In this document: positions 1-64,000 of the stretch, one piece after another
How the letters are laid out: every line of letters starts with the position of its first letter
Position numbering within the stretch: position 1 is the stretch's first letter
Position numbers and translations under genes: made by a program
Virus record (IMG/VR): IMGVR_UViG_3300044837_000219
Coordinates: 1 to 64,000 of that record
Origin: a virus
Strand: one strand, 5' to 3'
DNA length: 64,000 bases
Notes under the pieces: generated by a model
What the model saw: the letters and a program-made list of their open reading frames with translations, nothing else
Database searches by the model: none
What the model was told of the DNA's origin: nothing

Positions 1-116
1 GGGGAAAAAACCGCGCGGCGAGTTCAGAACCACTCGGATCATGAAAAGAAGCGCAGAGGTGGTCACGCCGACCGGAGTACGCTCCGATTGACCAATCGCT
101 TTCGAAGGGATCCCTC

Positions 117-680
117 ATGCGCAAGATTGCTGCGCTCATCGCCGCCGTGGCAGCCTTCGGGCTCGTCGCCTTCGGCCTGAACACCGCGAGCGCTGCGCCG
201 CCGAAGGCGACGCTCATCGCCGCGCCGGTGCACGCGCTGGCCGAGGTCGGCGCCGTCGCCTGCATCGCGGGCAACGACCCGCACCACAACGTGAAGGTCT
301 TCTGGACGCCGGGCCGGGTCTGCCCCTCCGGTCACTACGGCATCGCCGACGCCTTCAGCGGCACGCCCGGCCCGAAGGGCGACAAGGGCGACAAGGGCGA
401 CGCCGGAGACAGCAACGTCGTCAGCCGGAAGGCCAGCGTCACGCTGACCAGCGCCAGCGTCGCGCAGACCGTCACGGTGAGCGGGCTGCCCGCCTTCAGC
501 ACCGGAATGCCCGAGATCGCCACGAACAACCTCGACGCGCGGCCGATCGGCTCCAGCGTCGTCGTCACCGCGCTGCCGGTGGCGGCAGGCGACGTGGTGC
601 GGAAGTTCAGCGTCTCCGCACCGTCGGGACTGGGCACCAACTCGTTCAACCTGCAGATCCAGGTGGTCGACGTCCCGTAG
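117..680 (+). CDS. Secreted protein with short collagen-like segment
   Basis: The 187-residue product starts with a signal peptide: positive residues R2-K3, a hydrophobic stretch of about 18 residues and an Ala-Ser-Ala-Ala cleavage region near residue 27. Residues 83-98 hold Gly-X-Y triplets rich in Pro, Lys and Asp, a short collagen-like stretch. The C-terminal half is rich in Ser, Thr and Val, as in a beta-structured domain. An AAGGGA Shine-Dalgarno sequence lies six bases before the ATG. It is followed by a strong hairpin, so it may be its own transcription unit. It could be a secreted or surface protein or a virion fibre; its function is unknown. Confidence 0.75.
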   Translation: MRKIAALIAAVAAFGLVAFGLNTASAAPPKATLIAAPVHALAEVGAVACIAGNDPHHNVKVFWTPGRVCPSGHYGIADAFSGTPGPKGDKGDKGDAGDSNVVSRKASVTLTSASVAQTVTVSGLPAFSTGMPEIATNNLDARPIGSSVVVTALPVAAGDVVRKFSVSAPSGLGTNSFNLQIQVVDVP

Positions 681-736
681 TGCGGTAGCGCGATACTCTC
701 CAGACGAGGCTCCGCGACCTGCCCGCGAAGCGCCTC

Positions 737-776
737 CGCGAGACCCCTCGGCATCGGGCTGTCGGGGGGTCTCGCG
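737..776 (+). terminator. Hairpin terminator after the first gene
   Basis: An 11-bp perfect inverted repeat (CGCGAGACCCC and its complement) closes an 18-base loop between the first two genes. There is no long T tract, which is common for terminators of high-GC hosts. Confidence 0.6.
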
Positions 777-819
777 CGTTCTGGCATGCTGGAACTGCCC
801 GGATCAGGGGAGCCAACTC

Positions 820-1239
820 ATGGCGTTCGAGGAACTCATCGTCCCGCTGGAGACGGCGACAACGCGGCAGATCCTGCTCGCGTTGCTTGTCGGCCAGCGA
901 AACACAGAGATCACACTTTCGGAGGTAGTGACCCACATGACCGACGTCAACTCGTCCCTTCAGGGACTCACCGATGCTGTCACCGAGGTTGCGGGCGAGG
1001 TGGGCGGCCTGTCCACCAATCTGTCCGAGGCCATCGCTGCCGAGCGTGCGGCACAGGAGGCACGCGACGCCGCGCTGGCGAACGACGCAACCGACGCCGC
1101 GCGCATCGCCGAACTGGAGCAGGAACTCGCCGACGCGCACGCCAACGTGGACAGCGTCGTGAGCGCGGTGGACGCGCAGGCGCAGCGTCTGCGCGACATC
1201 GTGCCGACTCCGGCGCCGGAGCCCGAGCCGGAGGTCTGA
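820..1239 (+). CDS. Small coiled-coil protein, possible dual start
   Basis: The 139-residue product has a heptad-rich, Ala/Glu/Asp-rich helix over about residues 45-125, then a Pro/Glu-rich tail. The ATG at 820 follows GGGGAG. A second in-frame ATG at 937 (residue 40) has an even better ribosome site, CGGAGGT nine bases upstream, so a 100-residue short form may also be made. It lies just before the small terminase gene and is flanked by hairpins on both sides. No family was recognised; a role in the virion or in packaging is only suggested by position. Confidence 0.7.
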   Translation: MAFEELIVPLETATTRQILLALLVGQRNTEITLSEVVTHMTDVNSSLQGLTDAVTEVAGEVGGLSTNLSEAIAAERAAQEARDAALANDATDAARIAELEQELADAHANVDSVVSAVDAQAQRLRDIVPTPAPEPEPEV

Positions 1240-1246
1240 GTCTCAA

Positions 1247-1283
1247 CGAGAGCCCCTCGGCAGGCGCTGCCGGGGGGCTCTCG
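1247..1283 (+). terminator. Hairpin terminator before the terminase genes
   Basis: A 10-bp perfect inverted repeat (CGAGAGCCCC / GGGGCTCTCG) sits right after the stop codon at 1239. The sequence just downstream resembles the sequence just downstream of the hairpin at 737-776 (CGYRCGTTCYGGC), as if a hairpin-plus-promoter unit had been duplicated. Confidence 0.55.
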
Positions 1284-1331
1284 CACGTTCCGGCTACCAT
1301 CCGAACAGAAGCACTGCGAGAGGAGCCCGAA

Positions 1332-1880
1332 ATGCCGAAGGGTGGAGCGCGACCGCGAAGCGGCCCGACGCCGGATCCGAACGCGCTGCGGCGCGATCGG
1401 GACAAGGGTGAGTGGACGCGGCTGCCGAAGTCCGGCTGCCACCTCGACATCCCGGAATGGCCTGCCGAGTTCGACGAGCCGAGCATGAACGAGATGGCGA
1501 TGTGGCAGCGTCTCTGGCGCGCGCCGCAGGCGCTGGTGTGGCACGCCAACAACATCCTGGACATCGTCGTGGTCTACGTGCGCGCCAGCCTCCAGGCGGC
1601 GCAGGCGCACGCCGGTCCGGGCATCCTGGCGTCGTATCGGCAGTACAGCGACGCGCTGCTGCTCACCCCGGCCGCGCTCGCGCGCGAGGGGTTCTACATC
1701 GAAGGCGACGAGTACGACAAGGCGATGAACCCCGATCTCGACGCGCCGGAGCAGAGCGAGGCCGAGCGACGGCTGCAGCGCACCGGAACTGACGGAGCCG
1801 ACGTCGTACGCGGTCGCTTCACCGTCGTGAAGCCCGTGGATGACGATGACGACTCCGACCCTCGCGCCACGGACGAGTGA
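1332..1880 (+). CDS. Terminase small subunit (probable)
   Basis: The 182-residue product sits directly before the large terminase subunit and overlaps it. It has a basic N-terminus (Pro-Lys-Gly-Gly-Ala-Arg-Pro-Arg) typical of small terminase subunits of actinobacteriophages, a helical centre with several Trp residues, and an Asp-rich tail. The start follows AGGAG at seven bases. Assignment rests on position, size and composition, not on a diagnostic motif. In this role it would bind phage DNA and recruit the large subunit. Confidence 0.65.
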   Translation: MPKGGARPRSGPTPDPNALRRDRDKGEWTRLPKSGCHLDIPEWPAEFDEPSMNEMAMWQRLWRAPQALVWHANNILDIVVVYVRASLQAAQAHAGPGILASYRQYSDALLLTPAALAREGFYIEGDEYDKAMNPDLDAPEQSEAERRLQRTGTDGADVVRGRFTVVKPVDDDDDSDPRATDE

Positions 1881-3519
1881 TGACTATGTCGTCGACTTCC
1901 ACACGATGTGGATTGTTCCCGCGTGGATTCGACGACACTGTGTCATCCCAGACGGTTTCGACGCCGGTAAGCAGTACATCCCTGCAGATTGGCAGGACTG
2001 GTACTACCTGAACTTCTACCGCGTGCGGAGCAACGCACCGTTGCCAACTCCGCAACGACCGGCCGTTGGCGCGCCAGCGTTCTTCTACCGACGCGCGCAG
2101 GTCGTCATGCCGCAGAAGGCGGGCAAGGGGCCGATGACGGCGGCGCACGTGTGCGTCGAAGCCGTCGGCCCCGCCCTGTTCGCTGGCTGGGCGACCGGCG
2201 GCGAGTTGTATATGTGCAGCGACCACGGTTGCTACTGCGGCTGGATCTACGAGTATTCTCCCGGCGAGCCAATGGGAACGCACTGGCCGACGCCACTCAT
2301 CCAGATCACCGCGTACAGCGCTGAGCAGACAGCGAACGTCTACGATGCGCTTCGACCCATGATCGAACGCGGTCCGCTGTCTGAAATCATCCCGAAGACC
2401 GGCGAGGAGTTCATTCGACTCCCCGGCGGCGGGCGTATCGACACGGTGACGAGTTCGAACCAATCTCGACTCGGACAGCGCGTGACGTTCGTGCCGCAGG
2501 ATGAAACCGGAATCTGGCTGGTCCAGAACAAGATGGACAAGGTCGCCACCACCCAGCGCCGTGGCGTCAGCGGCATGCAGGGTCGGAGCGCGGAGACCAC
2601 TAACGCGTGGGATCCAAGCGAGAACTCCGTCGCGCAGAAGACCTACGAAGCGTCGCTGCGCGTCAAGGACATCTTCCGGTTGCACCGGCTCGCTCCGGTG
2701 AAGTGGTCGTTCAAGAACAAGGTTGAGCGTCGGAAAATCCTCAAATGGGTCTACGCAGGCTCGCACTGGGTCGATCTGGACTCGATCGACGCTGAAGCGC
2801 TCGAAATCATGCTCACCGACCCAGCGCAAGCGGAACGGTTCTACGGGAACCGCATCGTCGCGGGACTGGGCCAATGGATGGACGAGTCCATCTGGGAGGC
2901 ATCGGAGCGTGACCAGTTCGTCATCGGCGGAACTCCGGTCGCTGTCGGCTTCGATGGCTCGGAGAGCGACGACTGGACGGCGATCCGCTGCGAAACGATG
3001 GACGGTTTCCGCTTCACGCCGACGTACGGCCCGAAGAACCTGCCGACCTACTGGAACCCGAAAGAGCACGGCGGCAGCATCCCGCGCGGAGAAGTGCACG
3101 CTGCCATCGACGCTATCGCGAAGAAGTACCGAATGCGGCGTCTGTACGCCGACCCTCGCGACTGGGAGAGCGAGATCGGGGACTGGTCGCTGAAGTACGG
3201 CGATGAGGTGGTCTTCGAGTGGCACACCTACCGCATCATGCAGATGCACCACGGACTCGTTTCCAGCATCAACGACTACAAGTCCGGCCGATCGACGCAC
3301 GACAAGTGTGCTATGGCGCAGGAGCACGTCCTGAACGCTCGCATGGTCGCCAAGCCGTCTGATCGTTACATCCTTGGCAAGCCGAACATGCACCGCAAGA
3401 TTGACCTCGCGATGGCCGATACCCTTGCTCACATCGCTGCTCAGGACTTGCACGTGGAACAGAAGTGGGGAAACCCGAGTCGACTGACGCGCGTGAAGGG
3501 CCATACACACGCTCGCTAG
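1840..3519 (+). CDS. terL: Terminase large subunit
   Basis: The 559-residue product is the ATP-driven DNA packaging motor. A Walker A-like segment Pro-Gln-Lys-Ala-Gly-Lys-Gly-Pro is near residues 88-95, where terminases carry a deviant P-loop. The second half has a nuclease-like segment Gly-Phe-Asp-Gly-Ser-Glu-Ser-Asp-Asp around residue 370, expected for the RNase H-fold cutting domain, with further acidic residues downstream. It overlaps the preceding gene by 41 bases, and the portal gene follows 13 bases later. The ATG at 1840 lacks a clear ribosome site, so translation may be coupled. Confidence 0.9.
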   Translation: MTMTTPTLAPRTSDDYVVDFHTMWIVPAWIRRHCVIPDGFDAGKQYIPADWQDWYYLNFYRVRSNAPLPTPQRPAVGAPAFFYRRAQVVMPQKAGKGPMTAAHVCVEAVGPALFAGWATGGELYMCSDHGCYCGWIYEYSPGEPMGTHWPTPLIQITAYSAEQTANVYDALRPMIERGPLSEIIPKTGEEFIRLPGGGRIDTVTSSNQSRLGQRVTFVPQDETGIWLVQNKMDKVATTQRRGVSGMQGRSAETTNAWDPSENSVAQKTYEASLRVKDIFRLHRLAPVKWSFKNKVERRKILKWVYAGSHWVDLDSIDAEALEIMLTDPAQAERFYGNRIVAGLGQWMDESIWEASERDQFVIGGTPVAVGFDGSESDDWTAIRCETMDGFRFTPTYGPKNLPTYWNPKEHGGSIPRGEVHAAIDAIAKKYRMRRLYADPRDWESEIGDWSLKYGDEVVFEWHTYRIMQMHHGLVSSINDYKSGRSTHDKCAMAQEHVLNARMVAKPSDRYILGKPNMHRKIDLAMADTLAHIAAQDLHVEQKWGNPSRLTRVKGHTHAR

Positions 3520-3532
3520 GAAGGACGCCCTC

Positions 3533-5116
3533 GTGGCCGAAGGTGAAGTGCTCACGCCGACCTGGTGGGTGCAGCGGCTGTACGCGCAGTTGACGACGCG
3601 CAATGCGCGAACGAAGCGTTACGCCCGCTACTACAAGGGCGAGTTCGACTTGCCGTGGCTTCCCAGCGAGGCCGAGGTGGAGTTCAAGCGCATCTTGCGC
3701 ATGACGCGCTCGAACTACATGGGGCTCGTCATTGACGCGATGGTCGAGCGCATGAACCTCGTCGGCTTCCGCCTCGGCTCAACGACTGATGGCATGGCCG
3801 ACAAGGACATGTGGCGGATCTGGACGTACAACAACCTCGACTCGTTCCACGACCAGGGGTTGCTCGAAGCGGCGATCCACAGTTGCTTCTACTACCTCGT
3901 CGCCCCGAACAAGAAAGACTCGAAGAACCCGCTCATCTTCATCGAGCACCCGTCGCAGGCGATCGTCGAGTTCGAGCCTGGCACCAACCGTCGCGAGCGC
4001 GCCGCTGGACTGAAGGCGTGGATCGACGACTGGACCGGCCGGGTCAACGCCACGCTCTACACGCCGGATTCCATCTACAAGTTCCAGGCGAAGGATCCGC
4101 AGACGGCGATGCAGTTGTTCGGCGTGGCGAACCCCTCCGAGCGCGAACTGCTCGCCCTGACGCAGCAGTGGCAGCGACGCATCGTCAAGAACGAAGACTG
4201 GCCCGCGCGCAACCCGTTCGGCGAGGTGCCGCTGATCGAATCGCCGAACAACCCGCGCCTGCTCGTCGGCGGCGTAAGCGAGATCGCCGACCTGGTCGAC
4301 GTTCAGGACCGCATTTGCAAGACCATCGCCGACCGCCTGATGACTCAGGACTATGGTGCGTTCCCCTTGCGTTGGGTGAGCGGCTGGCCGAAGGAAGATG
4401 AGCAGGGCAACGAGAATCAGCCGGTCGACGTCGGGCGCACGCGGTTCCTCTCTACCGACGTCGCCGAGTCTCGGTTCGGCCAGTTCGACGCCGCTCCGCT
4501 CGATCCGTACAGCGCAGCGAAGCGCGAGGACGTCATCGACATCGCCAGCCGCAGCCGGACGCCTCCGCACTACCTCATCGCCGGTATGTCCAACGTAAAC
4601 GGTGAGACGCTGAAGGCGTCCGAGTCCGGCCTGACAAGCAAGTGCAACCAGCGCATGAGCGGTCACAGCGACCCGGCGCAAGATGTTGCACGCCTGACGA
4701 TGAAGGCTGCAGAGAAGCCGATTCCAGACGACGAGCGCATCGAAGTGATGTGGGCGAACCCAGAAGTTCGCACGCGTGGTGAAACGACGGACGCCGTCGT
4801 CAAGGAGCGTCAGGGGCTCGAACTTCCGCTCATTGCAGCGTGGGAGCGCGTCGGAGCGTCTCCGACGGAGATCGTTCGCTGGACGGAGATGCGCGACAAG
4901 GAACGCAAAGAGATGATGCAGAACGACCCCGCCATGCTGCTCGCGCAGCAGTACCGCGACCAGAACGGTGCCGCAGCCAACGGTGGCGCTCCAGCCGCTG
5001 CAGGTGGCGCACCGCGCTCCGGAACGCAGCAGAAGAACGGAGCGCCCGCACCGGGCGCTGGACGTCCCGCCAGTGACCCGCAGCGCGTAGCGAAGCCGAA
5101 CGGCGTGACACGCTGA
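3533..5116 (+). CDS. Portal protein
   Basis: The 527-residue product matches the usual length of HK97/SPP1-type portals of actinobacteriophages and lies between terminase and the MuF-like gene. Such proteins form the twelve-subunit ring through which DNA enters and leaves the head. The middle is rich in Trp, Arg and Asp; the C-terminal 60 residues are Ala/Gly/Pro-rich and probably disordered. The GTG start follows AAGGACG. The call rests on order, size and composition. Confidence 0.85.
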   Translation: MAEGEVLTPTWWVQRLYAQLTTRNARTKRYARYYKGEFDLPWLPSEAEVEFKRILRMTRSNYMGLVIDAMVERMNLVGFRLGSTTDGMADKDMWRIWTYNNLDSFHDQGLLEAAIHSCFYYLVAPNKKDSKNPLIFIEHPSQAIVEFEPGTNRRERAAGLKAWIDDWTGRVNATLYTPDSIYKFQAKDPQTAMQLFGVANPSERELLALTQQWQRRIVKNEDWPARNPFGEVPLIESPNNPRLLVGGVSEIADLVDVQDRICKTIADRLMTQDYGAFPLRWVSGWPKEDEQGNENQPVDVGRTRFLSTDVAESRFGQFDAAPLDPYSAAKREDVIDIASRSRTPPHYLIAGMSNVNGETLKASESGLTSKCNQRMSGHSDPAQDVARLTMKAAEKPIPDDERIEVMWANPEVRTRGETTDAVVKERQGLELPLIAAWERVGASPTEIVRWTEMRDKERKEMMQNDPAMLLAQQYRDQNGAAANGGAPAAAGGAPRSGTQQKNGAPAPGAGRPASDPQRVAKPNGVTR

Positions 5117-5120
5117 CGAC

Positions 5121-6218
5121 ATGAGCGAACCGGCCACGGTTCCACCACAAGCGGGATCTCTTGTACCACAGGAGGCACCAACAGATGCACTCGGGAGAAG
5201 GGTCGCCGGGCCTGCGGCGGCCCTCCTCGCCGTGGCGGCAGCGCATCAGTTGGCGCAGAATGCGTTGATCTCCAACACGCTCAAGGCTGTGCTCTCTGTC
5301 TGGTATGGCGTGCCGTTCCGCAACCTTTCCGGCGGCTGGCGAACGGCTGGACCGCGCATCTACGGCTTCGTGAGCGTTGCGCAGGAGATCGCTGCTGCAG
5401 AGGCAGCGTCGTACGTGCAGCACGCGTTCGCAGTGCAGGGCGTCGAGATTGATCTACCGCCGATTAGTGCGCGCGCCTTCGCTGGCGCCACGGCGGACGG
5501 GCTCGACATGGAGCACGTGCTCGTCGGTGCCGTCGTCTCTGCGAAGCAGCGGATCCAGCGCGGCGGCGACATGGCTGAAGCGTATGCATCGGGCGCTGCG
5601 TACTTGACGACGGTGACGAAGACGGAAGTCACCGATGCTGGCACTTCGGCCGACCATGTTGCGCTCATCGCTGCGCAGCGCACCAACACAGCAACACCGC
5701 CAGCGTCGGGCTCCATCGTCACCGAAACAGGAACGAAGAAGCGCTACGGCTGGGTTCGCATGCTCAACCCGCCGTCGTGCGGTCGTTGCGCTGTCTTGGC
5801 TGGAAAGTTCTACAAGTGGAACGACGGCTTCGAGCGACACCCGAACTGCGACTGCCGACACATCCCAGTCGAAGAGAACCTCGCTGAAGACTTGACGACG
5901 GATCCTTCGCTTTACTTCAACTCACTCAGCATCGCTGACCAGGAGAAGTACTTCGGAGTGGCGAACGCTGCGGCGATTGCTGCTGGAGCCGACCCATCGC
6001 AGGTCATGAACGCAGCGATGCGCAAGGGTGGTGTCTACACGGTTGGCGGACGTCGCTACACGCGCGAGGGCACAACTCGACGCGGCTTCTACGGAACGAC
6101 CGCTTCCGGACGTACTAAGCAACGACGACCGACTCCGTACCAAATTATGAAGGATGCGCGCGGCGATCAGGCTGCCGCAGTCCGGCTGCTGAAGCAGTTC
6201 GGATACATTCTCCAGTGA
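5121..6218 (+). CDS. MuF-like capsid maturation / minor head protein
   Basis: The 365-residue product carries the Cys/His cluster seen in phage MuF-like head morphogenesis proteins: Ser-Cys-Gly-Arg-Cys near residue 217, then His-Pro-Asn-Cys-Asp-Cys-Arg-His about 25 residues on. These proteins sit near the portal and are often ejected or help head assembly. The gene starts four bases after the portal stop. The basic C-terminal third may bind DNA. No second toxin-like domain is obvious. Confidence 0.8.
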   Translation: MSEPATVPPQAGSLVPQEAPTDALGRRVAGPAAALLAVAAAHQLAQNALISNTLKAVLSVWYGVPFRNLSGGWRTAGPRIYGFVSVAQEIAAAEAASYVQHAFAVQGVEIDLPPISARAFAGATADGLDMEHVLVGAVVSAKQRIQRGGDMAEAYASGAAYLTTVTKTEVTDAGTSADHVALIAAQRTNTATPPASGSIVTETGTKKRYGWVRMLNPPSCGRCAVLAGKFYKWNDGFERHPNCDCRHIPVEENLAEDLTTDPSLYFNSLSIADQEKYFGVANAAAIAAGADPSQVMNAAMRKGGVYTVGGRRYTREGTTRRGFYGTTASGRTKQRRPTPYQIMKDARGDQAAAVRLLKQFGYILQ

Positions 6219-6266
6219 GGGATGCCGCAACGGCGCCCATCAACTACCCGAAACGGGGAGGCAGGA

Positions 6267-6836
6267 ATGTCCGAAGGAGCACCCGAGGGTCAGACCGGCG
6301 GCGACGGCGGGGCTGGACCTGGTGGCACAGGAGAACCCGACTACAAGGCACGGTTCGAAGCACTCGGCGGTGAAGAGGCCGAGAAGTGGAAGACCCTGTC
6401 GCGCAAGAACGAAGAGGACTTCAAGAAGGCATCTCGTGAGGCACAGCGCAACGCTGCTGCTGCAGAGGAACTTCGCCGGTTGAAGGAGTCTGGTCAGTCC
6501 CACGAGGAGAAACTCACTTCGCTGGCAGCAGCGCACGAGAGTCTCACGAAGGAACACCAGACGATCGCTTCGGAGCGCGAATCTTTGAAGGTCGAGGTTT
6601 CTCGTCTTCGCGCAGGTCTCGCAGCGGGATTGACGCTCGATGACATGCAGTACATCCCCCTCGGCGACGAGGAGGGGATGGTGAAGGCCGCCAAGACGCT
6701 GGCACAGCGACTCGGAACTGCACGGACGCCTGACTTCGATGGTGGTGGGCGCGGGGGTTCCCCCGAGCCTCCGAAGACGTTCGGCGGCGTCATCCGCAAT
6801 CTGCGAGATCAGCAGCGCGGAGGCCCCGCTTCGTAG
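6267..6836 (+). CDS. Scaffolding protein
   Basis: The 189-residue, highly charged protein has a Gly-rich N-terminus, a long helical and coiled-coil centre (about residues 35-120) and a Gly/Pro-rich tail. This pattern and the place directly before the major capsid gene are standard for scaffold proteins that shape the procapsid and then leave or are degraded. The ATG at 6267 follows GGAGGCAGGA. Confidence 0.8.
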   Translation: MSEGAPEGQTGGDGGAGPGGTGEPDYKARFEALGGEEAEKWKTLSRKNEEDFKKASREAQRNAAAAEELRRLKESGQSHEEKLTSLAAAHESLTKEHQTIASERESLKVEVSRLRAGLAAGLTLDDMQYIPLGDEEGMVKAAKTLAQRLGTARTPDFDGGGRGGSPEPPKTFGGVIRNLRDQQRGGPAS

Positions 6837-6854
6837 CAGCAGGACGGCGGCATC

Positions 6855-6883
6855 GCTGGTCCTGCAGAGTCGAAAGGACCAGC
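6855..6883 (+). promoter_or_regulatory. Hairpin covering the major capsid ribosome site
   Basis: A 9-bp perfect inverted repeat (GCTGGTCCT / AGGACCAGC) has the AAGGA Shine-Dalgarno sequence of the capsid gene in its right arm. The stem ends one base before the GTG start at 6885. In RNA it would hide the ribosome site, or stabilise the 5' end if the transcript is processed here. Confidence 0.6.
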
Positions 6884-6884
6884 G

Positions 6885-7850
6885 GTGCCTTACAACAACC
6901 TGACTTCGCGCAGCGACGTCGGCGCACTCATTCCCGAGGAAGTCAGCAACATCATGCTCGGGAAGGCGACCGAGCAGTCGGCCGTCCTCTCCATGTTCCG
7001 CCGGATCCCCGTCTCGGCCGTCCAGGTCCGATTCCCGATCCTGAGCGCGCTCCCGATGGCCTACTGGGTCACCGGTGACACCGGGCTCAAGCAGACCACG
7101 GAGATCGGCTGGACCAACAAGTACCTGAACGTCGAAGAGATCGCGACGATCCTTCCCGTTCCGGAGAACGTGGTCGACGACCTCGACCGCGACATCTGGG
7201 ACGAGGCGATGCCTCTCCTGACCGAAGCGTTCGCGCGGACCTTCGACAGCGCCGTGTTCTTCGGCACGAACGCTCCGGCGTCGTTCCCGCAGAACGTCAT
7301 CGCAGCGGCTGCCGCTGCGGGCAACGTGGCCGACGTCGGTTCGGCTGCGAACACCGGCGGCTTCATGAACGACATCGACAAGGTCTACGGCATGGTCGAG
7401 ACCGACGGCTTCGAGGTCGACGGCTTCCTCGGTGCCATCGCCGCCCGGCCGCTGCTGCGGCAGGCGCGTGACAGCACCGGCCAGCGGCTGGACTCCGGCC
7501 GCGTGTCCGGCGACCTGCGCTCGATCGACGGCTACCCCGTGCAGTACCCGATGCGCGGCCTGTGGCCCGCTGCGGGTGGCGCGGGCGTGAACGGTGTCGC
7601 CCTGGTGGCCGGTGCGTGGCGCGAGAACTTCGTCGTCGGTATCCGGAAGGACATCACGGTGAAGGTGCTCGACCAGGCGGTCATCACCGACAACACCGGT
7701 GCCATCATCTTCAACCTGCCGCAGCAGGACATGGTGGCAATCCGTCTGACCTTCCGGGCCGGTTGGCAGGTCAAGAACACCATCAACAACGACAACCCGA
7801 ACGCCAGCACCCGCTACCCGGTCGCGTACCTGCGCACGCTGGGCGCGTAG
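6885..7850 (+). CDS. Major capsid protein (HK97 fold)
   Basis: The 321-residue product lies after the scaffold gene and before a decoration protein. Size and order match HK97-type capsid subunits of actinobacteriophages. It is well balanced and non-repetitive, with no separate N-terminal protease-like delta domain, in line with a separate scaffold. The GTG start (6885) abuts a hairpin that contains its ribosome site, and a 13-bp perfect hairpin follows the stop. A dedicated mRNA or processed segment is therefore likely for this highly expressed gene. Confidence 0.85.
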   Translation: MPYNNLTSRSDVGALIPEEVSNIMLGKATEQSAVLSMFRRIPVSAVQVRFPILSALPMAYWVTGDTGLKQTTEIGWTNKYLNVEEIATILPVPENVVDDLDRDIWDEAMPLLTEAFARTFDSAVFFGTNAPASFPQNVIAAAAAAGNVADVGSAANTGGFMNDIDKVYGMVETDGFEVDGFLGAIAARPLLRQARDSTGQRLDSGRVSGDLRSIDGYPVQYPMRGLWPAAGGAGVNGVALVAGAWRENFVVGIRKDITVKVLDQAVITDNTGAIIFNLPQQDMVAIRLTFRAGWQVKNTINNDNPNASTRYPVAYLRTLGA

Positions 7851-7856
7851 TTCGGA

Positions 7857-7887
7857 CGGCCGGAGCGCACACGTTGCGCTCCGGCCG
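7857..7887 (+). terminator. Strong hairpin after the capsid gene
   Basis: A 13-bp perfect inverted repeat (CGGCCGGAGCGCA and its complement) has a 5-base loop. It lies seven bases after the capsid stop codon. It may end part of the transcripts or protect the 3' end of the capsid mRNA. Confidence 0.75.
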
Positions 7888-7932
7888 CTCGTGGTTGTCT
7901 TGAAAACGCTTCTCCCGGAAGGAAATCCAGTC

Positions 7933-8343
7933 ATGAGTCCCGCAGGCGAGCAGGCACCAGTCCAGCAGAAGTTGGAGGTCGAACTCCCCGCGAGCGCGAC
8001 CGCCGTCAACAACTCGGGCGCCGTGCGCGCCCCGTTCGACGGAACCATCACCGACGTCTCCTACGTGCCGGTTGCGACCATCACCGGCGCCAACACCAAC
8101 ACCCGCGCCGTTTCCCTGGTCAACCACGCCCAGGACGGCACCGGTACCGCGATTGCGGCCACGCTGCAGTTCAACAGCGGCGTGAACGCCACCGGCTTCG
8201 ACGAGAAGGCGATCACGCTCTCCGGTACTCCCGCGAACCTCGCGGTCGTCGCCGGAGACGTCCTGGAGGCCAAGTCGACAGCCGTCGGCACCGGCCTGGC
8301 CGACCCGGGTGGCACGCTGTTCGTGACCATCGCGCGGGCCTGA
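7933..8343 (+). CDS. Head decoration protein (probable)
   Basis: The 136-residue product is rich in Ala, Thr, Val and Gly with a beta-strand-like pattern, right after the capsid gene. Small proteins of this type and place coat the capsid surface in many actinobacteriophages. AGGAAATCCAGTC precedes the ATG at 7933. There is no signal peptide. The call comes from position and composition. Confidence 0.6.
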   Translation: MSPAGEQAPVQQKLEVELPASATAVNNSGAVRAPFDGTITDVSYVPVATITGANTNTRAVSLVNHAQDGTGTAIAATLQFNSGVNATGFDEKAITLSGTPANLAVVAGDVLEAKSTAVGTGLADPGGTLFVTIARA

Positions 8344-8356
8344 GAGGAGAACCGAA

Positions 8357-8635
8357 ATGGCCGAGAACGTCAGGGCTGCAGCCAAGCCCCGCACTCCGAA
8401 CGAGGCTCCGTCCGATTCACCGGCGAACGAGCCCGGCGGCGACGCCGCGCAGGCTCACGCGCAGAAGGTGATGGACGAGGGCAACGCGAAGGGCTACCTG
8501 GGCGAGCAGCCCCACGAGCCGCACGCCCCGGAGGCGTACACCCTGGAGGGTGGCGCTCCCGAGGTCGACATCGTGAACCCGGTTCCCCGGCGCGAGCCGG
8601 TCGACCGGACCGCTGCCGAGCAGAACCGCGCCTGA
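8357..8635 (+). CDS. Small Pro/Ala-rich structural-region protein
   Basis: The 92-residue product is acidic, rich in Pro, Ala and Glu, with little predicted fold. AGGAGAACC lies before the ATG. Its place between decoration and connector genes suggests a head-associated or assembly role. No family recognised. Confidence 0.6.
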   Translation: MAENVRAAAKPRTPNEAPSDSPANEPGGDAAQAHAQKVMDEGNAKGYLGEQPHEPHAPEAYTLEGGAPEVDIVNPVPRREPVDRTAAEQNRA

Positions 8636-8655
8636 GCGAGTAGGAGGACGCCACC

Positions 8656-9123
8656 GTGACCACGCAGTACTTCCATGTCGCAGTCAGCGACATCGAGACG
8701 CGGTGGCGTCCTCTTTCCGCCGAAGAGACTACTGTCGCAACGGTTTTGCTAGCCGACGCCGATCGCAACCTGTTCTTCGCCCGGCCGACGCTCGCGACGG
8801 CAATCGCGCTCGACACCGACGACCCGAAGTACATCGACCCGGAGACTGCGAAGGTTCCCGTCGTCGACCAGGTCTGGCGGGTCCTCATCAACCCGGACTC
8901 GTTTCGCACCACCAACGTCGGGGCCGACGGTTCGATCGGCGCGGGCTACTTCAGCACCGAAGTACTGCGCCCGCGCGTCGCGCTGGCACCCGGCGATCTC
9001 GACACCATCGACCGTGCGTTGCGAGTGACGAAGCAGGGCAACTCGCCCGTTGTGTCGCGCCGCATGCGCAACGTGGACTACGGCATTCCCTCTGTCGACA
9101 TGAACGCGCTTCCCACCCCGTAG
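8656..9123 (+). CDS. Probable head-tail connector
   Basis: The 155-residue protein starts at GTG after AGGAGGACG. It has an early helix rich in Thr, Val and Ala and a mixed alpha/beta remainder, and lies where the head completion or adaptor protein is usually coded. The call is positional. Confidence 0.5.
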   Translation: MTTQYFHVAVSDIETRWRPLSAEETTVATVLLADADRNLFFARPTLATAIALDTDDPKYIDPETAKVPVVDQVWRVLINPDSFRTTNVGADGSIGAGYFSTEVLRPRVALAPGDLDTIDRALRVTKQGNSPVVSRRMRNVDYGIPSVDMNALPTP

Positions 9124-9131
9124 GAGCAGAA

Positions 9132-9854
9132 GTGACTTCCGAACTGACCCCCCGGGGCGCGCTGTCGCTGAACCGCGTTCCCCTGATCGAGCGCCCCGTC
9201 GTTTCGACGTTCGCCGAGGCCGTGCGGTACGGCACGCCGTTCGGCGAGGGACGCCCGCAGCGTCTCTTCGGTCGCCGGAAGGCGATGCAGAAGGCGCGCT
9301 GGCAGGCCGCGAACGCCGAGAACTTCAAGCGCTCGCTCATCGACCAGATCAAGTTCGAGGCCAACGCGCTGCCGAACCGACTCAACGCCATCGGCCACCT
9401 GTGGCTCGCGAAGTTGAACCTCGACGGTTCGCTCGACGACCTGGGCCTGGTGTCGTGCCGCGTCGTCACCGACACCGGCGTGGCGTTCATCGTGGATGCT
9501 TTCCAGAACCTGGTGGAACTGGAGACCATGAAGTTCCACGGTCTCGGCACCGGCACCACCGCCGAGTCGGCCGCGCAGACCGCGCTGGTCACCGAACTCA
9601 CCACGCAGTACTCCACCGCGAGCACCCGGCCCACCGGAACGCTGGGCGAGAAGTCCGGCGATGCGAAGACGTACGAGACCACGGCGACCATCACCGTGAG
9701 CGCAACCGTCGCAGCGACCGAGCACGCCATCCTTTCGCAAGCAGCGACCGGCGGTGGCACGATGCTCGACCGTTCGGTGTTCGCCGCCGTCAACCTGGCC
9801 TCCGGCGAGTCACTGCAGGCGACGTACCAGTTGACATTTCCCTCAGGTGGTTAG
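9132..9854 (+). CDS. Structural protein, function unknown
   Basis: The 240-residue product (GTG at 9132, AGGAGCAGAA upstream) has a basic helical N-terminal third with many Arg, Lys and Asn residues. The C-terminal half is rich in Thr, Ala and Ser with a beta-sandwich-like pattern. It could decorate the head or anchor the repeat-rich fibre proteins coded further down. The HNH gene follows 30 bases later. Confidence 0.55.
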   Translation: MTSELTPRGALSLNRVPLIERPVVSTFAEAVRYGTPFGEGRPQRLFGRRKAMQKARWQAANAENFKRSLIDQIKFEANALPNRLNAIGHLWLAKLNLDGSLDDLGLVSCRVVTDTGVAFIVDAFQNLVELETMKFHGLGTGTTAESAAQTALVTELTTQYSTASTRPTGTLGEKSGDAKTYETTATITVSATVAATEHAILSQAATGGGTMLDRSVFAAVNLASGESLQATYQLTFPSGG

Positions 9855-9871
9855 TGGACGGGGAGGGATGG

Positions 9872-9884
9872 TACGCTTCCCTGC
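9872..9884 (+). promoter_or_regulatory. Candidate leaderless promoter for the HNH gene
   Basis: TACGCT at 9872-9877 in the context TGG-TACGCT matches an actinobacterial -10 element. It ends seven bases before the ATG at 9885, where no ribosome site is visible. That spacing predicts transcription starting on the start codon. No good -35 is present. A similar TACGGT-to-ATG spacing occurs before the metallophosphatase gene at 58892. Confidence 0.35.
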
Positions 9885-10424
9885 ATGGGACTCAAGCCTC
9901 TCTCTCTCGTCTACGTCTGCGTGCGGCCGGAGTGCGGGAAGGAGTTCAATCCGTGGCACAAGAGCCAGCGGTATTGCTCCAACCAGTGCTCCGGTCTGCA
10001 CGCGCGTGTCGCCAAGCGAACCGAACGTCAGTTGCCAGAGAGCCAGTGCGAGCGCGATGGATGCTTCAATTCGGTTGTCCAAGACCGCTCCGATCGAGTC
10101 AAGCGCTTCTGCTCACGCGAGTGCTACCGCTTGAACAAGGACGGTCGAACGCAGCACACGCCGGATGGGTACACGCTCGTCTATCGGCCCGACCATCCTG
10201 CCGCGTACACCAGTGGGCAGATTTTCGAGCACCGCGTCGTCATGGAAGAGACGCTCGGTCGCTACCTCGAACCTCACGAGACCGTTCATCACGTCAACGG
10301 CGTCAAGTCGGACAACCGGCCGGAGAACCTTCAGTTGCGGTCCGGCCGCCACGGGAAGGGCGTTGTGCACCAATGCCTCGACTGTGGCTCGCGGAACGTA
10401 GGAACGGTGCCGCTGGACGACTAA
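9885..10424 (+). CDS. HNH homing-type endonuclease
   Basis: The 179-residue product has two Cys-rich zinc-binding segments (CxxxC near residue 12 and CxxxC at about residues 73-77) and a C-terminal HNH nuclease core: Glu-His-Arg-Val-Val-Met, then Val-His-His-Val-Asn-Gly, then Asp-Asn-Arg-Pro-Glu-Asn-Leu. A last Cys pair near the end may hold another zinc. Free-standing HNH genes of this form are mobile in phages. It sits between two structural genes and seems to have its own start signal, which suggests later insertion. Confidence 0.85.
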   Translation: MGLKPLSLVYVCVRPECGKEFNPWHKSQRYCSNQCSGLHARVAKRTERQLPESQCERDGCFNSVVQDRSDRVKRFCSRECYRLNKDGRTQHTPDGYTLVYRPDHPAAYTSGQIFEHRVVMEETLGRYLEPHETVHHVNGVKSDNRPENLQLRSGRHGKGVVHQCLDCGSRNVGTVPLDD

Positions 10425-10443
10425 CCTCCCTCGGGAGGCTTTA

Positions 10444-11988
10444 GTGGCGATTTCCAGGGTCTCAATCGGCGCCATCGTTGAATCAGCGTCGGCGACGTCT
10501 ATTACGCCGTCGCTCCCCGCCAGCCTAGCAACCGATGACTATGTGGTGTTCTTCTGCACCGTTCCCGGTACGAACACGGCAAGCGAGGTCAGCGAGCACA
10601 GCGGAACGCCGTCGGGCTGGACGCAGATCCAGGCGCCGAAGTTCGTCAACGATACGAACATCATCTCGGCATACGGTCGATTCAAGGACGGCACCTGGTC
10701 GACGATGCCGACCATCAGCACGACGCATGCGGCGAGCCGAACTGCTGCTGCTTCGGTTGCTTATCGCGGTGTTGACAAGACAACGCCGATCGACGTTGCC
10801 GCAGTGTTCACCGGAACAACTACCGCAGGTAGCGGCGCTACCTCTGTGGCCTTGACCGGCGTGACCACAACGACCGCCGGAGCGATGCTTCTGTCGGGCT
10901 GCGTTGTCGACAGTTCGACGGACGTGTTCAGCCCAACCGCGCCCTCCGGCATGACGTTCCTCGTCACAAGCACGGGCACCGGCGATGGCGCGGCCGGGCG
11001 CGGCCTGAGTCTCGCCGAGGAGAGCCGAGCCTCCGCTGGCGCAACTGGCACGCGTACGTGGACGCACAGCGTCTCCGTTGGCAACGGCGGCTTCGTTGTT
11101 GCGCTCCGGCAGAGCCAGGCGGTAACGAAGACGCTGACTGGCAGTATCACTGCGACCGGCGCTCTCATCAAGATTCCGCTGAAGAGTCTGACCGGCAGCA
11201 TCACCGCTGCTGGCGTCGCCATCAAGACGACGCTGAAGAGTGCGTTCACGGCCAGCATCACCGCCACTGGCGCTGCCATCAAGAAGACGTTGAAGAATGT
11301 CTTCACTGCCAGCGTTACTGCGACCGGAGTGCTGACCCAGACCAAGGTGGCGCCGAAGACCTTCACAGCGTCGATTACTCCTGCTGGCGTGTTCATCCGC
11401 ACGAGCGTGACGAAATTGCTCTCTGGATCCATCACCAGCGCTGGTGTCGCTGTAAAGAGCGTAGTCAAGAACGCGTTCACCGGTTCGAGCACGGCCACCG
11501 GTGTAGCGATCAAAACCGCCCCGAAGACGTTCAGCGGCTCAGTGACCCCTGCTGGATTTCTCGGCAAGGCTCTCGCGCGAATCTTCACCGGATCGACGAC
11601 GTCGACCGGTGTTGCCGTCAAGACCACGCTGAAGACGCCAACTGGTTCCGTCACGGCGACAGGCGCTTACATAAAGGTTCCAATCAAGCGATTGAGCGGA
11701 TCCGTAACGCCGACCGGCTTCCTGAGCAAGTTCATGTCCAGGATCTTCACGGGAGCGATCGTTACGGCTGGTGTCGCCGTAAAGAAGACGATCAAGTTGC
11801 CGTTCACCGGATCGACGACAGCGACGGGTTTCTACCGCAAGTCGTTCATCCGCGTCTTCACCGGATCAGTTACTCCAGTCGGCGCCTCTGTTATCACATT
11901 CCTTGGTCGCCTCTTCGGCCGCCCCGGCGAGGCTGTCGTCACTATCGAGAAGTATGCGGAAGCCATCATTCGCATACAGAACAACTAA
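10444..11988 (+). CDS. Repeat-rich fibre-like structural protein A
   Basis: The 514-residue product (GTG at 10444) has two parts. Residues 1-220 are Ser/Thr/Gly-rich and beta-sandwich-like. Residues 225-490 are a tandem array of roughly fifteen units of about 17-20 residues built on Thr-Gly-Ser-Ile-Thr-Ala-Thr-Gly-x-x-x-Lys. The last 30 residues form a conserved cap shared with the next gene. This suggests a repetitive beta-rich fibre or spike on the head or neck. It is a paralogue of the next gene with a longer array. Strong basic spacing (one Lys or Arg cluster per unit) is unusual. Confidence 0.7.
   Translation: MAISRVSIGAIVESASATSITPSLPASLATDDYVVFFCTVPGTNTASEVSEHSGTPSGWTQIQAPKFVNDTNIISAYGRFKDGTWSTMPTISTTHAASRTAAASVAYRGVDKTTPIDVAAVFTGTTTAGSGATSVALTGVTTTTAGAMLLSGCVVDSSTDVFSPTAPSGMTFLVTSTGTGDGAAGRGLSLAEESRASAGATGTRTWTHSVSVGNGGFVVALRQSQAVTKTLTGSITATGALIKIPLKSLTGSITAAGVAIKTTLKSAFTASITATGAAIKKTLKNVFTASVTATGVLTQTKVAPKTFTASITPAGVFIRTSVTKLLSGSITSAGVAVKSVVKNAFTGSSTATGVAIKTAPKTFSGSVTPAGFLGKALARIFTGSTTSTGVAVKTTLKTPTGSVTATGAYIKVPIKRLSGSVTPTGFLSKFMSRIFTGAIVTAGVAVKKTIKLPFTGSTTATGFYRKSFIRVFTGSVTPVGASVITFLGRLFGRPGEAVVTIEKYAEAIIRIQNN
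11121..11920 (+). repeat. Diverged tandem repeat array, about 50-60 bp unit
   Basis: Each unit codes a core Thr-Gly/Ala-Ser-x-Thr-x-x-Gly followed by a hydrophobic pair and Lys-rich link. Units differ by several codons, so the array is old at DNA level although the protein pattern is kept. A shorter array of about six units occurs at 12640-12950 in the next gene. Confidence 0.75.
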
Positions 11989-12000
11989 GGGGGAGGTGAC

Positions 12001-13041
12001 ATGGCAATCGTCTCGCGGACGGCGACGGTAGTTGAGAACTCGTCGGCATCGTCCATCACCGGCTCGCTTCCGTCCGACCGGGTGACAGGCGACCTCGCCA
12101 TCGCCGTCTTCTCCTTCTCCGGCAGCGGCACCGTGACCGGCCCGGCGGGGTGGACGCAGTTCTTCGCCCCCGTCTCGCTCAGCGGAGTCACTCTTGCTGC
12201 GTACTACCGCATTAGCCCGCCCGCAGCGCCGACGGCCAGTACGAGCGCTTCTGCCGACCGATGCAGCGTCGTCTGCCAGTCCTACGGCAACGTGAATCAG
12301 GGCGCGCCTATCGACGTGGCTGCGGTCGTCACGCAGGGGCCAGCGACCAACACGACGCTCGTAACGACCGGCCTGACGGTTGCAACCGCTGGAGCGCGCT
12401 TGGTTGCGGCCCTGGCCGGAGATGCGTCCACGCGAACCATCACTATTCCCTCTGGCATGACGCTGGTGAAGTCGTACTCTGCTGCGCCGAACGGGCGTCT
12501 GCTGGGCGTCGCTGACGAAGTGCGCGCGGCCACCGGAGCAACTGGCACTCGCTCGTGGACTATCGCTCCGTCGGTCACCATCGACATGATCGGCTTCGTT
12601 GTCGCGATTGCGCCGCAGACCGGCCTGTCGCTCTCCGGAAGCATCTCTGCCAGCGGCACACTGCGCAAGGTCACCACGAAGAACTTCTTCACCGCTTCGA
12701 TTACGGCCACTGGCGCGTTCTCGAAGTTGAAGGTCGTCTTCCGCATGTTCGACGGCAGTACGGCACCGACTGGAGTGCTCGTCAAGTTGTGGCACAAGAA
12801 CTTCACTGGTGCCATCGCTTCGAATGGAATCGTCGGAAAACTGCTCAGTCGAACGTTCGTCTCTTCGATTACGGCAACCGGATTCTTCCGCAAGGCATTC
12901 GTGCGTCGCTTCACTGGCTCCATCGCGACGACCGGTAACGTGGTCATCACCTTCCTCGGTCGCGCATTCGGTCTTCCCGGTCGCGCAGCGGTGACCATCG
13001 AGAAGGCTGGCGATGCTCTCATTCGAGTAAGGAGGAAGTGA
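12001..13041 (+). CDS. Repeat-rich fibre-like structural protein B
   Basis: The 346-residue product is a paralogue of the preceding gene. Both have an N-terminal Ser/Thr/Gly-rich beta domain, then the Thr-Gly-Ser-Ile-Thr-x-x-Gly repeat, then a near-identical C-terminal cap (Val-Ile-Thr-Phe-Leu-Gly-Arg, then Val-Thr-Ile-Glu-Lys). Only about six repeat units remain here. The start follows GGGGGAGGTGAC. Tandem duplication followed by change in repeat number is the simplest history. Likely a head or neck fibre; adhesion is possible. Confidence 0.7.
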   Translation: MAIVSRTATVVENSSASSITGSLPSDRVTGDLAIAVFSFSGSGTVTGPAGWTQFFAPVSLSGVTLAAYYRISPPAAPTASTSASADRCSVVCQSYGNVNQGAPIDVAAVVTQGPATNTTLVTTGLTVATAGARLVAALAGDASTRTITIPSGMTLVKSYSAAPNGRLLGVADEVRAATGATGTRSWTIAPSVTIDMIGFVVAIAPQTGLSLSGSISASGTLRKVTTKNFFTASITATGAFSKLKVVFRMFDGSTAPTGVLVKLWHKNFTGAIASNGIVGKLLSRTFVSSITATGFFRKAFVRRFTGSIATTGNVVITFLGRAFGLPGRAAVTIEKAGDALIRVRRK

Positions 13042-13346
13042 TGCCGACCCGGGCAGTGCGCGAAATCTTCGAGGGTCAGCGCCTCATCATCGAATGTGAG
13101 TTCAGGAAGCGCGGCGTTCCCACCGATCCGATCGGTGTGCAGTGCATCGTACGCAAGCCGAGCGGATCGCAGGCGGCGCTCAACTACCCTGACATCAATC
13201 TCACTCGACGCGAACTTGGCATCTTCGAAGCCAACATCACAGTCGACGAGGGTGGAACGTGGTGGGTCCGCTTCGAGGGGTTCGGAACCGTCGATGCGGT
13301 GCAAGAATCGTCGTTCGAAGTCAGATCAACCGTGATGTCGTCGTAG
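13041..13346 (+). CDS. Small beta-rich structural protein
   Basis: The 101-residue product overlaps the previous stop codon (TGATG). GGAGG lies five bases before the ATG. The sequence has an Ig- or stopper-like beta pattern with Trp-Trp near residue 73. In this position it may be a head completion or neck protein. No firm family. Confidence 0.5.
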   Translation: MPTRAVREIFEGQRLIIECEFRKRGVPTDPIGVQCIVRKPSGSQAALNYPDINLTRRELGIFEANITVDEGGTWWVRFEGFGTVDAVQESSFEVRSTVMSS

Positions 13347-13357
13347 AGGAGACAGAA

Positions 13358-13498
13358 GTGGCCGACGAGAAGAAGAACGAGCAGACCGAGCGCGAAGTGA
13401 AGAACGTCGTGGGTGACTACCCCGAGCGCCCATACGACCAGGCCATCTCCAAGGAGCACCGCGCTTTCCTGGAGGAGCAGGAGAAGAAGACCAAGTGA
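13358..13498 (+). CDS. Small charged protein
   Basis: The 46-residue product starts at GTG after GGAGACAGAA. It is almost entirely Lys, Glu, Asp, Gln and Arg and is probably helical and disordered. Its stop overlaps the next start by four bases (GTGA). It is co-translated within the connector block; function unknown. Confidence 0.55.
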   Translation: MADEKKNEQTEREVKNVVGDYPERPYDQAISKEHRAFLEEQEKKTK

Positions 13499-13854
13499 AC
13501 GTCACCGCACTCATTAAGACAGGGCGTCGCATCGCTGGCGACGCCCTCCTCGACTCGGGCGTCATCTCCGACCCCGTGGACGTGTCTGATGGGCGCGGCG
13601 GCTGGACGCAGACGTTCGTAGCGCGAGCGGACCCAATCAAGTGCCGCGTCGTCGGAGTCAAGGATCAACTCGTCGAGAACATCAGCGACGTCCTCCAGGG
13701 GCCGAACACATCCATCATTCTGTGCGCGTGCGGCACGGTTATGGTTGAAGGCGCTCGGATTCACGTCAACAACACCACGTACCAGATCGGCGCGCGCTTG
13801 AGTGCCGATTCAGTGACGACCGTCAATGAGCGCTACGTCGGTCGGGAGGTGTAG
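13495..13854 (+). CDS. Head-tail stopper-like protein
   Basis: The 119-residue product starts at GTG overlapping the previous stop. The pattern (helix, then a beta-rich part with Gly-Gly-Trp, Arg-Val-Val-Gly-Val and Thr-Tyr-Gln-Ile) resembles small head-closure proteins coded before the HK97-gp10-like gene in other siphoviruses. The call relies mainly on order. Confidence 0.5.
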   Translation: MNVTALIKTGRRIAGDALLDSGVISDPVDVSDGRGGWTQTFVARADPIKCRVVGVKDQLVENISDVLQGPNTSIILCACGTVMVEGARIHVNNTTYQIGARLSADSVTTVNERYVGREV

Positions 13855-13856
13855 CA

Positions 13857-14213
13857 ATGGGTCGCGTCGTCGTGCGTTACAACAAGATTCCCAAGATCAA
13901 GGTTGCCATCAACCCGGCCCTCGGCGACGCGATGGACGAAAGCGTTGACACGCTCGACACGACGTTGAACGAAAGAGTGTGGCGCGACACGGGAATCCTT
14001 GCTGGCACGATCCAGGACCGCGACCCGTCTCGTCTGCACGCGCTCATCTCTGTCGGTCTGAACAAGGGCCGAGGCTTCTACTCGCGCTTCCTGGAATGGG
14101 GCACGAGCAAGTTGGCCGCCCGTCCTGTCGTCGGACCAACGGCGCACCAGTTCGAGCCGAAGATGGTCACCATTTTCACGAAGCACATCCGACGCGCTTG
14201 CAGTAAGGGGTGA
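13857..14213 (+). CDS. HK97-gp10-like tail-connector protein
   Basis: The 118-residue product contains the family hallmark near the C-terminus: Arg-Phe-Leu-Glu-Trp-Gly-Thr-Ser followed by Arg-Pro-Val-Val-Gly-Pro-Thr. HK97-gp10-like proteins join the neck to the tail tube. It lies two bases after the previous stop and before the tail terminator gene, the usual order. Confidence 0.75.
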   Translation: MGRVVVRYNKIPKIKVAINPALGDAMDESVDTLDTTLNERVWRDTGILAGTIQDRDPSRLHALISVGLNKGRGFYSRFLEWGTSKLAARPVVGPTAHQFEPKMVTIFTKHIRRACSKG

Positions 14214-14219
14214 TGCATT

Positions 14220-14660
14220 GTGTCAGACATTCTTGAGTCGACGGACATCATCGACCCCTGGCTGTACTCGACTCTGCACGGCGACGGCGTTCTGAACACT
14301 GCCGTTGGCGGGCGCTTCGTGAACACACTGTCGTCAGGCAAGGTGGCGACTCCGTACGTCGTGTTCTCGGCAACGAGCACGCGAGCAGTTCGCGGCGTCG
14401 GTGGCGTGCTCCTCGATACCGACAGTCTCTACGAGATCAAGGCAGTGACGAACGAGCCGGGATTCACGCAGGCGAGCGCACTCGCCGCGCGAATCAAGGG
14501 ACTCATCGAAACCATCAACAGGAGCATCACCATCTCGACGCCGTTCCCAGCGAGTGTGACGTGCTTCTGGGAGACCGAGATCCGCTACCCGGAAGTCACC
14601 GAAGGAGTTCAGTACCGCCACCTCGGCGGGCTCTACCGGATCCGGGCGTGCGCGTTGTGA
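14220..14660 (+). CDS. Tail terminator (DUF3168-like)
   Basis: The 146-residue product, GTG start, has the size and position of tail terminators, which cap the tube and bind the connector. A Val-Gly-Gly-Arg-Phe segment and the motif Tyr-x-x-Leu-Gly-Gly-Leu-Tyr-Arg near the end fit that fold. It is followed, unusually, by a secreted glycosidase rather than directly by the major tail gene. Confidence 0.65.
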   Translation: MSDILESTDIIDPWLYSTLHGDGVLNTAVGGRFVNTLSSGKVATPYVVFSATSTRAVRGVGGVLLDTDSLYEIKAVTNEPGFTQASALAARIKGLIETINRSITISTPFPASVTCFWETEIRYPEVTEGVQYRHLGGLYRIRACAL

Positions 14661-14670
14661 AGGAGCAGAA

Positions 14671-15921
14671 GTGAAGGTCATTCCACGTCGGATTCTCGCC
14701 ATCGGCGCTGCAACCGTCGTTCTCCTCAGCGGCGGCGCTGCCTACGCGTTGTCGAACAGCCCGAGTAACGATGACGCCAAGGCGGCGCTGAAGACGCTGA
14801 ACGACTACGTTACGGCGCATTCCAGCGACAGCCCCAGACCGACGGTCACCGTGACGTCGAGCAGGACGCGCCCGCCCGTCACCAGGACGCACACCGTGAC
14901 GGTGACGGCTCCGGCGACGTCGCCGATCGCTACCGTCACGCCGAGCGCTACCGTCACGCCGAGCGCTACCGCCCCCCCCGCCGGGGCGCAGTGGCTGTCC
15001 GGGGCATCGTCGGACTACGCGGGCAACGGAACCTACGGCACGTGGCGCGGCGAGCCGGTCAGCATCATCGGCACCTGGAGCGACACGAAAGGCTGCGCCG
15101 AGACCGCGTGCTCGCTCGACTTCCTAGGCAGCAAGAGCCTAGGCGCCAGCATGCGGCTGGACATCGCCGTCGCTGCCATCTGGAAGAGCGAGACGTGGCC
15201 GCAGGCTGCGGCTGGCGACTTCGACGCGCGCTGGCGTACGCAGTTGCAGAATCTGAAGACGAAGTCTGCAGCGCTCGGATTGAAGCCGCAGAACGTCTAC
15301 ATCCGCTTCGCACATGAGATGAACGGCGACTGGACCGACTGGCGCGTACCGAAGGGACAGGAAGCCAATTTCCGCGCAGCGTTCGTCCGCTACTCGAATC
15401 TGCGCTACGAGGTCTTCGGTACCTCGGTTCCGGCGAAGTTGACGTTCTCACCGAACGACGGAACATCGGGTGGATACGCCGAACCGAAGGATCTGTTCGT
15501 CGGGAAGGACGAGCAGGGTCGTCGTGTCGCTGACGTTTACTCGATCGACTCGTATAACTCCTGGCCGCATCGCACCGACGCTACGGCGATCTGGAATGCG
15601 CTGAACGATACGAACAACCCAGCATCGCACGAGTCGCACCGCTTGTTCGCCAAATCACAGGGAGTTCCGTTCGGAATTAGCGAATGGGGCAACTGTGGCG
15701 TTGCATCGCAGTGCGAAGGTGGCGGCGGTGAATCACCGGCCTACGTGCAGCAGTTGAACCGCTATCTGCGCACCCACGCCGGTGACATCGACAACCCCAC
15801 GCCCGGACAGACGTTGTACGACATCCAGTTCAACCTGTGGTCGCAGTACGCGCTTTACGGGTCCGAAGCACACCAGCCCCAGACGGCGAGTGCTTATGTC
15901 GCACTCGTCTGGGGCAAGTAA
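14671..15921 (+). CDS. Secreted or membrane-anchored GH26-like glycoside hydrolase
   Basis: The 416-residue enzyme starts with a signal or anchor segment (residues 8-27), then a Thr/Val/Pro-rich linker (about 55-105) and a TIM-barrel-like catalytic domain. Two carboxylates expected for family GH26 mannanase-type enzymes are visible: Glu216 in Phe-Ala-His-Glu-Met-Asn-Gly-Asp-Trp and Glu338 in Ile-Ser-Glu-Trp-Gly. It likely cuts a beta-mannan or related polysaccharide. The export signal is odd for a virion gene, because tail enzymes normally lack one. It lies between the tail terminator and the major tail gene. Linker repeats resemble those of the metallophosphatase at 58892. Confidence 0.8.
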   Translation: MKVIPRRILAIGAATVVLLSGGAAYALSNSPSNDDAKAALKTLNDYVTAHSSDSPRPTVTVTSSRTRPPVTRTHTVTVTAPATSPIATVTPSATVTPSATAPPAGAQWLSGASSDYAGNGTYGTWRGEPVSIIGTWSDTKGCAETACSLDFLGSKSLGASMRLDIAVAAIWKSETWPQAAAGDFDARWRTQLQNLKTKSAALGLKPQNVYIRFAHEMNGDWTDWRVPKGQEANFRAAFVRYSNLRYEVFGTSVPAKLTFSPNDGTSGGYAEPKDLFVGKDEQGRRVADVYSIDSYNSWPHRTDATAIWNALNDTNNPASHESHRLFAKSQGVPFGISEWGNCGVASQCEGGGGESPAYVQQLNRYLRTHAGDIDNPTPGQTLYDIQFNLWSQYALYGSEAHQPQTASAYVALVWGK

Positions 15922-15992
15922 GTCCACCGCCAGGGACAATGGCGTCTCTGGCACAGTAGTTCTCGAATAGTCCTCGCGGAAGGAGTCCGGCC

Positions 15993-16997
15993 GTGCCGGA
16001 GCGCGCAACAATCGCCCAGGGGGTGCAGATCGGCGTCGAATCGACGCCGGGCACGGCTGTTGCCGCCGCCAAGCGCCTGGGCTCCATCGGTTTCACCCTC
16101 GCCCCGCACATCGATACGAACGCGAATCGTCCGATGGGCCAGAAGTACGCCAGCCTCCAGATTCTCAATCAGGAGTGGTCGACTGCTTCGATCGACGGTT
16201 CGCCGTCCTACACCGAACTTCCGTTCGTCTTCGCGTCGCTGATCAACACGCCGACGATCACGGAGTTCATGGACTCGGCGATTCACACCGGCGCGTTCAA
16301 GTACGTCTTCGATAGCAACCCGTACGGCGACGACACCCCGAAGACGTTCACCATCGAACAGGGCTCGTCGGTTCGCGCCGCGCGCGCTGCGGGCTGCCTC
16401 ATCACCGGCATCGAACTCGGTCTGTCGCGCTCGGAGGTTTCCATCTCCGGCGACGCGATCGGCGGCCTGTTCGAAGATGGCGTCACGCTGACGTCCACTC
16501 CGACGCAGTTGCCGCAGATCCCGGTGCGGCCGGGTGAACTCACGTTCTACATGGACGACACCTGGGCCGGGCTGGGTACCACGAAGTTGACCCGCGCGCT
16601 GTCCGGCTCGTTCAAGTTGGACTCGCGCTACGGTCCGCTGTGGGTCGTGGATGCGTCGAAGCCGTCGTACGTCGCAACGGTCGAGACCGAGCCGGGTCTG
16701 GAGGCTTCACTTCTCCAGGTGATGGACGGCCAGGGGATGTCGAACCTGACGCATCTGCGGCAGGGTGACGTCCGCTACTTCCGCATGGAGGCGGTCGGGC
16801 CGAAGATTTACGACGGCTCGGTCACCGACTACTACCACAAACTCACCATCGACCTTGCGGCGCAGGTGAGTGACGTTGCCGAGCCCAGCGACGAGGACGG
16901 CGTCTACGCGATCGAATGGACGCTCGGCGGCGTCGTCGACTCCACCAACGCGAAGGCGTTCCACATCGAGGTCGTCACCACCACGGCGACGCTCTGA
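15993..16997 (+). CDS. Major tail protein
   Basis: The 334-residue product (GTG start after AAGGAG) is beta-rich with an even spread of Gly, Thr and Ser. It lies just before the two tail assembly chaperone frames, the fixed place of the tube subunit in siphoviruses. A 12-bp perfect hairpin follows the gene, as for the capsid gene. Confidence 0.8.
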   Translation: MPERATIAQGVQIGVESTPGTAVAAAKRLGSIGFTLAPHIDTNANRPMGQKYASLQILNQEWSTASIDGSPSYTELPFVFASLINTPTITEFMDSAIHTGAFKYVFDSNPYGDDTPKTFTIEQGSSVRAARAAGCLITGIELGLSRSEVSISGDAIGGLFEDGVTLTSTPTQLPQIPVRPGELTFYMDDTWAGLGTTKLTRALSGSFKLDSRYGPLWVVDASKPSYVATVETEPGLEASLLQVMDGQGMSNLTHLRQGDVRYFRMEAVGPKIYDGSVTDYYHKLTIDLAAQVSDVAEPSDEDGVYAIEWTLGGVVDSTNAKAFHIEVVTTTATL

Positions 16998-17016
16998 TCG
17001 CAGTTCTTCTCCGGAT

Positions 17017-17057
17017 GAACGCTCCAGGTGCGGAAACGCTTCTCGCCTGGAGCGTTC
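17017..17057 (+). terminator. Hairpin after the major tail gene
   Basis: A 12-bp perfect inverted repeat (GAACGCTCCAGG / CCTGGAGCGTTC) with a 17-base loop follows the tail-tube stop. A TACTTT -10-like element at 17074-17079 ends seven bases before the next ATG, so transcription may end and restart here. This could set different amounts of tube protein and chaperone. Confidence 0.65.
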
Positions 17058-17086
17058 GTCTGTTCGTCGCCTGCTACTTTCTGGTT

Positions 17087-17494
17087 ATGCGCATTTCCGA
17101 CGCCATCAGCCCGAGCACCCGGCTCGCGATTCCATTCGCGGGCGATGCGGTATTGAACATCGAGTACCGGAACTCCTCCGTCACTCTCGCCCAGATGGAG
17201 AAGATGCTGGCCGACGCCGAAGAGGCGATGGAGGCCACCAAGGAAGAGGAAGAGAGCAAGGACAGCGGCGACCGTGCCCAGATTGCCCGGATGAGGGAGC
17301 GCGTCGCCTCGGCGCGGAAGAACCTGATCGGGCAGATTGTCGGCACGGTTGTCTCGTGGGATCTGACTCAGGATGACAACGAGACGGTCATTCCGCTGAC
17401 CGAAGAGGCTCTCGTCCACGTCCCGACGAACGTCTTCACCGCAATCATCAAGGCCGTGCGTCGCGACCAGCAGGCGGACGGAGAGGGAAAATAA
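17087..17494 (+). CDS. Tail assembly chaperone, short product
   Basis: The 135-residue acidic, helical protein lies between the major tail and tape measure genes, the place of the lambda gpG-like chaperone. Its last codons read GAG GGA AAA TAA, so the canonical slippery heptamer G_GGA_AAA sits in the correct phase right before the stop. The ATG at 17087 has no ribosome site; it lies just downstream of a TACTTT element, so the mRNA may be leaderless. Confidence 0.85.
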   Translation: MRISDAISPSTRLAIPFAGDAVLNIEYRNSSVTLAQMEKMLADAEEAMEATKEEEESKDSGDRAQIARMRERVASARKNLIGQIVGTVVSWDLTQDDNETVIPLTEEALVHVPTNVFTAIIKAVRRDQQADGEGK

Positions 17495-17688
17495 TTGCGA
17501 GGTACCTCAATACGGATGGCGTGGCAGGCGAACTTCCGGCGTGGTATCGAGTGATCAAGGCAGCGCAGTACTTGAGGGTAGATCCGTGGGAATTGGCCGA
17601 CCGGCCAGCAATCTGGACCTCATGGGCTGAGCAGGGCATGATCGCCGAAGCAAGACACCGGAGAGAGCAGCAGTCGCGCAAGAAGTGA
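17485..17688 (+). CDS. Tail assembly chaperone, -1 frameshift extension
   Basis: A -1 slip on G_GGA_AAA (17485-17491) takes the ribosome past the TAA into a frame open to TGA at 17686-17688. This adds 65 residues beginning Ile-Ile-Ala-Arg-Tyr-Leu and giving a fusion of about 200 residues, the gpGT-like form. The extension contains several Trp residues and a basic end, as usual. No independent ribosome site is seen at its start, which supports frameshifting. The tape measure gene begins 10 bases after its stop. Confidence 0.85.
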   Translation, partial: GKIIARYLNTDGVAGELPAWYRVIKAAQYLRVDPWELADRPAIWTSWAEQGMIAEARHRREQQSRKK

Positions 17689-17698
17689 GAGGTGCCTC

Positions 17699-20600
17699 GT
17701 GCCTACCGTTGCCGAACTCGGCATCGAACTCGACGCCAAGGATAAGGGCGCCGAAGCGCTTCTTGACCGCATCGACGCGCGCATCACGGCGATCGACGGC
17801 AAGGACATCGACATTCCGGTTCGGGTCGACGAGGGCGATTCACAGCAGGAACTCGAAGCACTCCAGGCTGAACTCGACGCGATCAGTGGCGACGACGTCC
17901 TCATCCCGATTGAACTCTCGGGGATCGAGCAGGCCCTGTTCGACTTCGACGAACTCACCGGCGAGGTCACAGCCCTCGACGGTGAGAGCGTCAATATCCC
18001 GATCGACCTGAACGGGATCCAGGACGCGCTGACCGGCATCGACGAACTCATCGCCGAGGCACAGATCGCCGACGCAGAGAAAATCGTCATCGAGGCTGAG
18101 GCCAAGCGCGTTGCCGAAGTGACGGCAGAGTTCAGTGCGCTGACGGCGATTCTCGATTCGATCGACGGACGCGTCGCCAGTTCCGAAGTCGACGTCAACA
18201 ACGTCGGCGAAGTCCTGGCCGAACTCGCAGCGGTCGAAGAGGCGCTCAACGCTATTGACGGCGACACTGCCAACGCTGATGTCGACATCGACACTGCCGG
18301 TGCACTAGCGAAGATCCTCGAACTCAAGGCTGCGCTGCACGGGCTCAAGGACGACATTGACGACGTCGACAAGAAGAGGTTCGGCAATCTAAGCAGCGAG
18401 TTCCAGCGACTCAGCACCATCTCGCAGCGAACATCGACGAACATCTCCGGCGTTATGACGGCAGTGCTCGCGCTCGGACCGGCGCTAGTTCCTGCGCTGG
18501 CCGTCGTCGGCACCGGCGTGATGGCTGTCGGCAACGCATTCATCGGCGCCGGTGTTGCGGGTGGCCTGTTCGGCTTCGCTGCCGTGTCTGCGCTGAGCCC
18601 GGTCGCTGACGCGTTGAAGAAGTTGAAGACCTACCAGGACCAGTACAACCTGGCCGTCACCGATAAGCAGAAGGAGACTGCACTCGCGCGCATCACCGCG
18701 CTGATGAATAGCCTCGACCCGGCGCAGCGCGCCGTGCTGACCAGCATTCAGCAGGTGCAGTCGGTGTGGGCCAAGATGGTCGACACGGTGCGCCCGGAAA
18801 TCTTCCAGATGACGGCGACCGCTCTCGGTGCTGTCGCTGCCGCGCTGCCGCATCTCGCTCCGCTGCTGCAGTCGACGACGTCGATGCTGCACGAGGTGGA
18901 GAACGCGGCCATCACCGCGTTCGGTAGTCCGGTGTGGCAGACGTTCTTCAACAACATCATCAACGAAGGTGCTCCGGCGCTCGCCGAAATCCTCCAGATC
19001 GTCGGCAACCTCGCCACGGGCTTCGTGGGCATGTTCAACGCATTCGCGCCGATGGGGCTCCAATTCCTCGTGTGGCTGGAGCAGGCGACACAGAAGTTCG
19101 CCGAGTGGGGCGCCGGTCTCGCCGCCAGCCCCGGATTCCACGCGTTCATTGACTACGCAATGGCGAACATGCCGGTGCTCGGCGCTCTGATCGTTGCGCT
19201 CGCGAAGGCGTTCGTTGCGCTCATCGTCGAAGCGGCACCGCTCGGCACCACGATTGTTCAGCACCTGACGAGCATGCTCAACGCAATCACCGCGCTTCAC
19301 GACAGCGCGCCCGGATTGCTCACCGTCGGTCTTGCGATCCTCGGTATCGGCGCCATTGCGCTGAACGTCATCGGACCGCTGGTCAACCTAGTCGGTCTGA
19401 TCACTACGCTCGTCGAAGCGGGCAGCGTACTCGAAGGAATCTTCGGTGCCATCGGCGCCGCCGCCGCCGGAGTCCTCGGACCCTTCCTGCTCATCGCCGC
19501 CGCCGTGGCGGTAGTCGTCGCAGGAATCATCCTTGCCTACCAGCACTTCAACAACTTCCGCGACGCAGTCGACGGACTGGGCCAGAAGTTGGCCGACATC
19601 GGCCAGTCCATCCTCGGTGCGATCCAGCCTGCCATCGGCGCCATCGTCGGGTTCTTCAACCAGCAGGTAGCGAAGGTCCAGGAGTGGGTGAGCCAGAACC
19701 GCGAACTTCTCATCAATTCGTGGAATCAGATCCAGTCCATCGTCTCTTCAGTGCTGACAACGCTCGTCGGCGAAATTTCCGGTGCACTCGATCAGATCGT
19801 CGCAATCTGGGGTGCAATCTGGCCTGGACTGTCTACGGTTCTCTCCGGAGTGTGGACCGTCATCTCCGGCGTCCTTTCCGGAGCGCTCGACGTCATCTTG
19901 GGCATCATTCAGGTTTTCGCGGGGATTCTGACCGGAGACTGGTCGGCGGTGTGGTCCGGGCTCGGCGGCATCCTTTCCGGCGTCTGGAGTGCGCTGGGTG
20001 CGATCGTTTCCGGCGGATGGCAAATCATCGTCGGAATCTTCCAGATGATCGGTGGAGTGCTGCTTTCCATCTGGCAAGGAATCTGGGGAGCGCTGACCGC
20101 AGCCGCAAGCGCAGTGTGGGGCGTAATCACCGCAGCGGTATCCGCCGGTTGGAATGCCATCGTCGCAGTCTTTTCTGCCGTCGGTTCCGTGCTGCTGTCG
20201 GTGTGGAATGCAATTTGGGCCGCACTGACCGCAGCGGCTTCTGCAGTGTGGGCGTCAATCACTGCAGCCGTCTCTCTCGGGTTCGCAGTGATCGTCGGAA
20301 TCTTCAGCGCCATCGGTGCGCAGTTGTCGACGATCTGGAGCGGTGTCTGGGCAATCCTCGGCCCGCCGGTCATGGCGTTCGTCCAGGTCGCTACGGCAAT
20401 CGTTACCGGCCTACAGACGATCCTTACGACAATTTTCACCGCCATCGGTGCAGCCATCACGGCGATCTGGAATGTCTTCTGGACTGGACTGCAGGTCGTG
20501 GTTGGCGTCGTTCTCACTGCAATCGGCGTCGCCGTTCAAACTGGACTCATTGCCATGCAGACGATGTTTTCTGCGATCGGCGCAGCGATCATGGCAGTGT

Positions 20601-21574
20601 GGAATGCCTTGTGGGGTGCCATCGGTCCGCCGGTTACTGCAGCGCTCTCGGCCGTTAGTTCTGCCGTCAGCACCGCGCTTTCCGCCATCGCCGCCTTCTT
20701 CTCTGCGACGTGGGCGGCCATCAGTTCAGCAACGTCGGCCGCGTGGGCTGCTATCACTTCGGCGGTGTCTGCGGCGATAAGCGCCGTCGTCTCTGCAATC
20801 ACGTCGGGCCTGTCTGCAGCGGTGTCGGCAGCATCGGCGGCGTGGTCGGCGATCCAGTCGGCTGCAGCCTCCGCGTGGGCGGCAATAACTTCAACGGTGT
20901 CCAGCGCCATCTCTACCGTCGTGAATGCCATTACGTCCGGTGTTGCGACGTTCCTGGCGCGCTGGCAGTCCGGATGGGCCAACATGGGTTCATCGGTGTC
21001 GAGTGCGGTCTCGACCATCATGGGCTACGTCAACGGGCTCGTCTCGCAGGTTCTCGGTGCGATTTCGGGCTTGGCGAGTCAAATGTTCAGCGCAGGCGCC
21101 AGAATCATGAGCAGCCTGGCCGACGGGATCAAGTCACAGGTCAGTGCCGCCGTCGGTGCAGTGCAGAGCGCCATCGGCGCGGTGACGAGCCTGCTGCCGG
21201 GATCTCCGGCCAAGACGGGTCCGCTGAGCGGCCAGGGCTACGTCCTGCTGCGCGGTCAGCGATTCATGGCCGATCTGGCGAAGGGGCTGTCGGATCAGGG
21301 CGAACTGCGTAAGCGGGCTGGTGAAGTCGCCGACCTGATGTCGCTCGACTTCGCAGGGGGCGGCGGGTTCGGTGCTCCGGCTGCTGCGCTCTCCGGCGCC
21401 TACTCCGGTAGCGCTATGGCTGGAGGTGGCGGTGATCTCTACATCACCGTCGAGGCGGGCGCGATTCCGATCGACGCACGCGGAGCGTCCAGCGCGGAGG
21501 ACGTCAAGGCGGCCTTCGACGACGGCGCTGCAACACTGGTGGAGCAGATTCGGCTGGCCGTCGGGAAGAGGTAA
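17699..21574 (+). CDS. Tape measure protein
   Basis: At 1291 residues this is the longest gene. It sits after the chaperone frames. Residues 1-230 contain several related Asp/Ile-rich units (pattern Ile-Asp-Gly-x-x-x-x-Ile-Pro-Ile). Then come hydrophobic segments around 240-300 and 530-620, and a long Trp-marked region (about 690-1120) with repeated Ala-Val-Trp units. A 44-residue unit is clearly duplicated at about 20069 and 20201. Tape measures set tail length and help DNA cross the envelope. GTG start after GAGAGG. Confidence 0.9.
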   Translation: MPTVAELGIELDAKDKGAEALLDRIDARITAIDGKDIDIPVRVDEGDSQQELEALQAELDAISGDDVLIPIELSGIEQALFDFDELTGEVTALDGESVNIPIDLNGIQDALTGIDELIAEAQIADAEKIVIEAEAKRVAEVTAEFSALTAILDSIDGRVASSEVDVNNVGEVLAELAAVEEALNAIDGDTANADVDIDTAGALAKILELKAALHGLKDDIDDVDKKRFGNLSSEFQRLSTISQRTSTNISGVMTAVLALGPALVPALAVVGTGVMAVGNAFIGAGVAGGLFGFAAVSALSPVADALKKLKTYQDQYNLAVTDKQKETALARITALMNSLDPAQRAVLTSIQQVQSVWAKMVDTVRPEIFQMTATALGAVAAALPHLAPLLQSTTSMLHEVENAAITAFGSPVWQTFFNNIINEGAPALAEILQIVGNLATGFVGMFNAFAPMGLQFLVWLEQATQKFAEWGAGLAASPGFHAFIDYAMANMPVLGALIVALAKAFVALIVEAAPLGTTIVQHLTSMLNAITALHDSAPGLLTVGLAILGIGAIALNVIGPLVNLVGLITTLVEAGSVLEGIFGAIGAAAAGVLGPFLLIAAAVAVVVAGIILAYQHFNNFRDAVDGLGQKLADIGQSILGAIQPAIGAIVGFFNQQVAKVQEWVSQNRELLINSWNQIQSIVSSVLTTLVGEISGALDQIVAIWGAIWPGLSTVLSGVWTVISGVLSGALDVILGIIQVFAGILTGDWSAVWSGLGGILSGVWSALGAIVSGGWQIIVGIFQMIGGVLLSIWQGIWGALTAAASAVWGVITAAVSAGWNAIVAVFSAVGSVLLSVWNAIWAALTAAASAVWASITAAVSLGFAVIVGIFSAIGAQLSTIWSGVWAILGPPVMAFVQVATAIVTGLQTILTTIFTAIGAAITAIWNVFWTGLQVVVGVVLTAIGVAVQTGLIAMQTMFSAIGAAIMAVWNALWGAIGPPVTAALSAVSSAVSTALSAIAAFFSATWAAISSATSAAWAAITSAVSAAISAVVSAITSGLSAAVSAASAAWSAIQSAAASAWAAITSTVSSAISTVVNAITSGVATFLARWQSGWANMGSSVSSAVSTIMGYVNGLVSQVLGAISGLASQMFSAGARIMSSLADGIKSQVSAAVGAVQSAIGAVTSLLPGSPAKTGPLSGQGYVLLRGQRFMADLAKGLSDQGELRKRAGEVADLMSLDFAGGGGFGAPAAALSGAYSGSAMAGGGGDLYITVEAGAIPIDARGASSAEDVKAAFDDGAATLVEQIRLAVGKR

Positions 21575-21577
21575 GGC

Positions 21578-24500
21578 GTGGCAACGACGATTACCACAGC
21601 CGTCCACCAGGACTCGATTTCTGGCTCGCCAGAGAAGCGTCTCGATGTCTCCCCGGACGGAACGTTGTGGGTTGCCGTCATTGACGTCGGTAAGATTCGC
21701 TTCTTCTCCAGCCAGGACAACGGCGGAACGTACACCTACTCAGGTACCAGCGACCTGTCGCTCGGATCGAACGAAGACACGGCGGTGCCGTCGTTCCAGA
21801 TCGACGCCGACGGCTTCGCGCACGTCTGCTTCGTGCGCTGGCAGGTGGACCCGCAGACCATCACCTACGCACGCGGCATCCCGCGAACCGGCGGCGGATG
21901 GTCCTGGACGACGAAGACTCTCGCCCCAGCGGCGGGGCGCGTCGGTGTCGACTCGGACATCGTCGCGTTCCGCAACGGGACCGGCTGGGTCGCTTTCATC
22001 GCCTACTCCTACGACGATGGTGCGTCGGCGGGGGCGAAGATGGCGCGCGTCGACATCGCGGCCAACGGAACCATCAGCATCAACTCGCTGAACGTCGGTC
22101 CGGCCACAAACATCCCGTGGCAGATCAAGACCATCACATTCGCGCACACCGGCGACGGAAAGACTCCGTCGGCAACGCCGCACGTCTTCCTGGCGACAGC
22201 GACGGGTGTTGGCTCAACGGACAGCGCGCGCTGGTACCGCTACAAGTACCAGAGCGGCAACTGGACCTTCGACTCGCCGGTCAACTTCGACACGGCGGTC
22301 ATCATTCACGACACCGTGCTGTGCTCCGTCTACGACGGCACGCGCGCCTTCGTCGTGTGGTCGCCGACGAACACCACGCTCGAAGCGGCCGAGTGGGACG
22401 GCGCTGCTGGCAGCATCACGCAGCGGAATCCTCCGGCGATGCCGGGCGGTACCGGAACGCTGCAGGGAATCAGCCTGGCCGTCGACCCGAGCACGCAGGA
22501 CATCTACCTCGTCGCCTACGGCGGAACGAACGTCGACATCATCTGGACGAAGTTCGTGCGCGCCACCACGACGTGGAGCGCATGGGCGACCGCTGTCGAC
22601 CGTGGAACGGACAACAGCGACGGTCACGTGCAGTTGGTGCGCTACCCGCCGCGCGACAGCATCGACATGGTTTATACCGAAGGCACCGGCCCGTACACCA
22701 TCAAGGGCCAGCAGTTGCTCGCGCTGACGCGCTCCCCGAGCGCTCCGGTGCTTCTCTCGCCAGCCAACGGGGCGCTCGCCGATCTGGCGAGCGGCGGAAC
22801 GTTCGTCTGGGACTACCAGACCGTTTCTCCCGGAGATACGCAGCAGGGCTTCGTGTTCCGGCGCCAGTACGGCGGTGGACCGACGACCGAGTACTGGAAC
22901 GTTTCGACGCAGGCATGGCAGAGCGGTCTGGTCGTCAACGCCACCGACCCGAATGCTCCGGAGCAGTTGTCGTTCCCGGCTGGGAAGTGGACGACCGGAA
23001 CGACCTACAACTGGTCGGCTCGCACGCGTTCGTCGACCGGCGCCGACTCGACGTTCGCCGCGAACCGCACCGTCGTTGCTTCGGTCTCGCCGAAGGTCGT
23101 AGTGACCGCTCCGATTGGCATCTACTACGGCGAGAGCACTCCGCTGGTGCAGTGGACGTACACGAGCATCAACGCGCAGCGGGACTACCAGGTGCGCATC
23201 GTCGCACCGGGCGGGCTGACCATCGACCCGACCAATCCACTGCCTGCCGTGTTCGACTCCGGCGTCATCACGAACGCGAGCGCGCGCAACCTGCGTGTCA
23301 CCACCAGCCTGAGCGATGGCACCGCGTACCGGGCTTACGTGCGCGCCACGGACATCAACGGCGTCCAGAGCCCCTGGGTGTACTCCGACTTCACGCTGAG
23401 CCTCCAGCCGCCCTCAGGGCCGCTCGTGGAGGCGCTCGACATCATCCAGTACGAGACCAGCGTCCCGCGCGTCCGGCTCGACCTGACGGCGCGCTCGAAC
23501 TTCCTGTCCAGCCCCGGCGCGCTCGGCCAAGCGGACTGGGAGGTCAACAGCAACATCGTGCTGACGGCGCAGCAGAGCGACCCGGTGAACCTGCTCGTCG
23601 AGTCCCTGAAGTTCACCTCCGTCGCCGCCGGAGACATGAGCGCCCGAACGACGCCGGGTTCGCCTCCTACTGCGCCGCCGGGCCGCCCGCAGCCCACCGG
23701 GCCGCTCTCGTTCCCCGTCATCGGCGGCGGGTTCTACACCGGCATCGCTGCGTTCAAGACGCAGACGAACGTGCGCGCCGCGCGCGTAAAGATCCGTTGG
23801 TACGACGCAGACGACGGCACCGGCGCGTTCATCTCCGAGACGATCGGATCGCAGGTCAACACCGGAACCGTCGCTTACACACCAGGTTTCGTCACCGCGC
23901 AGGCTCCAGCGACGGCGAAACTGGCGCGCATGGTCGTAGAGATCCTCGGCGCCACGGCGGCAAGCGAGGTCTACTGGGTCGGCTACCTGTCGTTCCACCC
24001 CGGCACCGACACGGCATGGCAGAGCGGCGGCTATGCAACGACGGAAACCCTTGCGGTGGAACGGAGTCTGGACGGCGGAACGACGTGGGAGGTCGTCACT
24101 GACCGCATCAAGCCGGACCTCTACCAGCGCGCGCAGATGACCGACCGCGAGATGCCGTTCGGCACCGAGGTGAAGTACCGCGCCACGACGAACGTTGACG
24201 TCGGCGGGACTGCCGTACTGTCGAGCGCCTTCTCTCCGGTAGCGACCATCGCTGTCGACAACGACATCTGGGCGATCAGGGACACGCTGGTCGACCTGAG
24301 CGAGTTCAACGCTTACGTCATCGACTTCAAGGAGCGTGAAGATGACGGCTCAGAGGTCTTCTGGGTGTCCGGTCGCACTTCACCCTACGTCGACACCGAG
24401 GGATTGCGTTCGCCCTCAGGCTCGCTCCGGTTGTACGTCAAGCCGGACAGCATCGACAGCGTGGTTGCGATCCTCCGGACGACCAATCCGTTGGTGCTGC

Positions 24501-24610
24501 AGAGTCCGGTAGGACGCCTCTACCGCGTGCGAATCATCAAGCGCGAGTACACGCCGACCGAAGTGAGCACGTCGCGCTACATCGACGCTGACTTCTACGA
24601 GGTGGTCTGA
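21578..24610 (+). CDS. Large minor tail protein
   Basis: The 1010-residue product begins with repeats of the Asp-box type, such as Ser-Pro-Asp-Gly-Thr-Leu-Trp near residue 26 and Ser-Gln-Asp-Asn-Gly-Gly-Thr near residue 47. This suggests a beta-propeller in the first 370 residues. Fibronectin type III-like segments follow (about 375-620). The last part is beta-rich. Position and build suggest tail tip or receptor and polysaccharide binding. The stop overlaps the next ATG. Confidence 0.75.
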   Translation: MATTITTAVHQDSISGSPEKRLDVSPDGTLWVAVIDVGKIRFFSSQDNGGTYTYSGTSDLSLGSNEDTAVPSFQIDADGFAHVCFVRWQVDPQTITYARGIPRTGGGWSWTTKTLAPAAGRVGVDSDIVAFRNGTGWVAFIAYSYDDGASAGAKMARVDIAANGTISINSLNVGPATNIPWQIKTITFAHTGDGKTPSATPHVFLATATGVGSTDSARWYRYKYQSGNWTFDSPVNFDTAVIIHDTVLCSVYDGTRAFVVWSPTNTTLEAAEWDGAAGSITQRNPPAMPGGTGTLQGISLAVDPSTQDIYLVAYGGTNVDIIWTKFVRATTTWSAWATAVDRGTDNSDGHVQLVRYPPRDSIDMVYTEGTGPYTIKGQQLLALTRSPSAPVLLSPANGALADLASGGTFVWDYQTVSPGDTQQGFVFRRQYGGGPTTEYWNVSTQAWQSGLVVNATDPNAPEQLSFPAGKWTTGTTYNWSARTRSSTGADSTFAANRTVVASVSPKVVVTAPIGIYYGESTPLVQWTYTSINAQRDYQVRIVAPGGLTIDPTNPLPAVFDSGVITNASARNLRVTTSLSDGTAYRAYVRATDINGVQSPWVYSDFTLSLQPPSGPLVEALDIIQYETSVPRVRLDLTARSNFLSSPGALGQADWEVNSNIVLTAQQSDPVNLLVESLKFTSVAAGDMSARTTPGSPPTAPPGRPQPTGPLSFPVIGGGFYTGIAAFKTQTNVRAARVKIRWYDADDGTGAFISETIGSQVNTGTVAYTPGFVTAQAPATAKLARMVVEILGATAASEVYWVGYLSFHPGTDTAWQSGGYATTETLAVERSLDGGTTWEVVTDRIKPDLYQRAQMTDREMPFGTEVKYRATTNVDVGGTAVLSSAFSPVATIAVDNDIWAIRDTLVDLSEFNAYVIDFKEREDDGSEVFWVSGRTSPYVDTEGLRSPSGSLRLYVKPDSIDSVVAILRTTNPLVLQSPVGRLYRVRIIKREYTPTEVSTSRYIDADFYEVV

Positions 24611-25704
24611 TGTGGCAGACCACCGACGCGTTCGCCACAGCACTGCAGCGAAGCGATCGGCGCTGGCGCAACAAGGTTGAGGTTCTCTACGGTGGCGACC
24701 TGGTCACCACTCTCAACGTTCTCGTCGATGGATACGTCAACATCGACGACGTCGCGGTCAGGCGCTCGTGCTACGTCACCCTCGTCGACACCGAAGGCAA
24801 CCTGACGCCATCGAGCGCACGAGACCTGCTGGCGCCCAAGGGAACTGAGATTCGTCTCTACAAGGGACTCTGGACCGGCACCGCCTACGAAGACGTTCCG
24901 CTCGGCGTGTTCGGCATCGTCGAGCCGGAGGTGTCGGCCCACAGCAGCGGCACGACGCTGCGCATCAAGGGCTGGGACCGGGTCGACGCCATCCGCGTCC
25001 GGCAGTTCGAGAACCCCTACGCCGTGGCGTCAGGTACGGCGACGTGGTCTGCGATCTCCAGCATCATCACGTCGCGACTCACGGTGCCGGTGCGGGTGAC
25101 GCAGACCGGAAACTCGGCGCCGGAGAGCACCTTCGACGCGTTGAGCGATCCGTGGGACGCGGTGCGTGCACTGTCCGACGCCGACAGCCTGCGCGCCTAC
25201 TTCGACCCGCTGGGCACCGCCGTCATCGAGCCCGACGTCGAGGTCGTCACTGACATCACCTACTCCCCCAGTCAGAACGGCTTCCTCGTCTCGGTCCCGT
25301 CGCGCACTATCACTGCAGCCCGGACGTACAGCGGTGTCATCGTGCGCGGCGAGACTCCGGAGGCCGGAGCGATCCGCAGCGAACTTTGGGACACCGACGT
25401 CAACTCGCCGACGTACGCCAACGGTCCGTTCGGTCGTCGGCCGTACGGCTTCTACTCGAAACTCATTACGACACAAGGTATGGCGGACCAGGCTGCAGCG
25501 ACCATCTTCGCGCGCGTGACGAAGATGCGGCAAGAAATCACCATCATGACTGCAGGCTCGCCAGGACATGACGTCGGAGACGTCGTGCGCGTCATCGACC
25601 CGAAGTCACGCACCAACGGGTACTTCAAGGTGACTGGAGGTCAGGTGCAGATCCGTCCGGGACTGAACCGCTGGAAGATGGAGGAGGCGCAGACTGTTGG
25701 CTGA
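24610..25704 (+). CDS. Minor tail protein (DUF5047-like, tail hub)
   Basis: The 364-residue product has a Trp-rich start and beta-rich domains with Leu-Gly-Val-Phe-Gly-Ile and Ile-Lys-Gly-Trp-Asp-Arg segments, as in tail hub proteins of actinobacteriophages related to DUF5047. It overlaps both neighbours. It probably builds the tail tip to which the large minor tail protein binds. Confidence 0.7.
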   Translation: MWQTTDAFATALQRSDRRWRNKVEVLYGGDLVTTLNVLVDGYVNIDDVAVRRSCYVTLVDTEGNLTPSSARDLLAPKGTEIRLYKGLWTGTAYEDVPLGVFGIVEPEVSAHSSGTTLRIKGWDRVDAIRVRQFENPYAVASGTATWSAISSIITSRLTVPVRVTQTGNSAPESTFDALSDPWDAVRALSDADSLRAYFDPLGTAVIEPDVEVVTDITYSPSQNGFLVSVPSRTITAARTYSGVIVRGETPEAGAIRSELWDTDVNSPTYANGPFGRRPYGFYSKLITTQGMADQAAATIFARVTKMRQEITIMTAGSPGHDVGDVVRVIDPKSRTNGYFKVTGGQVQIRPGLNRWKMEEAQTVG

Positions 25705-26623
25705 CTTCCTCCCCGTCGCGACTGAGAACGATCTGCCCGCGAACATTCCCGACGGCGGTGCGATCCCTGTCGACGCAGCAGTCTCTGCGCTCGCCGACAC
25801 GCTGGCCGACCTCGCCGACACCGACCCGACGAACGTGCGCATCGGTGCAATCACGAGCATCTCGGATCCGTTGTCGCAGAACAGAGTCCAGACCAGCATC
25901 ACCGGAACGTCCTGGGTCAGCCGGACGGCGGACGCATCGCTGCGCGTCGGCGATCGGGTGTGGCTGCTGCAGCAGGGGCCGCAGTTCATCGTCGGCGGTC
26001 GGCTGTCCGGCACGGACGCCTTCACGCCCATCGGCGCCTTGATGCCCTACGCAGGCTCCTCCAGTGTCGTTCCGACCGGATGGCTCGCCTGCGACGGAAC
26101 GGCAGTCAACCGCACCACCTACGCCGCGCTGTTCGCCGTCATCGGCACCATCTACGGCGCGGGCAACGGCTCGACGACGTTCAACCTGCCGAACCTCGTC
26201 AACCGCATTCCGGTCGGATCCGGCTCGTCCTACACGCGCGGCCAGACCGGCGGCGCTGCAACGGTGACTCTGACCGAATCGCAGTTGGCGTCGCACAATC
26301 ACAGCCTGTCCGGATCGGCAAGTTCTGCTGGCTCCCACAGCCACTCCGGCTCGGCCGATAGCAACGGCGACCACAGCCACTCCGGCGACGGCGCTGTCGG
26401 CAACCGTTCTGACCTGCTGGCTGGCGGTGGCACGAACGCAGCGACCAACAGCGGCACCGGCAGCACTGGTTCGGCTGGCGGTCACGGTCACAGCATTTCC
26501 ATCGGGTCTGGTGGCGATCACTCGCACAGTCTCTCCGGTTCGGTCGGAGACGCCGGTTCCGACTCTTCGCACGAGAACATGCCGCCGTTCGTTGCAATGC
26601 CGTACATTATCCGAGCGCTATAG
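25697..26623 (+). CDS. Tail tip protein with phage collar domain
   Basis: The 308-residue product (TTG at 25697) has an N-terminal OB-like beta part (about residues 45-110). A phage tail-collar domain follows: Gly-Trp-Leu-Ala-Cys-Asp-Gly near residues 130-136, then Ile-Gly-Thr-Ile-Tyr-Gly and Phe-Asn-Leu-Pro-Asn-Leu. The C-terminal 110 residues are Gly/Ser-rich with repeated His-x-His motifs (Ser-His-Asn-His, Ser-His-Ser-His, Asp-His-Ser-His), like trimeric metal-binding fibre tips. Likely receptor binding. Confidence 0.8.
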   Translation: MADFLPVATENDLPANIPDGGAIPVDAAVSALADTLADLADTDPTNVRIGAITSISDPLSQNRVQTSITGTSWVSRTADASLRVGDRVWLLQQGPQFIVGGRLSGTDAFTPIGALMPYAGSSSVVPTGWLACDGTAVNRTTYAALFAVIGTIYGAGNGSTTFNLPNLVNRIPVGSGSSYTRGQTGGAATVTLTESQLASHNHSLSGSASSAGSHSHSGSADSNGDHSHSGDGAVGNRSDLLAGGGTNAATNSGTGSTGSAGGHGHSISIGSGGDHSHSLSGSVGDAGSDSSHENMPPFVAMPYIIRAL

Positions 26624-26637
26624 GGGGAGACCTCGCT

Positions 26638-27087
26638 GTGAGTGTTACACCATTTGGTCGTCAGTTCCGTGGTCCTTATGAGACCTGCATCATGGCTTTC
26701 CTCATGGCGGTGTCTCCGACGCTGCTTCTCCCGCACGGAGGCCCACCGAGGAGCCTTGAGAGACTGCTGAACGGACCGATGCTCGCGGTGTGGTCGACAA
26801 TGCTGATTGTCGGGTCAGCGTTGACCCTGATCGGCATCGCATGGAGGGGGCGCTATACCACAGCGCTTGCGGTCGAGAAAATTGGCCTCATCTTCCATGC
26901 GGGAGCGTGCGTTGTCTACGCGATCGGCCTTCTGTCGAACTTCGACCAAGCGAACAACACGTTCATACCTGCTGGGTTCGTGTTCGCCATCGCCGTAGCA
27001 CACGTCTGGCGCCTGATCCAGATACGAATCAGCGTCAAGCGAATCATGCTTCTGACAGAGGAGATAGAGAAAGTAGGCGAGCAGTGA
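26638..27087 (+). CDS. Multi-pass membrane protein, holin candidate
   Basis: The 149-residue product (GTG start after AGGGGGAGA) has three or four hydrophobic segments: about residues 17-32, 48-68, 83-101 and 109-127. A charged C-terminal helix follows. It lies at the start of the lysis block, so it may be a holin or antiholin. The later gene at 28479 is the other candidate. Confidence 0.6.
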   Translation: MSVTPFGRQFRGPYETCIMAFLMAVSPTLLLPHGGPPRSLERLLNGPMLAVWSTMLIVGSALTLIGIAWRGRYTTALAVEKIGLIFHAGACVVYAIGLLSNFDQANNTFIPAGFVFAIAVAHVWRLIQIRISVKRIMLLTEEIEKVGEQ

Positions 27088-27542
27088 ATGTTGGTCCAGC
27101 GGCAGCAGCGATTGCAAACGTCGTCATGGCAATCTCTGGCGGCGGTGTTCTGGCGGCTGTCGTCGGACACTTCTTCCTGCGTCGCAGAACGAACGCCGAA
27201 GCAGAGTCCATCGAAGCAGAGACTGCGTCGAAACTCCTCAAGGGTGTTACCGGTGAACTTGAACGGATGCAAGCCAAGCAGATCGTCTTCGAGTCGCGCG
27301 TAGAGAAGTGCGAGAAGGCACGCGAAGAATCAGAGCGTAGAGCGCGTAGTGCAGAGCGTCTTGCACACGAATCCCTGCTGGCAGAGAAGGAGTTGAGAGC
27401 GAACCTCGCTACGCTTCAGAAGGCGTACATGATTACTCGACGTCGAGTCGAGTATCTGACTGAGGTGGTACAGCAGGCTGGCATCAAGGTATCGACCTGG
27501 TCGACGCCGCCCGCAGGTATAGAGAAGCAGGAGACGAAGTGA
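27084..27542 (+). CDS. Membrane-anchored coiled-coil protein
   Basis: The 152-residue product starts at GTG overlapping the previous stop. One N-terminal membrane segment (residues 8-30) is followed by a long charged coiled coil (about 40-130). This form recalls spanin-like or envelope-linking lysis proteins of phages with mycolic-acid or thick-wall hosts, but the link is inferred from position only. Confidence 0.6.
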   Translation: MNVGPAAAAIANVVMAISGGGVLAAVVGHFFLRRRTNAEAESIEAETASKLLKGVTGELERMQAKQIVFESRVEKCEKAREESERRARSAERLAHESLLAEKELRANLATLQKAYMITRRRVEYLTEVVQQAGIKVSTWSTPPAGIEKQETK

Positions 27543-27688
27543 CTACACAGCCCGATTGGAGCCTGATCGACAGTCAGGGTCCGCCCGACGACATTCCCAC
27601 GCCGCAGACGCCGATCTTCGAGGAGAGCGAGTCACTCTTCCCGGATGCATCGCTTGAAGTCGATGGCATCCAGGAGGTGCGACCGTGA
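27539..27688 (+). CDS. Small acidic protein in the lysis block
   Basis: The 49-residue product starts at GTG overlapping the previous gene and ends in GTGA overlap with the endolysin start. It is rich in Asp, Glu, Pro and Ser with two Ile-Phe/Leu-Phe patches. The coupling on both sides argues that it is translated. Function unknown. Confidence 0.6.
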   Translation: MTTQPDWSLIDSQGPPDDIPTPQTPIFEESESLFPDASLEVDGIQEVRP

Positions 27689-28467
27689 GTTCCACAGCGA
27701 CCGCATTCCTCAACGGTGCCAAGACTGAGGTCAATTACCGCGAGGGCAGGAACAACGACAACAAGTATGGCCGGTGGTACACCACGGCCAAGCACGATGG
27801 CCTCGACTGGAACCACCAGGCGTACTGCGCCATCGGATTGTCTTGGGTGGCGAACAACGTCGGCGCGCTCGATATCCTCGGCGGGCTGTGGGCGTACTGC
27901 CCGTACTGGGCGGCGTGGTGGCGCAAGCGCGGCCAGTGGGGGAAGTCGACGCCCAATCGCGGCGACATCGCGTTCTTCGACTGGACCGGCAAGCAGCGCA
28001 ACGGTTTCGAGATGCATGTCGCTCCGGTGCTGGAGCGGGTCGATGCAACGCACATCAGGACCATCGAGTTCAACACGGTGGCCGGGACTGGCAACCAGTC
28101 CGACGGTGGCGGCGTTTTCATCCGCACCCGGCACATCTCGACGGTCGTCGGCTACGGTAAGCCGTTGTGGACGCCAGAGACCAAGGTACAGCCGATTGGG
28201 CACGTCGCTCACGAGATTCTCGTCGTGGATGGCGTGTGGGGCGCTCGAACGACGAAGCGTCTGCAGGAACTGCTGCACGTGAACAAGACCGGCGTCCTCG
28301 ACGCCGTGACGTTGAAGGCGCTGGCCGTCTGGCTTCACCAGAAGTCGACCGGCACGTTCACGCTGTTGATGAAGACAGCACTGCAGCACCGGGTCGGCGT
28401 GTCGGCCGACGGCGAGATCGGTCCGGTTACCGTTCGAGCACTGCAGCGTTACCTCAACCGGCTCTGA
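27685..28467 (+). CDS. Endolysin: CHAP-like amidase/peptidase with peptidoglycan-binding domain
   Basis: The 260-residue enzyme has a CHAP-type catalytic part: Cys48 in His-Gln-Ala-Tyr-Cys-Ala, Arg-Gly-Asp-Ile-Ala-Phe-Phe near 92-98 and His111 in Glu-Met-His-Val. A C-terminal peptidoglycan-binding unit follows (from about residue 180: Val-Asp-Gly-Val-Trp-Gly-x-x-Thr, and a second half-unit Gly-Glu-Ile-Gly-Pro-Val-Thr). It cuts peptide bonds of the cell wall. It has no signal peptide, so export needs a holin. A separate mycolylarabinogalactan esterase is not seen. Confidence 0.85.
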   Translation: MSSTATAFLNGAKTEVNYREGRNNDNKYGRWYTTAKHDGLDWNHQAYCAIGLSWVANNVGALDILGGLWAYCPYWAAWWRKRGQWGKSTPNRGDIAFFDWTGKQRNGFEMHVAPVLERVDATHIRTIEFNTVAGTGNQSDGGGVFIRTRHISTVVGYGKPLWTPETKVQPIGHVAHEILVVDGVWGARTTKRLQELLHVNKTGVLDAVTLKALAVWLHQKSTGTFTLLMKTALQHRVGVSADGEIGPVTVRALQRYLNRL

Positions 28468-28478
28468 AGGGAGCACTC

Positions 28479-28853
28479 ATGAACTACGCGGCGAAGTTCA
28501 TCTTCTTCGTCCTCGCGGGTGTGGTCGGCTCGGTGGTCGCCATGTTCGCCGACGGCCACGTGACCTTCCACGAGGGCATCAACGTCGTCGTCCTGTGCGT
28601 CGGCGCCGCCCTGATCTTCTTCAAGGCGAACACTCCCGAGCAGCCGCTCGCCAAGGAAGTCATCGCCATCTTCTCGGCCGCCGGTGTGCTGCTGGTGTCG
28701 TCGTGGACCGACGGCCACATCACCAACGACGAGTGGGCGCAGATCGCGATGGCTGCGTTCGCCGTGCTGTCGTCGTTCGCCGGTAACAACGTCGGCGACG
28801 ACGCGGACAAGGTGACGGCTCGCGTGTCCAGCCCACGCTACATCGGCGAGTAG
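28479..28853 (+). CDS. Holin (probable)
   Basis: The 124-residue product lies 11 bases after the endolysin gene. It has three hydrophobic segments (about residues 6-22, 35-48 and 62-75, with a weaker one at 87-100), a short N-terminus and a charged C-terminus. Size and place match small membrane proteins that open the membrane for endolysin. A strong hairpin follows. Confidence 0.75.
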   Translation: MNYAAKFIFFVLAGVVGSVVAMFADGHVTFHEGINVVVLCVGAALIFFKANTPEQPLAKEVIAIFSAAGVLLVSSWTDGHITNDEWAQIAMAAFAVLSSFAGNNVGDDADKVTARVSSPRYIGE

Positions 28854-28870
28854 AGCCGACCCACGAATGC

Positions 28871-28901
28871 CGCCGGGAGCCTCGCGCATAGGCTCCCGGC
28901 G
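28871..28901 (+). terminator. Hairpin terminator after the holin gene
   Basis: A 12-bp inverted repeat (CGCCGGGAGCCT / AGGCTCCCGGCG) closes a 7-base loop 18 bases after the holin stop. It is followed at 28911-28927 by a second small dyad, TGGAGT-N5-ACTCCA, whose loop is GAGAC. Confidence 0.7.
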
Positions 28902-28946
28902 GTGCCACAATGGAGTGAGACACTCCATCTCTTCGAGGCGGTAATC

Positions 28947-29261
28947 ATGGCAGGAACAACCAGCGATCCAGCCGACCCGAGGCTGACGCGCGGCGCTGAT
29001 GACGATCCCGTACCGCAGGCGCCGGTCTACCTCGTGCTGTCGGACGACGAGCGCGCCAAGGGGCTCGTCCGCCCGATGAGGACGTCGTACATCCACGAAC
29101 CCTGCGGCACCGTCACAACGATGGGCCACAGGATCGCAGAGACGTACGCGCGCGACCCGAAGTTCTACGGCGCCACGTACTGCGTGGCCTGCCAGATGCA
29201 CCGGCCCGTCGGCGCGGAAGGCGAGTTCATCTGGCAGGACGGCTCGAAGGTCGGCACGTGA
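28947..29261 (+). CDS. Small protein with Cys/His zinc-like motif
   Basis: The 104-residue product has His-Glu-Pro-Cys-Gly near residue 53 and Cys-Val-Ala-Cys-x-Met-His near residue 80, able to hold one zinc, and ends in a Gly-Glu-Phe-x-Trp segment. Proteins of this pattern are frequent in actinobacteriophages. The ATG at 28947 was chosen because the region before it holds a dyad and GAGGCGG. Confidence 0.6.
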   Translation: MAGTTSDPADPRLTRGADDDPVPQAPVYLVLSDDERAKGLVRPMRTSYIHEPCGTVTTMGHRIAETYARDPKFYGATYCVACQMHRPVGAEGEFIWQDGSKVGT

Positions 29262-29539
29262 GGGCCGCCTGGCTGGCCGGTCTCGCTGGGGCGGTAGCGC
29301 TCACCGGCTGCACGAGCGCTCCGGCCCCGATCGTCACCTCGACGCCGCACCCGGCGCACTCGCCGGTCACGCCCGAGGTGCTCAAGACCCGCATGCGGCC
29401 GACGACGGCGGCGCCGAGCGCCAGCCCGAAGCCTCGTCCGGTCACCCTGCACGGCACGTGCAGCAAGCCGGGGAAGACCGGACACGCGAAGAACGGCGAG
29501 TGGTACGTCTGCAGGGCGGGGCGCTGGGTCACCCCCTGA
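29258..29539 (+). CDS. Small lipoprotein
   Basis: The 93-residue product (GTG, overlapping the previous stop) has a lipoprotein signal: a positive start, a hydrophobic Ala/Leu/Gly segment and the lipobox Leu-Thr-Gly-Cys at residues 15-18. A Pro/Ser/Thr-rich linker and a short domain with two Cys, Lys and Trp residues follow. Phage lipoproteins may block superinfection; here that is only a possibility. The gene ends the rightward late block. Confidence 0.65.
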   Translation: MRAAWLAGLAGAVALTGCTSAPAPIVTSTPHPAHSPVTPEVLKTRMRPTTAAPSASPKPRPVTLHGTCSKPGKTGHAKNGEWYVCRAGRWVTP

Positions 29540-29541
29540 AG

Positions 29542-29584
29542 CAGAGAGGACCGGCACCACCCTGAGGGGTGCCGGTCCTCTCTG
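29542..29584 (+). terminator. Very strong hairpin at the end of the late region
   Basis: A 17-bp perfect inverted repeat with a 9-base loop starts two bases after the lipoprotein stop codon. It very likely ends late transcription. No long T run follows, as common in high-GC genomes. Confidence 0.85.
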
Positions 29585-30035
29585 TCGCGACAGCCATCGC
29601 AGGCGCTTCCGGGGTCTACGGAGGAAGCGCAACCAGTATCGCAGGCCGTCGTCTCCCCGGCGAGGGGGCACGCCTCGCGGCTGGTGGCAGGGCGAGCGCC
29701 GACGGCTTCCAGATGGTCGTCGTGTGCTCCGTGGATGATTCGGACCGCTCGCGCTGCCGGAGCCAGCGTAGCGCGGAGGGGGCAGGGGGCGGACGGGGGC
29801 AGGCGTTTCCTCTTTACCCCTGTGTACGGATGCGTGGATTGGGGTTTGGACCTGCCCCCTGTGCCCCACTTCTGCCCCCAGGCTTGTTGATCTTCTTTAG
29901 GAGATCAACTCCGAAAAGGATCAGTCACAGGATCGCTGCTGAGGGCTTTTGATCACACCCCTGGGGTGAGCGGCTTCAGACGGGGGGTCAGGCTGGGAAA
30001 TCGGCGCCTGCGCCCGTTCTGGGCTGCTGAGACTG
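29585..30035. other. Intergenic region with G-run cluster and AT-richer dyad
   Basis: About 450 bases lie between converging transcription units. I see no convincing gene; the open frames lack ribosome sites. It holds G-runs around 29777-29803 (tracts of 6, 5 and 5 G) and opposite-strand copies of the same GGGGGCAG-type motif at 29851-29882. Next come an AT-richer part and a dyad GTTGATCT-N8-AGATCAAC at 29886-29909. Such a mix is compatible with a replication origin or a packaging or regulatory site; nothing proves it. Confidence 0.35.
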
Positions 30036-30080
30036 AGACGCCCGAGCCCCCGGCCCATCGGCAGGGTGACTCGGGCGTCT
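30036..30080 (-). terminator. Terminator of the leftward operon
   Basis: An 11-bp perfect inverted repeat (AGACGCCCGAG / CTCGGGCGTCT) lies ten bases past the stop codon (30090) of the last leftward gene. It probably stops transcripts from the leftward operon before they meet the late genes. Confidence 0.7.
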
Positions 30081-30089
30081 TGGACGTCT

Positions 30090-30371
30090 TCAGGCGGCTG
30101 CGTACCGGCCACGACTGCGGGACCACGCGACGCGACCACTCTCCCGGCAGGGATCGCACCTGCAACCGAGATTCGTGTAGGCGTTGTCGGTTCCATGACG
30201 CGGATCGTCAGGCGCGAGCCCACGACGGCGTGCATTCTCGCGATGACGTCTGCGCTGTGCGTTGGCCGCCTCGCGGCAGCAGCGGTCGCGACAACCGGCG
30301 CTATAGCCGGTTGCGGAGCCGTGTCGCTCGTCGGTGGGCGTCATCGGCGGCTTCGAACGACGAACTGTCAT
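30090..30371 (-). CDS. Small basic protein with two tandem Cys/His motifs
   Basis: The 93-residue product has two copies of a His-Gly-x6-8-Gly-Cys-Arg-x2-3-Cys-Arg-Glu motif, near residues 17-34 and 59-77, joined by an Arg-rich helix. Each could hold a zinc ion. The high Arg content suggests nucleic-acid binding. AGGAGAGGGG precedes the ATG, which overlaps the upstream stop codon by four bases. Small proteins with this motif are common in actinobacteriophages; function unknown. Confidence 0.65.
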   Translation of the reverse strand: MTVRRSKPPMTPTDERHGSATGYSAGCRDRCCREAANAQRRRHRENARRRGLAPDDPRHGTDNAYTNLGCRCDPCRESGRVAWSRSRGRYAAA

Positions 30372-30886
30372 CGCAACCCCTCTCCTGCGCGCATCGCCTC
30401 CAGGTGCCGGATGAAGTCCGGGTCGTGAACGTGGTCGAGGTAGCGCGGGTCCTTCCGCCCCGGGTGGTGCAGCAGCGCGTGCTCCTGAACCAGACCGGGC
30501 CAGTCTTCGTCGCCAGTGTCCAGCGCCTTGCCGTGCAGCAGCCAAGCGTGCGAGCGGAGTTCTCCGGGGTGGACGAAGTCGACCGGCACCCGGTAGGGCT
30601 CGTCGGGCGCTCGCTGGATGGCCTGCACCTTGCCGCCGAGCGACACTTGCGCCAGAGCGATGGCCTGGTCCATCGCTGCGCTCATCGAGAGCAGGACGTT
30701 CACGTCTCCGTCCGGCGGGCACTTCGCCGCCGGAATGACCTTGTGCTTGCCTTCGCGCTCGACCACGACCGCTCCGGCGTTCGGTCCGGTTTTCGGTCGC
30801 CCAGTGACCTTCCACGCAACGGGATCGACGCCTTTCGACTGGATGATGTCGCCGACGCCGACGTGGCGCCACTTGCCCATCGCCAC
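30368..30886 (-). CDS. Unknown protein of the leftward operon
   Basis: The 172-residue product starts at GTG (30886), seven bases from AGGAGG; ATG at 30880 is an alternative. The first half looks like a small beta domain (Val-Gly-Val-Gly-Asp-Ile-Ile). The second half has many His residues (His-Ala-Trp-Leu-Leu-His-Gly-Lys, and a His-Asp-Pro-Asp end). No family recognised. It overlaps both neighbours, so the four leftward genes form an operon. Confidence 0.6.
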   Translation of the reverse strand: MAMGKWRHVGVGDIIQSKGVDPVAWKVTGRPKTGPNAGAVVVEREGKHKVIPAAKCPPDGDVNVLLSMSAAMDQAIALAQVSLGGKVQAIQRAPDEPYRVPVDFVHPGELRSHAWLLHGKALDTGDEDWPGLVQEHALLHHPGRKDPRYLDHVHDPDFIRHLEAMRAGEGLR

Positions 30887-31104
30887 TACTCGTCCTCCTC
30901 TTCCGACTTCTTGCGCCAGTCGCTCAACTTCGTGGCGATCGACGGCGATGTCTGGCCCTTGCCTACCCTGCCCATCACGAGCCGCACCACCTGCACGACG
31001 AAGACGATGACGAGCAGCAGCATCACCATCAGCAGCATCCGGTTCGTCGGATCGCCTGCGGTGCACCATAGGCCGCCGTTCGCGATGCACTGGTCGTCTA
31101 GCAT
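30886..31104 (-). CDS. Small single-span membrane protein
   Basis: The 72-residue product has a short Cys-containing outer part (two Cys in the first 14 residues), one strongly hydrophobic segment of about 20 residues (residues 23-43) and a charged Lys/Glu-rich end. GAGGAG lies before the ATG. ATGA overlap with the previous gene. Possibly an envelope or exclusion protein; function unknown. Confidence 0.65.
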   Translation of the reverse strand: MLDDQCIANGGLWCTAGDPTNRMLLMVMLLLVIVFVVQVVRLVMGRVGKGQTSPSIATKLSDWRKKSEEEDE

Positions 31105-31424
31105 CAGATGCTCCTCGGCTGCGGTCCGTGCAGCGCGTTCAGGATGCGGATGAAGTGTCGCGAACGGTTCATGGCCGATGCGATGTTCGCGGGGAGGTCT
31201 TGCATCGCGTAGCCCTTGTTGCTGGTTGAAATGGCCTGCGCGTAGTCCAACCACACGTCGAACATGGTCTGGATCTGGTCGATGACTTCAGTGCTGACGG
31301 TGATGCTCGGCTCCGTCGCCAGCACCGCGAGTGCACTCTCGATGCTGAAAATCGTCTCGTCGCGCAACTTCTCGGCAACCTTGAGGGCGGCCCCGCCTGC
31401 GGTGCCACCGATCGGTGTGGGCAT
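31104..31424 (-). CDS. First gene of the leftward operon, helical protein
   Basis: The 106-residue product follows AGGAG at nine bases. After a Gly-rich start it is mostly helical, with no known motif. It is transcribed from the minus-strand promoter at 31470-31498, which carries a 16-bp palindrome in its spacer. Confidence 0.6.
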   Translation of the reverse strand: MPTPIGGTAGGAALKVAEKLRDETIFSIESALAVLATEPSITVSTEVIDQIQTMFDVWLDYAQAISTSNKGYAMQDLPANIASAMNRSRHFIRILNALHGPQPRSI

Positions 31425-31428
31425 GGGG

Positions 31429-31498
31429 TTGACTCCTGTCTGACTCGCGGGTGAGAGTCTCAGTCTCAGAGACTAGATGGGATCCCATCTGGCGTCAA
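31429..31498. promoter_or_regulatory. Divergent promoter region with two palindrome types
   Basis: Minus strand: -35 TTGACG (31498-31493), a 17-bp spacer and -10 TAGTCT (31475-31470). The spacer contains the perfect 16-bp palindrome AGATGGGATCCCATCT (31475-31490), sharing one base with the -10. Plus strand: a diverged copy of the right-arm operator, TGAGAGTCTCAGTCTCA (31452-31468), with TTGACT at 31429. The leftward operon and the rightward replication genes are therefore probably controlled together. Confidence 0.65.
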
Positions 31499-31516
31499 CC
31501 GACGGAGGGAGCGCTC

Positions 31517-31735
31517 GTGGCGCGCAGGGCAAGGATCGTGCGGCAGTTGCCGGTGGGACTGTGGGCGCATCATGACCGGTATCTGCGCACGTGGGCGGTC
31601 GACGGCGGCACCTCGGAGGCGGACCTCGTGCGCACGGCGCTGGACTTCGCGATGGATGCTCAGGGGCACACCTGCGTGCGTGGCGCCAATGAGACTGAGT
31701 GTCCCGCTTGCGGGGGCGCCCGGGGGCAGGTGTAG
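31517..31735 (+). CDS. Small DNA-binding-like protein, regulator candidate
   Basis: The 72-residue product starts at GTG (31517) after GGAGGGAG. It begins with a basic strand (Arg-Arg-Ala-Arg-Ile-Val-Arg-Gln-Leu-Pro), followed by a helix pair in the order of ribbon-helix-helix proteins. A Cys-x8-Cys-x2-Cys end may bind zinc. It lies next to the divergent operator region, which makes it a candidate autoregulator. The fold assignment is tentative. Confidence 0.5.
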   Translation: MARRARIVRQLPVGLWAHHDRYLRTWAVDGGTSEADLVRTALDFAMDAQGHTCVRGANETECPACGGARGQV

Positions 31736-31843
31736 GGTGAAACCCTGTGTCTCAGTGATCCGGGCCAACCTCGGCCCGAACGCACATCACCCCTGGTCAG
31801 CGTGTCCGCGCTGCCAGGGGATCAGTGGGAGGTTCACTCGCGC

Positions 31844-34162
31844 ATGCAGTCTACCGTCGAAACACTGACGATCCCAGAGATCGCCGACGACGCCGACCTG
31901 ATCTCCGCAGCCATCGCCTACGCGAACGCGGGCTTCTACATCGTGGCCGTCGAGCCGGACACGAAGAGGCCCGCCGCGTTCTACGGCAAGGGCTGGCCGC
32001 ACATGTCCAGCCGCGATCCGCAGGAGATCGCATACTGGTTCGCCGGATCCCCTTACCAACTCGCACTGCACATCGGCCGGTCGGGCGCCGTCGCGTTCGA
32101 CGTGGACGAGCCCGACAAGATTCCGGCCATCCTCCAGCGGGCCTTCGACGAGTGCCGCCCGCCGTTTCAGAGCACACGCGAGACCGGCGGTCGAGGTCAC
32201 CGCATCTTCGCCGTACCGGAGGGTCGGCGACTCGGCAACTCGGTTGGCGGGCTCGGGCGCGGCTGGGGTGACGTCCGAGGCCGCAACGGCATCATCGTGG
32301 TCGAGCCGTCGTTCCACACGAAGCACAGCGACGGCGGACGCTACAAATGGCTGACGACCGGCGCGGTGCCGATGCTGCCCGACTACGTTGCCGAACTGCT
32401 GCCCGAGGCGGGCGTCGACACCGAAGCGGCCACCGACGCCGTCGTCCGGAAGTTCATGGACGAATACACCGACGAGCGGCGCGGTGCACTGCTGACGGCG
32501 GTGCTGAACAAGTTCTCCTCCGAACTGAAGGAGGGGTCGCGGCACGAAGCGCTGGTGCGTAATCTCGTGTGGGCGATGCGCGAATCACGGCTCGGCTGGT
32601 ATCCGGCGCAGATGGCAGCGGACACCATGCAGTCGATGTTCTCGAATGCGATGGCGGGCGAGCGCCACCCGGTCCCAGAGTTCCAGGGCGCCCTCGCCTT
32701 CGCCGTGGCGCAGGCTCTGCTCATCGACCCTGACGAGCGCAGGGACGAAGCCTCGGCGCGCCTGAAGGCTCGGGACGCAGCGAAGAAGGCTGCGATCGGT
32801 GTGACGTCGCAGGATGGCAGGGCTCGACCGAAGCAGCGACCCCGCGATCCGGGTGACTACTTCTACGACAAGAGCGCTGGCATTGACATGGAGATGCTTG
32901 TGCAGGACGTCTTCTCGGTCGGACCCATCGCGGTAGGTCCGAACCACGACTTCTGGACGTACGATGCCGGAGTGTGGCGTTCGAATCCGAAAGAGGTCGG
33001 CAAGCGGGTATGGAATCTCCTCGGTCCACGCTACCGGGGATCGCACGCCACCAACGCAGAACACGGCGTTCTTGCCGAAGCAATGGAGATTGCGGTCAAT
33101 CCCGTTTCCGATTACATGAATTTCGCGAATGGCATGCTGGAGTGGCGTACCGGAGAGTTGCACGAACACAGCCCGCACTACGGCAGCACTGTGCAATTCC
33201 CGCTGGAGTGGAAGCCTGACGCACTCTGCCCGCAGTTCGATGACTTCCTTGCCACCATCTTCAGCGAAGACTACGTCGAACTGGCCTGGCAGATGCTCGG
33301 CTACCTCATGTTCAGTGGCAATCCGCACCAGAAGGCATTCTTGTTCCTCGGCTCCGGTGCTAACGGCAAGGGCACGCTGATGCGCGTCATCGACGCCATG
33401 CTCGGCACCGAGAACTGTTCGAGCGAGTCCCTCGACGATCTGAACCAGAACAGGTTCGCCGCGTACAGTCTGTTCGGCAAGATTGCTAACCTGGCCGGTG
33501 ACATCGACGCGACGTACCAGACCAGCACCGCAGCGTTCAAGAAGTTGACCGGCGAAGACATGTACGCCGGTGAGCGCAAGTACGGCGACCGGTTTCTCTT
33601 CAAGGCATGGGCCGTCCCAGTCTTCTCCGCGAATAAGATTCCGGGCTCAGCCGACGCTTCCGAAGGCTACCTGCGGCGCTGGATCATCCTGAAGTTCGAT
33701 CGCACGTTTTCCGAGAAGGAGCGCATCCAGGGGCTGTCCGATCGACTCATCACTGAACTGCCCGGTATCGCCGTCAAGGCGATCCAGGCGCTCGCCGGAG
33801 TCATCGACGGCCCCGGGTTCAAGTTGGACGGCGAGGTGGCGCAGGCGAAGGAGGAGTTCGCCGAAGCAATCGACCAGGTGCGCCAGTGGATGGGCGAATG
33901 CACCATCACGGCACCGGGCTCGCAGGTTCCGCGTGCGAAAGCGTACGCGTCGTATAAGTTCTGGGCCGGAAGCAATGGGCATCGCGTGCTGTCGGCCAGC
34001 GAGTTGTACCAGCGCATGAACAGCGCATCGAAGAGTGGCAAGAAGATCGAGAAGAAGATTCGCGGCAACCGCGTGTTCGTCGACTTCGAAATCGTCGAGT
34101 TCAGCGTCAACACGTTCGCGCCGTCCAGCGACGTCCTGCCCGACGCCTTCGGAGATGAGTAA
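31844..34162 (+). CDS. Bifunctional primase-polymerase/helicase
   Basis: The 772-residue replication protein has an N-terminal primase-polymerase domain (about 1-190). It carries Phe-Asp-Val-Asp near residues 84-87 as the metal-binding Asp pair and a later Gly-Gly-Arg-Gly-His-Arg segment. The C-terminal half is a D5-like superfamily III helicase with Walker A Gly-Ser-Gly-Ala-Asn-Gly-Lys-Gly-Thr near 503-511. Such fusions make primers and unwind DNA at the phage origin. No replicative DNA polymerase is visible in this window. The start at 31844 follows GGGAGG; an upstream GTG at 31802 is also possible. Confidence 0.85.
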   Translation: MQSTVETLTIPEIADDADLISAAIAYANAGFYIVAVEPDTKRPAAFYGKGWPHMSSRDPQEIAYWFAGSPYQLALHIGRSGAVAFDVDEPDKIPAILQRAFDECRPPFQSTRETGGRGHRIFAVPEGRRLGNSVGGLGRGWGDVRGRNGIIVVEPSFHTKHSDGGRYKWLTTGAVPMLPDYVAELLPEAGVDTEAATDAVVRKFMDEYTDERRGALLTAVLNKFSSELKEGSRHEALVRNLVWAMRESRLGWYPAQMAADTMQSMFSNAMAGERHPVPEFQGALAFAVAQALLIDPDERRDEASARLKARDAAKKAAIGVTSQDGRARPKQRPRDPGDYFYDKSAGIDMEMLVQDVFSVGPIAVGPNHDFWTYDAGVWRSNPKEVGKRVWNLLGPRYRGSHATNAEHGVLAEAMEIAVNPVSDYMNFANGMLEWRTGELHEHSPHYGSTVQFPLEWKPDALCPQFDDFLATIFSEDYVELAWQMLGYLMFSGNPHQKAFLFLGSGANGKGTLMRVIDAMLGTENCSSESLDDLNQNRFAAYSLFGKIANLAGDIDATYQTSTAAFKKLTGEDMYAGERKYGDRFLFKAWAVPVFSANKIPGSADASEGYLRRWIILKFDRTFSEKERIQGLSDRLITELPGIAVKAIQALAGVIDGPGFKLDGEVAQAKEEFAEAIDQVRQWMGECTITAPGSQVPRAKAYASYKFWAGSNGHRVLSASELYQRMNSASKSGKKIEKKIRGNRVFVDFEIVEFSVNTFAPSSDVLPDAFGDE

Positions 34163-34296
34163 TGACCGAAAACAAGAAATTGAAGCAGGCCGTCCGCGCG
34201 CGCATGGAGGCGACGGGTGAGAAGTACACGGTCGCGCTGCGAGAGGTCCAGCGTCAGCAACTGGAGCAGCAGGCCGATGAAGACGCCAGTGAGTGA
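34162..34296 (+). CDS. Small helical protein with TGEKY motif
   Basis: The 44-residue product overlaps the primase stop by one base. It carries Arg-Met-Glu-Ala-Thr-Gly-Glu-Lys-Tyr in an Arg/Gln/Glu-rich helix, a short motif found in many small actinobacterial and phage proteins. Function unknown; probably an accessory protein bound by or coupled to its neighbours. Confidence 0.6.
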   Translation: MTENKKLKQAVRARMEATGEKYTVALREVQRQQLEQQADEDASE

Positions 34297-34555
34297 GTGG
34301 AGGCACAAGACGTTCGTCCCCGCCGTCATCGTGAAGCGATACGGCTGGGATCGCGTCCTGCGCGAGCGCTGCGCCGATGCTCTGTTCATGGCAGGCAAGG
34401 CGGGCATATTGACGCTCGACGAGCCGAAGAACACCACGGTGACATCATGGGTCATTGGTTCTGACGGTTCATACATCCCGCAGCCAGCGGACGGCACGGA
34501 GACGTTCTTCGGCATCGAGTTTACCTTCGATGTTGACATCCAGGCGGCGTCGTGA
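34277..34555 (+). CDS. Unknown small protein
   Basis: The 92-residue product begins inside the previous gene (ATG 34277; GTG 34289 is an alternative). It has a basic first third and a beta-rich acidic end. Its TGA stop forms the first three bases of the operator palindrome at 34553. No family recognised. Confidence 0.55.
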   Translation: MKTPVSEWRHKTFVPAVIVKRYGWDRVLRERCADALFMAGKAGILTLDEPKNTTVTSWVIGSDGSYIPQPADGTETFFGIEFTFDVDIQAAS

Positions 34556-34569
34556 GACAGTAGGTCTCA
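34533..34569 (+). promoter_or_regulatory. GAGAC-type promoter/operator 1
   Basis: TTGACA at 34533-34538, 17-bp spacer, GACAGT at 34556-34561. The palindrome TGAGACAGTAGGTCTCA spans 34553-34569. The upstream stop TGA is its first three bases, and its last A is the start of ATG 34569, so the mRNA should be leaderless. Confidence 0.8.
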
Positions 34570-35333
34570 TGACGCAGACAGACAAGATCCTCGAAAAGAT
34601 CGCCCTCCTGCTTCGCAAGGCCGAGTCAACGACGCCGCAAGAGGCCGAGGCGCTCACGGAGCACGCCGAGCGCCTGATGGTTCGTCACGGCATCGAGCGC
34701 GCTCGTGCGGAGGCTGCAGCGCTTGGTCGCGACCGCAAGGCCGAAGAGATCGTCACCATCGAGATGGACGTGCCCAGCGGGGCATATGGCGATGCTTACG
34801 CGTCGGTCACACTCGCCATCGCCAATGCGTACGGTGCCGTTCGGGTCTACATCTTCACCAGGCGCACCGACGAAGCGAAGTCGAAGACGGTGAGGATCGT
34901 CGGTTACCAGAGCGATGCTGAATCGGTGCGCACGTTGGCGACGTCACTTCTGCTGCAGGGCCGCGTAGCGCTGGACGCGTGGTGGAGGTTCGAGCGCGAG
35001 AACTACGGTCGGATCGCGCCTGCGACGGCTGGTTCATGGCGGCGCGCGTACCTGCGTGGCTTCGGTTCAGGTGCTGCGGAGAAACTGAAGAACATGCGAC
35101 TGAAGGTCGTAGCCGAAGAGGAGACGAGCACTCCAGGCACCGAGTTGATGCTGGTTGACCGCAAGGCTGCTGTCGACATCGCTTACGACGACATTGCCGC
35201 AAGTCTCGGTCTGCGCATGGGCCGAAGCGTCCGCGTCAGCCCGCGAGCGATGAATGCAGGTCGGCGCGACGGGAGCAACGCTAACGTCGGAGGTGGCACG
35301 CTGGCCGGATCTCGGCGCGCGCTTGGTAGGTGA
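34569..35333 (+). CDS. DUF2786-like protein
   Basis: The 254-residue product begins with a helical segment (Lys-Ile-x2-Leu-Leu-x-Lys-Ala-Glu-Ser-Thr-x3-Glu-Ala) typical of DUF2786 proteins. Next is a central domain with several Tyr and Arg residues and a Gly/Ser/Arg-rich tail. Proteins of this family are found in phages and in integrating elements; biochemical role unknown. Its ATG is the last base of the operator palindrome plus TG, with no ribosome site, so leaderless translation is expected. Confidence 0.75.
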   Translation: MTQTDKILEKIALLLRKAESTTPQEAEALTEHAERLMVRHGIERARAEAAALGRDRKAEEIVTIEMDVPSGAYGDAYASVTLAIANAYGAVRVYIFTRRTDEAKSKTVRIVGYQSDAESVRTLATSLLLQGRVALDAWWRFERENYGRIAPATAGSWRRAYLRGFGSGAAEKLKNMRLKVVAEEETSTPGTELMLVDRKAAVDIAYDDIAASLGLRMGRSVRVSPRAMNAGRRDGSNANVGGGTLAGSRRALGR

Positions 35334-35351
35334 GTCGAAGGAGAGCCCGAA

Positions 35352-36092
35352 TTGACCGTCAACTGGTTGTTGCTCGGATTGCTCGGAATCACCGCGCTGG
35401 GCGGCGTCCTCATCGGACTGGTCGTCGCCCCGCGCGGGCCGCGCCCCGAGCGCAAGACCTTCTTCGTCGTCCGATCGTGGTTCGAGCCGCAGGGATTGGA
35501 GCCGTTGTTCGAAGCGCGCTCAATCAAGTCCGCGCAGCAGTGGAAGGTCGAGCACCGTGAAGATTTCGGTGCGGAGAATAACACGCTCTACGTCTACGAC
35601 AGTTCGTACGTCCGTGACTACAACGCCCGCGCGATGACGACCACGAAGTTCTGGGACACCATCGAAGCACTCGGGCGGGCCTGGGAGCAGTTGCAGGAAG
35701 CGAACGGCATCATCGAAGCGCTGCGCGGTGAACTGCAGAAGAGGCCGCCGGTGCTGGACATGGGCAGGGATCCCGCACTCACGGTCGACGCACAGACGCA
35801 GGTCATCCACGACACGGCTGAGTTGATCCTGGACGAGATCCGTCGGCTCGCCGCGAGCCCGCCGGAGGGTATCCCGCACCTGGTTCGGGCTGCGACGTGG
35901 CCGGAGCCGGGCAGCGTGATGGCCCAGTTCACCCCGACGGAGGAGATGGCTCTCGACGCTGCCGCCTCGGCGAGTCAGGCGCTCCCGAAGCCACCAGCGG
36001 GTGCACCGTCCGTGACGCTGATGAAGCCGACCTCGAAGCCGAACACCCAGACCGTCGTCATCGACATGGGGACCGGCCAGCGCAAGCCGTAG
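35352..36092 (+). CDS. Membrane-anchored unknown protein
   Basis: The 246-residue product (TTG at 35352 after AGGAGAGCCC) starts with one membrane segment (about residues 4-26) and then a cytoplasmic part. A short conserved-looking beta/alpha region and a long helix (about 90-150) precede a Pro/Ala-rich tail. No family recognised. It might tether replication proteins to the membrane, but nothing in the sequence shows this. Confidence 0.6.
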   Translation: MTVNWLLLGLLGITALGGVLIGLVVAPRGPRPERKTFFVVRSWFEPQGLEPLFEARSIKSAQQWKVEHREDFGAENNTLYVYDSSYVRDYNARAMTTTKFWDTIEALGRAWEQLQEANGIIEALRGELQKRPPVLDMGRDPALTVDAQTQVIHDTAELILDEIRRLAASPPEGIPHLVRAATWPEPGSVMAQFTPTEEMALDAAASASQALPKPPAGAPSVTLMKPTSKPNTQTVVIDMGTGQRKP

Positions 36093-36162
36093 TAGCGATC
36101 CTGTCGGTGGTGGGCGCTAGAGTCTCAGGTGAGCACTGCGGCGACACGACCAGGGGAGAAGT

Positions 36163-37284
36163 ATGCGACCGATCGTTCTCGATGACGACGCCTTCGAGGG
36201 GCGCGAGCGCATCATCGAACACCTCGATGCCGACGAGTTCAGTCTCGACGACTTGCCCGATGCGTTCGCTACGAACGTGGACGGCATCGAACGCCCGCCG
36301 GGCGGTGAAACGCTGATCCGGCGAGCGACCAACGGTCGCCCGTACATCTTTCCGCTCGGTCCCGACGGCCTGCCTGTGCTGACGCAGAAGACGTACACCT
36401 ACACGCGCGTCACGACGTTCATCGACAAGATCGACGACAACACGAATATTCACAAGTGGGAGATGCGACACCTGCTCGCCATTCTCTCCACGCCGGAAGG
36501 CGAGGGATTCCTACTCGAAGCGGCGTCGTACGACCCGGAGTCGATGACGTACCGCGAGAAGATGAACGAACTCGTCATACGCGTCCTCGAACGCGCCGGA
36601 ACGAAGGACCGCGCGGCCAAGGGGACGGCGGTGCATGCCATCACCGAGCGCAGCGATATGGGCATGAACGTGTCGCGCATTCCGACGAAGTACCACCCTC
36701 ATCTCGCCGCGTACCGTGAGTTCACGCAGCACTTCGAAATGGTGGAGATCGAGAAGTTCGTCGTCAACGACGACTACGAGACCGGCGGAACACCAGACCG
36801 CGTCGTGCAGTACAAGCCATGCAAGCACTGCGGCTGCGAGTACTACATCGAAGACCTCAAGACCGGCCGCGTGGACAACTACACGGAACTCGCCATCGCG
36901 ATGCAGTTGGCGCTGTACGCGCACTCGAAGAAGTACAACATCGAGACCGGCGAGCGCATCGACCTGCCCCCGCTCTGCCCCCACAAGGGCATCGTCGTGC
37001 ACCTGCCAGCGCACTCCAGCGATCCGTTCACGGATGGCGGCGTGAAATGGGTCAACATCGCACGCGGCTGGAAGTACGTTGATCTGTGCGCACGCATCGC
37101 GAAGGCGCGCGCAGAGAAGAACATGGTGGTGCCGTTCGAGCCGACGACGAACGTGTGGTCAATCCTGCGCTTGTGCAACACCCAGTTCGAGGTGCGACGC
37201 GTGTTCGAGGTGCACCGTGAAGAGTTCGATTTGGATGAGCGCCTGCACGAACTCATGGCGCTCCGGATGGAGGATCTGTCGTGA
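36163..37284 (+). CDS. Cas4/RecB-like PD-(D/E)XK exonuclease
   Basis: The 373-residue product has the nuclease core of RecB/Cas4-like enzymes: His158 in Gly-Thr-Ala-Val-His, Asp212 in Gly-Thr-Pro-Asp-Arg, the Glu-Asp-Leu-Lys-Thr-Gly motif at 230-235 and Gln-Leu-Ala-Leu-Tyr-Ala at 248-253. A Cys-Lys-His-Cys-Gly-Cys group at 220-225, between the two catalytic strands, could bind zinc and is an unusual insertion. In phages such nucleases process DNA ends for recombination or replication. A half-operator, TAGAGTCTCA, lies upstream at 36118-36127. Confidence 0.8.
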   Translation: MRPIVLDDDAFEGRERIIEHLDADEFSLDDLPDAFATNVDGIERPPGGETLIRRATNGRPYIFPLGPDGLPVLTQKTYTYTRVTTFIDKIDDNTNIHKWEMRHLLAILSTPEGEGFLLEAASYDPESMTYREKMNELVIRVLERAGTKDRAAKGTAVHAITERSDMGMNVSRIPTKYHPHLAAYREFTQHFEMVEIEKFVVNDDYETGGTPDRVVQYKPCKHCGCEYYIEDLKTGRVDNYTELAIAMQLALYAHSKKYNIETGERIDLPPLCPHKGIVVHLPAHSSDPFTDGGVKWVNIARGWKYVDLCARIAKARAEKNMVVPFEPTTNVWSILRLCNTQFEVRRVFEVHREEFDLDERLHELMALRMEDLS

Positions 37285-37478
37285 TCACATATGAGTGGAC
37301 TCCGGCAATGCTGTCGAAGGCCAAGTGTCCGTACTGCGGCGTCAGTCTCGTCGTGCACGTCCAGGAGGACTGCGACAAGGTGCAGGTGCAACTGCGCGAG
37401 GCAGTGCGCGTCCGGCTGCGGGTGCGCACCAGCAAGCCGCGACCATCGGTCCGGTTGACAGGTATGTCATCCGCATGA
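37281..37478 (+). CDS. Small Cys-containing basic protein
   Basis: The 65-residue product starts at GTG, overlapping the nuclease stop. Cys-Pro-Tyr-Cys near residue 16 plus Cys31 suggest a small zinc knuckle; the rest is Arg/Val-rich. Its TGA stop is the first three bases of the next operator palindrome. Confidence 0.6.
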   Translation: MITYEWTPAMLSKAKCPYCGVSLVVHVQEDCDKVQVQLREAVRVRLRVRTSKPRPSVRLTGMSSA

Positions 37479-37492
37479 GACTATAAGTCTCG
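37455..37492 (+). promoter_or_regulatory. GAGAC-type promoter/operator 2
   Basis: TTGACA 37455-37460, 18-bp spacer, GACTAT 37479-37484. Palindrome TGAGACTATAAGTCTCG at 37476-37492 (last base diverged). The next gene starts 33 bases downstream with a ribosome site. Confidence 0.8.
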
Positions 37493-37524
37493 ATGTAACG
37501 GAAGTCTACGAAGCGAGGGAAGCA

Positions 37525-38625
37525 ATGGGATACCTGAACAACCACGGCATCACGTCGGTCAACCGGAAGTGGAGCCCTAAGTACCTCGGTCTCATCAACC
37601 ACGTCGTCTTCGTGGTCGATGCGTCCGCGTCCATGCGACCGCTCCGGGCCGCCGTTCTCAACCTGCTGCGCGAGCAGATCAAGTTGCTGGCGAAGCGCAG
37701 CGAGGAGACCGGCCAGGAGACGCGGGTCAGCGTCTACCTCTTCGATCAGGACGTCGAGTGCGTGGTCTACGACCGCGACGTCCTGCGCTCCATGAGCCTC
37801 GACGACGTCTACGAGGCGCACGGAATGACGGCGCTGATGGACGCGACGTCAATGGGCATCACCGAACTGCAGAAGACGGCGACGCTGCACGGCGACCACT
37901 CGTTCCTCTTCTTCGTCATCACCGACGGCGACGAGAACCAGTCGCGCTTCACCAACTCGTCCTTCCTGAACCGGCAGATCACATCGCTGCCGGAGAACTG
38001 GACGATGACCTGCTTCGTCCCCGACTTGAGCGGCACCGTGCAGGCCAACCGGTACGGATTCCCGCAGTCGAACATCGTGCGGTGGGACACCACGGTCGAG
38101 GGCATGGAGCGGCTCAGCGCCACGCTGACCCAAGCGACCGACACCTACTTCACCGGCCGCACCAGCGGCGTGCGCGGCTACAAGAGGGGTGGCCTGTTCG
38201 GCGGCGGCGAGGACATGCTGAACGACCAGACGGTGCAGGACGCCGGACTCGTCGAGATCGACCCGTCGCGCTACTCCGTCTTCACGCTGTCCGAGCGGAT
38301 CGAAGCGAAGCCGTTCTGCGAGCAGAAGGGGTTCGACTACAAGAACGGCGTCGTCTACTACGAGTGGTTCAACACGCAGGACATCCAGCCGCAGAAGACC
38401 GTGCTGTTCCAGCGCATCCGTGACGGCAAGGTGTTCACCGCCACGATGGGCTCGCAGGCGGCGCGTGACCTGCTCGGTCTCGACGCCCGTAACGTCTCGC
38501 GCGGCAAGCCTGCGCCGAACAAGGAGTACCGGCGCTTCATCCAGTCCACCGCGCCGAACCGGAAGTTGATCCCCGGCAAGCACGCGCTGGTGCTCGACGC
38601 GCTGCGGTCCGTCGTGAGCGTGTGA
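37525..38625 (+). CDS. von Willebrand factor A-domain protein
   Basis: The 366-residue product has a clear vWA fold with a complete MIDAS metal site: Asp32-Ala-Ser-Ala-Ser36, a Thr in Gly-Met-Thr-Ala-Leu near residue 94, and Asp in Ile-Thr-Asp-Gly-Asp-Glu near residue 132. The C-terminal 150 residues form an extra domain rich in Lys, Arg and Tyr. vWA proteins mediate metal-dependent protein-protein contacts, often beside AAA+ ATPases or in tellurium-resistance-like stress systems. No partner ATPase of the MoxR type is next to it, so its partner is unknown. Confidence 0.8.
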   Translation: MGYLNNHGITSVNRKWSPKYLGLINHVVFVVDASASMRPLRAAVLNLLREQIKLLAKRSEETGQETRVSVYLFDQDVECVVYDRDVLRSMSLDDVYEAHGMTALMDATSMGITELQKTATLHGDHSFLFFVITDGDENQSRFTNSSFLNRQITSLPENWTMTCFVPDLSGTVQANRYGFPQSNIVRWDTTVEGMERLSATLTQATDTYFTGRTSGVRGYKRGGLFGGGEDMLNDQTVQDAGLVEIDPSRYSVFTLSERIEAKPFCEQKGFDYKNGVVYYEWFNTQDIQPQKTVLFQRIRDGKVFTATMGSQAARDLLGLDARNVSRGKPAPNKEYRRFIQSTAPNRKLIPGKHALVLDALRSVVSV

Positions 38626-38936
38626 TGGCTGACGTGCCCCGACTGGAGTTCGCCGAGTTCGACGAATCGCCCGACGACGAGCAGCCCTCAGACATCGCCC
38701 AGTGCGATGACTGCAAGAACCACATCATCTCGGGGCGAACGTTCCTCCTCGGAATCGACGGTGGCCTTGCTGCCATTGCCTGTCCGAACGACGGCTGTGA
38801 TGCCGGTCCGGATATCGACCCGGACATGCTGCAGATGCCGGACATCAAGGTGACGCTCGCACTGCGCTTCGAGGGCGGGACGTTCGAGCACCCGCAGGAC
38901 GGCGACTACTACTTCGACATCACGGCGGTGCAGTAG
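38622..38936 (+). CDS. Acidic zinc-ribbon-like protein
   Basis: The 104-residue product begins GTG-ATG at 38622 or 38625, overlapping the vWA stop. It has Cys-Asp-Asp-Cys near residue 28 and two further Cys near 54-59, likely one zinc site, in a very acidic context. Translation is coupled with the vWA gene, so it may be its partner. Function unknown. Confidence 0.6.
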   Translation: MMADVPRLEFAEFDESPDDEQPSDIAQCDDCKNHIISGRTFLLGIDGGLAAIACPNDGCDAGPDIDPDMLQMPDIKVTLALRFEGGTFEHPQDGDYYFDITAVQ

Positions 38937-39151
38937 TGGCGAAGATGAAGGCGACCGTCATCATCGAGATCGAGGCGTCGAACGGATCAACGTTCAAACT
39001 CCAGTTCGAGGAGGTCTATTCGCTCGCTCAGGACAATCCGCGCCGGTGGGCCTTCGATTCCGACAGCGTCGTCGCCAAGGCAGCCACCAAGGTGCATGAC
39101 GGTATCGTCGGAACCTTCGGAAGTGTGACGAAGGAGCAGTACGGCAGATGA
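38936..39151 (+). CDS. Small beta/alpha protein
   Basis: The 71-residue product starts at GTG on the last base of the previous stop. It has two beta strands (Lys-Ala-Thr-Val-Ile-Ile-Glu-Ile) then a helix. No family recognised. It is part of the vWA operon. Confidence 0.55.
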   Translation: MAKMKATVIIEIEASNGSTFKLQFEEVYSLAQDNPRRWAFDSDSVVAKAATKVHDGIVGTFGSVTKEQYGR

Positions 39152-39453
39152 AGCGAGCGCTGATTGACACGGTGATCGAGCATCAACTCACCTGGCAGGA
39201 GTTCCAGCGACTCAACACGCCTCAACTCTGGAAGGAGATCATCGACGGCCTTCGTGCGCAGGCTGACGCTACGGCTGCAGCAGTCGGCGGACACGTCGAC
39301 CCGGATGTGCTGCCGACGCTCCTGGAGCCTCAGGTGAGGAAGCATGCGATCGTCGGCGGCGACTGGCTACTCTTCGCCGCGCGCTGGACGGTGTTGGTGC
39401 CGGAGAAGTTCGACAACATCACCGCAGCGCGCGAAGACGAACGGATGCGATGA
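39148..39453 (+). CDS. Helical unknown protein
   Basis: The 101-residue product overlaps the previous gene (ATGA). It is mainly helical with a Trp-rich C-terminal part. No family recognised. It is the last gene before a clear terminator. Confidence 0.55.
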   Translation: MKRALIDTVIEHQLTWQEFQRLNTPQLWKEIIDGLRAQADATAAAVGGHVDPDVLPTLLEPQVRKHAIVGGDWLLFAARWTVLVPEKFDNITAAREDERMR

Positions 39454-39478
39454 TCTGCCAGATAGCATCTCCACGCGG

Positions 39479-39516
39479 GCCCCGGCGATCCAGGCGCCGG
39501 GGCTCGTCCTTTTTCG
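39479..39516 (+). terminator. Rho-independent terminator
   Basis: A 9-bp perfect stem (GCCCCGGCG / CGCCGGGGC) with a 7-base loop is followed by TCGTCCTTTTTC. The T run makes this the most classical terminator in the window. It ends the vWA operon. Confidence 0.85.
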
Positions 39517-39541
39517 ACCCGGGGGCAGGAAGGGGCAGGGC

Positions 39542-40186
39542 ATGGGAAAGAAGCGTGAACAGAAGCAGTGGAAGGGTGCGCAGCCGCAGTCCATCGTGCT
39601 GGACGAGGCAACGGGCGTCGTCCAGCGGCTGAACGACTTCACCAAGCAGATGAACGACGTCGCCGAACGGATCAGGAACAACACAGCGCGCCAGGAGGCC
39701 AGAAACGCTGCGACAGCAGCCCGGCGACGCGCGGGCTCGCGGGCGGCGGTCTCGATCGAGTTCGACGAACTCCGCGAGGACGGCCGACCGACGTTCGACG
39801 CGCTCTATCTCGCCGTGGCGCAGACCGTCGGCATGGCAGCCGACTGCAGCCGCCCTAACGGTCTCGTGGGCGCCGTTGCGGTCAGGGACGACGTTCCGCT
39901 CGCTTGGGGCTACGTTGGCGTCGCAGCGGGCTTCCCAGGCTGTCTGAGCGGTGCATGTCCGCGAGCGACGTCGGACGTGCTGCCCGGCACCGATTACGAC
40001 AACTGCATCAGTCAGCACGCCGAGGTCAACCTCATCGGCTTCGCTGCGCACCACGGGATCTCGCTGGCCGACGCGACGCTGTACGTCTCGCGTGAGCCGT
40101 GCAAGAACTGCTACAAGGCGATCAGTGCGGCGAGGATCGTTCGAGTCGTGTGGCAGTTGGGGTTGACAGCGTCAGCGCCCGCATGA
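39542..40186 (+). CDS. Deoxycytidylate deaminase-like enzyme
   Basis: The 214-residue product has the zinc site of the cytidine/dCMP deaminase family: His159-Ala-Glu161 and Pro186-Cys187-x-x-Cys190. Residues 1-70 are an extra Lys/Arg/Gln-rich helical region not needed for the fold. It would turn dCMP into dUMP to supply dTTP; no thymidylate synthase is seen in the window. Its stop TGA is the first part of the next operator palindrome. Confidence 0.8.
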   Translation: MGKKREQKQWKGAQPQSIVLDEATGVVQRLNDFTKQMNDVAERIRNNTARQEARNAATAARRRAGSRAAVSIEFDELREDGRPTFDALYLAVAQTVGMAADCSRPNGLVGAVAVRDDVPLAWGYVGVAAGFPGCLSGACPRATSDVLPGTDYDNCISQHAEVNLIGFAAHHGISLADATLYVSREPCKNCYKAISAARIVRVVWQLGLTASAPA

Positions 40187-40200
40187 GAGTGTCGGTCTCA
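40163..40200 (+). promoter_or_regulatory. GAGAC-type promoter/operator 3
   Basis: TTGACA 40163-40168, 18-bp spacer, GAGTGT 40187-40192. Palindrome TGAGAGTGTCGGTCTCA at 40184-40200. The promoter lies inside the 3' end of the deaminase gene and serves the gene at 40250. Confidence 0.75.
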
Positions 40201-40249
40201 GCACCGAGCACTGGAAGCACTGGACATCACAGAGACAAGGGAAAACAAC

Positions 40250-40918
40250 ATGGCTGAAGTTCTGGACGACTTCGACGCATTCGGCGGCGGCGGTGGGGCT
40301 CCGGTCCCGTCGTGGAAGACGATGGGCGTCGGTGGTCGTACCAAGGGTGTGATTCTCCCGCAGATCCACCCGAAGGCCGGTGTGCTCGTGGCGTACTTGA
40401 CCACGCAGCAAACGTCGATGCCGACCGAAGACAAGCCTGCGCAGCCGCTGACCTACGACAACGGCGACCCGCGCACGCAGGCCGAGTTCCTGGTCCAGAC
40501 GGACATCCGGGACTTCCGGGACTGCTCGCGCAAGTTCAAGGAGTTCGCGCAGGAGAACGACGTCGAGGACGACGGCATCCGCCGGGTCATCGTCAAGGGC
40601 CGCTCCGGCTCGCGGTCGATGCAGAAGAACGGTCGCCAGACCTTCGGCGGCCAGGGCCGTCCGGAGTACGGCGCCTACATCGACTACACGCTCCTGGAGC
40701 AGAAGCCGATCCGGGGTACCTCGTACGACGAGAACATCACGGAGTGCAAGTTCGCCAAGGGCGACGCAGCCTCGGCGAAGGTGGTCAACGACTACCTGGC
40801 CGAGAACCACTCCGAGTTCCTGGGCGGCGTCGGTGACGCGTTCGAGGACAAGACCAGCGCCGGTTCCGCTCCCGCAGGAGTCGGCGTGAAGAACTCGGGC
40901 GACGACCCCGAGTTCTGA
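40250..40918 (+). CDS. Possible single-stranded DNA-binding protein
   Basis: The 222-residue product has a Gly-rich start and a central beta-rich, basic domain with aromatic residues (about 60-180). It ends in a flexible acidic tail, Ser-Gly-Asp-Asp-Pro-Glu-Phe, that resembles the Asp-rich tip ending in Phe of SSB proteins, which recruits replication enzymes. It has its own operator promoter and terminator, so it is a single-gene unit. The SSB call is an inference from composition and tail. Confidence 0.5.
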   Translation: MAEVLDDFDAFGGGGGAPVPSWKTMGVGGRTKGVILPQIHPKAGVLVAYLTTQQTSMPTEDKPAQPLTYDNGDPRTQAEFLVQTDIRDFRDCSRKFKEFAQENDVEDDGIRRVIVKGRSGSRSMQKNGRQTFGGQGRPEYGAYIDYTLLEQKPIRGTSYDENITECKFAKGDAASAKVVNDYLAENHSEFLGGVGDAFEDKTSAGSAPAGVGVKNSGDDPEF

Positions 40919-40924
40919 CAGGAC

Positions 40925-40969
40925 GACGCGTCGGGCTGACTTCGGCGGCGTCGTTCAGCCCGACGCGTC
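40925..40969 (+). terminator. Strong hairpin terminator
   Basis: A 15-bp perfect inverted repeat (GACGCGTCGGGCTGA and its complement) begins seven bases after the stop at 40918. It closes a single-gene transcription unit. Confidence 0.8.
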
Positions 40970-41055
40970 ATCTGTAGCACGGAACCACCCAAAACTGTTA
41001 CGCTGACGGCCAACAGGCAGGCGAACCCAAACCTAGATCGAGGAGCACACAGATC

Positions 41056-41430
41056 ATGACCGTCGAGACCACCGAGGCACCGGTCGAGAAGAAGACCCGC
41101 GTGAAGCGCAGCCCGGCGGAACTGAAGGCCGCGCGCGTCGCGAAGGCCGAGAAGGCGCTGAAGCGGACCGAGGACAGCGGTACCAAGGTCGTGGAGCGCG
41201 CGAAGGAACTGCGCGAGAAGGCCGACGCCGCGCAGGCCAAGGCCGACGCGCACGCGGAGGCGCTGGCGCAGGCGCGGGCGACCCTGGCCTGGGAGCAGGC
41301 CCGGCCGATCCCGCGCGAGGTGCTGACCGGCGAGACCGAGAACCCGTTCGAGGACTCGGTCGACGACTTCGAGGACGACGACGAGGACGGCACCGACGCG
41401 GACCCGGACCTGGACGACGACGACCTCTGA
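41056..41430 (+). CDS. Basic-to-acidic helical protein
   Basis: The 124-residue product has a Lys/Arg/Ala-rich helical body (residues 10-85) and a very acidic tail (last 25 residues nearly all Asp/Glu). This looks histone-like with an acidic tail. It could bind DNA or mimic DNA at its end. A strong hairpin follows. No family recognised. Confidence 0.6.
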   Translation: MTVETTEAPVEKKTRVKRSPAELKAARVAKAEKALKRTEDSGTKVVERAKELREKADAAQAKADAHAEALAQARATLAWEQARPIPREVLTGETENPFEDSVDDFEDDDEDGTDADPDLDDDDL

Positions 41431-41446
41431 TCGAACCGCGAGGCCA

Positions 41447-41490
41447 GCGAGCCCGCCATCTGCCGTCGTGGACGGTGGTGGCGGGCTCGC
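41447..41490 (+). terminator. Hairpin terminator
   Basis: A 12-bp perfect inverted repeat (GCGAGCCCGCCA / TGGCGGGCTCGC) follows the stop at 41430, then TCTGTTGTG. The right arm is close to the ribosome site of the next gene. Confidence 0.7.
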
Positions 41491-41509
41491 TCTGTTGTGA
41501 GGAGGAGTT

Positions 41510-42109
41510 GTGGCACGCGCGCAGTGCAAGGCAGTCGACTGCCAGCAGCAGAAGGCGCCCAGCAACCCGATGTACTGCTTCGAGGACTGGTTGGCGCGCC
41601 AGCCAGCAGCGGTGCAGGTGCGGTACGCGGAACGTCGTCTGCTGTCGATCCCGCAAGACCTGTGGGTCATGCGGATGCCGAAGGAAGAGTGGCCGGTAGG
41701 ACGTCGCTGGTGCAGCGGCTGCCAGACGTTCGTCCGGCTGAAGGACTGCCCCTCCGGCGGTTCGCGGTGCCGAGCCTGCAACTCCAACGCTGCGCACGCG
41801 CGGATGGTCGAGGCGACGTACGGAATCACCGAGGACGACTTTCGACGGCTGTGGCGCGCGCAGGGCGGGCGCTGCTACATCTGCCAGCGCCGGGTGCACA
41901 GCAAGCGCCCTGCCGTCGACCATGACCACGAGACCGGCGAGGTTCGCGGCCTGCTGTGTCCAGACAACGAACGGGGCTGCAACCATGCCATTCTCGGGAA
42001 CATACGTGGCGAGACACTCGAAGAGAAGATCGAGATGGTCTATCGCGTCGCCGAGTATCTTCGCAACCCTCCGGCGCGTTATGTCTTGCGCGGACAGGCT
42101 CCTGCATGA
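41510..42109 (+). CDS. Endonuclease VII-like HNH nuclease
   Basis: The 199-residue product has a C-terminal recombination endonuclease VII domain: Cys-Tyr-Ile-Cys near 122-125, Val-Asp-His-Asp-His-Glu-Thr-Gly near 138-145 and Gly-Leu-Leu-Cys-x-x-Cys-Asn-x-x-Leu/Ile further on. These hold zinc and the catalytic His. The N-terminus adds Cys pairs. It may resolve branched DNA before packaging, or be a mobile HNH enzyme. The stop TGA opens the next operator palindrome. Confidence 0.8.
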   Translation: MARAQCKAVDCQQQKAPSNPMYCFEDWLARQPAAVQVRYAERRLLSIPQDLWVMRMPKEEWPVGRRWCSGCQTFVRLKDCPSGGSRCRACNSNAAHARMVEATYGITEDDFRRLWRAQGGRCYICQRRVHSKRPAVDHDHETGEVRGLLCPDNERGCNHAILGNIRGETLEEKIEMVYRVAEYLRNPPARYVLRGQAPA

Positions 42110-42123
42110 GATACTGAGTCTCA
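42086..42123 (+). promoter_or_regulatory. GAGAC-type promoter/operator 4
   Basis: -35 TTGCGC at 42086-42091 (weaker match), 18-bp spacer, GATACT 42110-42115. Palindrome TGAGATACTGAGTCTCA at 42107-42123. It lies at the 3' end of the nuclease gene. Confidence 0.7.
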
Positions 42124-42152
42124 CGAAGAAGCGAGAGATTGAGGAGCCCAAG

Positions 42153-42611
42153 ATGAGCGACGAAGGCCAGCCCGTCCAGATCGGTACCGAACTGCACCGC
42201 GACGTCGAGGATGCGTTCAGCGACTTCATGCTGAACCGGCCGTTCGACTGCGGCTTCGACCCGAACGACGAGGACCCAGACCGCAAGGGCGAGATCGACA
42301 TGTTCCGCAGCCAGGCGCTGCGCTGCATGTTCCTCAACACCGACTTCGGCGCGTTCGTCACGAAGGCGGCGCAGGAGGTCATGGACCACGAGTTGAACAC
42401 GCGCTGGAGCAACGGCGAATCGCTGAACGCCAGCGATGTCGAGCAGTTGCGCCACCTGATGGGGCACGTGTCGACGGACCTTCTCAACCGGCTGATGACG
42501 CAGGCGATCGAGCCGTTCGTCGCCAATCTCATTCGCGAGGGACGTTACTCGCGCAACGGCATGTACCCGACCCACGACTTCACGGCTGCGCAGCAGCCGC
42601 CGCAGGAGTAG
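42153..42611 (+). CDS. Unknown acidic helical protein
   Basis: The 152-residue product follows GAGGAG. It is mostly helical, with Cys residues at 34 and 56 and Met-rich helices. It lies three bases before the RNA ligase gene and is under the same operator promoter, so it could assist the ligase. No family recognised. Confidence 0.6.
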   Translation: MSDEGQPVQIGTELHRDVEDAFSDFMLNRPFDCGFDPNDEDPDRKGEIDMFRSQALRCMFLNTDFGAFVTKAAQEVMDHELNTRWSNGESLNASDVEQLRHLMGHVSTDLLNRLMTQAIEPFVANLIREGRYSRNGMYPTHDFTAAQQPPQE

Positions 42612-42613
42612 CG

Positions 42614-43168
42614 ATGAAGAAGATCCCGACCATTTTCGTGCGCGACCCGGAGAACCCGGACCGGATTCTGCTCGACCAGATCCATCCCGCGTGTCGCTGG
42701 GTGTTCGACGGCGAAGGTACTCCAACGCGCAAGTACGACGGCACCTGCGTCCTGCTTGACGTTCAAGGACGATGGTTCGCCCGTCGGCAGGTCAAGGTCG
42801 GCAAGAGCGCTCCCGAGGGCTACATCCCGGTCGATCGCGACGACGTCACCGGCAAGGTGTTCGGCTGGGAGCCGATGGAGAACTCCGGCTGGAAGTCGAT
42901 GCACGCTGAGGCTCTGTTCCGCCAGGAGGGCGAGTTCTGGCTTCCGGGGACGTACGAACTCTGCGGCCCGAAGATCAATGGCAATCCCGAGCGACTTCAC
43001 GGCCACATGCTCGTCGCGCACTCCGCAGCGCAGGTCATTCCGCTACCGGCGGAAATGTTTCGTCCGCTCGATATGGCGCTGTGGGTGAAGTCGCAGGGCT
43101 GGGAGGGTATCGTGTGGCATCACCCGGACGGTCGCATGGCGAAGTTGAAGGTCCGCGATCTGTTCTGA
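42614..43168 (+). CDS. RNA ligase (nucleotidyltransferase fold)
   Basis: The 184-residue product has the motifs of covalent nucleotidyltransferases. Lys40 in Arg-Lys-Tyr-Asp-Gly-Thr is the AMP-binding lysine (motif I). Tyr-Glu-Leu-Cys-Gly-Pro-Lys-Ile at 114-121 is motif III/IIIa. Glu164-Gly-Ile-Val-Trp-His-His is motif IV and Ala-Lys177-Leu-Lys179 is motif V. It is small and lacks a separate C-terminal domain. Such phage ligases repair cut tRNA or other RNA during host defence, or join DNA nicks if divergent. The tRNA-like RNA at 51.3 kb is a speculative substrate. Confidence 0.8.
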   Translation: MKKIPTIFVRDPENPDRILLDQIHPACRWVFDGEGTPTRKYDGTCVLLDVQGRWFARRQVKVGKSAPEGYIPVDRDDVTGKVFGWEPMENSGWKSMHAEALFRQEGEFWLPGTYELCGPKINGNPERLHGHMLVAHSAAQVIPLPAEMFRPLDMALWVKSQGWEGIVWHHPDGRMAKLKVRDLF

Positions 43169-43473
43169 CCCACGAGTTGCCCGGCGGGCGTGCTGGACGC
43201 CATTCAACGCCGGGCGGCCGAGCCGGAGCGGTCTGTAGCAGAGCCCGCCAGCAAGGGTGATGTACTCCGGCGCCACAGACTCGCTGGCCGGACAGCCAGA
43301 GCAGAACGTGCGCGACCTCCCTGGGCTGGTTGGGGGAGGTAAGTGATGAGTCGCGCGCGTCCCAGCGAGCACCGCCCACCGATCGCGTGGCCTGCGATCG
43401 GTGGGCGTTGTGGTGTTCGGGTTCGAAATCTGTCACTCTAGAACCCTTCTCAGGCAGGAAGAGGGTTCTCGTA
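43169..43473. other. 305-base intergenic region with nested inverted repeats
   Basis: It holds GCCCGGCG...CGCCGGGC with an inner GGCGT-GCTGG-ACGCC stem (about 43177-43208). GCCGGAG/CTCCGGC and GTCTGT/ACAGAC pairs then cross each other (43214-43280), as a pseudoknot could. A 32-codon frame at 43346-43441 has a fine ribosome site (GGGGGAGG) but runs through the hairpin at 43373-43407, so it is doubtful. A structured RNA or a leader of the next operon is possible. Confidence 0.35.
43373..43407 (+). terminator. Hairpin terminator before the FtsK block
   Basis: A 14-bp perfect inverted repeat (CGCCCACCGATCGC and its complement, 7-base loop) is followed by TTGTGGTGTT. It separates the RNA ligase operon from the membrane/FtsK operon. 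Confidence 0.7.
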
Positions 43474-43710
43474 ATGGATCACGTTGACCGGCTGATGCGC
43501 GGCATGAGGTTCGCGTTCGGCATCTGGGCACCGCGCACCGCGTACGCCGTCGGCGTGCTGTGGTGGGCCACGGACTACTCGCCGTCGGTCGTAGTGCTGG
43601 GCTTCACCGTCGTGCCCGCTGTGCGACTGCTGCTCGACCAGCCACTCCTCGTTGCCGCTGAGACGGCGCAGGCTCACCGCTCCGGCCCGATCGGAGCCCG
43701 CCGTGACTGA
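43474..43710 (+). CDS. Small two-span membrane protein
   Basis: The 78-residue product (ATG 43474) has two hydrophobic stretches (about residues 17-34 and 38-56). The leader carries a dyad, AGAACCCTT...AAGAGGGTTCT, that covers its AGGAAGAGGG ribosome region. It overlaps the FtsK-like gene, so the two are coupled. Small membrane proteins also accompany tra genes of actinomycete plasmids; that parallel is suggestive only. Confidence 0.55.
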   Translation: MDHVDRLMRGMRFAFGIWAPRTAYAVGVLWWATDYSPSVVVLGFTVVPAVRLLLDQPLLVAAETAQAHRSGPIGARRD

Positions 43711-45742
43711 TTCCACCGACCCGTCCGACGAGGACGTCAGGCGACTGCTGGACGGCGCTTCAGCGCTTCTGGGCGGGCTCGACGAGGATGGAGACGGCGA
43801 GCCTGACGGTCTCGTCGAACCTGACGCCACAGCGGGGCAGGAAGCGCCGCTCCTGTTCGAGCGCTCGTCCATCGTCGGCGGGCCGAAGCGGAAGCGGCTG
43901 GACCGCCCCCAGCACCGCGTTGCGCGCGCCGGAGCCAAGGCCGTGTCGCCACAGACGATGGCGCGGCTGATGCGCGCCGAGGGGCGCGGCATGCTGCGTT
44001 TCTTCGACTGGTTGCACAACTACTACAACGCCAACGACAAGTTGGACTTGCGGCTGCGGAACCCGCGCGCGCACCACGAAATCCACGAGCAGCGCCGGAA
44101 CCGTACCTTCATCTCTGCCGGGACGCTGCTGCTGCTCGCGCTCCTCCTGTTCGCCAGTGCGGGCCTCGTGGGGCTGGCGGGGGCCGCCTTCGTCATCTTC
44201 GCTGCGTTCGCGCGCGCGGGGCGGGGCAAGGACCGCCTGCTGGACGCGGAGGCGGGCGACGACATCGGGATGGGAGAGACGCGCATCCAGCGCGCGGTCG
44301 CGCGCGCGGTGTTCGGTGTCGACCTGTCGAACGAGAAGTACCGGGACTGGTGGCGGAACATCATCGTCCGCGAGGGCTGGACGCAGGTCGTCGGATCCGA
44401 CACCCGCACCATCCGGCTGGGCCTCCCGGCACCGCACAGCGCCGCCAAGGCGAAGGCCAAGGAGCGTGACATCGCCGCCGCGCTCGACTTGACAGAGCAG
44501 CAGGTGCGCATCATCGCCGACCCGCGACGGGAGAACGCGGGCGACTTCGATCTGATCGTCTACAACAGCAACCCGTGGGACATCCCCGCGACGTTCTCCC
44601 CGATCGCGCTGGAACCGCGCCGGACCTGCATCTGGGATGGCATCGACTTCGGCATCGACATCGACCGTCAGCCGGTGCGACTGGACATCGTCGGCAAGAG
44701 CATGCTCATCGGCGGGCTGCCGGAGATGGGCAAGACCACGACGGCGCTCACCATCATGACGTCCGTGGTGCTCGATCCGTTCGTGCGCATCTGGGTGGCC
44801 GACGCCAAGGGCGTCGACACTGCACCGCTCATCCCGCTGGCGTACCGCTACATCGGTGCGTCGCAGGAAGAGATGGTGAAGATGCTGCAGGAGTTGATGG
44901 CTTGGGGTCGCCAGAAGTTGATGGCACTCAAGGAAGTCCGGCGCGTCAAGTTCGACCGCAGTCTGTGCGCGATGTACCAGCAGATTGATGCGAATCACCC
45001 GCTGGCGACGGTCGACGTCGTTTACATCGACGAGGCGCGGTTCTACACGAACGGCGCCGTCGACCTACAGTCGCGGCGCATCGTGTCGCTGCTGTCGCAG
45101 ATCATCGAGATGTTCCGCGCCGTCGGCATCATCGTCATCGTCGCCACGCAGCGCCCGTCAGTGAAGAACATTCCGTCGGAAATCCGGGACCTGCTGCGTA
45201 TCCGGCTCGCGCACGCATGCACAACGCCTGCGATGAGCAACACCATCCTCGGCGAAGGCGCAGCAGGGCAGGGCTTCAGCGCCACGCAGTTCGACGAGGA
45301 CCAGCCCGGCGTTTCGTGGCTGCGCGTCCTGAAGTCGTTCCGCCAGGTGCGACCGCATCTGACCCAGGACGAGCAGTTGGAAAAGGCGTGCGAGGAAGCC
45401 TGGCGGCAGCGCTCCGAGGTCGGAACAACGCCGGAGGCGATCGACGCCACCATGACGTCGGTGCCGACGCTGCTGCTGGACATCAAGGCCATCTGCGACG
45501 AGCGCGAGTGGAAGCGCGTCCCGACGAACGTCCTGCTGCCGCTGCTCGCGGCGCGCTCGCAGGAGTACGACGGAATGAGCGCCACCGAGTTGTCGTCGCG
45601 GATGGGCAACTCCGGCGTGACGCCTCGACCGATCGGTCCGTGGGACTTCGAGGAAGGCGAGCCCGGCAAGAACGTACGTGGTTACCGGCTGGAATGGATC
45701 GAGGCTGCGATCGAGCGGCACAAGAAGGAGACGGTGCAGTGA
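43703..45742 (+). CDS. Membrane-anchored FtsK/SpoIIIE/Tra-like DNA translocase
   Basis: The 679-residue ATPase starts at GTG six bases from CGGAG. An acidic start (1-60) is followed by two adjacent membrane segments (about 137-170). The motor domain has Walker A Gly-Gly-Leu-Pro-Glu-Met-Gly-Lys-Thr-Thr near 337-346, Walker B Val-Val-Tyr-Ile-Asp-Glu-Ala near 438-444 and Ala-Thr-Gln-Arg-Pro near 475. A winged-helix-like C-terminal part follows. This is the build of FtsK-like translocases such as Tra of Streptomyces plasmids, which move double-stranded DNA across membranes. A role in phage DNA partition or transfer is inference. Confidence 0.8.
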   Translation: MTDSTDPSDEDVRRLLDGASALLGGLDEDGDGEPDGLVEPDATAGQEAPLLFERSSIVGGPKRKRLDRPQHRVARAGAKAVSPQTMARLMRAEGRGMLRFFDWLHNYYNANDKLDLRLRNPRAHHEIHEQRRNRTFISAGTLLLLALLLFASAGLVGLAGAAFVIFAAFARAGRGKDRLLDAEAGDDIGMGETRIQRAVARAVFGVDLSNEKYRDWWRNIIVREGWTQVVGSDTRTIRLGLPAPHSAAKAKAKERDIAAALDLTEQQVRIIADPRRENAGDFDLIVYNSNPWDIPATFSPIALEPRRTCIWDGIDFGIDIDRQPVRLDIVGKSMLIGGLPEMGKTTTALTIMTSVVLDPFVRIWVADAKGVDTAPLIPLAYRYIGASQEEMVKMLQELMAWGRQKLMALKEVRRVKFDRSLCAMYQQIDANHPLATVDVVYIDEARFYTNGAVDLQSRRIVSLLSQIIEMFRAVGIIVIVATQRPSVKNIPSEIRDLLRIRLAHACTTPAMSNTILGEGAAGQGFSATQFDEDQPGVSWLRVLKSFRQVRPHLTQDEQLEKACEEAWRQRSEVGTTPEAIDATMTSVPTLLLDIKAICDEREWKRVPTNVLLPLLAARSQEYDGMSATELSSRMGNSGVTPRPIGPWDFEEGEPGKNVRGYRLEWIEAAIERHKKETVQ

Positions 45743-46056
45743 AGAAGACGCTCGATTTCTCCGACCGGCGCGACTGGGGACACGACATCACCTTCAGGGT
45801 TGATGCGAACATCAACCCTTTCGTGGTCAAGGGAAGTCTGTGGCATACGCCCAGTCCCGGAATCGGTGATTGGCTCGTTCTGCGGCACGGCAGTGGCCGT
45901 CCGGTGCTCTACCAGTTCACGTCGGTGAAGAGGGTCACAGATCCGCAGGACATGACGCATTTCGAGGCTGAGTTCGTCCGACTCAGTCAGCGGCCCGATG
46001 TCGTTCCGGAGTGCTGCTGTGGATGCATCGAAGAGGCGGGAGTGCGTCATGGCTGA
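45739..46056 (+). CDS. Unknown protein of the FtsK operon
   Basis: The 105-residue product starts at GTG overlapping the FtsK-like stop. It has a beta-rich middle with Trp and a C-terminal Cys-Cys-Cys-Gly-Cys cluster that may bind metal. No family recognised. Confidence 0.6.
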   Translation: MKKTLDFSDRRDWGHDITFRVDANINPFVVKGSLWHTPSPGIGDWLVLRHGSGRPVLYQFTSVKRVTDPQDMTHFEAEFVRLSQRPDVVPECCCGCIEEAGVRHG

Positions 46057-46558
46057 GGCAGTAGCGCCGATCATCGACATCGCGACCGGTCAGCGCATCG
46101 CAGCGCCCGCCGTGGCGAAGCCGCGTCGGATCTGCGAGGACGAGCGCGGCCGGTACATCATGGTGGACGGCCAGCGCATCCCGGTGCGCAACGGCTGGCG
46201 GCCGGGCGACCAGGACCCGTTGGAGGACTGGCAGACGGCGCGCGAGATCGCACAGGACATCGCGAACGGCGACGGCCTGCACATCGAGCCAGGTAAGTGG
46301 CTCGGCTCGCTCCTGACGGTGTCAACGTCCGTCGGCGGCTGGACGACGTACCGGTGCGCTCCGGAGCCGATGGTGGCCGCGTGGCTCGCTAGCCTCGGCG
46401 TGGTATGGACACCCTGGTCGCTGTGGCTCACCTGGCACGCTGCGCCGCTGGGTGGCTTCCCAGCGCTCGCTGCGGCCATCTCCTTCGTCGGTGCACCGTT
46501 CCTGCTGTGGACGCGGTTCTGCATCAACCACACCGAACTCGGAAGGCCGCGTACGTGA
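46049..46558 (+). CDS. Membrane protein of the FtsK operon
   Basis: The 169-residue product has a soluble, charged N-terminal half and two or three hydrophobic stretches in the C-terminal half (about 93-158). It overlaps both neighbours, so it belongs to the same operon. No family recognised. Confidence 0.6.
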   Translation: MAEAVAPIIDIATGQRIAAPAVAKPRRICEDERGRYIMVDGQRIPVRNGWRPGDQDPLEDWQTAREIAQDIANGDGLHIEPGKWLGSLLTVSTSVGGWTTYRCAPEPMVAAWLASLGVVWTPWSLWLTWHAAPLGGFPALAAAISFVGAPFLLWTRFCINHTELGRPRT

Positions 46559-47034
46559 GGGGATCAACTCACAGGGAATGGGGCGCTGTAACAGGCGCCC
46601 TTATCTCTGCCGCTGCAGGGAACGACCCGCTCAACGTCGCCGTGTGCTTCGGCATGGGCTACGCGTGCGCGTCGTTCCCTGACCGGATCGAAGCACCGCT
46701 ACGTCTGCAGCACCGGGGCATCTCGCACGCCTGGGAGGTCTACGCAGCGCTGGCAGCGCTCGCCTGGTGGCTTCCGCCGGTCGTCGACTACCCGGTGTGG
46801 GGTTTCGCGCTGGCGTGCCTCTCCCACCTGACCGGCGACCTGATGTTCGGCAAGTCCGGCTACGGACGCGGTGCAGGCATACCGTGGTTGCTCGGCACCT
46901 GCCACTGGGGGCCGAATCTCTTCAAGGTGAACAACTGGACCGAGAAGCACTTCCGATGGCTGCTCATCAAGGTGAGGCCGTACAGCCTCGCCGGTGCGTT
47001 CCTGTGGGCGTTAATCCACATGGTGGTGGCGTAA
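46555..47034 (+). CDS. YdjM-like inner-membrane metal-dependent hydrolase family
   Basis: The 159-residue product (GTG overlapping the previous stop) has the spaced His/Asp signature of the YdjM/LexA-regulated membrane hydrolase family: Thr-His-Arg-Glu near residue 5, Arg-Gly-Ile-Ser-His near residue 50 and His-Leu-Thr-Gly-Asp near residue 90. Three or four membrane segments lie between. Substrate unknown; possibly a lipid. In this place it may remodel the membrane for the translocase. Confidence 0.7.
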   Translation: MRGSTHREWGAVTGALISAAAGNDPLNVAVCFGMGYACASFPDRIEAPLRLQHRGISHAWEVYAALAALAWWLPPVVDYPVWGFALACLSHLTGDLMFGKSGYGRGAGIPWLLGTCHWGPNLFKVNNWTEKHFRWLLIKVRPYSLAGAFLWALIHMVVA

Positions 47035-47237
47035 TGTCGCATGAGCAGAAGACCGCATACAACGACCTTCTCACTTCACACATCCGACGCATCCAGAGCC
47101 TGCATCCTGAACTGACGTCATTCAGTGCGACGGTTCGCTATCTGGTGACGCTAGGACTTGCTGCTGAGTACGCTCGCGATGCTGCAGCGACGCCGAACCC
47201 CTACCTGTACCCATCGAAGGAGTTGACGGATCCATGA
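47034..47237 (+). CDS. Small helical protein
   Basis: The 67-residue product starts on the last base of the previous stop. It has two helices with a Ser/Thr-rich turn, a simple DNA-binding-like size (pattern Phe-Ser-Ala-Thr-Val-Arg-Tyr-Leu-Val-Thr-Leu-Gly). It could be ribbon-helix-helix-like, but no clear match. Confidence 0.5.
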   Translation: MSHEQKTAYNDLLTSHIRRIQSLHPELTSFSATVRYLVTLGLAAEYARDAAATPNPYLYPSKELTDP

Positions 47238-47398
47238 CGTATGACATCATCCCCCAGGCGGCCCTGAGCGCGCCTGAGACGCGTGAGGCGCTTCCGCCGG
47301 TGCTCTGCATCCACTGCGGCAACGAGGTGCCCATGTGCGACCGGCAAGCGTCCGGCGCGTCGCACCCCATCTGCAGGAAGAAGCAGAAACGCTCATGA
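47234..47398 (+). CDS. Small zinc-ribbon-like protein
   Basis: The 54-residue product has Cys-Ile-His-Cys-Gly near residue 25, then Cys35 and Cys47, able to form one zinc site, and a Lys/Arg-rich end. It overlaps both neighbouring genes by four bases, which supports translation. Function unknown. Confidence 0.55.
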   Translation: MTYDIIPQAALSAPETREALPPVLCIHCGNEVPMCDRQASGASHPICRKKQKRS

Positions 47399-47616
47399 GC
47401 AGCGGCGGCGAAGTACGCTCAATTCTGCTCCATGTCGTTGTCGCCGATGCTGAGCACTGGACGACGGGGCAGCAGGTTGCTGCCATCCATTGCGACCTGC
47501 CGGATTGTCTTTCTACCGCAGATCACGCCATGCACCATCTGGAGGCGCACCTACGTCAGCAGGGCGAAGAGTTCATCGCGACGTACCATCAGATGTTCGC
47601 TTCAGACCTGCTCTGA
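47395..47616 (+). CDS. Small unknown protein with His-rich helix
   Basis: The 73-residue product ends the rightward operon. It has Cys-Asp-Leu-Pro-Asp-Cys near residue 33 followed by a His-rich helix (Met-His-His-Leu-Glu-Ala-His-Leu), like a zinc finger of the CCHH type. Seven bases later comes a very strong terminator. Probably nucleic-acid binding. Confidence 0.6.
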   Translation: MSSGGEVRSILLHVVVADAEHWTTGQQVAAIHCDLPDCLSTADHAMHHLEAHLRQQGEEFIATYHQMFASDLL

Positions 47617-47622
47617 ATGCAG

Positions 47623-47667
47623 AAGGCCCGGACCCAGGATGCTGCTGGCATCCTGGGTCCGGGCCTT
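47623..47667. terminator. Strong bidirectional terminator
   Basis: A 19-bp perfect inverted repeat (AAGGCCCGGACCCAGGATG and its complement) with a 7-base loop lies between converging operons. A-rich and T-rich ends (AGAAGG / CCTTCGT) allow stops in both directions. The 179 bases from here to the leftward lipoprotein gene show no gene. Confidence 0.9.
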
Positions 47668-47846
47668 CGTGTTGCGCGTCCAACCACACCGTGAGAGTTG
47701 AACGCTGCGCAGGTGCGGCTCGCTCGCCGTGCTGGGCGTTGCGTGATGTCGCGGCTACAGCCACTTCACCGGGCGAGGTCGTGGCCGCCCTTCCCCTCGA
47801 CGCGCCCTGCGTCGGAGATTGAGGCGGGGTTGACGCCCTCAGGTGA

Positions 47847-48134
47847 TTACTTACAGAGTGCGCTGCCCTCGGCGACAGTGATAGCAGCGTAGGACGAAGT
47901 TCCGTGGTATGTGGTAATGATCGCTGCTCCGTTGATGCACTTCACGGCCAGGTTGCTGAAACCGTCCGGCATGTTCACGATGAAGGCCGACCCGTCGGCA
48001 ACGCCGTTGTTAAACTTGCTCTTGTCGATTGGCGCGTCATTCCACGGCTGACTGCCGCTGTCGGTCGGGTCGCACGCAGACAGCGTGAAAACCAGCCCGA
48101 TGACGCCTGCAGCGATGAGGAGGCCCCTCTTCAT
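47847..48134 (-). CDS. Small lipoprotein
   Basis: The 95-residue product starts at the ATG preceded by ACGGAG. It has a lipoprotein signal with lipobox Leu-Ser-Ala-Cys at residues 18-21. The mature part is small, with two further Cys near the end that may pair. As the last gene of the leftward block, which contains regulators, it may be made in lysogeny or early infection and act in exclusion of other phages; this is inference. Confidence 0.7.
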   Translation of the reverse strand: MKRGLLIAAGVIGLVFTLSACDPTDSGSQPWNDAPIDKSKFNNGVADGSAFIVNMPDGFSNLAVKCINGAAIITTYHGTSSYAAITVAEGSALCK

Positions 48135-48197
48135 TTTCGATCTCCGTCCTGTAGGCGAGGTGGGCGGCGGCACCTTCTCCGAGCGCCGCCGCCGCAC

Positions 48198-48605
48198 TCA
48201 CTCGGCGTCTTGCTTGATCTGCGGGAAGATCGAGGACAACTTGGACATGCGATCGAAGAACCCGTTCGGATCCCAGTCGCTGCGCCGGTTGATGCATCCG
48301 GCGGCCTGCTTGATGAGTTCCCACGCCTTCTTGCGCGCATCCTTGCCTTCCTCGCCTTCGATGATTACGTCTACGTTCCGTACCCGGTCGATGTTGATGA
48401 CCGTAGCCTTCTCCATTGGTGAATACGAAGTCGGCGTGACGTAGACGCAACCTCCACGTATCTCCCGGACGAGCCCCTGCGTCTCCGTTGTGCGGAGTCG
48501 GGAGTTTATCCAGAGAATGTGGACGAAGTTGCCTCGTGACAGCGCCCAGGGAACCAGTTTCGGGCTGGGTTCCTCGGGCGCCGCCTCGGGGGCAACATCA
48601 GTCAC
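48198..48605 (-). CDS. Unknown protein of the leftward block
   Basis: The 135-residue product (GTG at 48605) overlaps the upstream stop by eight bases. It has a beta-rich centre, then a Lys-rich helix with Cys and Trp. No family recognised. Confidence 0.6.
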   Translation of the reverse strand: MTDVAPEAAPEEPSPKLVPWALSRGNFVHILWINSRLRTTETQGLVREIRGGCVYVTPTSYSPMEKATVINIDRVRNVDVIIEGEEGKDARKKAWELIKQAAGCINRRSDWDPNGFFDRMSKLSSIFPQIKQDAE

Positions 48606-49536
48606 TTACCACCCGGAGAGCACCGCGCACGATGCCCCGGACGGTGGAGACCTTCAGGGTGATGCGCGCCGGGTTGTCCGGCGTGCCGTCGTGCGGGTAC
48701 TTCTCGCGGAGCACCCGGGCGACGCCCTTGACGAGACGCTGCTCGTCGTGAGTGAAGGTCTTGCGCGGCCCCTGCGGCACGCTTGCGGTCTCGACCTCTG
48801 CCTGGTCGAGACGCGTCTGCAGGTCGCCTACGCGGGTGGAGAGGCGCTCGCGCTCCTGCGCGGCCAGTTCGAGCGCCGAGCGTGCGTTGTCCCGCTCGGC
48901 GCGCACGGCGCTCAGTTCGTTCAGCGCGCCGTCGCGCTCGCCTTCAGCGTGCGCGGCGTGGTTGACCGCGCCGCTGAGCGCTTCGACCGCGTCGTTGCGC
49001 TCCGTCGCGAACTTCTGCGCCGATTCGAGCACCTGGTCGCGCTCGGTCTGCAGCCGGGCCACGAGTTCGTTCGCCTCGTAGACCTCGACCTTCAGTCGCG
49101 CTGCTTCTGCCACGGTCTGGCGCAACTTCTCCTGGACTGCCTCCACCTCCTCCCGCGATGTGTCCTTCGTCTTGGTTCCGAACACGCTGGCCTCCTTCTG
49201 CTTGGGCTGCACGATCCTGGCGTCCGCCGGGACGTGGTTCGGGTGGACGTACACCACGCGGTCGCCGCGCTTCTTCAGCAGGCGGACGATGATGCCGTCC
49301 TTATGCATGCGCGACGTCGCGCCGGACGTCGGGCTGTCGTAGGCGTCGGGGTCGAAGTTCTTCTTCAGGTACTCCACGATCTCGCGGTTCGTCGAACCGG
49401 CCTGACCGGACGTCTCCAGGCAACGCATGATGTGCTGCTGCATGGCGTCGTTGTGCGCGGTGCTGCGCTTGTTCGGGACCTTCGTCGTCCGCGTCGGCGC
49501 GAACTCGTCGGCGTCGTCAATCTCTTGGGTTGTCAT
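48598..49536 (-). CDS. Winged-helix plus coiled-coil protein
   Basis: The 312-residue product has an N-terminal winged-helix-like region (about 35-95: Asn-Arg-Glu-Ile-Val-Glu-Tyr-Leu, then Ser-Arg-Met-His-Lys-Asp-Gly-Ile-Ile). A long coiled coil follows (about 120-250), then a basic end. AAGGAG stands nine bases before the ATG. It is driven by a leftward copy of the operator promoter. It could be a DNA-binding, bridging or organising protein, and is one candidate for the factor bound to the operators. Confidence 0.65.
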   Translation of the reverse strand: MTTQEIDDADEFAPTRTTKVPNKRSTAHNDAMQQHIMRCLETSGQAGSTNREIVEYLKKNFDPDAYDSPTSGATSRMHKDGIIVRLLKKRGDRVVYVHPNHVPADARIVQPKQKEASVFGTKTKDTSREEVEAVQEKLRQTVAEAARLKVEVYEANELVARLQTERDQVLESAQKFATERNDAVEALSGAVNHAAHAEGERDGALNELSAVRAERDNARSALELAAQERERLSTRVGDLQTRLDQAEVETASVPQGPRKTFTHDEQRLVKGVARVLREKYPHDGTPDNPARITLKVSTVRGIVRGALRVVSD

Positions 49537-49560
49537 CGTTGGCGCTCCTTCGGGCTCCTG

Positions 49561-49597
49561 TGAGACTCATCGTCTCAATAAGTGGTCTCTCTGTCAA
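49561..49597 (-). promoter_or_regulatory. GAGAC-type promoter/operator 5 (leftward)
   Basis: On the minus strand: TTGACA 49597-49592, 17-bp spacer, GACGAT 49574-49569. Palindrome TGAGACGATGAGTCTCA at 49577-49561. A further half-site GAGAGACCA lies in the spacer. It serves the gene at 49536. Confidence 0.8.
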
Positions 49598-49604
49598 GTC
49601 GTGC

Positions 49605-49895
49605 TCAGGCGTTGACGTGCAGACTTCCGACGCCGTCCAGTTCGAAGACGGTCTCTCTGCCGCCGCTGTCGGCGTGCTGGCGCGCGATGTCGGCTGCGTA
49701 CTCCGGCTTCATCCCGTACTGCACGAGGCAAGCCATCACGCGCAGGATCTTCGTCTCCTTCGCGTTGAACTCCAGCGCAACGCCGCCCTGCGGCAAGGTG
49801 CCGCCCTCGGGCACGATGTAGCCACGCGTCGTCCAGTGGTGCACCTGTCGATACGAGACGCCCAGTTGCTGCGCCAGATCAATGCCTCGCGCCAT
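49605..49895 (-). CDS. MerR-like helix-turn-helix protein
   Basis: The 96-residue product begins with a MerR-type winged helix (Leu-Ala-Gln-Gln-Leu-Gly-Val-Ser-Tyr-Arg-Gln-Val-His-His-Trp-Thr-Thr-Arg-Gly-Tyr). A short helical rest follows. GAGGAGGT lies five bases before the ATG. Small proteins of this build act as excisionases or repressors in phages. As no integrase is in the window, a regulator role is more likely. It is a candidate to bind the operators. Confidence 0.7.
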   Translation of the reverse strand: MARGIDLAQQLGVSYRQVHHWTTRGYIVPEGGTLPQGGVALEFNAKETKILRVMACLVQYGMKPEYAADIARQHADSGGRETVFELDGVGSLHVNA

Positions 49896-50569
49896 CAGAC
49901 CTCCTCTGCAATGCGGAAGATTCCGCGCGGCTGCCGCTCATCTTCGACGAGCGTGACGTACTCGTGCAGCCCGACGTGCCGCGCGTACGCCGCCGTTCCG
50001 GGCTCGCACAGTACAGCAACCCGGAAGGCACCTCCGTACTCCGCTTCGGACAGGCCACGCATCAGGAGGGGGATGAGCACGCTCTGCACGCGCATCGGGT
50101 GCTCCGAAAACTTCCATTTGATCGCCGGATACTTCGTCAGTTGCCACGGGATGCCGGTCAATCCAGGCACCGCGTCAGGCCAGCCCTTGACCCTCGCCGT
50201 GGCGAAGACCTGCACTGAGAACGTCCAGGTGATCTCATCGCCGGTATCGACGACGTGGCGCTCCTTGCGGAGTTCCTCGACGATCCGATGCTCCATTTCT
50301 TCCTGGACGTCGCGCAGCAGTTCCGGATCGACGTTCTGAACGATCCAGGAGGCTTCGACCGGAAGGCCCGCCCCCAGCATTGCGCGCGATCCGAAGAAGT
50401 TCGCCATCAGGGTCCGCGCGCGCTCGGTAGTGTCCATGACGACCGAAGGCTCGTCGCCGCCGAGCCACCGCGATTTCGTCGGCTTCATGTAGCGGAAGTA
50501 GAAAAGTTTCATCCCGTTCTGCAGCGGGCGGTACGAGCGCGGCAGGTTATCCCTGCGGTGCCGAGTCAC
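49895..50569 (-). CDS. Unknown protein of the leftward block
   Basis: The 224-residue product (GTG at 50569; Met at 50512 possible) has a basic, aromatic N-terminus. Alternating helices and strands follow, without a recognised motif. Its start overlaps the stop of a continuation frame (50566-50625) of the previous gene, evidence that the previous gene was once longer. Confidence 0.6.
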   Translation of the reverse strand: MTRHRRDNLPRSYRPLQNGMKLFYFRYMKPTKSRWLGGDEPSVVMDTTERARTLMANFFGSRAMLGAGLPVEASWIVQNVDPELLRDVQEEMEHRIVEELRKERHVVDTGDEITWTFSVQVFATARVKGWPDAVPGLTGIPWQLTKYPAIKWKFSEHPMRVQSVLIPLLMRGLSEAEYGGAFRVAVLCEPGTAAYARHVGLHEYVTLVEDERQPRGIFRIAEEV

Positions 50570-50625
50570 AGGTAGTCGTCCTCTCCGGCGGACTTGAACA
50601 ATGCGTCGATCTCAGCGGCGACTTC
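50566..50625 (-). pseudogene. Lost C-terminal tail of the preceding gene
   Basis: Nineteen in-frame codons after the TAA code an acidic helical tail (Glu-Val-Ala-Ala-Glu-Ile-Asp-Ala-Leu-Phe-Lys). They end in TGA, which overlaps the GTG start at 50569. No start codon or ribosome site of its own is visible. Readthrough is the alternative. Confidence 0.6.
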
Positions 50626-50877
50626 TTAGGCGTCTCGCTTCGCGGTATCGACGATTCCCTTGCCCATCGGTGTGAGCGCGATGCGCCAGATGTCAACGAT
50701 GGTGGTCCGAGTACGCAACGTGTTGTGCGACTTGAACGGCTCCATCGTGACGCAACCCTTGCGTTCGAGCGGCCGGTACACGCTCTCCCTCTCGCCGGGC
50801 ACCAGCAGGTATCCGGCCTCGCCGACGAGCGTGAGTCGATCCCTCTCGCGATTGCCGATGCGAATGCGCACCATCAC
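50626..50877 (-). CDS. Small beta-rich protein, probably truncated
   Basis: The 83-residue product (GTG 50877 or ATG 50874) ends at TAA 50628-50626. The same frame goes on for 19 sense codons to a TGA at 50568-50566. That TGA overlaps the next start in the GTGA pattern typical here. The TAA is therefore probably a nonsense change that removed the last 19 residues. A winged-helix-like beta pattern (Leu-Val-Gly-Glu-Ala-Gly-Tyr-Leu-Leu-Val) is visible. Function unknown. Confidence 0.6.
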   Translation of the reverse strand: MMVRIRIGNRERDRLTLVGEAGYLLVPGERESVYRPLERKGCVTMEPFKSHNTLRTRTTIVDIWRIALTPMGKGIVDTAKRDA

Positions 50878-51233
50878 ATGCCCGCCTGTTCCGCTCGCTT
50901 GACGATGTTCGCGAGGTGGACGAAGAATCGAGCCATCGACGTGCCCGTGTTACCGGTGAGGTGCTCGACGTTGCCGAGCGCCGTCAGCGCGACGTCGAGG
51001 TTCTCCTTGATGAGTTCCACCGTCTGGTCGCTCTGCGGCTTGCGCGGGTTCTGGCCGGTGTGCGCGATCATCTTGGTGATGACCTCGCCCGCCTCTTCCG
51101 TCAACTTCGACATCCGGCCCCAGGTGACCGCCTCGGGATCCCTGTGTTCGTTCGCACCGTCGAACCAGTCGCTCAAGCGCTTGATGTCGGCGCCCATCAC
51201 ATAGAGAAGTTCGTTCGGACCTGAAGACTGCAC
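50874..51233 (-). CDS. MazG-like nucleotide pyrophosphohydrolase
   Basis: The 119-residue product has the helical pattern of MazG-like enzymes: Lys-Leu-Thr-Glu-Glu-Ala-Gly-Glu-Val near 43-51, followed by Glu-Asn-Leu-Asp-Val-Ala-Leu further on, giving the acidic metal-binding set ExxE...ExxD. It would hydrolyse (d)NTPs or alarmone-like nucleotides. GTG start six bases from AGGAG. Its leader contains the candidate tRNA-like RNA. Confidence 0.75.
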   Translation of the reverse strand: MQSSGPNELLYVMGADIKRLSDWFDGANEHRDPEAVTWGRMSKLTEEAGEVITKMIAHTGQNPRKPQSDQTVELIKENLDVALTALGNVEHLTGNTGTSMARFFVHLANIVKRAEQAGM

Positions 51234-51277
51234 GGAGTGCTCCTATCTCGGTGGGATTCCTTGCCGCAGGTGATGCC

Positions 51278-51398
51278 TGGTGGGCCTGGTGGATTCGAAC
51301 CACCTCAGCGTCTTGCGACCTTTTACCGTGCCCGCGTCCGAGCGGCCCTCGCGGGCACCGAGAAGGTCGGAGTCTGCGTCGCGACCAACCCGGTGCCC
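51278..51398 (-). ncRNA. Candidate tRNA-like RNA or tRNA relic
   Basis: On the minus strand the segment ends with a perfect T arm (GGTGG, loop TTCGAAT, CCACC) followed by AGGCCCACCA, just as a mature tRNA 3' half with CCA. The 5' part does not give normal D and anticodon arms. Instead GGGCACCG at the start pairs with CGGTGCCC, and GTGCCCGCG pairs with CGCGGGCAC. Transcription from the promoter at 51401-51438 would begin within a few bases of GGGCACCG. It may be a tRNA-like RNA, a decayed tRNA, or a tRNA-derived attachment core. Confidence 0.45.
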
Positions 51399-51400
51399 TA

Positions 51401-51438
51401 TGAGACGTATAGTCTCACGCGCCTTACATGCCTGTCAA
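51401..51438 (-). promoter_or_regulatory. GAGAC-type promoter/operator 6 (leftward)
   Basis: On the minus strand: TTGACA 51438-51433, 18-bp spacer, GACTAT 51414-51409. Palindrome TGAGACTATACGTCTCA at 51417-51401. The TGA stop of the gene ending at 51435 lies within the -35 element. It serves the tRNA-like segment and the MazG operon. Confidence 0.8.
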
Positions 51439-51842
51439 GACTCCTTCTTGATCCCGGGGATCCGCAGGAAGACCTGTCCGCGCTCCTGGGCGAGATGGCA
51501 GAAGCCGCCCTCGATGATGCCCATCTTCATGAGCAGTTCGAGTAGTTGGGACACATCCTCCCACGCGAAGCGGCCGGGGATGACGAGATGTGAATGGCCG
51601 GGCGTGGCGCTCGGGATGACCCGGAGGGCGTGGCGGTCGATATCCAGCATCAGAATGTGCAGGTTGAGCCCGGGGGACTCGTCGCTGATTCTGATGACCT
51701 CGCTGCCGTACGCGTTCGCCGCCGGATCCTCGAAGTGGACCCGCCTGCGATCGTTGCCCTCTTCGTAATCTGCATCGAAGTCAATCGCCCACGCCTCGAC
51801 TCCCGTGCTGCGAATGAAGTCGATGTCTTCGTCTTTCGACAT
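51435..51842 (-). CDS. Unknown acidic protein
   Basis: The 135-residue product (ATG 51842, GGGAGACAGAATC upstream) has an Asp-rich beta region and a His-containing middle. No family recognised. It is a single-gene unit between two leftward operator promoters. Confidence 0.6.
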   Translation of the reverse strand: MSKDEDIDFIRSTGVEAWAIDFDADYEEGNDRRRVHFEDPAANAYGSEVIRISDESPGLNLHILMLDIDRHALRVIPSATPGHSHLVIPGRFAWEDVSQLLELLMKMGIIEGGFCHLAQERGQVFLRIPGIKKES

Positions 51843-51864
51843 GATTCTGTCTCCCTTGGTCGCT

Positions 51865-51902
51865 TGAGATCCACAGTCTCACACTGGTTACACGCTTGTC
51901 AA
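51865..51902 (-). promoter_or_regulatory. GAGAC-type promoter/operator 7 (leftward)
   Basis: On the minus strand: TTGACA 51902-51897, 18-bp spacer, GACTGT 51878-51873. Palindrome TGAGACTGTGGATCTCA at 51881-51865. It is back to back with the rightward promoter at 51896; the palindromic CTTGTCAAG supplies both -35 elements. Confidence 0.75.
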
Positions 51903-51924
51903 GCGAGTTCGGGACTGCTAGTCT
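51896..51924 (+). promoter_or_regulatory. Rightward promoter sharing its -35 with the leftward one
   Basis: TTGTCA 51896-51901, 17-bp spacer, TAGTCT 51919-51924, then CAGCAC and ATG 51931, so a leaderless mRNA is expected. Only a half operator (AGTCTCAG) is present. Two polymerases could not bind both directions at once, giving a switch-like arrangement. Confidence 0.65.
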
Positions 51925-51930
51925 CAGCAC

Positions 51931-52344
51931 ATGACGCTGAAGCCATCGCCTCGAACGCTCGGCCCCGACCAGCGCAGCATCCTTCGCGCAATGAAGGATC
52001 ACGGCTCCTGGTATCAGGGTTGCGGGTGGATCTGGAGCAACGACTCGACCACCGTGCGTCTGCTCGAATCGCTCGCGCAGCGGGGATATGTGCGTCGAAC
52101 TCTTCGCCCTGCTGGAGTCGAACACCTGACCGGAAGGGATCTGGTTCCCTACCTGCTGTTCGAGTACATCGACCCGCGTGACGATGTGCAGGCTGCGATG
52201 GATCGGCTGGTGAAGGTGTTGAACGACGCCGTCCGTCAATACAACTGCTATCAGGACACCGGCCTCACGTTCGTTCCTGACGCTCTACTCGTCAAACTGG
52301 CGCGCACCGCGACCGAGTTCTTCGAGGGAGGGTCGGATGACTGA
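51931..52344 (+). CDS. Winged-helix-like protein
   Basis: The 137-residue product has an N-terminal DNA-binding-like part (Gln-Arg-Ser-Ile-Leu-Arg-Ala-Met, then Ser-Thr-Thr-Val-Arg-Leu-Leu-Glu-Ser-Leu-Ala-Gln-Arg-Gly-Tyr-Val). This matches the helix-turn-helix order of simple winged helices. The rest is helical. It has no ribosome site and lies at the divergent promoter, so it may regulate its own switch. Confidence 0.6.
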   Translation: MTLKPSPRTLGPDQRSILRAMKDHGSWYQGCGWIWSNDSTTVRLLESLAQRGYVRRTLRPAGVEHLTGRDLVPYLLFEYIDPRDDVQAAMDRLVKVLNDAVRQYNCYQDTGLTFVPDALLVKLARTATEFFEGGSDD

Positions 52345-52795
52345 ACTGCAGTACGGCGTCGCGTGGCGCCTGCGTATCGACAGGTTCGACCGCATCCAGC
52401 CGGGCTACTTCGTCGGCCTGGGCGCTCGCAGAACAGATTTCGACCTCTACCGGCTCGACACCGACGGTAGGCCGAACTACGTGTTCGATCCGCTGGCTGA
52501 CGCCACGGCGGCGGGCACTGCGGCCTTCGTGGAGTTGGGCCGTCCGATCGACGTACTCCTGCCGAAAGGCGGCGGCGTCGGCGACATCGTGCTGGCGGGC
52601 AGCATCAACCTGCACGTCCTCGCCAAGCGTGCTGACACGCCAGAGAAGTGGCAGAAGTTCCTGTGGAAGTTCAAGTCGTGGCTGAAGGAGAGCAATCCGA
52701 AGGAGGCGGTGCGCAAGCGCTACATCGTGCACATGGAGAAGGACTCGAACGGGTTGTGGACCATCGTCAGCAAGGAGGAGAATCGGTGGCTCTGA
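52337..52795 (+). CDS. Unknown protein
   Basis: The 152-residue product overlaps the previous gene by eight bases and follows GAGGGAGGG. It is beta-rich in its first part (Trp-Arg-Leu-Arg-Ile-Asp-Arg-Phe), then Lys/Trp-rich helices. No family recognised. Confidence 0.55.
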   Translation: MTELQYGVAWRLRIDRFDRIQPGYFVGLGARRTDFDLYRLDTDGRPNYVFDPLADATAAGTAAFVELGRPIDVLLPKGGGVGDIVLAGSINLHVLAKRADTPEKWQKFLWKFKSWLKESNPKEAVRKRYIVHMEKDSNGLWTIVSKEENRWL

Positions 52796-52977
52796 AGAAG
52801 GTGCAGGACTTGTCGAAGGGCGACAAGACGCCCTGGTACGAGGTGGCACACAAGCCGCTTGCGGCGATCGTCTCTCCGGGCAAGAACGTCGTTCTCGTGC
52901 GCGTCATCTACAACGATGGTGGCGATGGCATCCGCGAGTTCGACTATGACCAGGACATCGAGGTGAACGATGGGTAG
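52786..52977 (+). CDS. Small beta-rich protein
   Basis: The 63-residue product starts at GTG after AAGGAGGAG inside the previous gene. It has a small beta-barrel-like pattern with an acidic end. No family recognised. Confidence 0.55.
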   Translation: MALKKVQDLSKGDKTPWYEVAHKPLAAIVSPGKNVVLVRVIYNDGGDGIREFDYDQDIEVNDG

Positions 52978-53134
52978 CGGGCTCGGCTGGCCGGAGTGCG
53001 TGTGCAACGTCGGCTGCCAGGAGTGCGGACTGCACCCCGGCCGCGTGCTGACGAAGGAGCAGAGCATCGCGTTCCGGAAGAAGTGGGATGCGGAGGTGGA
53101 CCGTGCGTCAGAGCGAGCCTCGCGCGGAGACTGA
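52970..53134 (+). CDS. Small Cys-rich protein
   Basis: The 54-residue product overlaps the previous gene (ATG 52970). It has Cys-Val-Cys-x3-Cys-x2-Cys within residues 10-19, a compact metal site, then an Arg/Lys helix. Function unknown. Confidence 0.55.
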   Translation: MGSGLGWPECVCNVGCQECGLHPGRVLTKEQSIAFRKKWDAEVDRASERASRGD

Positions 53135-53456
53135 GGAAATCACCGAGTGCGAGGCGTGCGGGGACCTGATTCCGCTCTGCCGTTGCCCGGGACGGTGCGG
53201 CGGCTGTCTGCAGTGGCGCGAGAAGTGCGTCTGTCGCAGTGCACGGCGTCGGCGCGGCATGAATCAGAAGAATGAATGGCAGTGCTTCGAGTGCGAGCAT
53301 CAACTGGAGTACTGCATGTGCAGCAACCGAGTCTTCGAGAACCTCGCCCGAGGTCTCATCGGCATCAAGGACCCGAAGAAGCGCAAGCAGGCGCACAAGG
53401 CGCTCGTCGCGCTCGTCATCAAGTGGAACATCATCGAACATGAGGGGCAGTTGTGA
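53103..53456 (+). CDS. Protein with multiple Cys pairs
   Basis: The 117-residue product starts at GTG after a perfect GGAGGT, in the previous gene. It has about a dozen Cys residues in the first 75 positions, in pairs such as Cys-Glu-Ala-Cys, Cys-Arg-Cys and Cys-Met-Cys, probably binding two or more zinc ions, then a Lys-rich helix. Likely a nucleic-acid or protein adaptor. Confidence 0.6.
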   Translation: MRQSEPRAETEEITECEACGDLIPLCRCPGRCGGCLQWREKCVCRSARRRRGMNQKNEWQCFECEHQLEYCMCSNRVFENLARGLIGIKDPKKRKQAHKALVALVIKWNIIEHEGQL

Positions 53457-53959
53457 GAGATAACGTCGAGCGTCCGTTGCGCGAGACGGAGATAACTATT
53501 CCGGCGACGCACGAGGTGTACGTCGCCCAGGTGGCGACGACTGGTCGGTTCCGTGAGGACCGCTGGCCGAACATCGAAGCGGACATCGAGATGCGCGTTC
53601 GGCGTCGGCGTAACCCGGCGCGACGACGCGACCCGGAGGAGTTGATTCGTGCGGAGTCGCTGCCGCTGTCGTTGGCGTACGCGCTGGCGCTCGCGGTGGC
53701 GGCTCCAGTCGAGATTCCGATCAGCGCCATCCGCAACGTTGATTGGCGTGTCACCAAAATCAGCATCTACAACGACAGTTTCGACGGGCTCTGCGTCGAA
53801 CTTACCTTCGAGTCAACTGCAGCGGTTCTGAGCACCGAAGCGAAGATTTACTGGCACATCAAGGACTGGACGGCGCCGCTCTGGTTCGCCGACGCCATCC
53901 GTGACTTCGTCGGGCCGATGTTCTCGCGGCGGGGGTTGACAGACGTGTCATCCACATGA
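53453..53959 (+). CDS. Unknown protein
   Basis: The 168-residue product (GTG overlapping the previous stop) has an Arg-rich segment near residues 42-62 and a beta-rich rest. The promoter at 53936 lies inside its 3' end, and its TGA is the first three bases of the operator palindrome. No family recognised. Confidence 0.6.
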   Translation: MRDNVERPLRETEITIPATHEVYVAQVATTGRFREDRWPNIEADIEMRVRRRRNPARRRDPEELIRAESLPLSLAYALALAVAAPVEIPISAIRNVDWRVTKISIYNDSFDGLCVELTFESTAAVLSTEAKIYWHIKDWTAPLWFADAIRDFVGPMFSRRGLTDVSST

Positions 53960-53973
53960 GACAGTAGGTCTCA
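53936..53973 (+). promoter_or_regulatory. GAGAC-type promoter/operator 8
   Basis: TTGACA 53936-53941, 18-bp spacer, GACAGT 53960-53965. Palindrome TGAGACAGTAGGTCTCA at 53957-53973. It is the clearest case: stop codon at the left end of the palindrome, start codon at the right end. Confidence 0.85.
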
Positions 53974-54272
53974 TGATGACAGCGAAGCAGATCGACCAGA
54001 ACCCCTTCGTCGGCGAACTGAAGCAGCACGTGAAGTGGGCGGGACTTCCGATGCACCAGTTCCGCGACGAGTGCCTGCACGTTCGCGCGATGCTCGCCGC
54101 CCTCGCTGGCGACCAGAACATCGCTGGATTCCTTGGCGCGGAGCCGAACCTGGACCGCGACAACGACCTCTACAACTGCCTGGAGACCGTGTTCGCGTTC
54201 CACGCGACGCCCGGCGACCTGGCCGACGCCATCGAGGCGTTCGACTTCATGATCGCACTGACGGAGGGCTGA
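53973..54272 (+). CDS. Unknown helical protein, leaderless start
   Basis: The 99-residue product begins ATGATG on the last palindrome base (53973), with no ribosome site. It is helical and acidic with one Cys near residue 30. It is the first of a run of seven tightly linked genes (53973-55897). No family recognised. Confidence 0.6.
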   Translation: MMTAKQIDQNPFVGELKQHVKWAGLPMHQFRDECLHVRAMLAALAGDQNIAGFLGAEPNLDRDNDLYNCLETVFAFHATPGDLADAIEAFDFMIALTEG

Positions 54273-54273
54273 G

Positions 54274-54468
54274 ATGCCCCGGATTCAGCGAAAGGCAATC
54301 ATCGTTGGCGATGCCTTCGATGTCGCCTTCAAGGTTCGACTCGAACTCGCCACCGGCGAAGTCAAGGAGTGGGACTGGGTCGCGCAGTCGAGCATGCCGA
54401 AGTTCATGGCCTGGTTCGCGCAGGGCAACTGGAACAACGTCGTCAACATCACCGTGGAGAAGATATGA
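54274..54468 (+). CDS. Small unknown protein
   Basis: The 64-residue product follows GGAGGGCTGAG. It is beta-rich with Trp residues in a Lys-x-Trp-Asp-Trp patch. It overlaps the next gene by four bases. No family recognised. Confidence 0.55.
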   Translation: MPRIQRKAIIVGDAFDVAFKVRLELATGEVKEWDWVAQSSMPKFMAWFAQGNWNNVVNITVEKI

Positions 54469-54659
54469 AGCGCTGGAAGGCGTCATTCAAGGACGCGTCG
54501 AGCCTCAAGACGCTCGATCGGCGGAAGTGGGACGACAAGCGCGACCTCTACGTTGAAGGCGTTCCGGCTGTCGACGACCACGCCGCACGCGTTGCGGTCT
54601 TCAAGATCGCGAACAAGTTCCTGAAAAACCCCTACCTGGACGACCTGGAGGAAATGTAA
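54465..54659 (+). CDS. Small basic protein
   Basis: The 64-residue product (ATGA overlap) is rich in Lys, Arg and Asp, starting Met-Lys-Arg-Trp-Lys. No family recognised. Its TAA overlaps the next ATG by one base. Confidence 0.55.
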   Translation: MKRWKASFKDASSLKTLDRRKWDDKRDLYVEGVPAVDDHAARVAVFKIANKFLKNPYLDDLEEM

Positions 54660-55102
54660 TGGCAGTCATCGACCTGGACCGCAAGTTGGCCGAACGCGAA
54701 GGAATCGAGGTGCCGAAGGCTTCCGCCGAGGTGCTGAAGCGCATCGGCGTGTCGCGGCAGCGCTGGAACCGCATGACCATCGCGCAGCAGATCGAGGCCC
54801 TGCTGCAGCGCGTCGAGCGCGACGAGAACAAGACCGAGGCCCTGAAGGGTATGCCGGTCGAGCCGATCTCCTCGCCGGACCAGGATGCTCAGGTGGTCTG
54901 GTTCGTCAAGAACTGGGGCGGCGAGGAGCGGTACGAGTACGTCGCGATCAGCACCCCGAAGGGCTGGATCATCTCCGGCCAGAACAAGACCTCGCCGAAG
55001 TCGTGGACCGAGGTGCTCATGTTCTCGCTGCTGCGCGAGCAGGACGACTTCAACCCGGAGTTCCACGTCGCGACCGGATGGACCTACATGGAGCGTGCGT
55101 GA
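54659..55102 (+). CDS. Unknown protein
   Basis: The 147-residue product overlaps the previous stop by one base. Helical first half, beta-rich Trp-containing second half (Trp-Phe-Val-Lys-Asn-Trp-Gly). No family recognised. Confidence 0.6.
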   Translation: MAVIDLDRKLAEREGIEVPKASAEVLKRIGVSRQRWNRMTIAQQIEALLQRVERDENKTEALKGMPVEPISSPDQDAQVVWFVKNWGGEERYEYVAISTPKGWIISGQNKTSPKSWTEVLMFSLLREQDDFNPEFHVATGWTYMERA

Positions 55103-55308
55103 CCGACTGGGGCACTTCCGACCGTGAGGTGAACGGCGTCGCCTACACGTACTACCCGGTGGGACTGTTCTCGCTGACGTGGTCGTGCGGGAAATGCGCA
55201 TCGCTCGTCACCGACGTCGATGTTCACGCCGGGTTCCACAAGGGCGAGGACGAGATAACGGAGCGCGTTCGGGAACTGATGGACGCGCGAGAGGAGAAGA
55301 TGACGTGA
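55099..55308 (+). CDS. Small protein with Cys pair
   Basis: The 69-residue product (GTG overlap) has Cys-Gly-Lys-Cys near residue 31 and a His residue near residue 43, then a Glu/Arg helix. Possible half zinc site. Function unknown. Confidence 0.55.
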   Translation: MTDWGTSDREVNGVAYTYYPVGLFSLTWSCGKCASLVTDVDVHAGFHKGEDEITERVRELMDAREEKMT

Positions 55309-55487
55309 GTGCGTATCAAGACATGATGCGCGAGGAGGAGTTCGCGATCCTCGAAGAACTCCGGTCGATCGTCTGCGACATGGGCGACTACATGAATTTC
55401 GACGACGAACAGTTGAGCCGCCTGCGAGAACTGCGGGCCAAGATGCGCACGCAGTACCAAGAGAGATGGGGAGAGGTGGCACCGTGA
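55305..55487 (+). CDS. Small acidic helical protein
   Basis: The 60-residue product (GTG overlap) is a Glu/Arg-rich helix pair, probably a coiled coil. No family recognised. Confidence 0.55.
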   Translation: MSAYQDMMREEEFAILEELRSIVCDMGDYMNFDDEQLSRLRELRAKMRTQYQERWGEVAP

Positions 55488-55897
55488 GCGACATGCCGGA
55501 GATTCGGCTGCCGTCCTACTGGGCGATGACGTTGGGGGAGTTCATCCGTCAACTGGAGGCGCAGCCGCAGGAAAATCCGATCGTTTCGGACACCGGTGAG
55601 ATGGTCGGCGGATTCTCGTCGTACCGGGGCTACTACGAAGACCTGGCGATCGTTCCGGCTCAGGCGACGAACATCCTCGCGGACGACCGGACGCCGCTCA
55701 CTACGGTCGGCGCCGTTCTCGCTGAGGCGGAGGCGTGCATCGGTCGGACGTTCCAGGGATGGAAGGGCGGCGACTACACGATGGAGGCCCACGCCGACCT
55801 CTGGTTCGCCCAGGAAGGCTCAGCGATCGGTTGGCGGCCCGTCGGGCTTCGGTTGGACGAAGGTATCGTTACCATCGTGCTCTGCGGCGGTCTGTGA
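55484..55897 (+). CDS. Unknown protein
   Basis: The 137-residue product (GTG overlap) has a helix near the start and a Trp/Gly-rich beta region. It is the last gene of the run that begins at 53973; a strong hairpin follows. No family recognised. Confidence 0.6.
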   Translation: MSDMPEIRLPSYWAMTLGEFIRQLEAQPQENPIVSDTGEMVGGFSSYRGYYEDLAIVPAQATNILADDRTPLTTVGAVLAEAEACIGRTFQGWKGGDYTMEAHADLWFAQEGSAIGWRPVGLRLDEGIVTIVLCGGL

Positions 55898-55912
55898 TTT
55901 CGCTGTCGTCGC

Positions 55913-55957
55913 CGACGCTGCGACCCCTGGCCCACTGGGCTGGGGGTCGTAGCGTCG
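55913..55957 (+). terminator. Strong hairpin terminator
   Basis: A 15-bp inverted repeat with a single G-T pair (CGACGCTGCGACCCC / GGGGTCGTAGCGTCG) ends the operon. It lies five bases before the protease start, so that gene may use a leaderless or promoter-proximal start. Confidence 0.75.
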
Positions 55958-55961
55958 CAGC

Positions 55962-56858
55962 ATGCCTGCTGACTTCGTCCACACGCGCCGCATCCCCGCG
56001 CTGCCTCCCGACGTTCCCGGCGCTGGACGGCTGGGACGCCACGTGCGCCACGACCCGCGCTCGCGGGCGTTCGCCTACAAGCCAGCCACCGTGTCGTTGC
56101 GTTCGCGCTCGCATCCGCGCCGCATCCCGGTGCTCGATCAGGGCGAACTGGGGAAGTGCACCGCAGAGGCGTCCGTCGGCGCGCTCGGCACCGACCCGTT
56201 CTTTCCGTCGCTGTCCGACCTGGGGCAACTCACCTTCGACGACGTGATGAGTAACGATCTCTACTCGCAGTTCACCCGTGAGGACTCCTACGACGGCACC
56301 TGGCCGCCGGACGATACCGGCAGCGACGGGCTCACCGCAGCGAAGGTGTTGAAGGAACGGGGACTGATCTCCGGGTATCAGCACGCGTTCACGCTGGAGG
56401 ATGCGCTCGCGGCGCTGTCCGGCAACGGTGATGACGATCCGGGGCGGCCGGTGATTACCGGCGTCAACTGGTACTCGTCGATGGACAAGCCGACGTCGTA
56501 CGGCCAGGTGAGCATCACGTCGCAGGCGTACGTGCGTGGCGGGCACGAGTTCGAGGTGTCGTCCATCGACGTCGCCCAGAAGCGCGTGTGGTGCTGGCAG
56601 TCCTGGGGGGCGTCGTGGGGCGTCAATGGCATGTTCTGGATGTCCTGGGACACCTGGGAGCGCCTGCTGCACGAAGAGGGCGACGTTACCGTGTTCGTGC
56701 CGCGCGGCGGGGTCACTCCGGCGCCGACGGTCGATCCCGCTGACCTCGCACTCGCTGCGGCGTTCCGCACCGGCAACTGGGTCGGCTCGCATCATGTCGG
56801 AGCGAACAAGGCAGCAGCGCTCGCTGCCGCAGCGTGGCTGAAGGCCAGGAATCTGTAG
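55962..56858 (+). CDS. Papain-like (C1A) cysteine protease
   Basis: The 298-residue product has the catalytic order of papain-like proteases. Gln60-Gly-Glu-Leu-Gly-Lys-Cys66 supplies the oxyanion-hole Gln and the nucleophile Cys. His195 lies in Gly-Gly-His-Glu-Phe. Gln213-Ser-Trp-Gly stands where Asn-Ser-Trp-Gly is usual, so Gln replaces the third catalytic residue. Residues 1-55 are basic and may be a prosegment. There is no signal peptide. A helical tail rich in Ala (about 250-298) follows. C1A proteases are rare in phages; the target may be a host protein. Confidence 0.8.
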   Translation: MPADFVHTRRIPALPPDVPGAGRLGRHVRHDPRSRAFAYKPATVSLRSRSHPRRIPVLDQGELGKCTAEASVGALGTDPFFPSLSDLGQLTFDDVMSNDLYSQFTREDSYDGTWPPDDTGSDGLTAAKVLKERGLISGYQHAFTLEDALAALSGNGDDDPGRPVITGVNWYSSMDKPTSYGQVSITSQAYVRGGHEFEVSSIDVAQKRVWCWQSWGASWGVNGMFWMSWDTWERLLHEEGDVTVFVPRGGVTPAPTVDPADLALAAAFRTGNWVGSHHVGANKAAALAAAAWLKARNL

Positions 56859-56916
56859 CCTGCTCCGTTGGCGCACATGCAAATGCACGCGCAAATGCAT
56901 GTGCGATTGAGTGCGC

Positions 56917-56945
56917 TTGACCTTTACAGCGATGTGAGGGACCGT
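56917..56945 (+). promoter_or_regulatory. Variant promoter with GACC-N3-GGTC dyad
   Basis: TTGACC 56917-56922, 17-bp spacer, GACCGT 56940-56945, then AGGTC. The layout equals that of the GAGAC modules, but the dyad is GACC-GTA-GGTC. Just upstream lies the dyad GCACATGC...GCATGTGC (about 56874-56903) with two AAATGC units. It serves no gene, only the candidate RNA. Confidence 0.6.
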
Positions 56946-56952
56946 AGGTCAC

Positions 56953-57097
56953 AGGCGCAGCCCGAGAGAAAACCATAGCCCGGATTGCGTTGGAGTGGTC
57001 TCCGTTTGGTCAACCGATGGTCTGCGGAGGCAGGCCGCTGACCGTCGGTGGAGGCCACTCCACAGACAGGCCGTCCTCAGCGTCGAGGGCGGCCTGT
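56953..57097 (+). ncRNA. Candidate structured small RNA
   Basis: Between a promoter and a terminator there are about 145 bases with no credible reading frame. TGGAGTGG (about 56990) pairs perfectly with CCACTCCA (about 57056), and CTCCG pairs with CGGAG inside, giving a long branched stem. It ends with the stem ACAGGCCG...CGGCCTGT followed by TCGTTT. This is the layout of an independent small RNA. No family could be named. Confidence 0.55.
57066..57097 (+). terminator. Terminator of the candidate small RNA
   Basis: Stem ACAGGCCG / CGGCCTGT with a 16-base middle, followed by TCGTTTGAC. The next operator promoter begins five bases after it. Confidence 0.65.
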
Positions 57098-57101
57098 TCG
57101 T

Positions 57102-57139
57102 TTGACAGCGCTGTGACTCCTGTGAGACACTAGGTCTCA
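57102..57139 (+). promoter_or_regulatory. GAGAC-type promoter/operator 9
   Basis: TTGACA 57102-57107, 18-bp spacer, GACACT 57126-57131. Palindrome TGAGACACTAGGTCTCA at 57123-57139; its last A begins the ATG of a 16-codon leader. Confidence 0.85.
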
Positions 57140-57189
57140 TGAGCACAGACACTTACTTCATCGCTGCCACTATTGGTGTACCGAGGTGA
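57139..57189 (+). CDS. 16-residue leaderless leader peptide
   Basis: The ATG begins on the last base of the operator palindrome, so it would be read from a leaderless mRNA. The 16-codon frame ends in TGA overlapping the GTG start of the next gene. It probably delivers ribosomes to that gene by translational coupling. The peptide itself need not act. Confidence 0.55.
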   Translation: MSTDTYFIAATIGVPR

Positions 57190-58166
57190 ACCCCCAGCGT
57201 CGGCTGACGCCCGCTCGTTGCATCGAGTGGATGGGCGAGGTTCTCGGCCTGGAGAAAGAACTCAAGGCAGGCATCGCCTCGTACGTTCGCAGCATGATGC
57301 CGGACGCTGAGCGTGCTGTTGCCGAAGGTCTTATACAGATGGCCTTCTCGGCATCGGACTCCATGCGGAAGGGTGACGCCGTTCTCGTCACCACCGAGAC
57401 GATGCAGTTGGTCGACTTCGCTTCGCAGTCTCTCGTCGAGGAGGACGAGCGTCTGTTCTACGACGTCGACCTCGCTCCGCTCCAGCGCGCCGTTCTGTTC
57501 TTCGAGCAGCCGTTGCCGGTCACCATCACCGCTGGATACAGGGACTTGCGTAGCAACTACGACGGCAAGATTGTCTGCGACGCGATGATGTTCTGGGACT
57601 CGCGAAGCGACTATCCGGATGAGTCCGACCCGGTGCAGGTCTACGTGTGCTACCTCCGCGCCATCGAGTCGCCTCGCCTCTCGATGGCTATCGACGAGTC
57701 GTTCTTGACGATTCTGTGGATGACCGGCACCACCGAAGTCATGGAGCGCTACACGCCCGAGAACTATGCGCCGTCGAGCAGTGATGACGTCGGTGCACTC
57801 TCGCGAGCGGACCTGCATTCCTTCCTGCAGTCGTTCTGGACGTTGATGCGCCAGCCCATCATCAGCGAGCAGCGCGTGCGTCCGATCGAGCCCACCGCGC
57901 GGAAGCATCGCAAGAAGTTGACGAATCGCGGAGAGGTGCGGATGCTGCACCTGCGTCAGCACGTTCGACCGACTGGCGCCTCGGCGGCGGGGTCTGCTGC
58001 GGAGCGGCACTTCGAGTACTCGCATCGGTTCATTGTGCGTGGCTTCTGGCGCAACCAGCGCTGCGGCGTCGGTGGCAAGGAGCGCAAGAGGATCTGGGTT
58101 GACTCTTACGTCAAGGGACCTGCGGACAAGCCGCTCGTCGTCGGCAAGCGCGTCTACAAGGAGTGA
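57186..58166 (+). CDS. Unknown protein with actinobacterial C-terminal motif
   Basis: The 326-residue product (GTG, coupled to the leader peptide) is helical in its first 250 residues. The C-terminal part has His-Arg-Phe-Ile-Val-Arg-Gly-Phe-Trp-Arg-Asn-Gln, then Lys-Arg-Ile-Trp-Val-Asp-Ser-Tyr-Val-Lys-Gly-Pro and Val-Tyr. I recall similar Trp-Arg-x-Gln / Ile-Trp / Lys-Gly-Pro patterns in proteins of actinobacteria and their mobile elements, without a known function. Confidence 0.65.
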   Translation: MNPQRRLTPARCIEWMGEVLGLEKELKAGIASYVRSMMPDAERAVAEGLIQMAFSASDSMRKGDAVLVTTETMQLVDFASQSLVEEDERLFYDVDLAPLQRAVLFFEQPLPVTITAGYRDLRSNYDGKIVCDAMMFWDSRSDYPDESDPVQVYVCYLRAIESPRLSMAIDESFLTILWMTGTTEVMERYTPENYAPSSSDDVGALSRADLHSFLQSFWTLMRQPIISEQRVRPIEPTARKHRKKLTNRGEVRMLHLRQHVRPTGASAAGSAAERHFEYSHRFIVRGFWRNQRCGVGGKERKRIWVDSYVKGPADKPLVVGKRVYKE

Positions 58167-58169
58167 GTC

Positions 58170-58373
58170 ATGAGCGGCAAGAGTGAACGTCAGATTCGAC
58201 ATGCGAAGGCGTGCTCTCGGAAGGTGCGCTACGAAACGATGGAGGAGGCCAAATCGCAACTCCGGCACGTGCGAAGGGTGGAGGAAGGCAAGGCGCTGAA
58301 CGCCTACAAATGCGCCGTCTGCAAGGGCTATCACGTTGGTACGACGCCGACCTGGCGCCGTCCGGATCGCTGA
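58170..58373 (+). CDS. Small zinc-ribbon-like basic protein
   Basis: The 67-residue product is Lys/Arg-rich and has Tyr-Lys-Cys-Ala-Val-Cys-Lys-Gly-Tyr-His near residues 46-55, one half of a zinc finger; Cys15 may add to it. The pattern is frequent in small actinobacterial phage proteins. It may bind nucleic acids. Confidence 0.6.
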   Translation: MSGKSERQIRHAKACSRKVRYETMEEAKSQLRHVRRVEEGKALNAYKCAVCKGYHVGTTPTWRRPDR

Positions 58374-58389
58374 CGAGAGGATTTCCTTC

Positions 58390-64000: not shown

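What the first reader, a model, noticed from the sequence alone, without database searches (positions are those of the whole stretch)
43474..47034. Tra/FtsK-like translocase cassette with small membrane proteins and a YdjM-like protein
The ATPase has two membrane spans, Walker A and B and an FtsK-type core. It is in one overlapping operon with a small two-span protein and two more membrane proteins. Actinomycete plasmids move double-stranded DNA with a single Tra protein helped by small membrane spread proteins. A phage bearing such a set could have a plasmid-like stage or transfer DNA between mycelial or attached cells.
Basis: inference. Interest (0 to 1): 0.7.

Follow-up and report, generated by a model that had tools for sequence, protein, structure and literature searches.

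The report
Plasmid-type DNA pump in a phage
An uncultured virus of actinobacteria carries a membrane-anchored DNA pump of the kind that Streptomyces plasmids use to move themselves between cells, and at least 25 other virus contigs in the same collection carry a related pump, usually with helper membrane genes beside it, so some phages may spread by conjugation as well as by particles.

Summary
Strong hairpins flank the unit. The record (69,004 bp) is an uncultured actinobacterial siphophage. The ATPase belongs by profile to the TraB-type plasmid-transfer clade (258.7 bits, against 28.7 for FtsK). Its best matches are Streptomyces conjugative plasmids (pSVH1, pSG5, pFP11; E down to 1e-31). Cultured phages give nothing better than E 0.01. 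The tree alone does not settle its exact place. The finding is wider than the window: 28 IMG/VR contigs encode a TraB-clade ATPase, 25 of them with phage terminase or tape-measure genes. Most have a fixed module: two-span protein, SpdB-like protein, TraB, non-coding gap, two-span protein. In 12 of 26 such gaps one 8-mer recurs three or more times, as in the plasmid transfer site clt. The window's cassette is a divergent, reduced version: no SpdB2/DUF2637, no clt-like repeats beside it, no integrase. A conjugative Streptomyces plasmid-phage (pZL12) is already known, with a distant Tra. New variant of a known kind; transfer itself is untested.

The parts
43370..43410 (+). hairpin before the cassette (putative terminator or insulator)
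   Evidence: 17-nt arms, 94% complementary; folds at -34.3 kcal/mol, z -4.9
43474..43710 (+). 78-aa small hydrophobic membrane protein
   Evidence: ORF; hydropathy; no family match; no match to the small proteins of other phage modules
43703..45742 (+). TraB-clade dsDNA translocase ATPase, 679 aa
   Evidence: FtsK_SpoIIIE 21.2 bits and PHROG 1358 E 2e-29; plasmid TraB hits to E 9e-32; profile test; NCBIfam plasmid_TraB E 2.6e-11; model and fold search
44111..44221 (+). hydrophobic region that encodes the membrane helix hairpin of the ATPase
   Evidence: hydropathy, AF2 helices 121-153 and 155-175, position
44711..44740 (+). Walker A GGLPEMGKTT
   Evidence: sequence position, alignment
45023..45037 (+). 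Walker B YIDEA
   Evidence: sequence position, alignment
45461..45739 (+). C-terminal winged-helix domain of the ATPase, at the place of the DNA-recognition domain of TraB
   Evidence: AF2 elements 587-678, alignable with L008 and L011
45739..46056 (+). 105-aa soluble protein of unknown function
   Evidence: PHROG 8812 E 3.7e-7; overlaps the ATPase stop by 4 nt
46049..46558 (+). 169-aa protein with a C-terminal two-span hairpin
   Evidence: ORF, hydropathy; no homologue found
46555..47034 (+). YdjM-like membrane protein (HRGISH and LSHLTGD motifs), GTG start
   Evidence: PF04307 E 3e-6, 27.2 of 29 bits; ORF
47622..47668 (+). strong hairpin that ends the unit
   Evidence: 21-nt perfect arms; -52.1 kcal/mol, z -9.3

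Best explanation
The cassette encodes a TraB-type double-stranded DNA pump on the genome of an actinobacterial siphophage. By analogy with TraB, the ATPase would sit in the membrane by its helix hairpin, assemble as a ring, recognise phage DNA with its C-terminal winged helix and drive unprocessed phage DNA across a cell boundary (hyphal contact or septum). The small membrane proteins next to it would act as spread or pore-assisting factors. Shown here: membership of the TraB clade by profile, intact ATPase motifs, membrane hairpin, winged helix, the co-transcribable unit, the phage setting, and recurrence of TraB-clade modules in other phage contigs. Inferred: ring assembly, DNA recognition, the direction and purpose of transport, and the role of the small proteins.
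For: TraB-clade HMM built without the window protein gives 258.7 bits, FtsK HMM 28.7. Plasmid hits E 9e-32 to 1e-27 to pFP11, pSTS2, pSG5 and pSVH1 TraB, phage hits no better than 0.01. NCBIfam plasmid_TraB is the best NCBIfam model. Fold FtsK/TcpA with winged helix. 28 IMG/VR contigs with a TraB-clade ATPase, 25 with terminase or tape measure. Membrane-protein genes are enriched beside them (72 of 130 neighbours against 41 of 385 elsewhere, Fisher 8e-24; loci are related, so this overstates the case). 8-mer clusters just after TraB in 12 of 26 contigs against 6 of 76 other gaps (p 5e-5), with pSVH1 GACCCGGA x4 as positive control. Biology of TraB, clt and Spd: PMC3583192, PMC4170104, PMC3218068.
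Against: The window cassette lacks an SpdB2/DUF2637 gene and 8-mer repeats in or beside it. Its membrane proteins are orphans. It is a long branch; the tree does not fix its place, and an FtsK grouping is not rejected (p 0.13). No integrase or ParA. The host is unknown and may not be mycelial. Only one copy of this exact cassette is known, so selection cannot be measured.
Confidence: 0.5

Rival explanations
1. The pump works inside one cell or hypha: it moves or partitions phage DNA through septa, or clears DNA from closing septa, as FtsK/SpoIIIE does, without cell-to-cell transfer.
For: The fold is that of FtsK motors; no partition ATPase was found in the record; spread and stability functions overlap in Streptomyces plasmids (PMC4170104).
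Against: The sequence is TraB-clade, not FtsK. Phage-borne modules keep Spd-like membrane genes and clt-like repeats in the plasmid layout.
Confidence: 0.25
2. Host-takeover or exclusion cargo: the membrane ATPase with its membrane partners blocks or ejects incoming DNA, or changes the envelope during infection; the resemblance to Tra is ancestry only.
For: It is a discrete hairpin-bounded unit next to an RNA ligase gene; weak hit to the FtsK-like Mad8 of a defence system (E 1e-11); the partner genes are orphans; PHROG 1358 is filed under moron/host takeover.
Against: The Mad8 hit is confined to the motor domain, and none of the other cassette proteins matches a defence family. The recurrent phage modules look like transfer loci.
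Confidence: 0.15
3. Decayed remnant of a plasmid tra module captured by the phage, no longer functional.
For: Long branch, lost SpdB2 and clt repeats.
Against: Open frame, intact Walker A and B and winged helix, overlapping gene starts, flanking hairpins.
Confidence: 0.1

Closest known systems
TraB of Streptomyces plasmid pSVH1 and relatives (pSG5, pFP11, pSTS2)
   Same: About 30% identity in the motor; same order of membrane segment, motor and winged helix; small membrane genes alongside; same profile clade.
   Different: The window copy sits in a phage, lacks SpdB2/DUF2637 and the clt repeats downstream, and has a 105-aa gene, a 169-aa gene and a YdjM-like gene instead.
Streptomyces plasmid-phage pZL12
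   Different: Its FtsK-like gene gp071 is the best match but scores only 19.7 bits with the TraB-clade profile that gives the window 258.7; it has ParAB and an integrase, the window record has neither.
FtsK-like translocases of cultured phages (cluster J mycobacteriophages, Bacillus phages)
   Same: FtsK-fold motor on a phage.
   Different: FtsK branch in the tree, shorter (LittleE 442 aa), best match to the window E 0.01-1.
AICE Tra proteins (pSAM2 type)
   Same: Single FtsK/SpoIIIE-type transfer protein in actinobacteria (PMC3218068).
   Different: The one TraSA-like sequence included falls outside the clade of the window protein.

Membership tests
TraB/Tra of actinobacterial conjugative plasmids | FtsK/SpoIIIE-type motor, closer to Tra than to cellular or phage FtsK | tested here: met
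   258.7 against 28.7 bits; plasmid hits E 1e-31, phage hits no better than 0.01. The AU test on the tree is not decisive (p 0.13).
TraB/Tra of actinobacterial conjugative plasmids | N-terminal membrane segment | tested here: met
   Hydropathy and AF2 helix hairpin 121-175.
TraB/Tra of actinobacterial conjugative plasmids | C-terminal winged helix for the recognition repeats | tested here: met
   AF2 elements 587-678 and alignment with phage TraB proteins. Fold only; DNA binding not tested.
TraB/Tra of actinobacterial conjugative plasmids | clt locus with repeated 8-bp motifs near tra | tested here: not met
   No 8-mer with three or more copies within 300 bp around the cassette; pSVH1 control positive, but pSG5 and pSTS2 also negative by this test.
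TraB/Tra of actinobacterial conjugative plasmids | Hexameric DNA pump, pore formation, conjugal transfer | not testable with these tools
   Needs bench work.
Spd spread proteins | SpdB2/DUF2637 membrane protein beside tra | tested here: not met
   No PF10935 match in the record. Spd genes are reported to be very diverse (PMC4170104), so this does not exclude Spd-like function.
Phage-borne spd-tra module | two-span protein, SpdB-like protein, TraB, gap, about 155-aa two-span protein | tested here: not met
   The window has a small hydrophobic protein before and a two-span protein after the ATPase, but no SpdB-like gene, no gap and no sequence match to the module proteins.
YdjM (PF04307) | Profile match above the curated cut-off | tested here: inconclusive
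   27.2 of 29 bits, E 3e-6.
Phage-plasmid | Extrachromosomal replication and partition genes | tested here: inconclusive
   No ParA-type AAA_31, tyrosine integrase or resolvase/serine recombinase found; the record may be incomplete.

The most novel reading that the evidence does not exclude
A broad set of actinobacterial phages carries complete conjugation modules (Spd-like proteins, TraB, clt-like repeats) and spreads in two ways, as particles and as naked double-stranded DNA pumped between cells; the window phage is a divergent, reduced member of this set.
Probability: 0.4. Interest if true: 0.85.

Novelty: new variant of a known kind. Interest (0 to 1): 0.62.

Why it matters
If these modules work, many actinobacterial phages could spread through a colony without lysis and without a receptor, and could mobilise host DNA, since TraB of pSVH1 binds clt-like sites on Streptomyces chromosomes (PMC3218068). 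It would blur the line between phage and conjugative plasmid in the bacteria that make most antibiotics, and it gives a concrete, testable list of contigs and candidate cis sites.

Tried and rejected
Packaging or chromosome-partition FtsK: not favoured by the profile test, although the AU test alone did not exclude it. clt at the window cassette: no repeats. pSVH1-type GACCCGGA sites: 8 on the + strand and 1 on the - strand, but scattered and not unusual (9.6% of composition-matched 8-mers do as well). Shared origin with the phage module's small membrane proteins: no profile match. Synteny through the neighbouring RNA ligase: 31 contigs have the ligase, none shares other window genes within the flanks held. 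Nearest cultured relatives: terminase about 53% to Arthrobacter and Streptomyces phages, but Kromp shares no other gene in the 50 kb compared. Defence system: only a motor-domain hit to Mad8. Structured RNA families: none. YdjM-like and 169-aa relatives in IMG/VR: none.

Full report
What is there. The window is bases 1-64000 of a 69,004-base virus record. It is an uncultured tailed phage with a siphophage-type tail: terminase large subunit, portal, major head protein, 1291-aa tape measure, endolysin, primase and exonuclease. The terminase is about 53% identical to Arthrobacter and Streptomyces phages. No tyrosine integrase, resolvase/serine recombinase or ParA-type AAA_31 protein was found; the record may be incomplete. 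At 43474-47034 five genes overlap by 4 or 8 nt. The unit lies between two strong hairpins.

What the ATPase is. Pfam sees a weak FtsK_SpoIIIE match (21.2 of 24 bits), and PHROGs an FtsK/SpoIIIE family at E 2e-29. Against 50,697 phage records nothing is better than E 0.01. Against plasmids the best hits are Streptomyces conjugative plasmids at E 9e-32 to 1e-27, among them the TraB gene of pSVH1, whose transfer biochemistry is known (PMC3583192, PMC4170104). A TraB-clade profile built without the window protein scores it 258.7 bits, an FtsK profile 28.7 bits. NCBIfam's plasmid_TraB is its best NCBIfam model (E 2.6e-11, far under the equivalog cut-off). Maximum-likelihood trees place it inside the TraB-like clade (support 95/95, 95/77), away from cellular FtsK and the mycobacteriophage FtsK proteins, but on a long branch. 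AU tests do not settle its place: FtsK plus window p 0.13, pSVH1 group plus window p 0.05, the L008/L011 group plus window p 0.40. The AlphaFold2 model shows a membrane helix hairpin, a RecA-type motor and a C-terminal winged helix. Its closest solved structures are FtsK motors and the conjugation protein TcpA.

Wider pattern. Scans of IMG/VR found 28 contigs with a TraB-clade ATPase. Terminase (phrog_9) or tape measure (phrog_58) is present in 25 of the 28, and further phage genes were checked one by one. In most of them the order is a 60-104-aa protein with two or three spans, an SpdB-like protein of 376-451 aa, TraB of about 700 aa, a non-coding gap of mostly 140-280 bp, and often a protein of about 155 aa with two spans. 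DUF2637, the Pfam family in the SpdB-type gene of several plasmids, is clear in L008 and L011 and weak in five more. Membrane-protein genes are enriched next to these ATPases (72 of 130 against 41 of 385; the loci are related, so the p value of 8e-24 overstates the case). In the gap after TraB, 12 of 26 contigs have an 8-mer with three or more copies, against 6 of 76 other gaps of like length in the same loci (p 5e-5). The same test recovers GACCCGGA x4 just after pSVH1 traB. These phages therefore look as if they carry whole spd-tra-clt modules. Several contigs come from isolate genomes and may be prophages; at least a dozen come from metagenomes.

How the window differs. There is no gap after its ATPase, no repeated 8-mer around the cassette, no DUF2637 protein, and its small membrane proteins match neither the modules nor any library. 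The only clustered 8-mers in any gap of the record are CTGCCCCC/GGGGGCAG at 64866-65091, with a smaller set at 29664-29879. Their inverted layout looks more like a replication or regulatory site than a clt, and I do not claim them as one.

Mechanism. The best-supported reading is a TraB-type pump that moves phage double-stranded DNA across cell boundaries, helped by small membrane proteins. Shown: ancestry by profile, intact motifs, membrane hairpin, winged helix, operon, phage setting, recurrence of the clade in phages. Inferred: ring assembly, DNA recognition, intercellular transport. Rivals are septal or partition work inside one hypha, exclusion or takeover cargo, and a decayed remnant.

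Known background. The Streptomyces plasmid-phage pZL12 is reported to transfer as a plasmid (Zhong et al. 2010, as cited in PMC3583192 and PMC7157519; the paper itself was not held). Its FtsK-like gene gp071 is only distantly related (19.7 bits). Reviews of phage-plasmids discuss relaxase and oriT mobilisation; the passages found in them do not mention TraB-type modules, and my searches found no paper on spd-tra modules in phages. This is therefore a new variant of a known kind, not a new category.

Noticed in passing
window 29664-29879 and record 64866-65091 (L007:4866-5091): Two non-coding loci share clustered GGGGGCAG/CTGCCCCC 8-mers in inverted layout (12 of the record's 17 copies), with 43-nt arms at the second locus; origin- or operator-like.
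   Followed up: partly
loci L158, L160, L162, L163, L164, L167, L014, L008: Phage-borne TraB genes are followed by clt-like clusters of one 8-mer (such as CCCCGTCC, CCTGGACA, TCTCGACC), several with spacings of about 10-11 or 21 bp.
   Followed up: partly
window 42614-43168: RNA ligase gene (PHROG 14301, RLIG1-like) directly before the cassette; 31 IMG/VR contigs carry a relative, without other window genes nearby.
   Followed up: partly
window 37525-38625: VWA-domain protein (PF00092) in the early region of the phage.
   Followed up: no
window 58874-59980: Calcineurin-like phosphoesterase (PF00149) with a hydrophobic N-terminus.
   Followed up: no
record 68951-69001 (L007 end): A run of GTGC repeats at the very end of the record; possible assembly end.
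   Followed up: no
loci L034-L074: Chromosomal TraB-like ATPases of about 290-530 aa (open frames) in Micromonospora, Kribbella, Solirubrobacter and others form their own clade; function not examined.
   Followed up: no

Follow-up and report, generated by a model that had tools for sequence, protein, structure and literature searches.

A predicted small noncoding RNA gene behind a diverged family promoter in a likely actinophage

The + strand interval 56953–57098 of a virus genome from IMG/VR is, with a probability of roughly 0.6, an autonomous gene of an actinophage for a small noncoding RNA that acts in trans. The promoter, the fold, the terminator and the absence of an ORF give good support for an independent small-RNA gene; these features were computed, as was the strand bias of the fold, and from them we infer transcription, its start, its regulation and the action in trans. 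We consider it likely that the locus yields a discrete RNA of this extent, about 145 nt long, and we lean towards a role in trans over a by-product or a cis leader. A stable trans-acting noncoding RNA appears to be the most economical reading of the locus.

The window, that is, the whole stretch of DNA analysed, comprises bases 1–64000 of a 69,004-base IMG/VR virus record. The phage has a GC content of 64% and carries the genes of a tailed phage (terminase, portal, major head protein, tail protein, endolysin, primase and exonuclease), as well as a gene at 42614–43168 that matches an RNA ligase family (PHROG 14301, E 1.7e-41). The identity of its terminase to the terminases of Arthrobacter and Streptomyces phages is about 50%, and to those in other IMG/VR contigs up to 68%. 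The source is likely an uncultured actinophage, a virus of high-GC bacteria. The candidate RNA unit sits between a peptidase gene, whose stop is at 56858, and the next transcription unit, which begins at 57102. Directly 5′ of the peptidase start codon, the ATG at 55962, there is a very stable hairpin, at 55912–55958, which may mask the ribosome-binding site.

Promoters of a single family recur across this genome. They consist of TTGACA, a spacer of 17–18 nt, and GACNNT lying within the dyad GAGAC-N5-GTCTC, followed mostly by A. The window contains twelve canonical promoters, and 64000–69004 a further three; their spacer is mostly 18 nt, with 17 nt at 34554 and 49576. Four family members have an ATG immediately 3′ of the dyad, at 34569, 53973, 57139 and 65617 (the regions 34533–34583, 53936–53990 and 57102–57150 of the window and, further along the record, 65580–65620). 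Residue 1 of the protein begun at 34569 aligns with position 3 of the PHROG 421 profile, and therefore these members probably give rise to leaderless mRNAs, with the start site at the base after the dyad; leaderless mRNAs seem to be common in the family.

The original prediction placed a promoter with the geometry of this regulon upstream of the RNA, and such a promoter is indeed present. By matrix score and family comparison, its −35 element is TTGACC (56917–56922, + strand), which is followed by a 17-nt spacer and the −10-like hexamer GACCGT (56940–56945). When the window was scanned with a matrix made from 11 canonical sites, the variant site being left out, it scored 13.7 bits, with only the 12 canonical sites ranking above it among distinct sites; 0.07 sites this good are expected per Markov-random 64 kb of the same dinucleotide make-up. 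The site fits the family in its TTGAC −35, its spacer within 17–18 nt, its GACNNT −10 and its A at +1, at the end of the dyad.

The hexamer lies in a diverged operator-like dyad, GGGACCGTAGGTCAC (56938–56952, + strand), which had been taken for a different operator, GACC-N3-GGTC. This is correct for the right arm, GTCAC, which is unique among the 16 sites, the other 15 of 15 having TCTC; by its lack of a TCTC right arm the variant promoter falls outside the full-dyad class. It is not correct for the remainder: because the family core GAC-N5-GTC is kept, and because the left arm GGGAC is also found at two other family sites, 68136 (− strand) and 68351 (+ strand), we prefer to see the dyad as a diverged relative of the phage’s promoter family, neither a full member nor another kind of site such as a second operator. 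The GACC-N3-GGTC pattern occurs six times in the window versus 2.3 expected, and the other five occurrences are absent from promoter-like sites. Since this is the sole site without the TCTC right arm, altered regulation stays plausible. The GTCAC arm would argue for weaker or absent control and not for a second regulator, and if one protein reads both half-sites, its binding to the variant dyad should be weaker.

The predicted start of the RNA is A56953, by analogy with the family members in which an ATG stands right after the dyad. On the + strand, bases 56955–57100 fold with −87.3 kcal/mol, against −57.4 ± 4.1 kcal/mol in dinucleotide shuffles (z −7.3, with none of 200 shuffles as good), while the reverse complement of 56953–57098 reaches −74.2 kcal/mol (z −4.8), 13 kcal/mol weaker. 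This difference between strands is largely due to G-U pairs: of the pairs in the two main hairpins that are not Watson-Crick, four of four are G-U on the + strand and none is A-C, which fits a + strand RNA that is kept folded, the number of such pairs being small (1 in 16 by chance). The overall layout is a weak 5′ hairpin, a main hairpin and a terminator hairpin, so that the long stem, originally described as branched, is unbranched in the predicted fold; the predicted length of about 145 nt agrees with the original description. The main hairpin (56991–57062, + strand, −48.5 kcal/mol) has a 23-bp stem, made of a 13-bp and a 10-bp helix around a 9-nt bulge, GTTTGGTCA, and then a 1x1 mismatch and 4 bp, with the 7-nt loop AGGCAGG. 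It is followed by an intrinsic-terminator-like hairpin of 14 bp (57065–57098, + strand, −27.5 kcal/mol), whose imperfect T tail, TTCGTTT, overlaps the −35 of the next promoter at 57102. We find no plausible ORF in the RNA; the ORFs that start inside it have no placed ribosome-binding site and run through the terminator into the next promoter. Thus, the terminator and the absence of a gene stand as first described, and the three criteria for an sRNA gene, namely a promoter of its own directly upstream, no coding ORF, and a stable structure with an intrinsic terminator, are all seen at this locus.

The regulon was also said to start again just downstream, and it does: the next canonical promoter, TTGACA-N18-GACACT with the dyad GAGACACTAGGTCTC (57102–57138, + strand), has its TTGACA at 57102, beginning about 4 bases past the terminator stem, and has a leaderless ATG at 57139. 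This ATG, directly after the dyad, opens a 16-codon ORF (57139–57189, MSTDTYFIAATIGVPR) whose stop overlaps the GTG of a 326-aa gene (57186–58166, + strand; PHROG 15934), which has no Pfam match and is served by its own promoter. The short ORF is possibly a leader peptide or a means of translational coupling.

On the other side of the unit, the dyad with AAATGC units that had been noticed before the promoter is found at 56872–56905 as a 15-nt inverted repeat, CGCACATGCAAATGC-ACGC-GCAAATGCATGTGCG, 87% complementary. It lies 13 nt past the peptidase stop, with its centre at about −64.5 relative to the predicted start, and the window holds no second AAATGC-type dyad. The repeat would be either an end-of-gene hairpin lacking a T tail or a putative binding site. 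Two larger repeats lie elsewhere in the record. One, long and near-perfect, lies between convergent genes at 47620–47670 (z about −8 and −6 on the two strands) and is probably a bidirectional terminator; the other, an inverted repeat that is imperfect and about 170 nt long, lies in gene-free DNA outside the window (about 64890–65070; L152:1890–2070), has CCTTACCCC-type units and is possibly an origin or a further noncoding RNA.

We propose that the host RNA polymerase, alone or together with a phage factor, would initiate at about A56953 at the diverged family promoter, copy about 145 nt and end transcription at the terminator hairpin, 57065–57098. The product would be a very stable two-hairpin RNA, made during infection like the noncoding RNAs of other actinophages and most likely acting in trans, either through a bound protein or through base pairing of the exposed 9-nt bulge and 7-nt loop. 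Given the loss of the TCTC half-site, the variant promoter would probably escape the dyad-reading protein or obey it weakly. It is tempting to go further and to suppose that this loss freed the promoter from the regulon, such that the RNA is made when the other family promoters are shut, targets a protein of the host or the phage and sets the course of infection, but we regard this extension as improbable.

Other explanations of the locus have to be weighed. Strong intergenic hairpins are frequent in this GC-rich genome, some of them of similar strength and plainly terminators, and the same terminator–promoter composite is reused directly before the promoter at 60031. The reuse also counts for the preferred reading, as a second terminator of this make. 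Together, these facts would suit a locus without functional RNA, in which a leftover promoter and back-to-back terminators insulate two transcription units and the transcript is a by-product. However, one hairpin would suffice for insulation, whereas here there is an extra 23-bp hairpin with a strand bias, and the precise placement of a promoter before it is unlikely by chance; we consider this account unlikely. We also doubt a role of the RNA as a cis leader or attenuator, in which transcripts from the variant promoter would sometimes read through to the 326-aa gene, with the hairpins setting the frequency by put-type antitermination or attenuation. The hairpins are suitably placed between promoter and gene, and CAGGCCGC (57031–57038) can pair with the 3′ arm of the terminator, GCGGCCTG, but this alternative pairing costs 26 kcal/mol (−61.7 versus −87.9 kcal/mol), which makes the terminator-undoing fold too weak for an attenuator, and the 326-aa gene has its own canonical promoter right after the terminator. 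Several inverted repeats within 230 bp could likewise act as DNA, in a replication origin, a packaging site or an attachment site. This is very improbable, as the fold favours the + strand RNA with its G-U pairs, searches of the record turned up neither an integrase nor a resolvase domain, and the cumulative GC skew has no turn at the locus.

The original prediction saw in the RNA a possible regulatory switch that, under a separate operator, would oppose the GAGAC regulon. The TCTC half-site is missing only here among the 16 family promoters, and the dyad at about −64.5 is unique. Nevertheless, the operator is the family dyad in variant form and not a new one, the complementarity between the RNA and the phage gene starts is no better than that of shuffled controls, and the search for lysogeny domains found none, so the switch is very improbable. 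The accessible parts of the RNA, its 5′ tail, bulge and loop, showed no pairing with the starts of phage genes beyond that of shuffled segments, and an antisense sRNA acting on phage genes was accordingly rejected. Pfam tyrosine-integrase and serine-resolvase domains were not found anywhere in the record, and, with no antisense match above the controls, a switch between lysis and lysogeny is left without support. A type III toxin–antitoxin RNA, expected to contain tandem repeats and to be followed by a ToxN-type gene, was likewise set aside, there being no tandem repeat in the RNA and no Pfam match for the gene that follows.

Relatives of the RNA were sought widely, and no homolog was found in IMG/VR, in 50,697 phage records or in Rfam. 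Neither blastn in the phage records nor megablast of the right arm gave a relative, and the neighbour proteins in IMG/VR offered no route to one. The promoter pattern matched only four AT-richer contigs in IMG/VR, once each, which we take as chance, and in its strict form it had no match in the genome contigs; the apical-stem pattern found 33 stretches, none similar across the flanks, and the basal-stem pattern 95, none similar. A covariance model, built from one sequence entered twice and hence weak for distant relatives, gave outside its own locus only weak matches (13–21 bits, E 0.01 or worse) against terminase relatives and other phages, and nothing convincing on the right arm of D29. No Rfam family reached its gathering cut-off, the best being ncS011 with 22.2 bits versus 48 required.

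Primase and terminase scans gave no closer relatives of the phage. The terminase profile found 80 loci, and the GAGAC promoter pattern occurred in 0 of the 23 longer records searched among them. Related phages each have a repeated promoter/operator element of their own: the element varies and the layout stays. In one relative, G010, with a terminase 65% identical, the element is TTGACA...GTGCATGATGGTCACAT, in several copies; in another, G008, it is of the type TTGACAAC-N4-TTGAC. In G010, the regulon promoter closest to the end of the contig leads into a gene-free two-hairpin stretch (z −5.2) whose sequence is unrelated to the candidate RNA. It is a parallel in arrangement, not a homolog, and it hints at an arrangement that may recur without sequence conservation. 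In G008, a gene-free stretch of about 300 nt (L144:13488–13790) follows the TTGACAAC element and has several hairpins and runs of A or T (z −3.5).

Expressed noncoding RNAs without a known function have been reported in several actinophages, and a compact, well-delimited candidate with one odd family promoter offers a clean test of separate regulation and role. In the Cluster A mycobacteriophages D29, L5 and StarStuff, the Pleft transcript of about 500 nt is processed to 100–400 nt, and a further intergenic noncoding RNA is found in the right arm; these RNAs have no known function (PMC5712189). Like them, the candidate would be an actinophage noncoding RNA that starts at a phage promoter and ends upstream of protein-coding genes. 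Unlike them, it is predicted, intergenic and about 145 nt long, whereas theirs were shown experimentally and the main one directly follows the early promoter located at the end of the genome. The Rhodococcus phage WC1 has intergenic noncoding RNAs, nc_1 to nc_3, which are among its most transcribed loci and have no known function (PMC10986025). By description, the candidate resembles them in being intergenic and in an actinophage; theirs were shown by RNA-seq whereas ours is predicted from sequence. As for the promoters, the many sites repeated across the genome recall the stoperators of Cluster A, which are asymmetric repeated operators with a known repressor (PMC9283540, PMC6550527); here, in contrast, the dyads are symmetric, GAGAC-N5-GTCTC, lie on the promoter −10 and are known from sequence alone. 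The closest known kind thus seems to be that of the expressed actinophage noncoding RNAs whose function is unexplained, of which our candidate would be an orphan.
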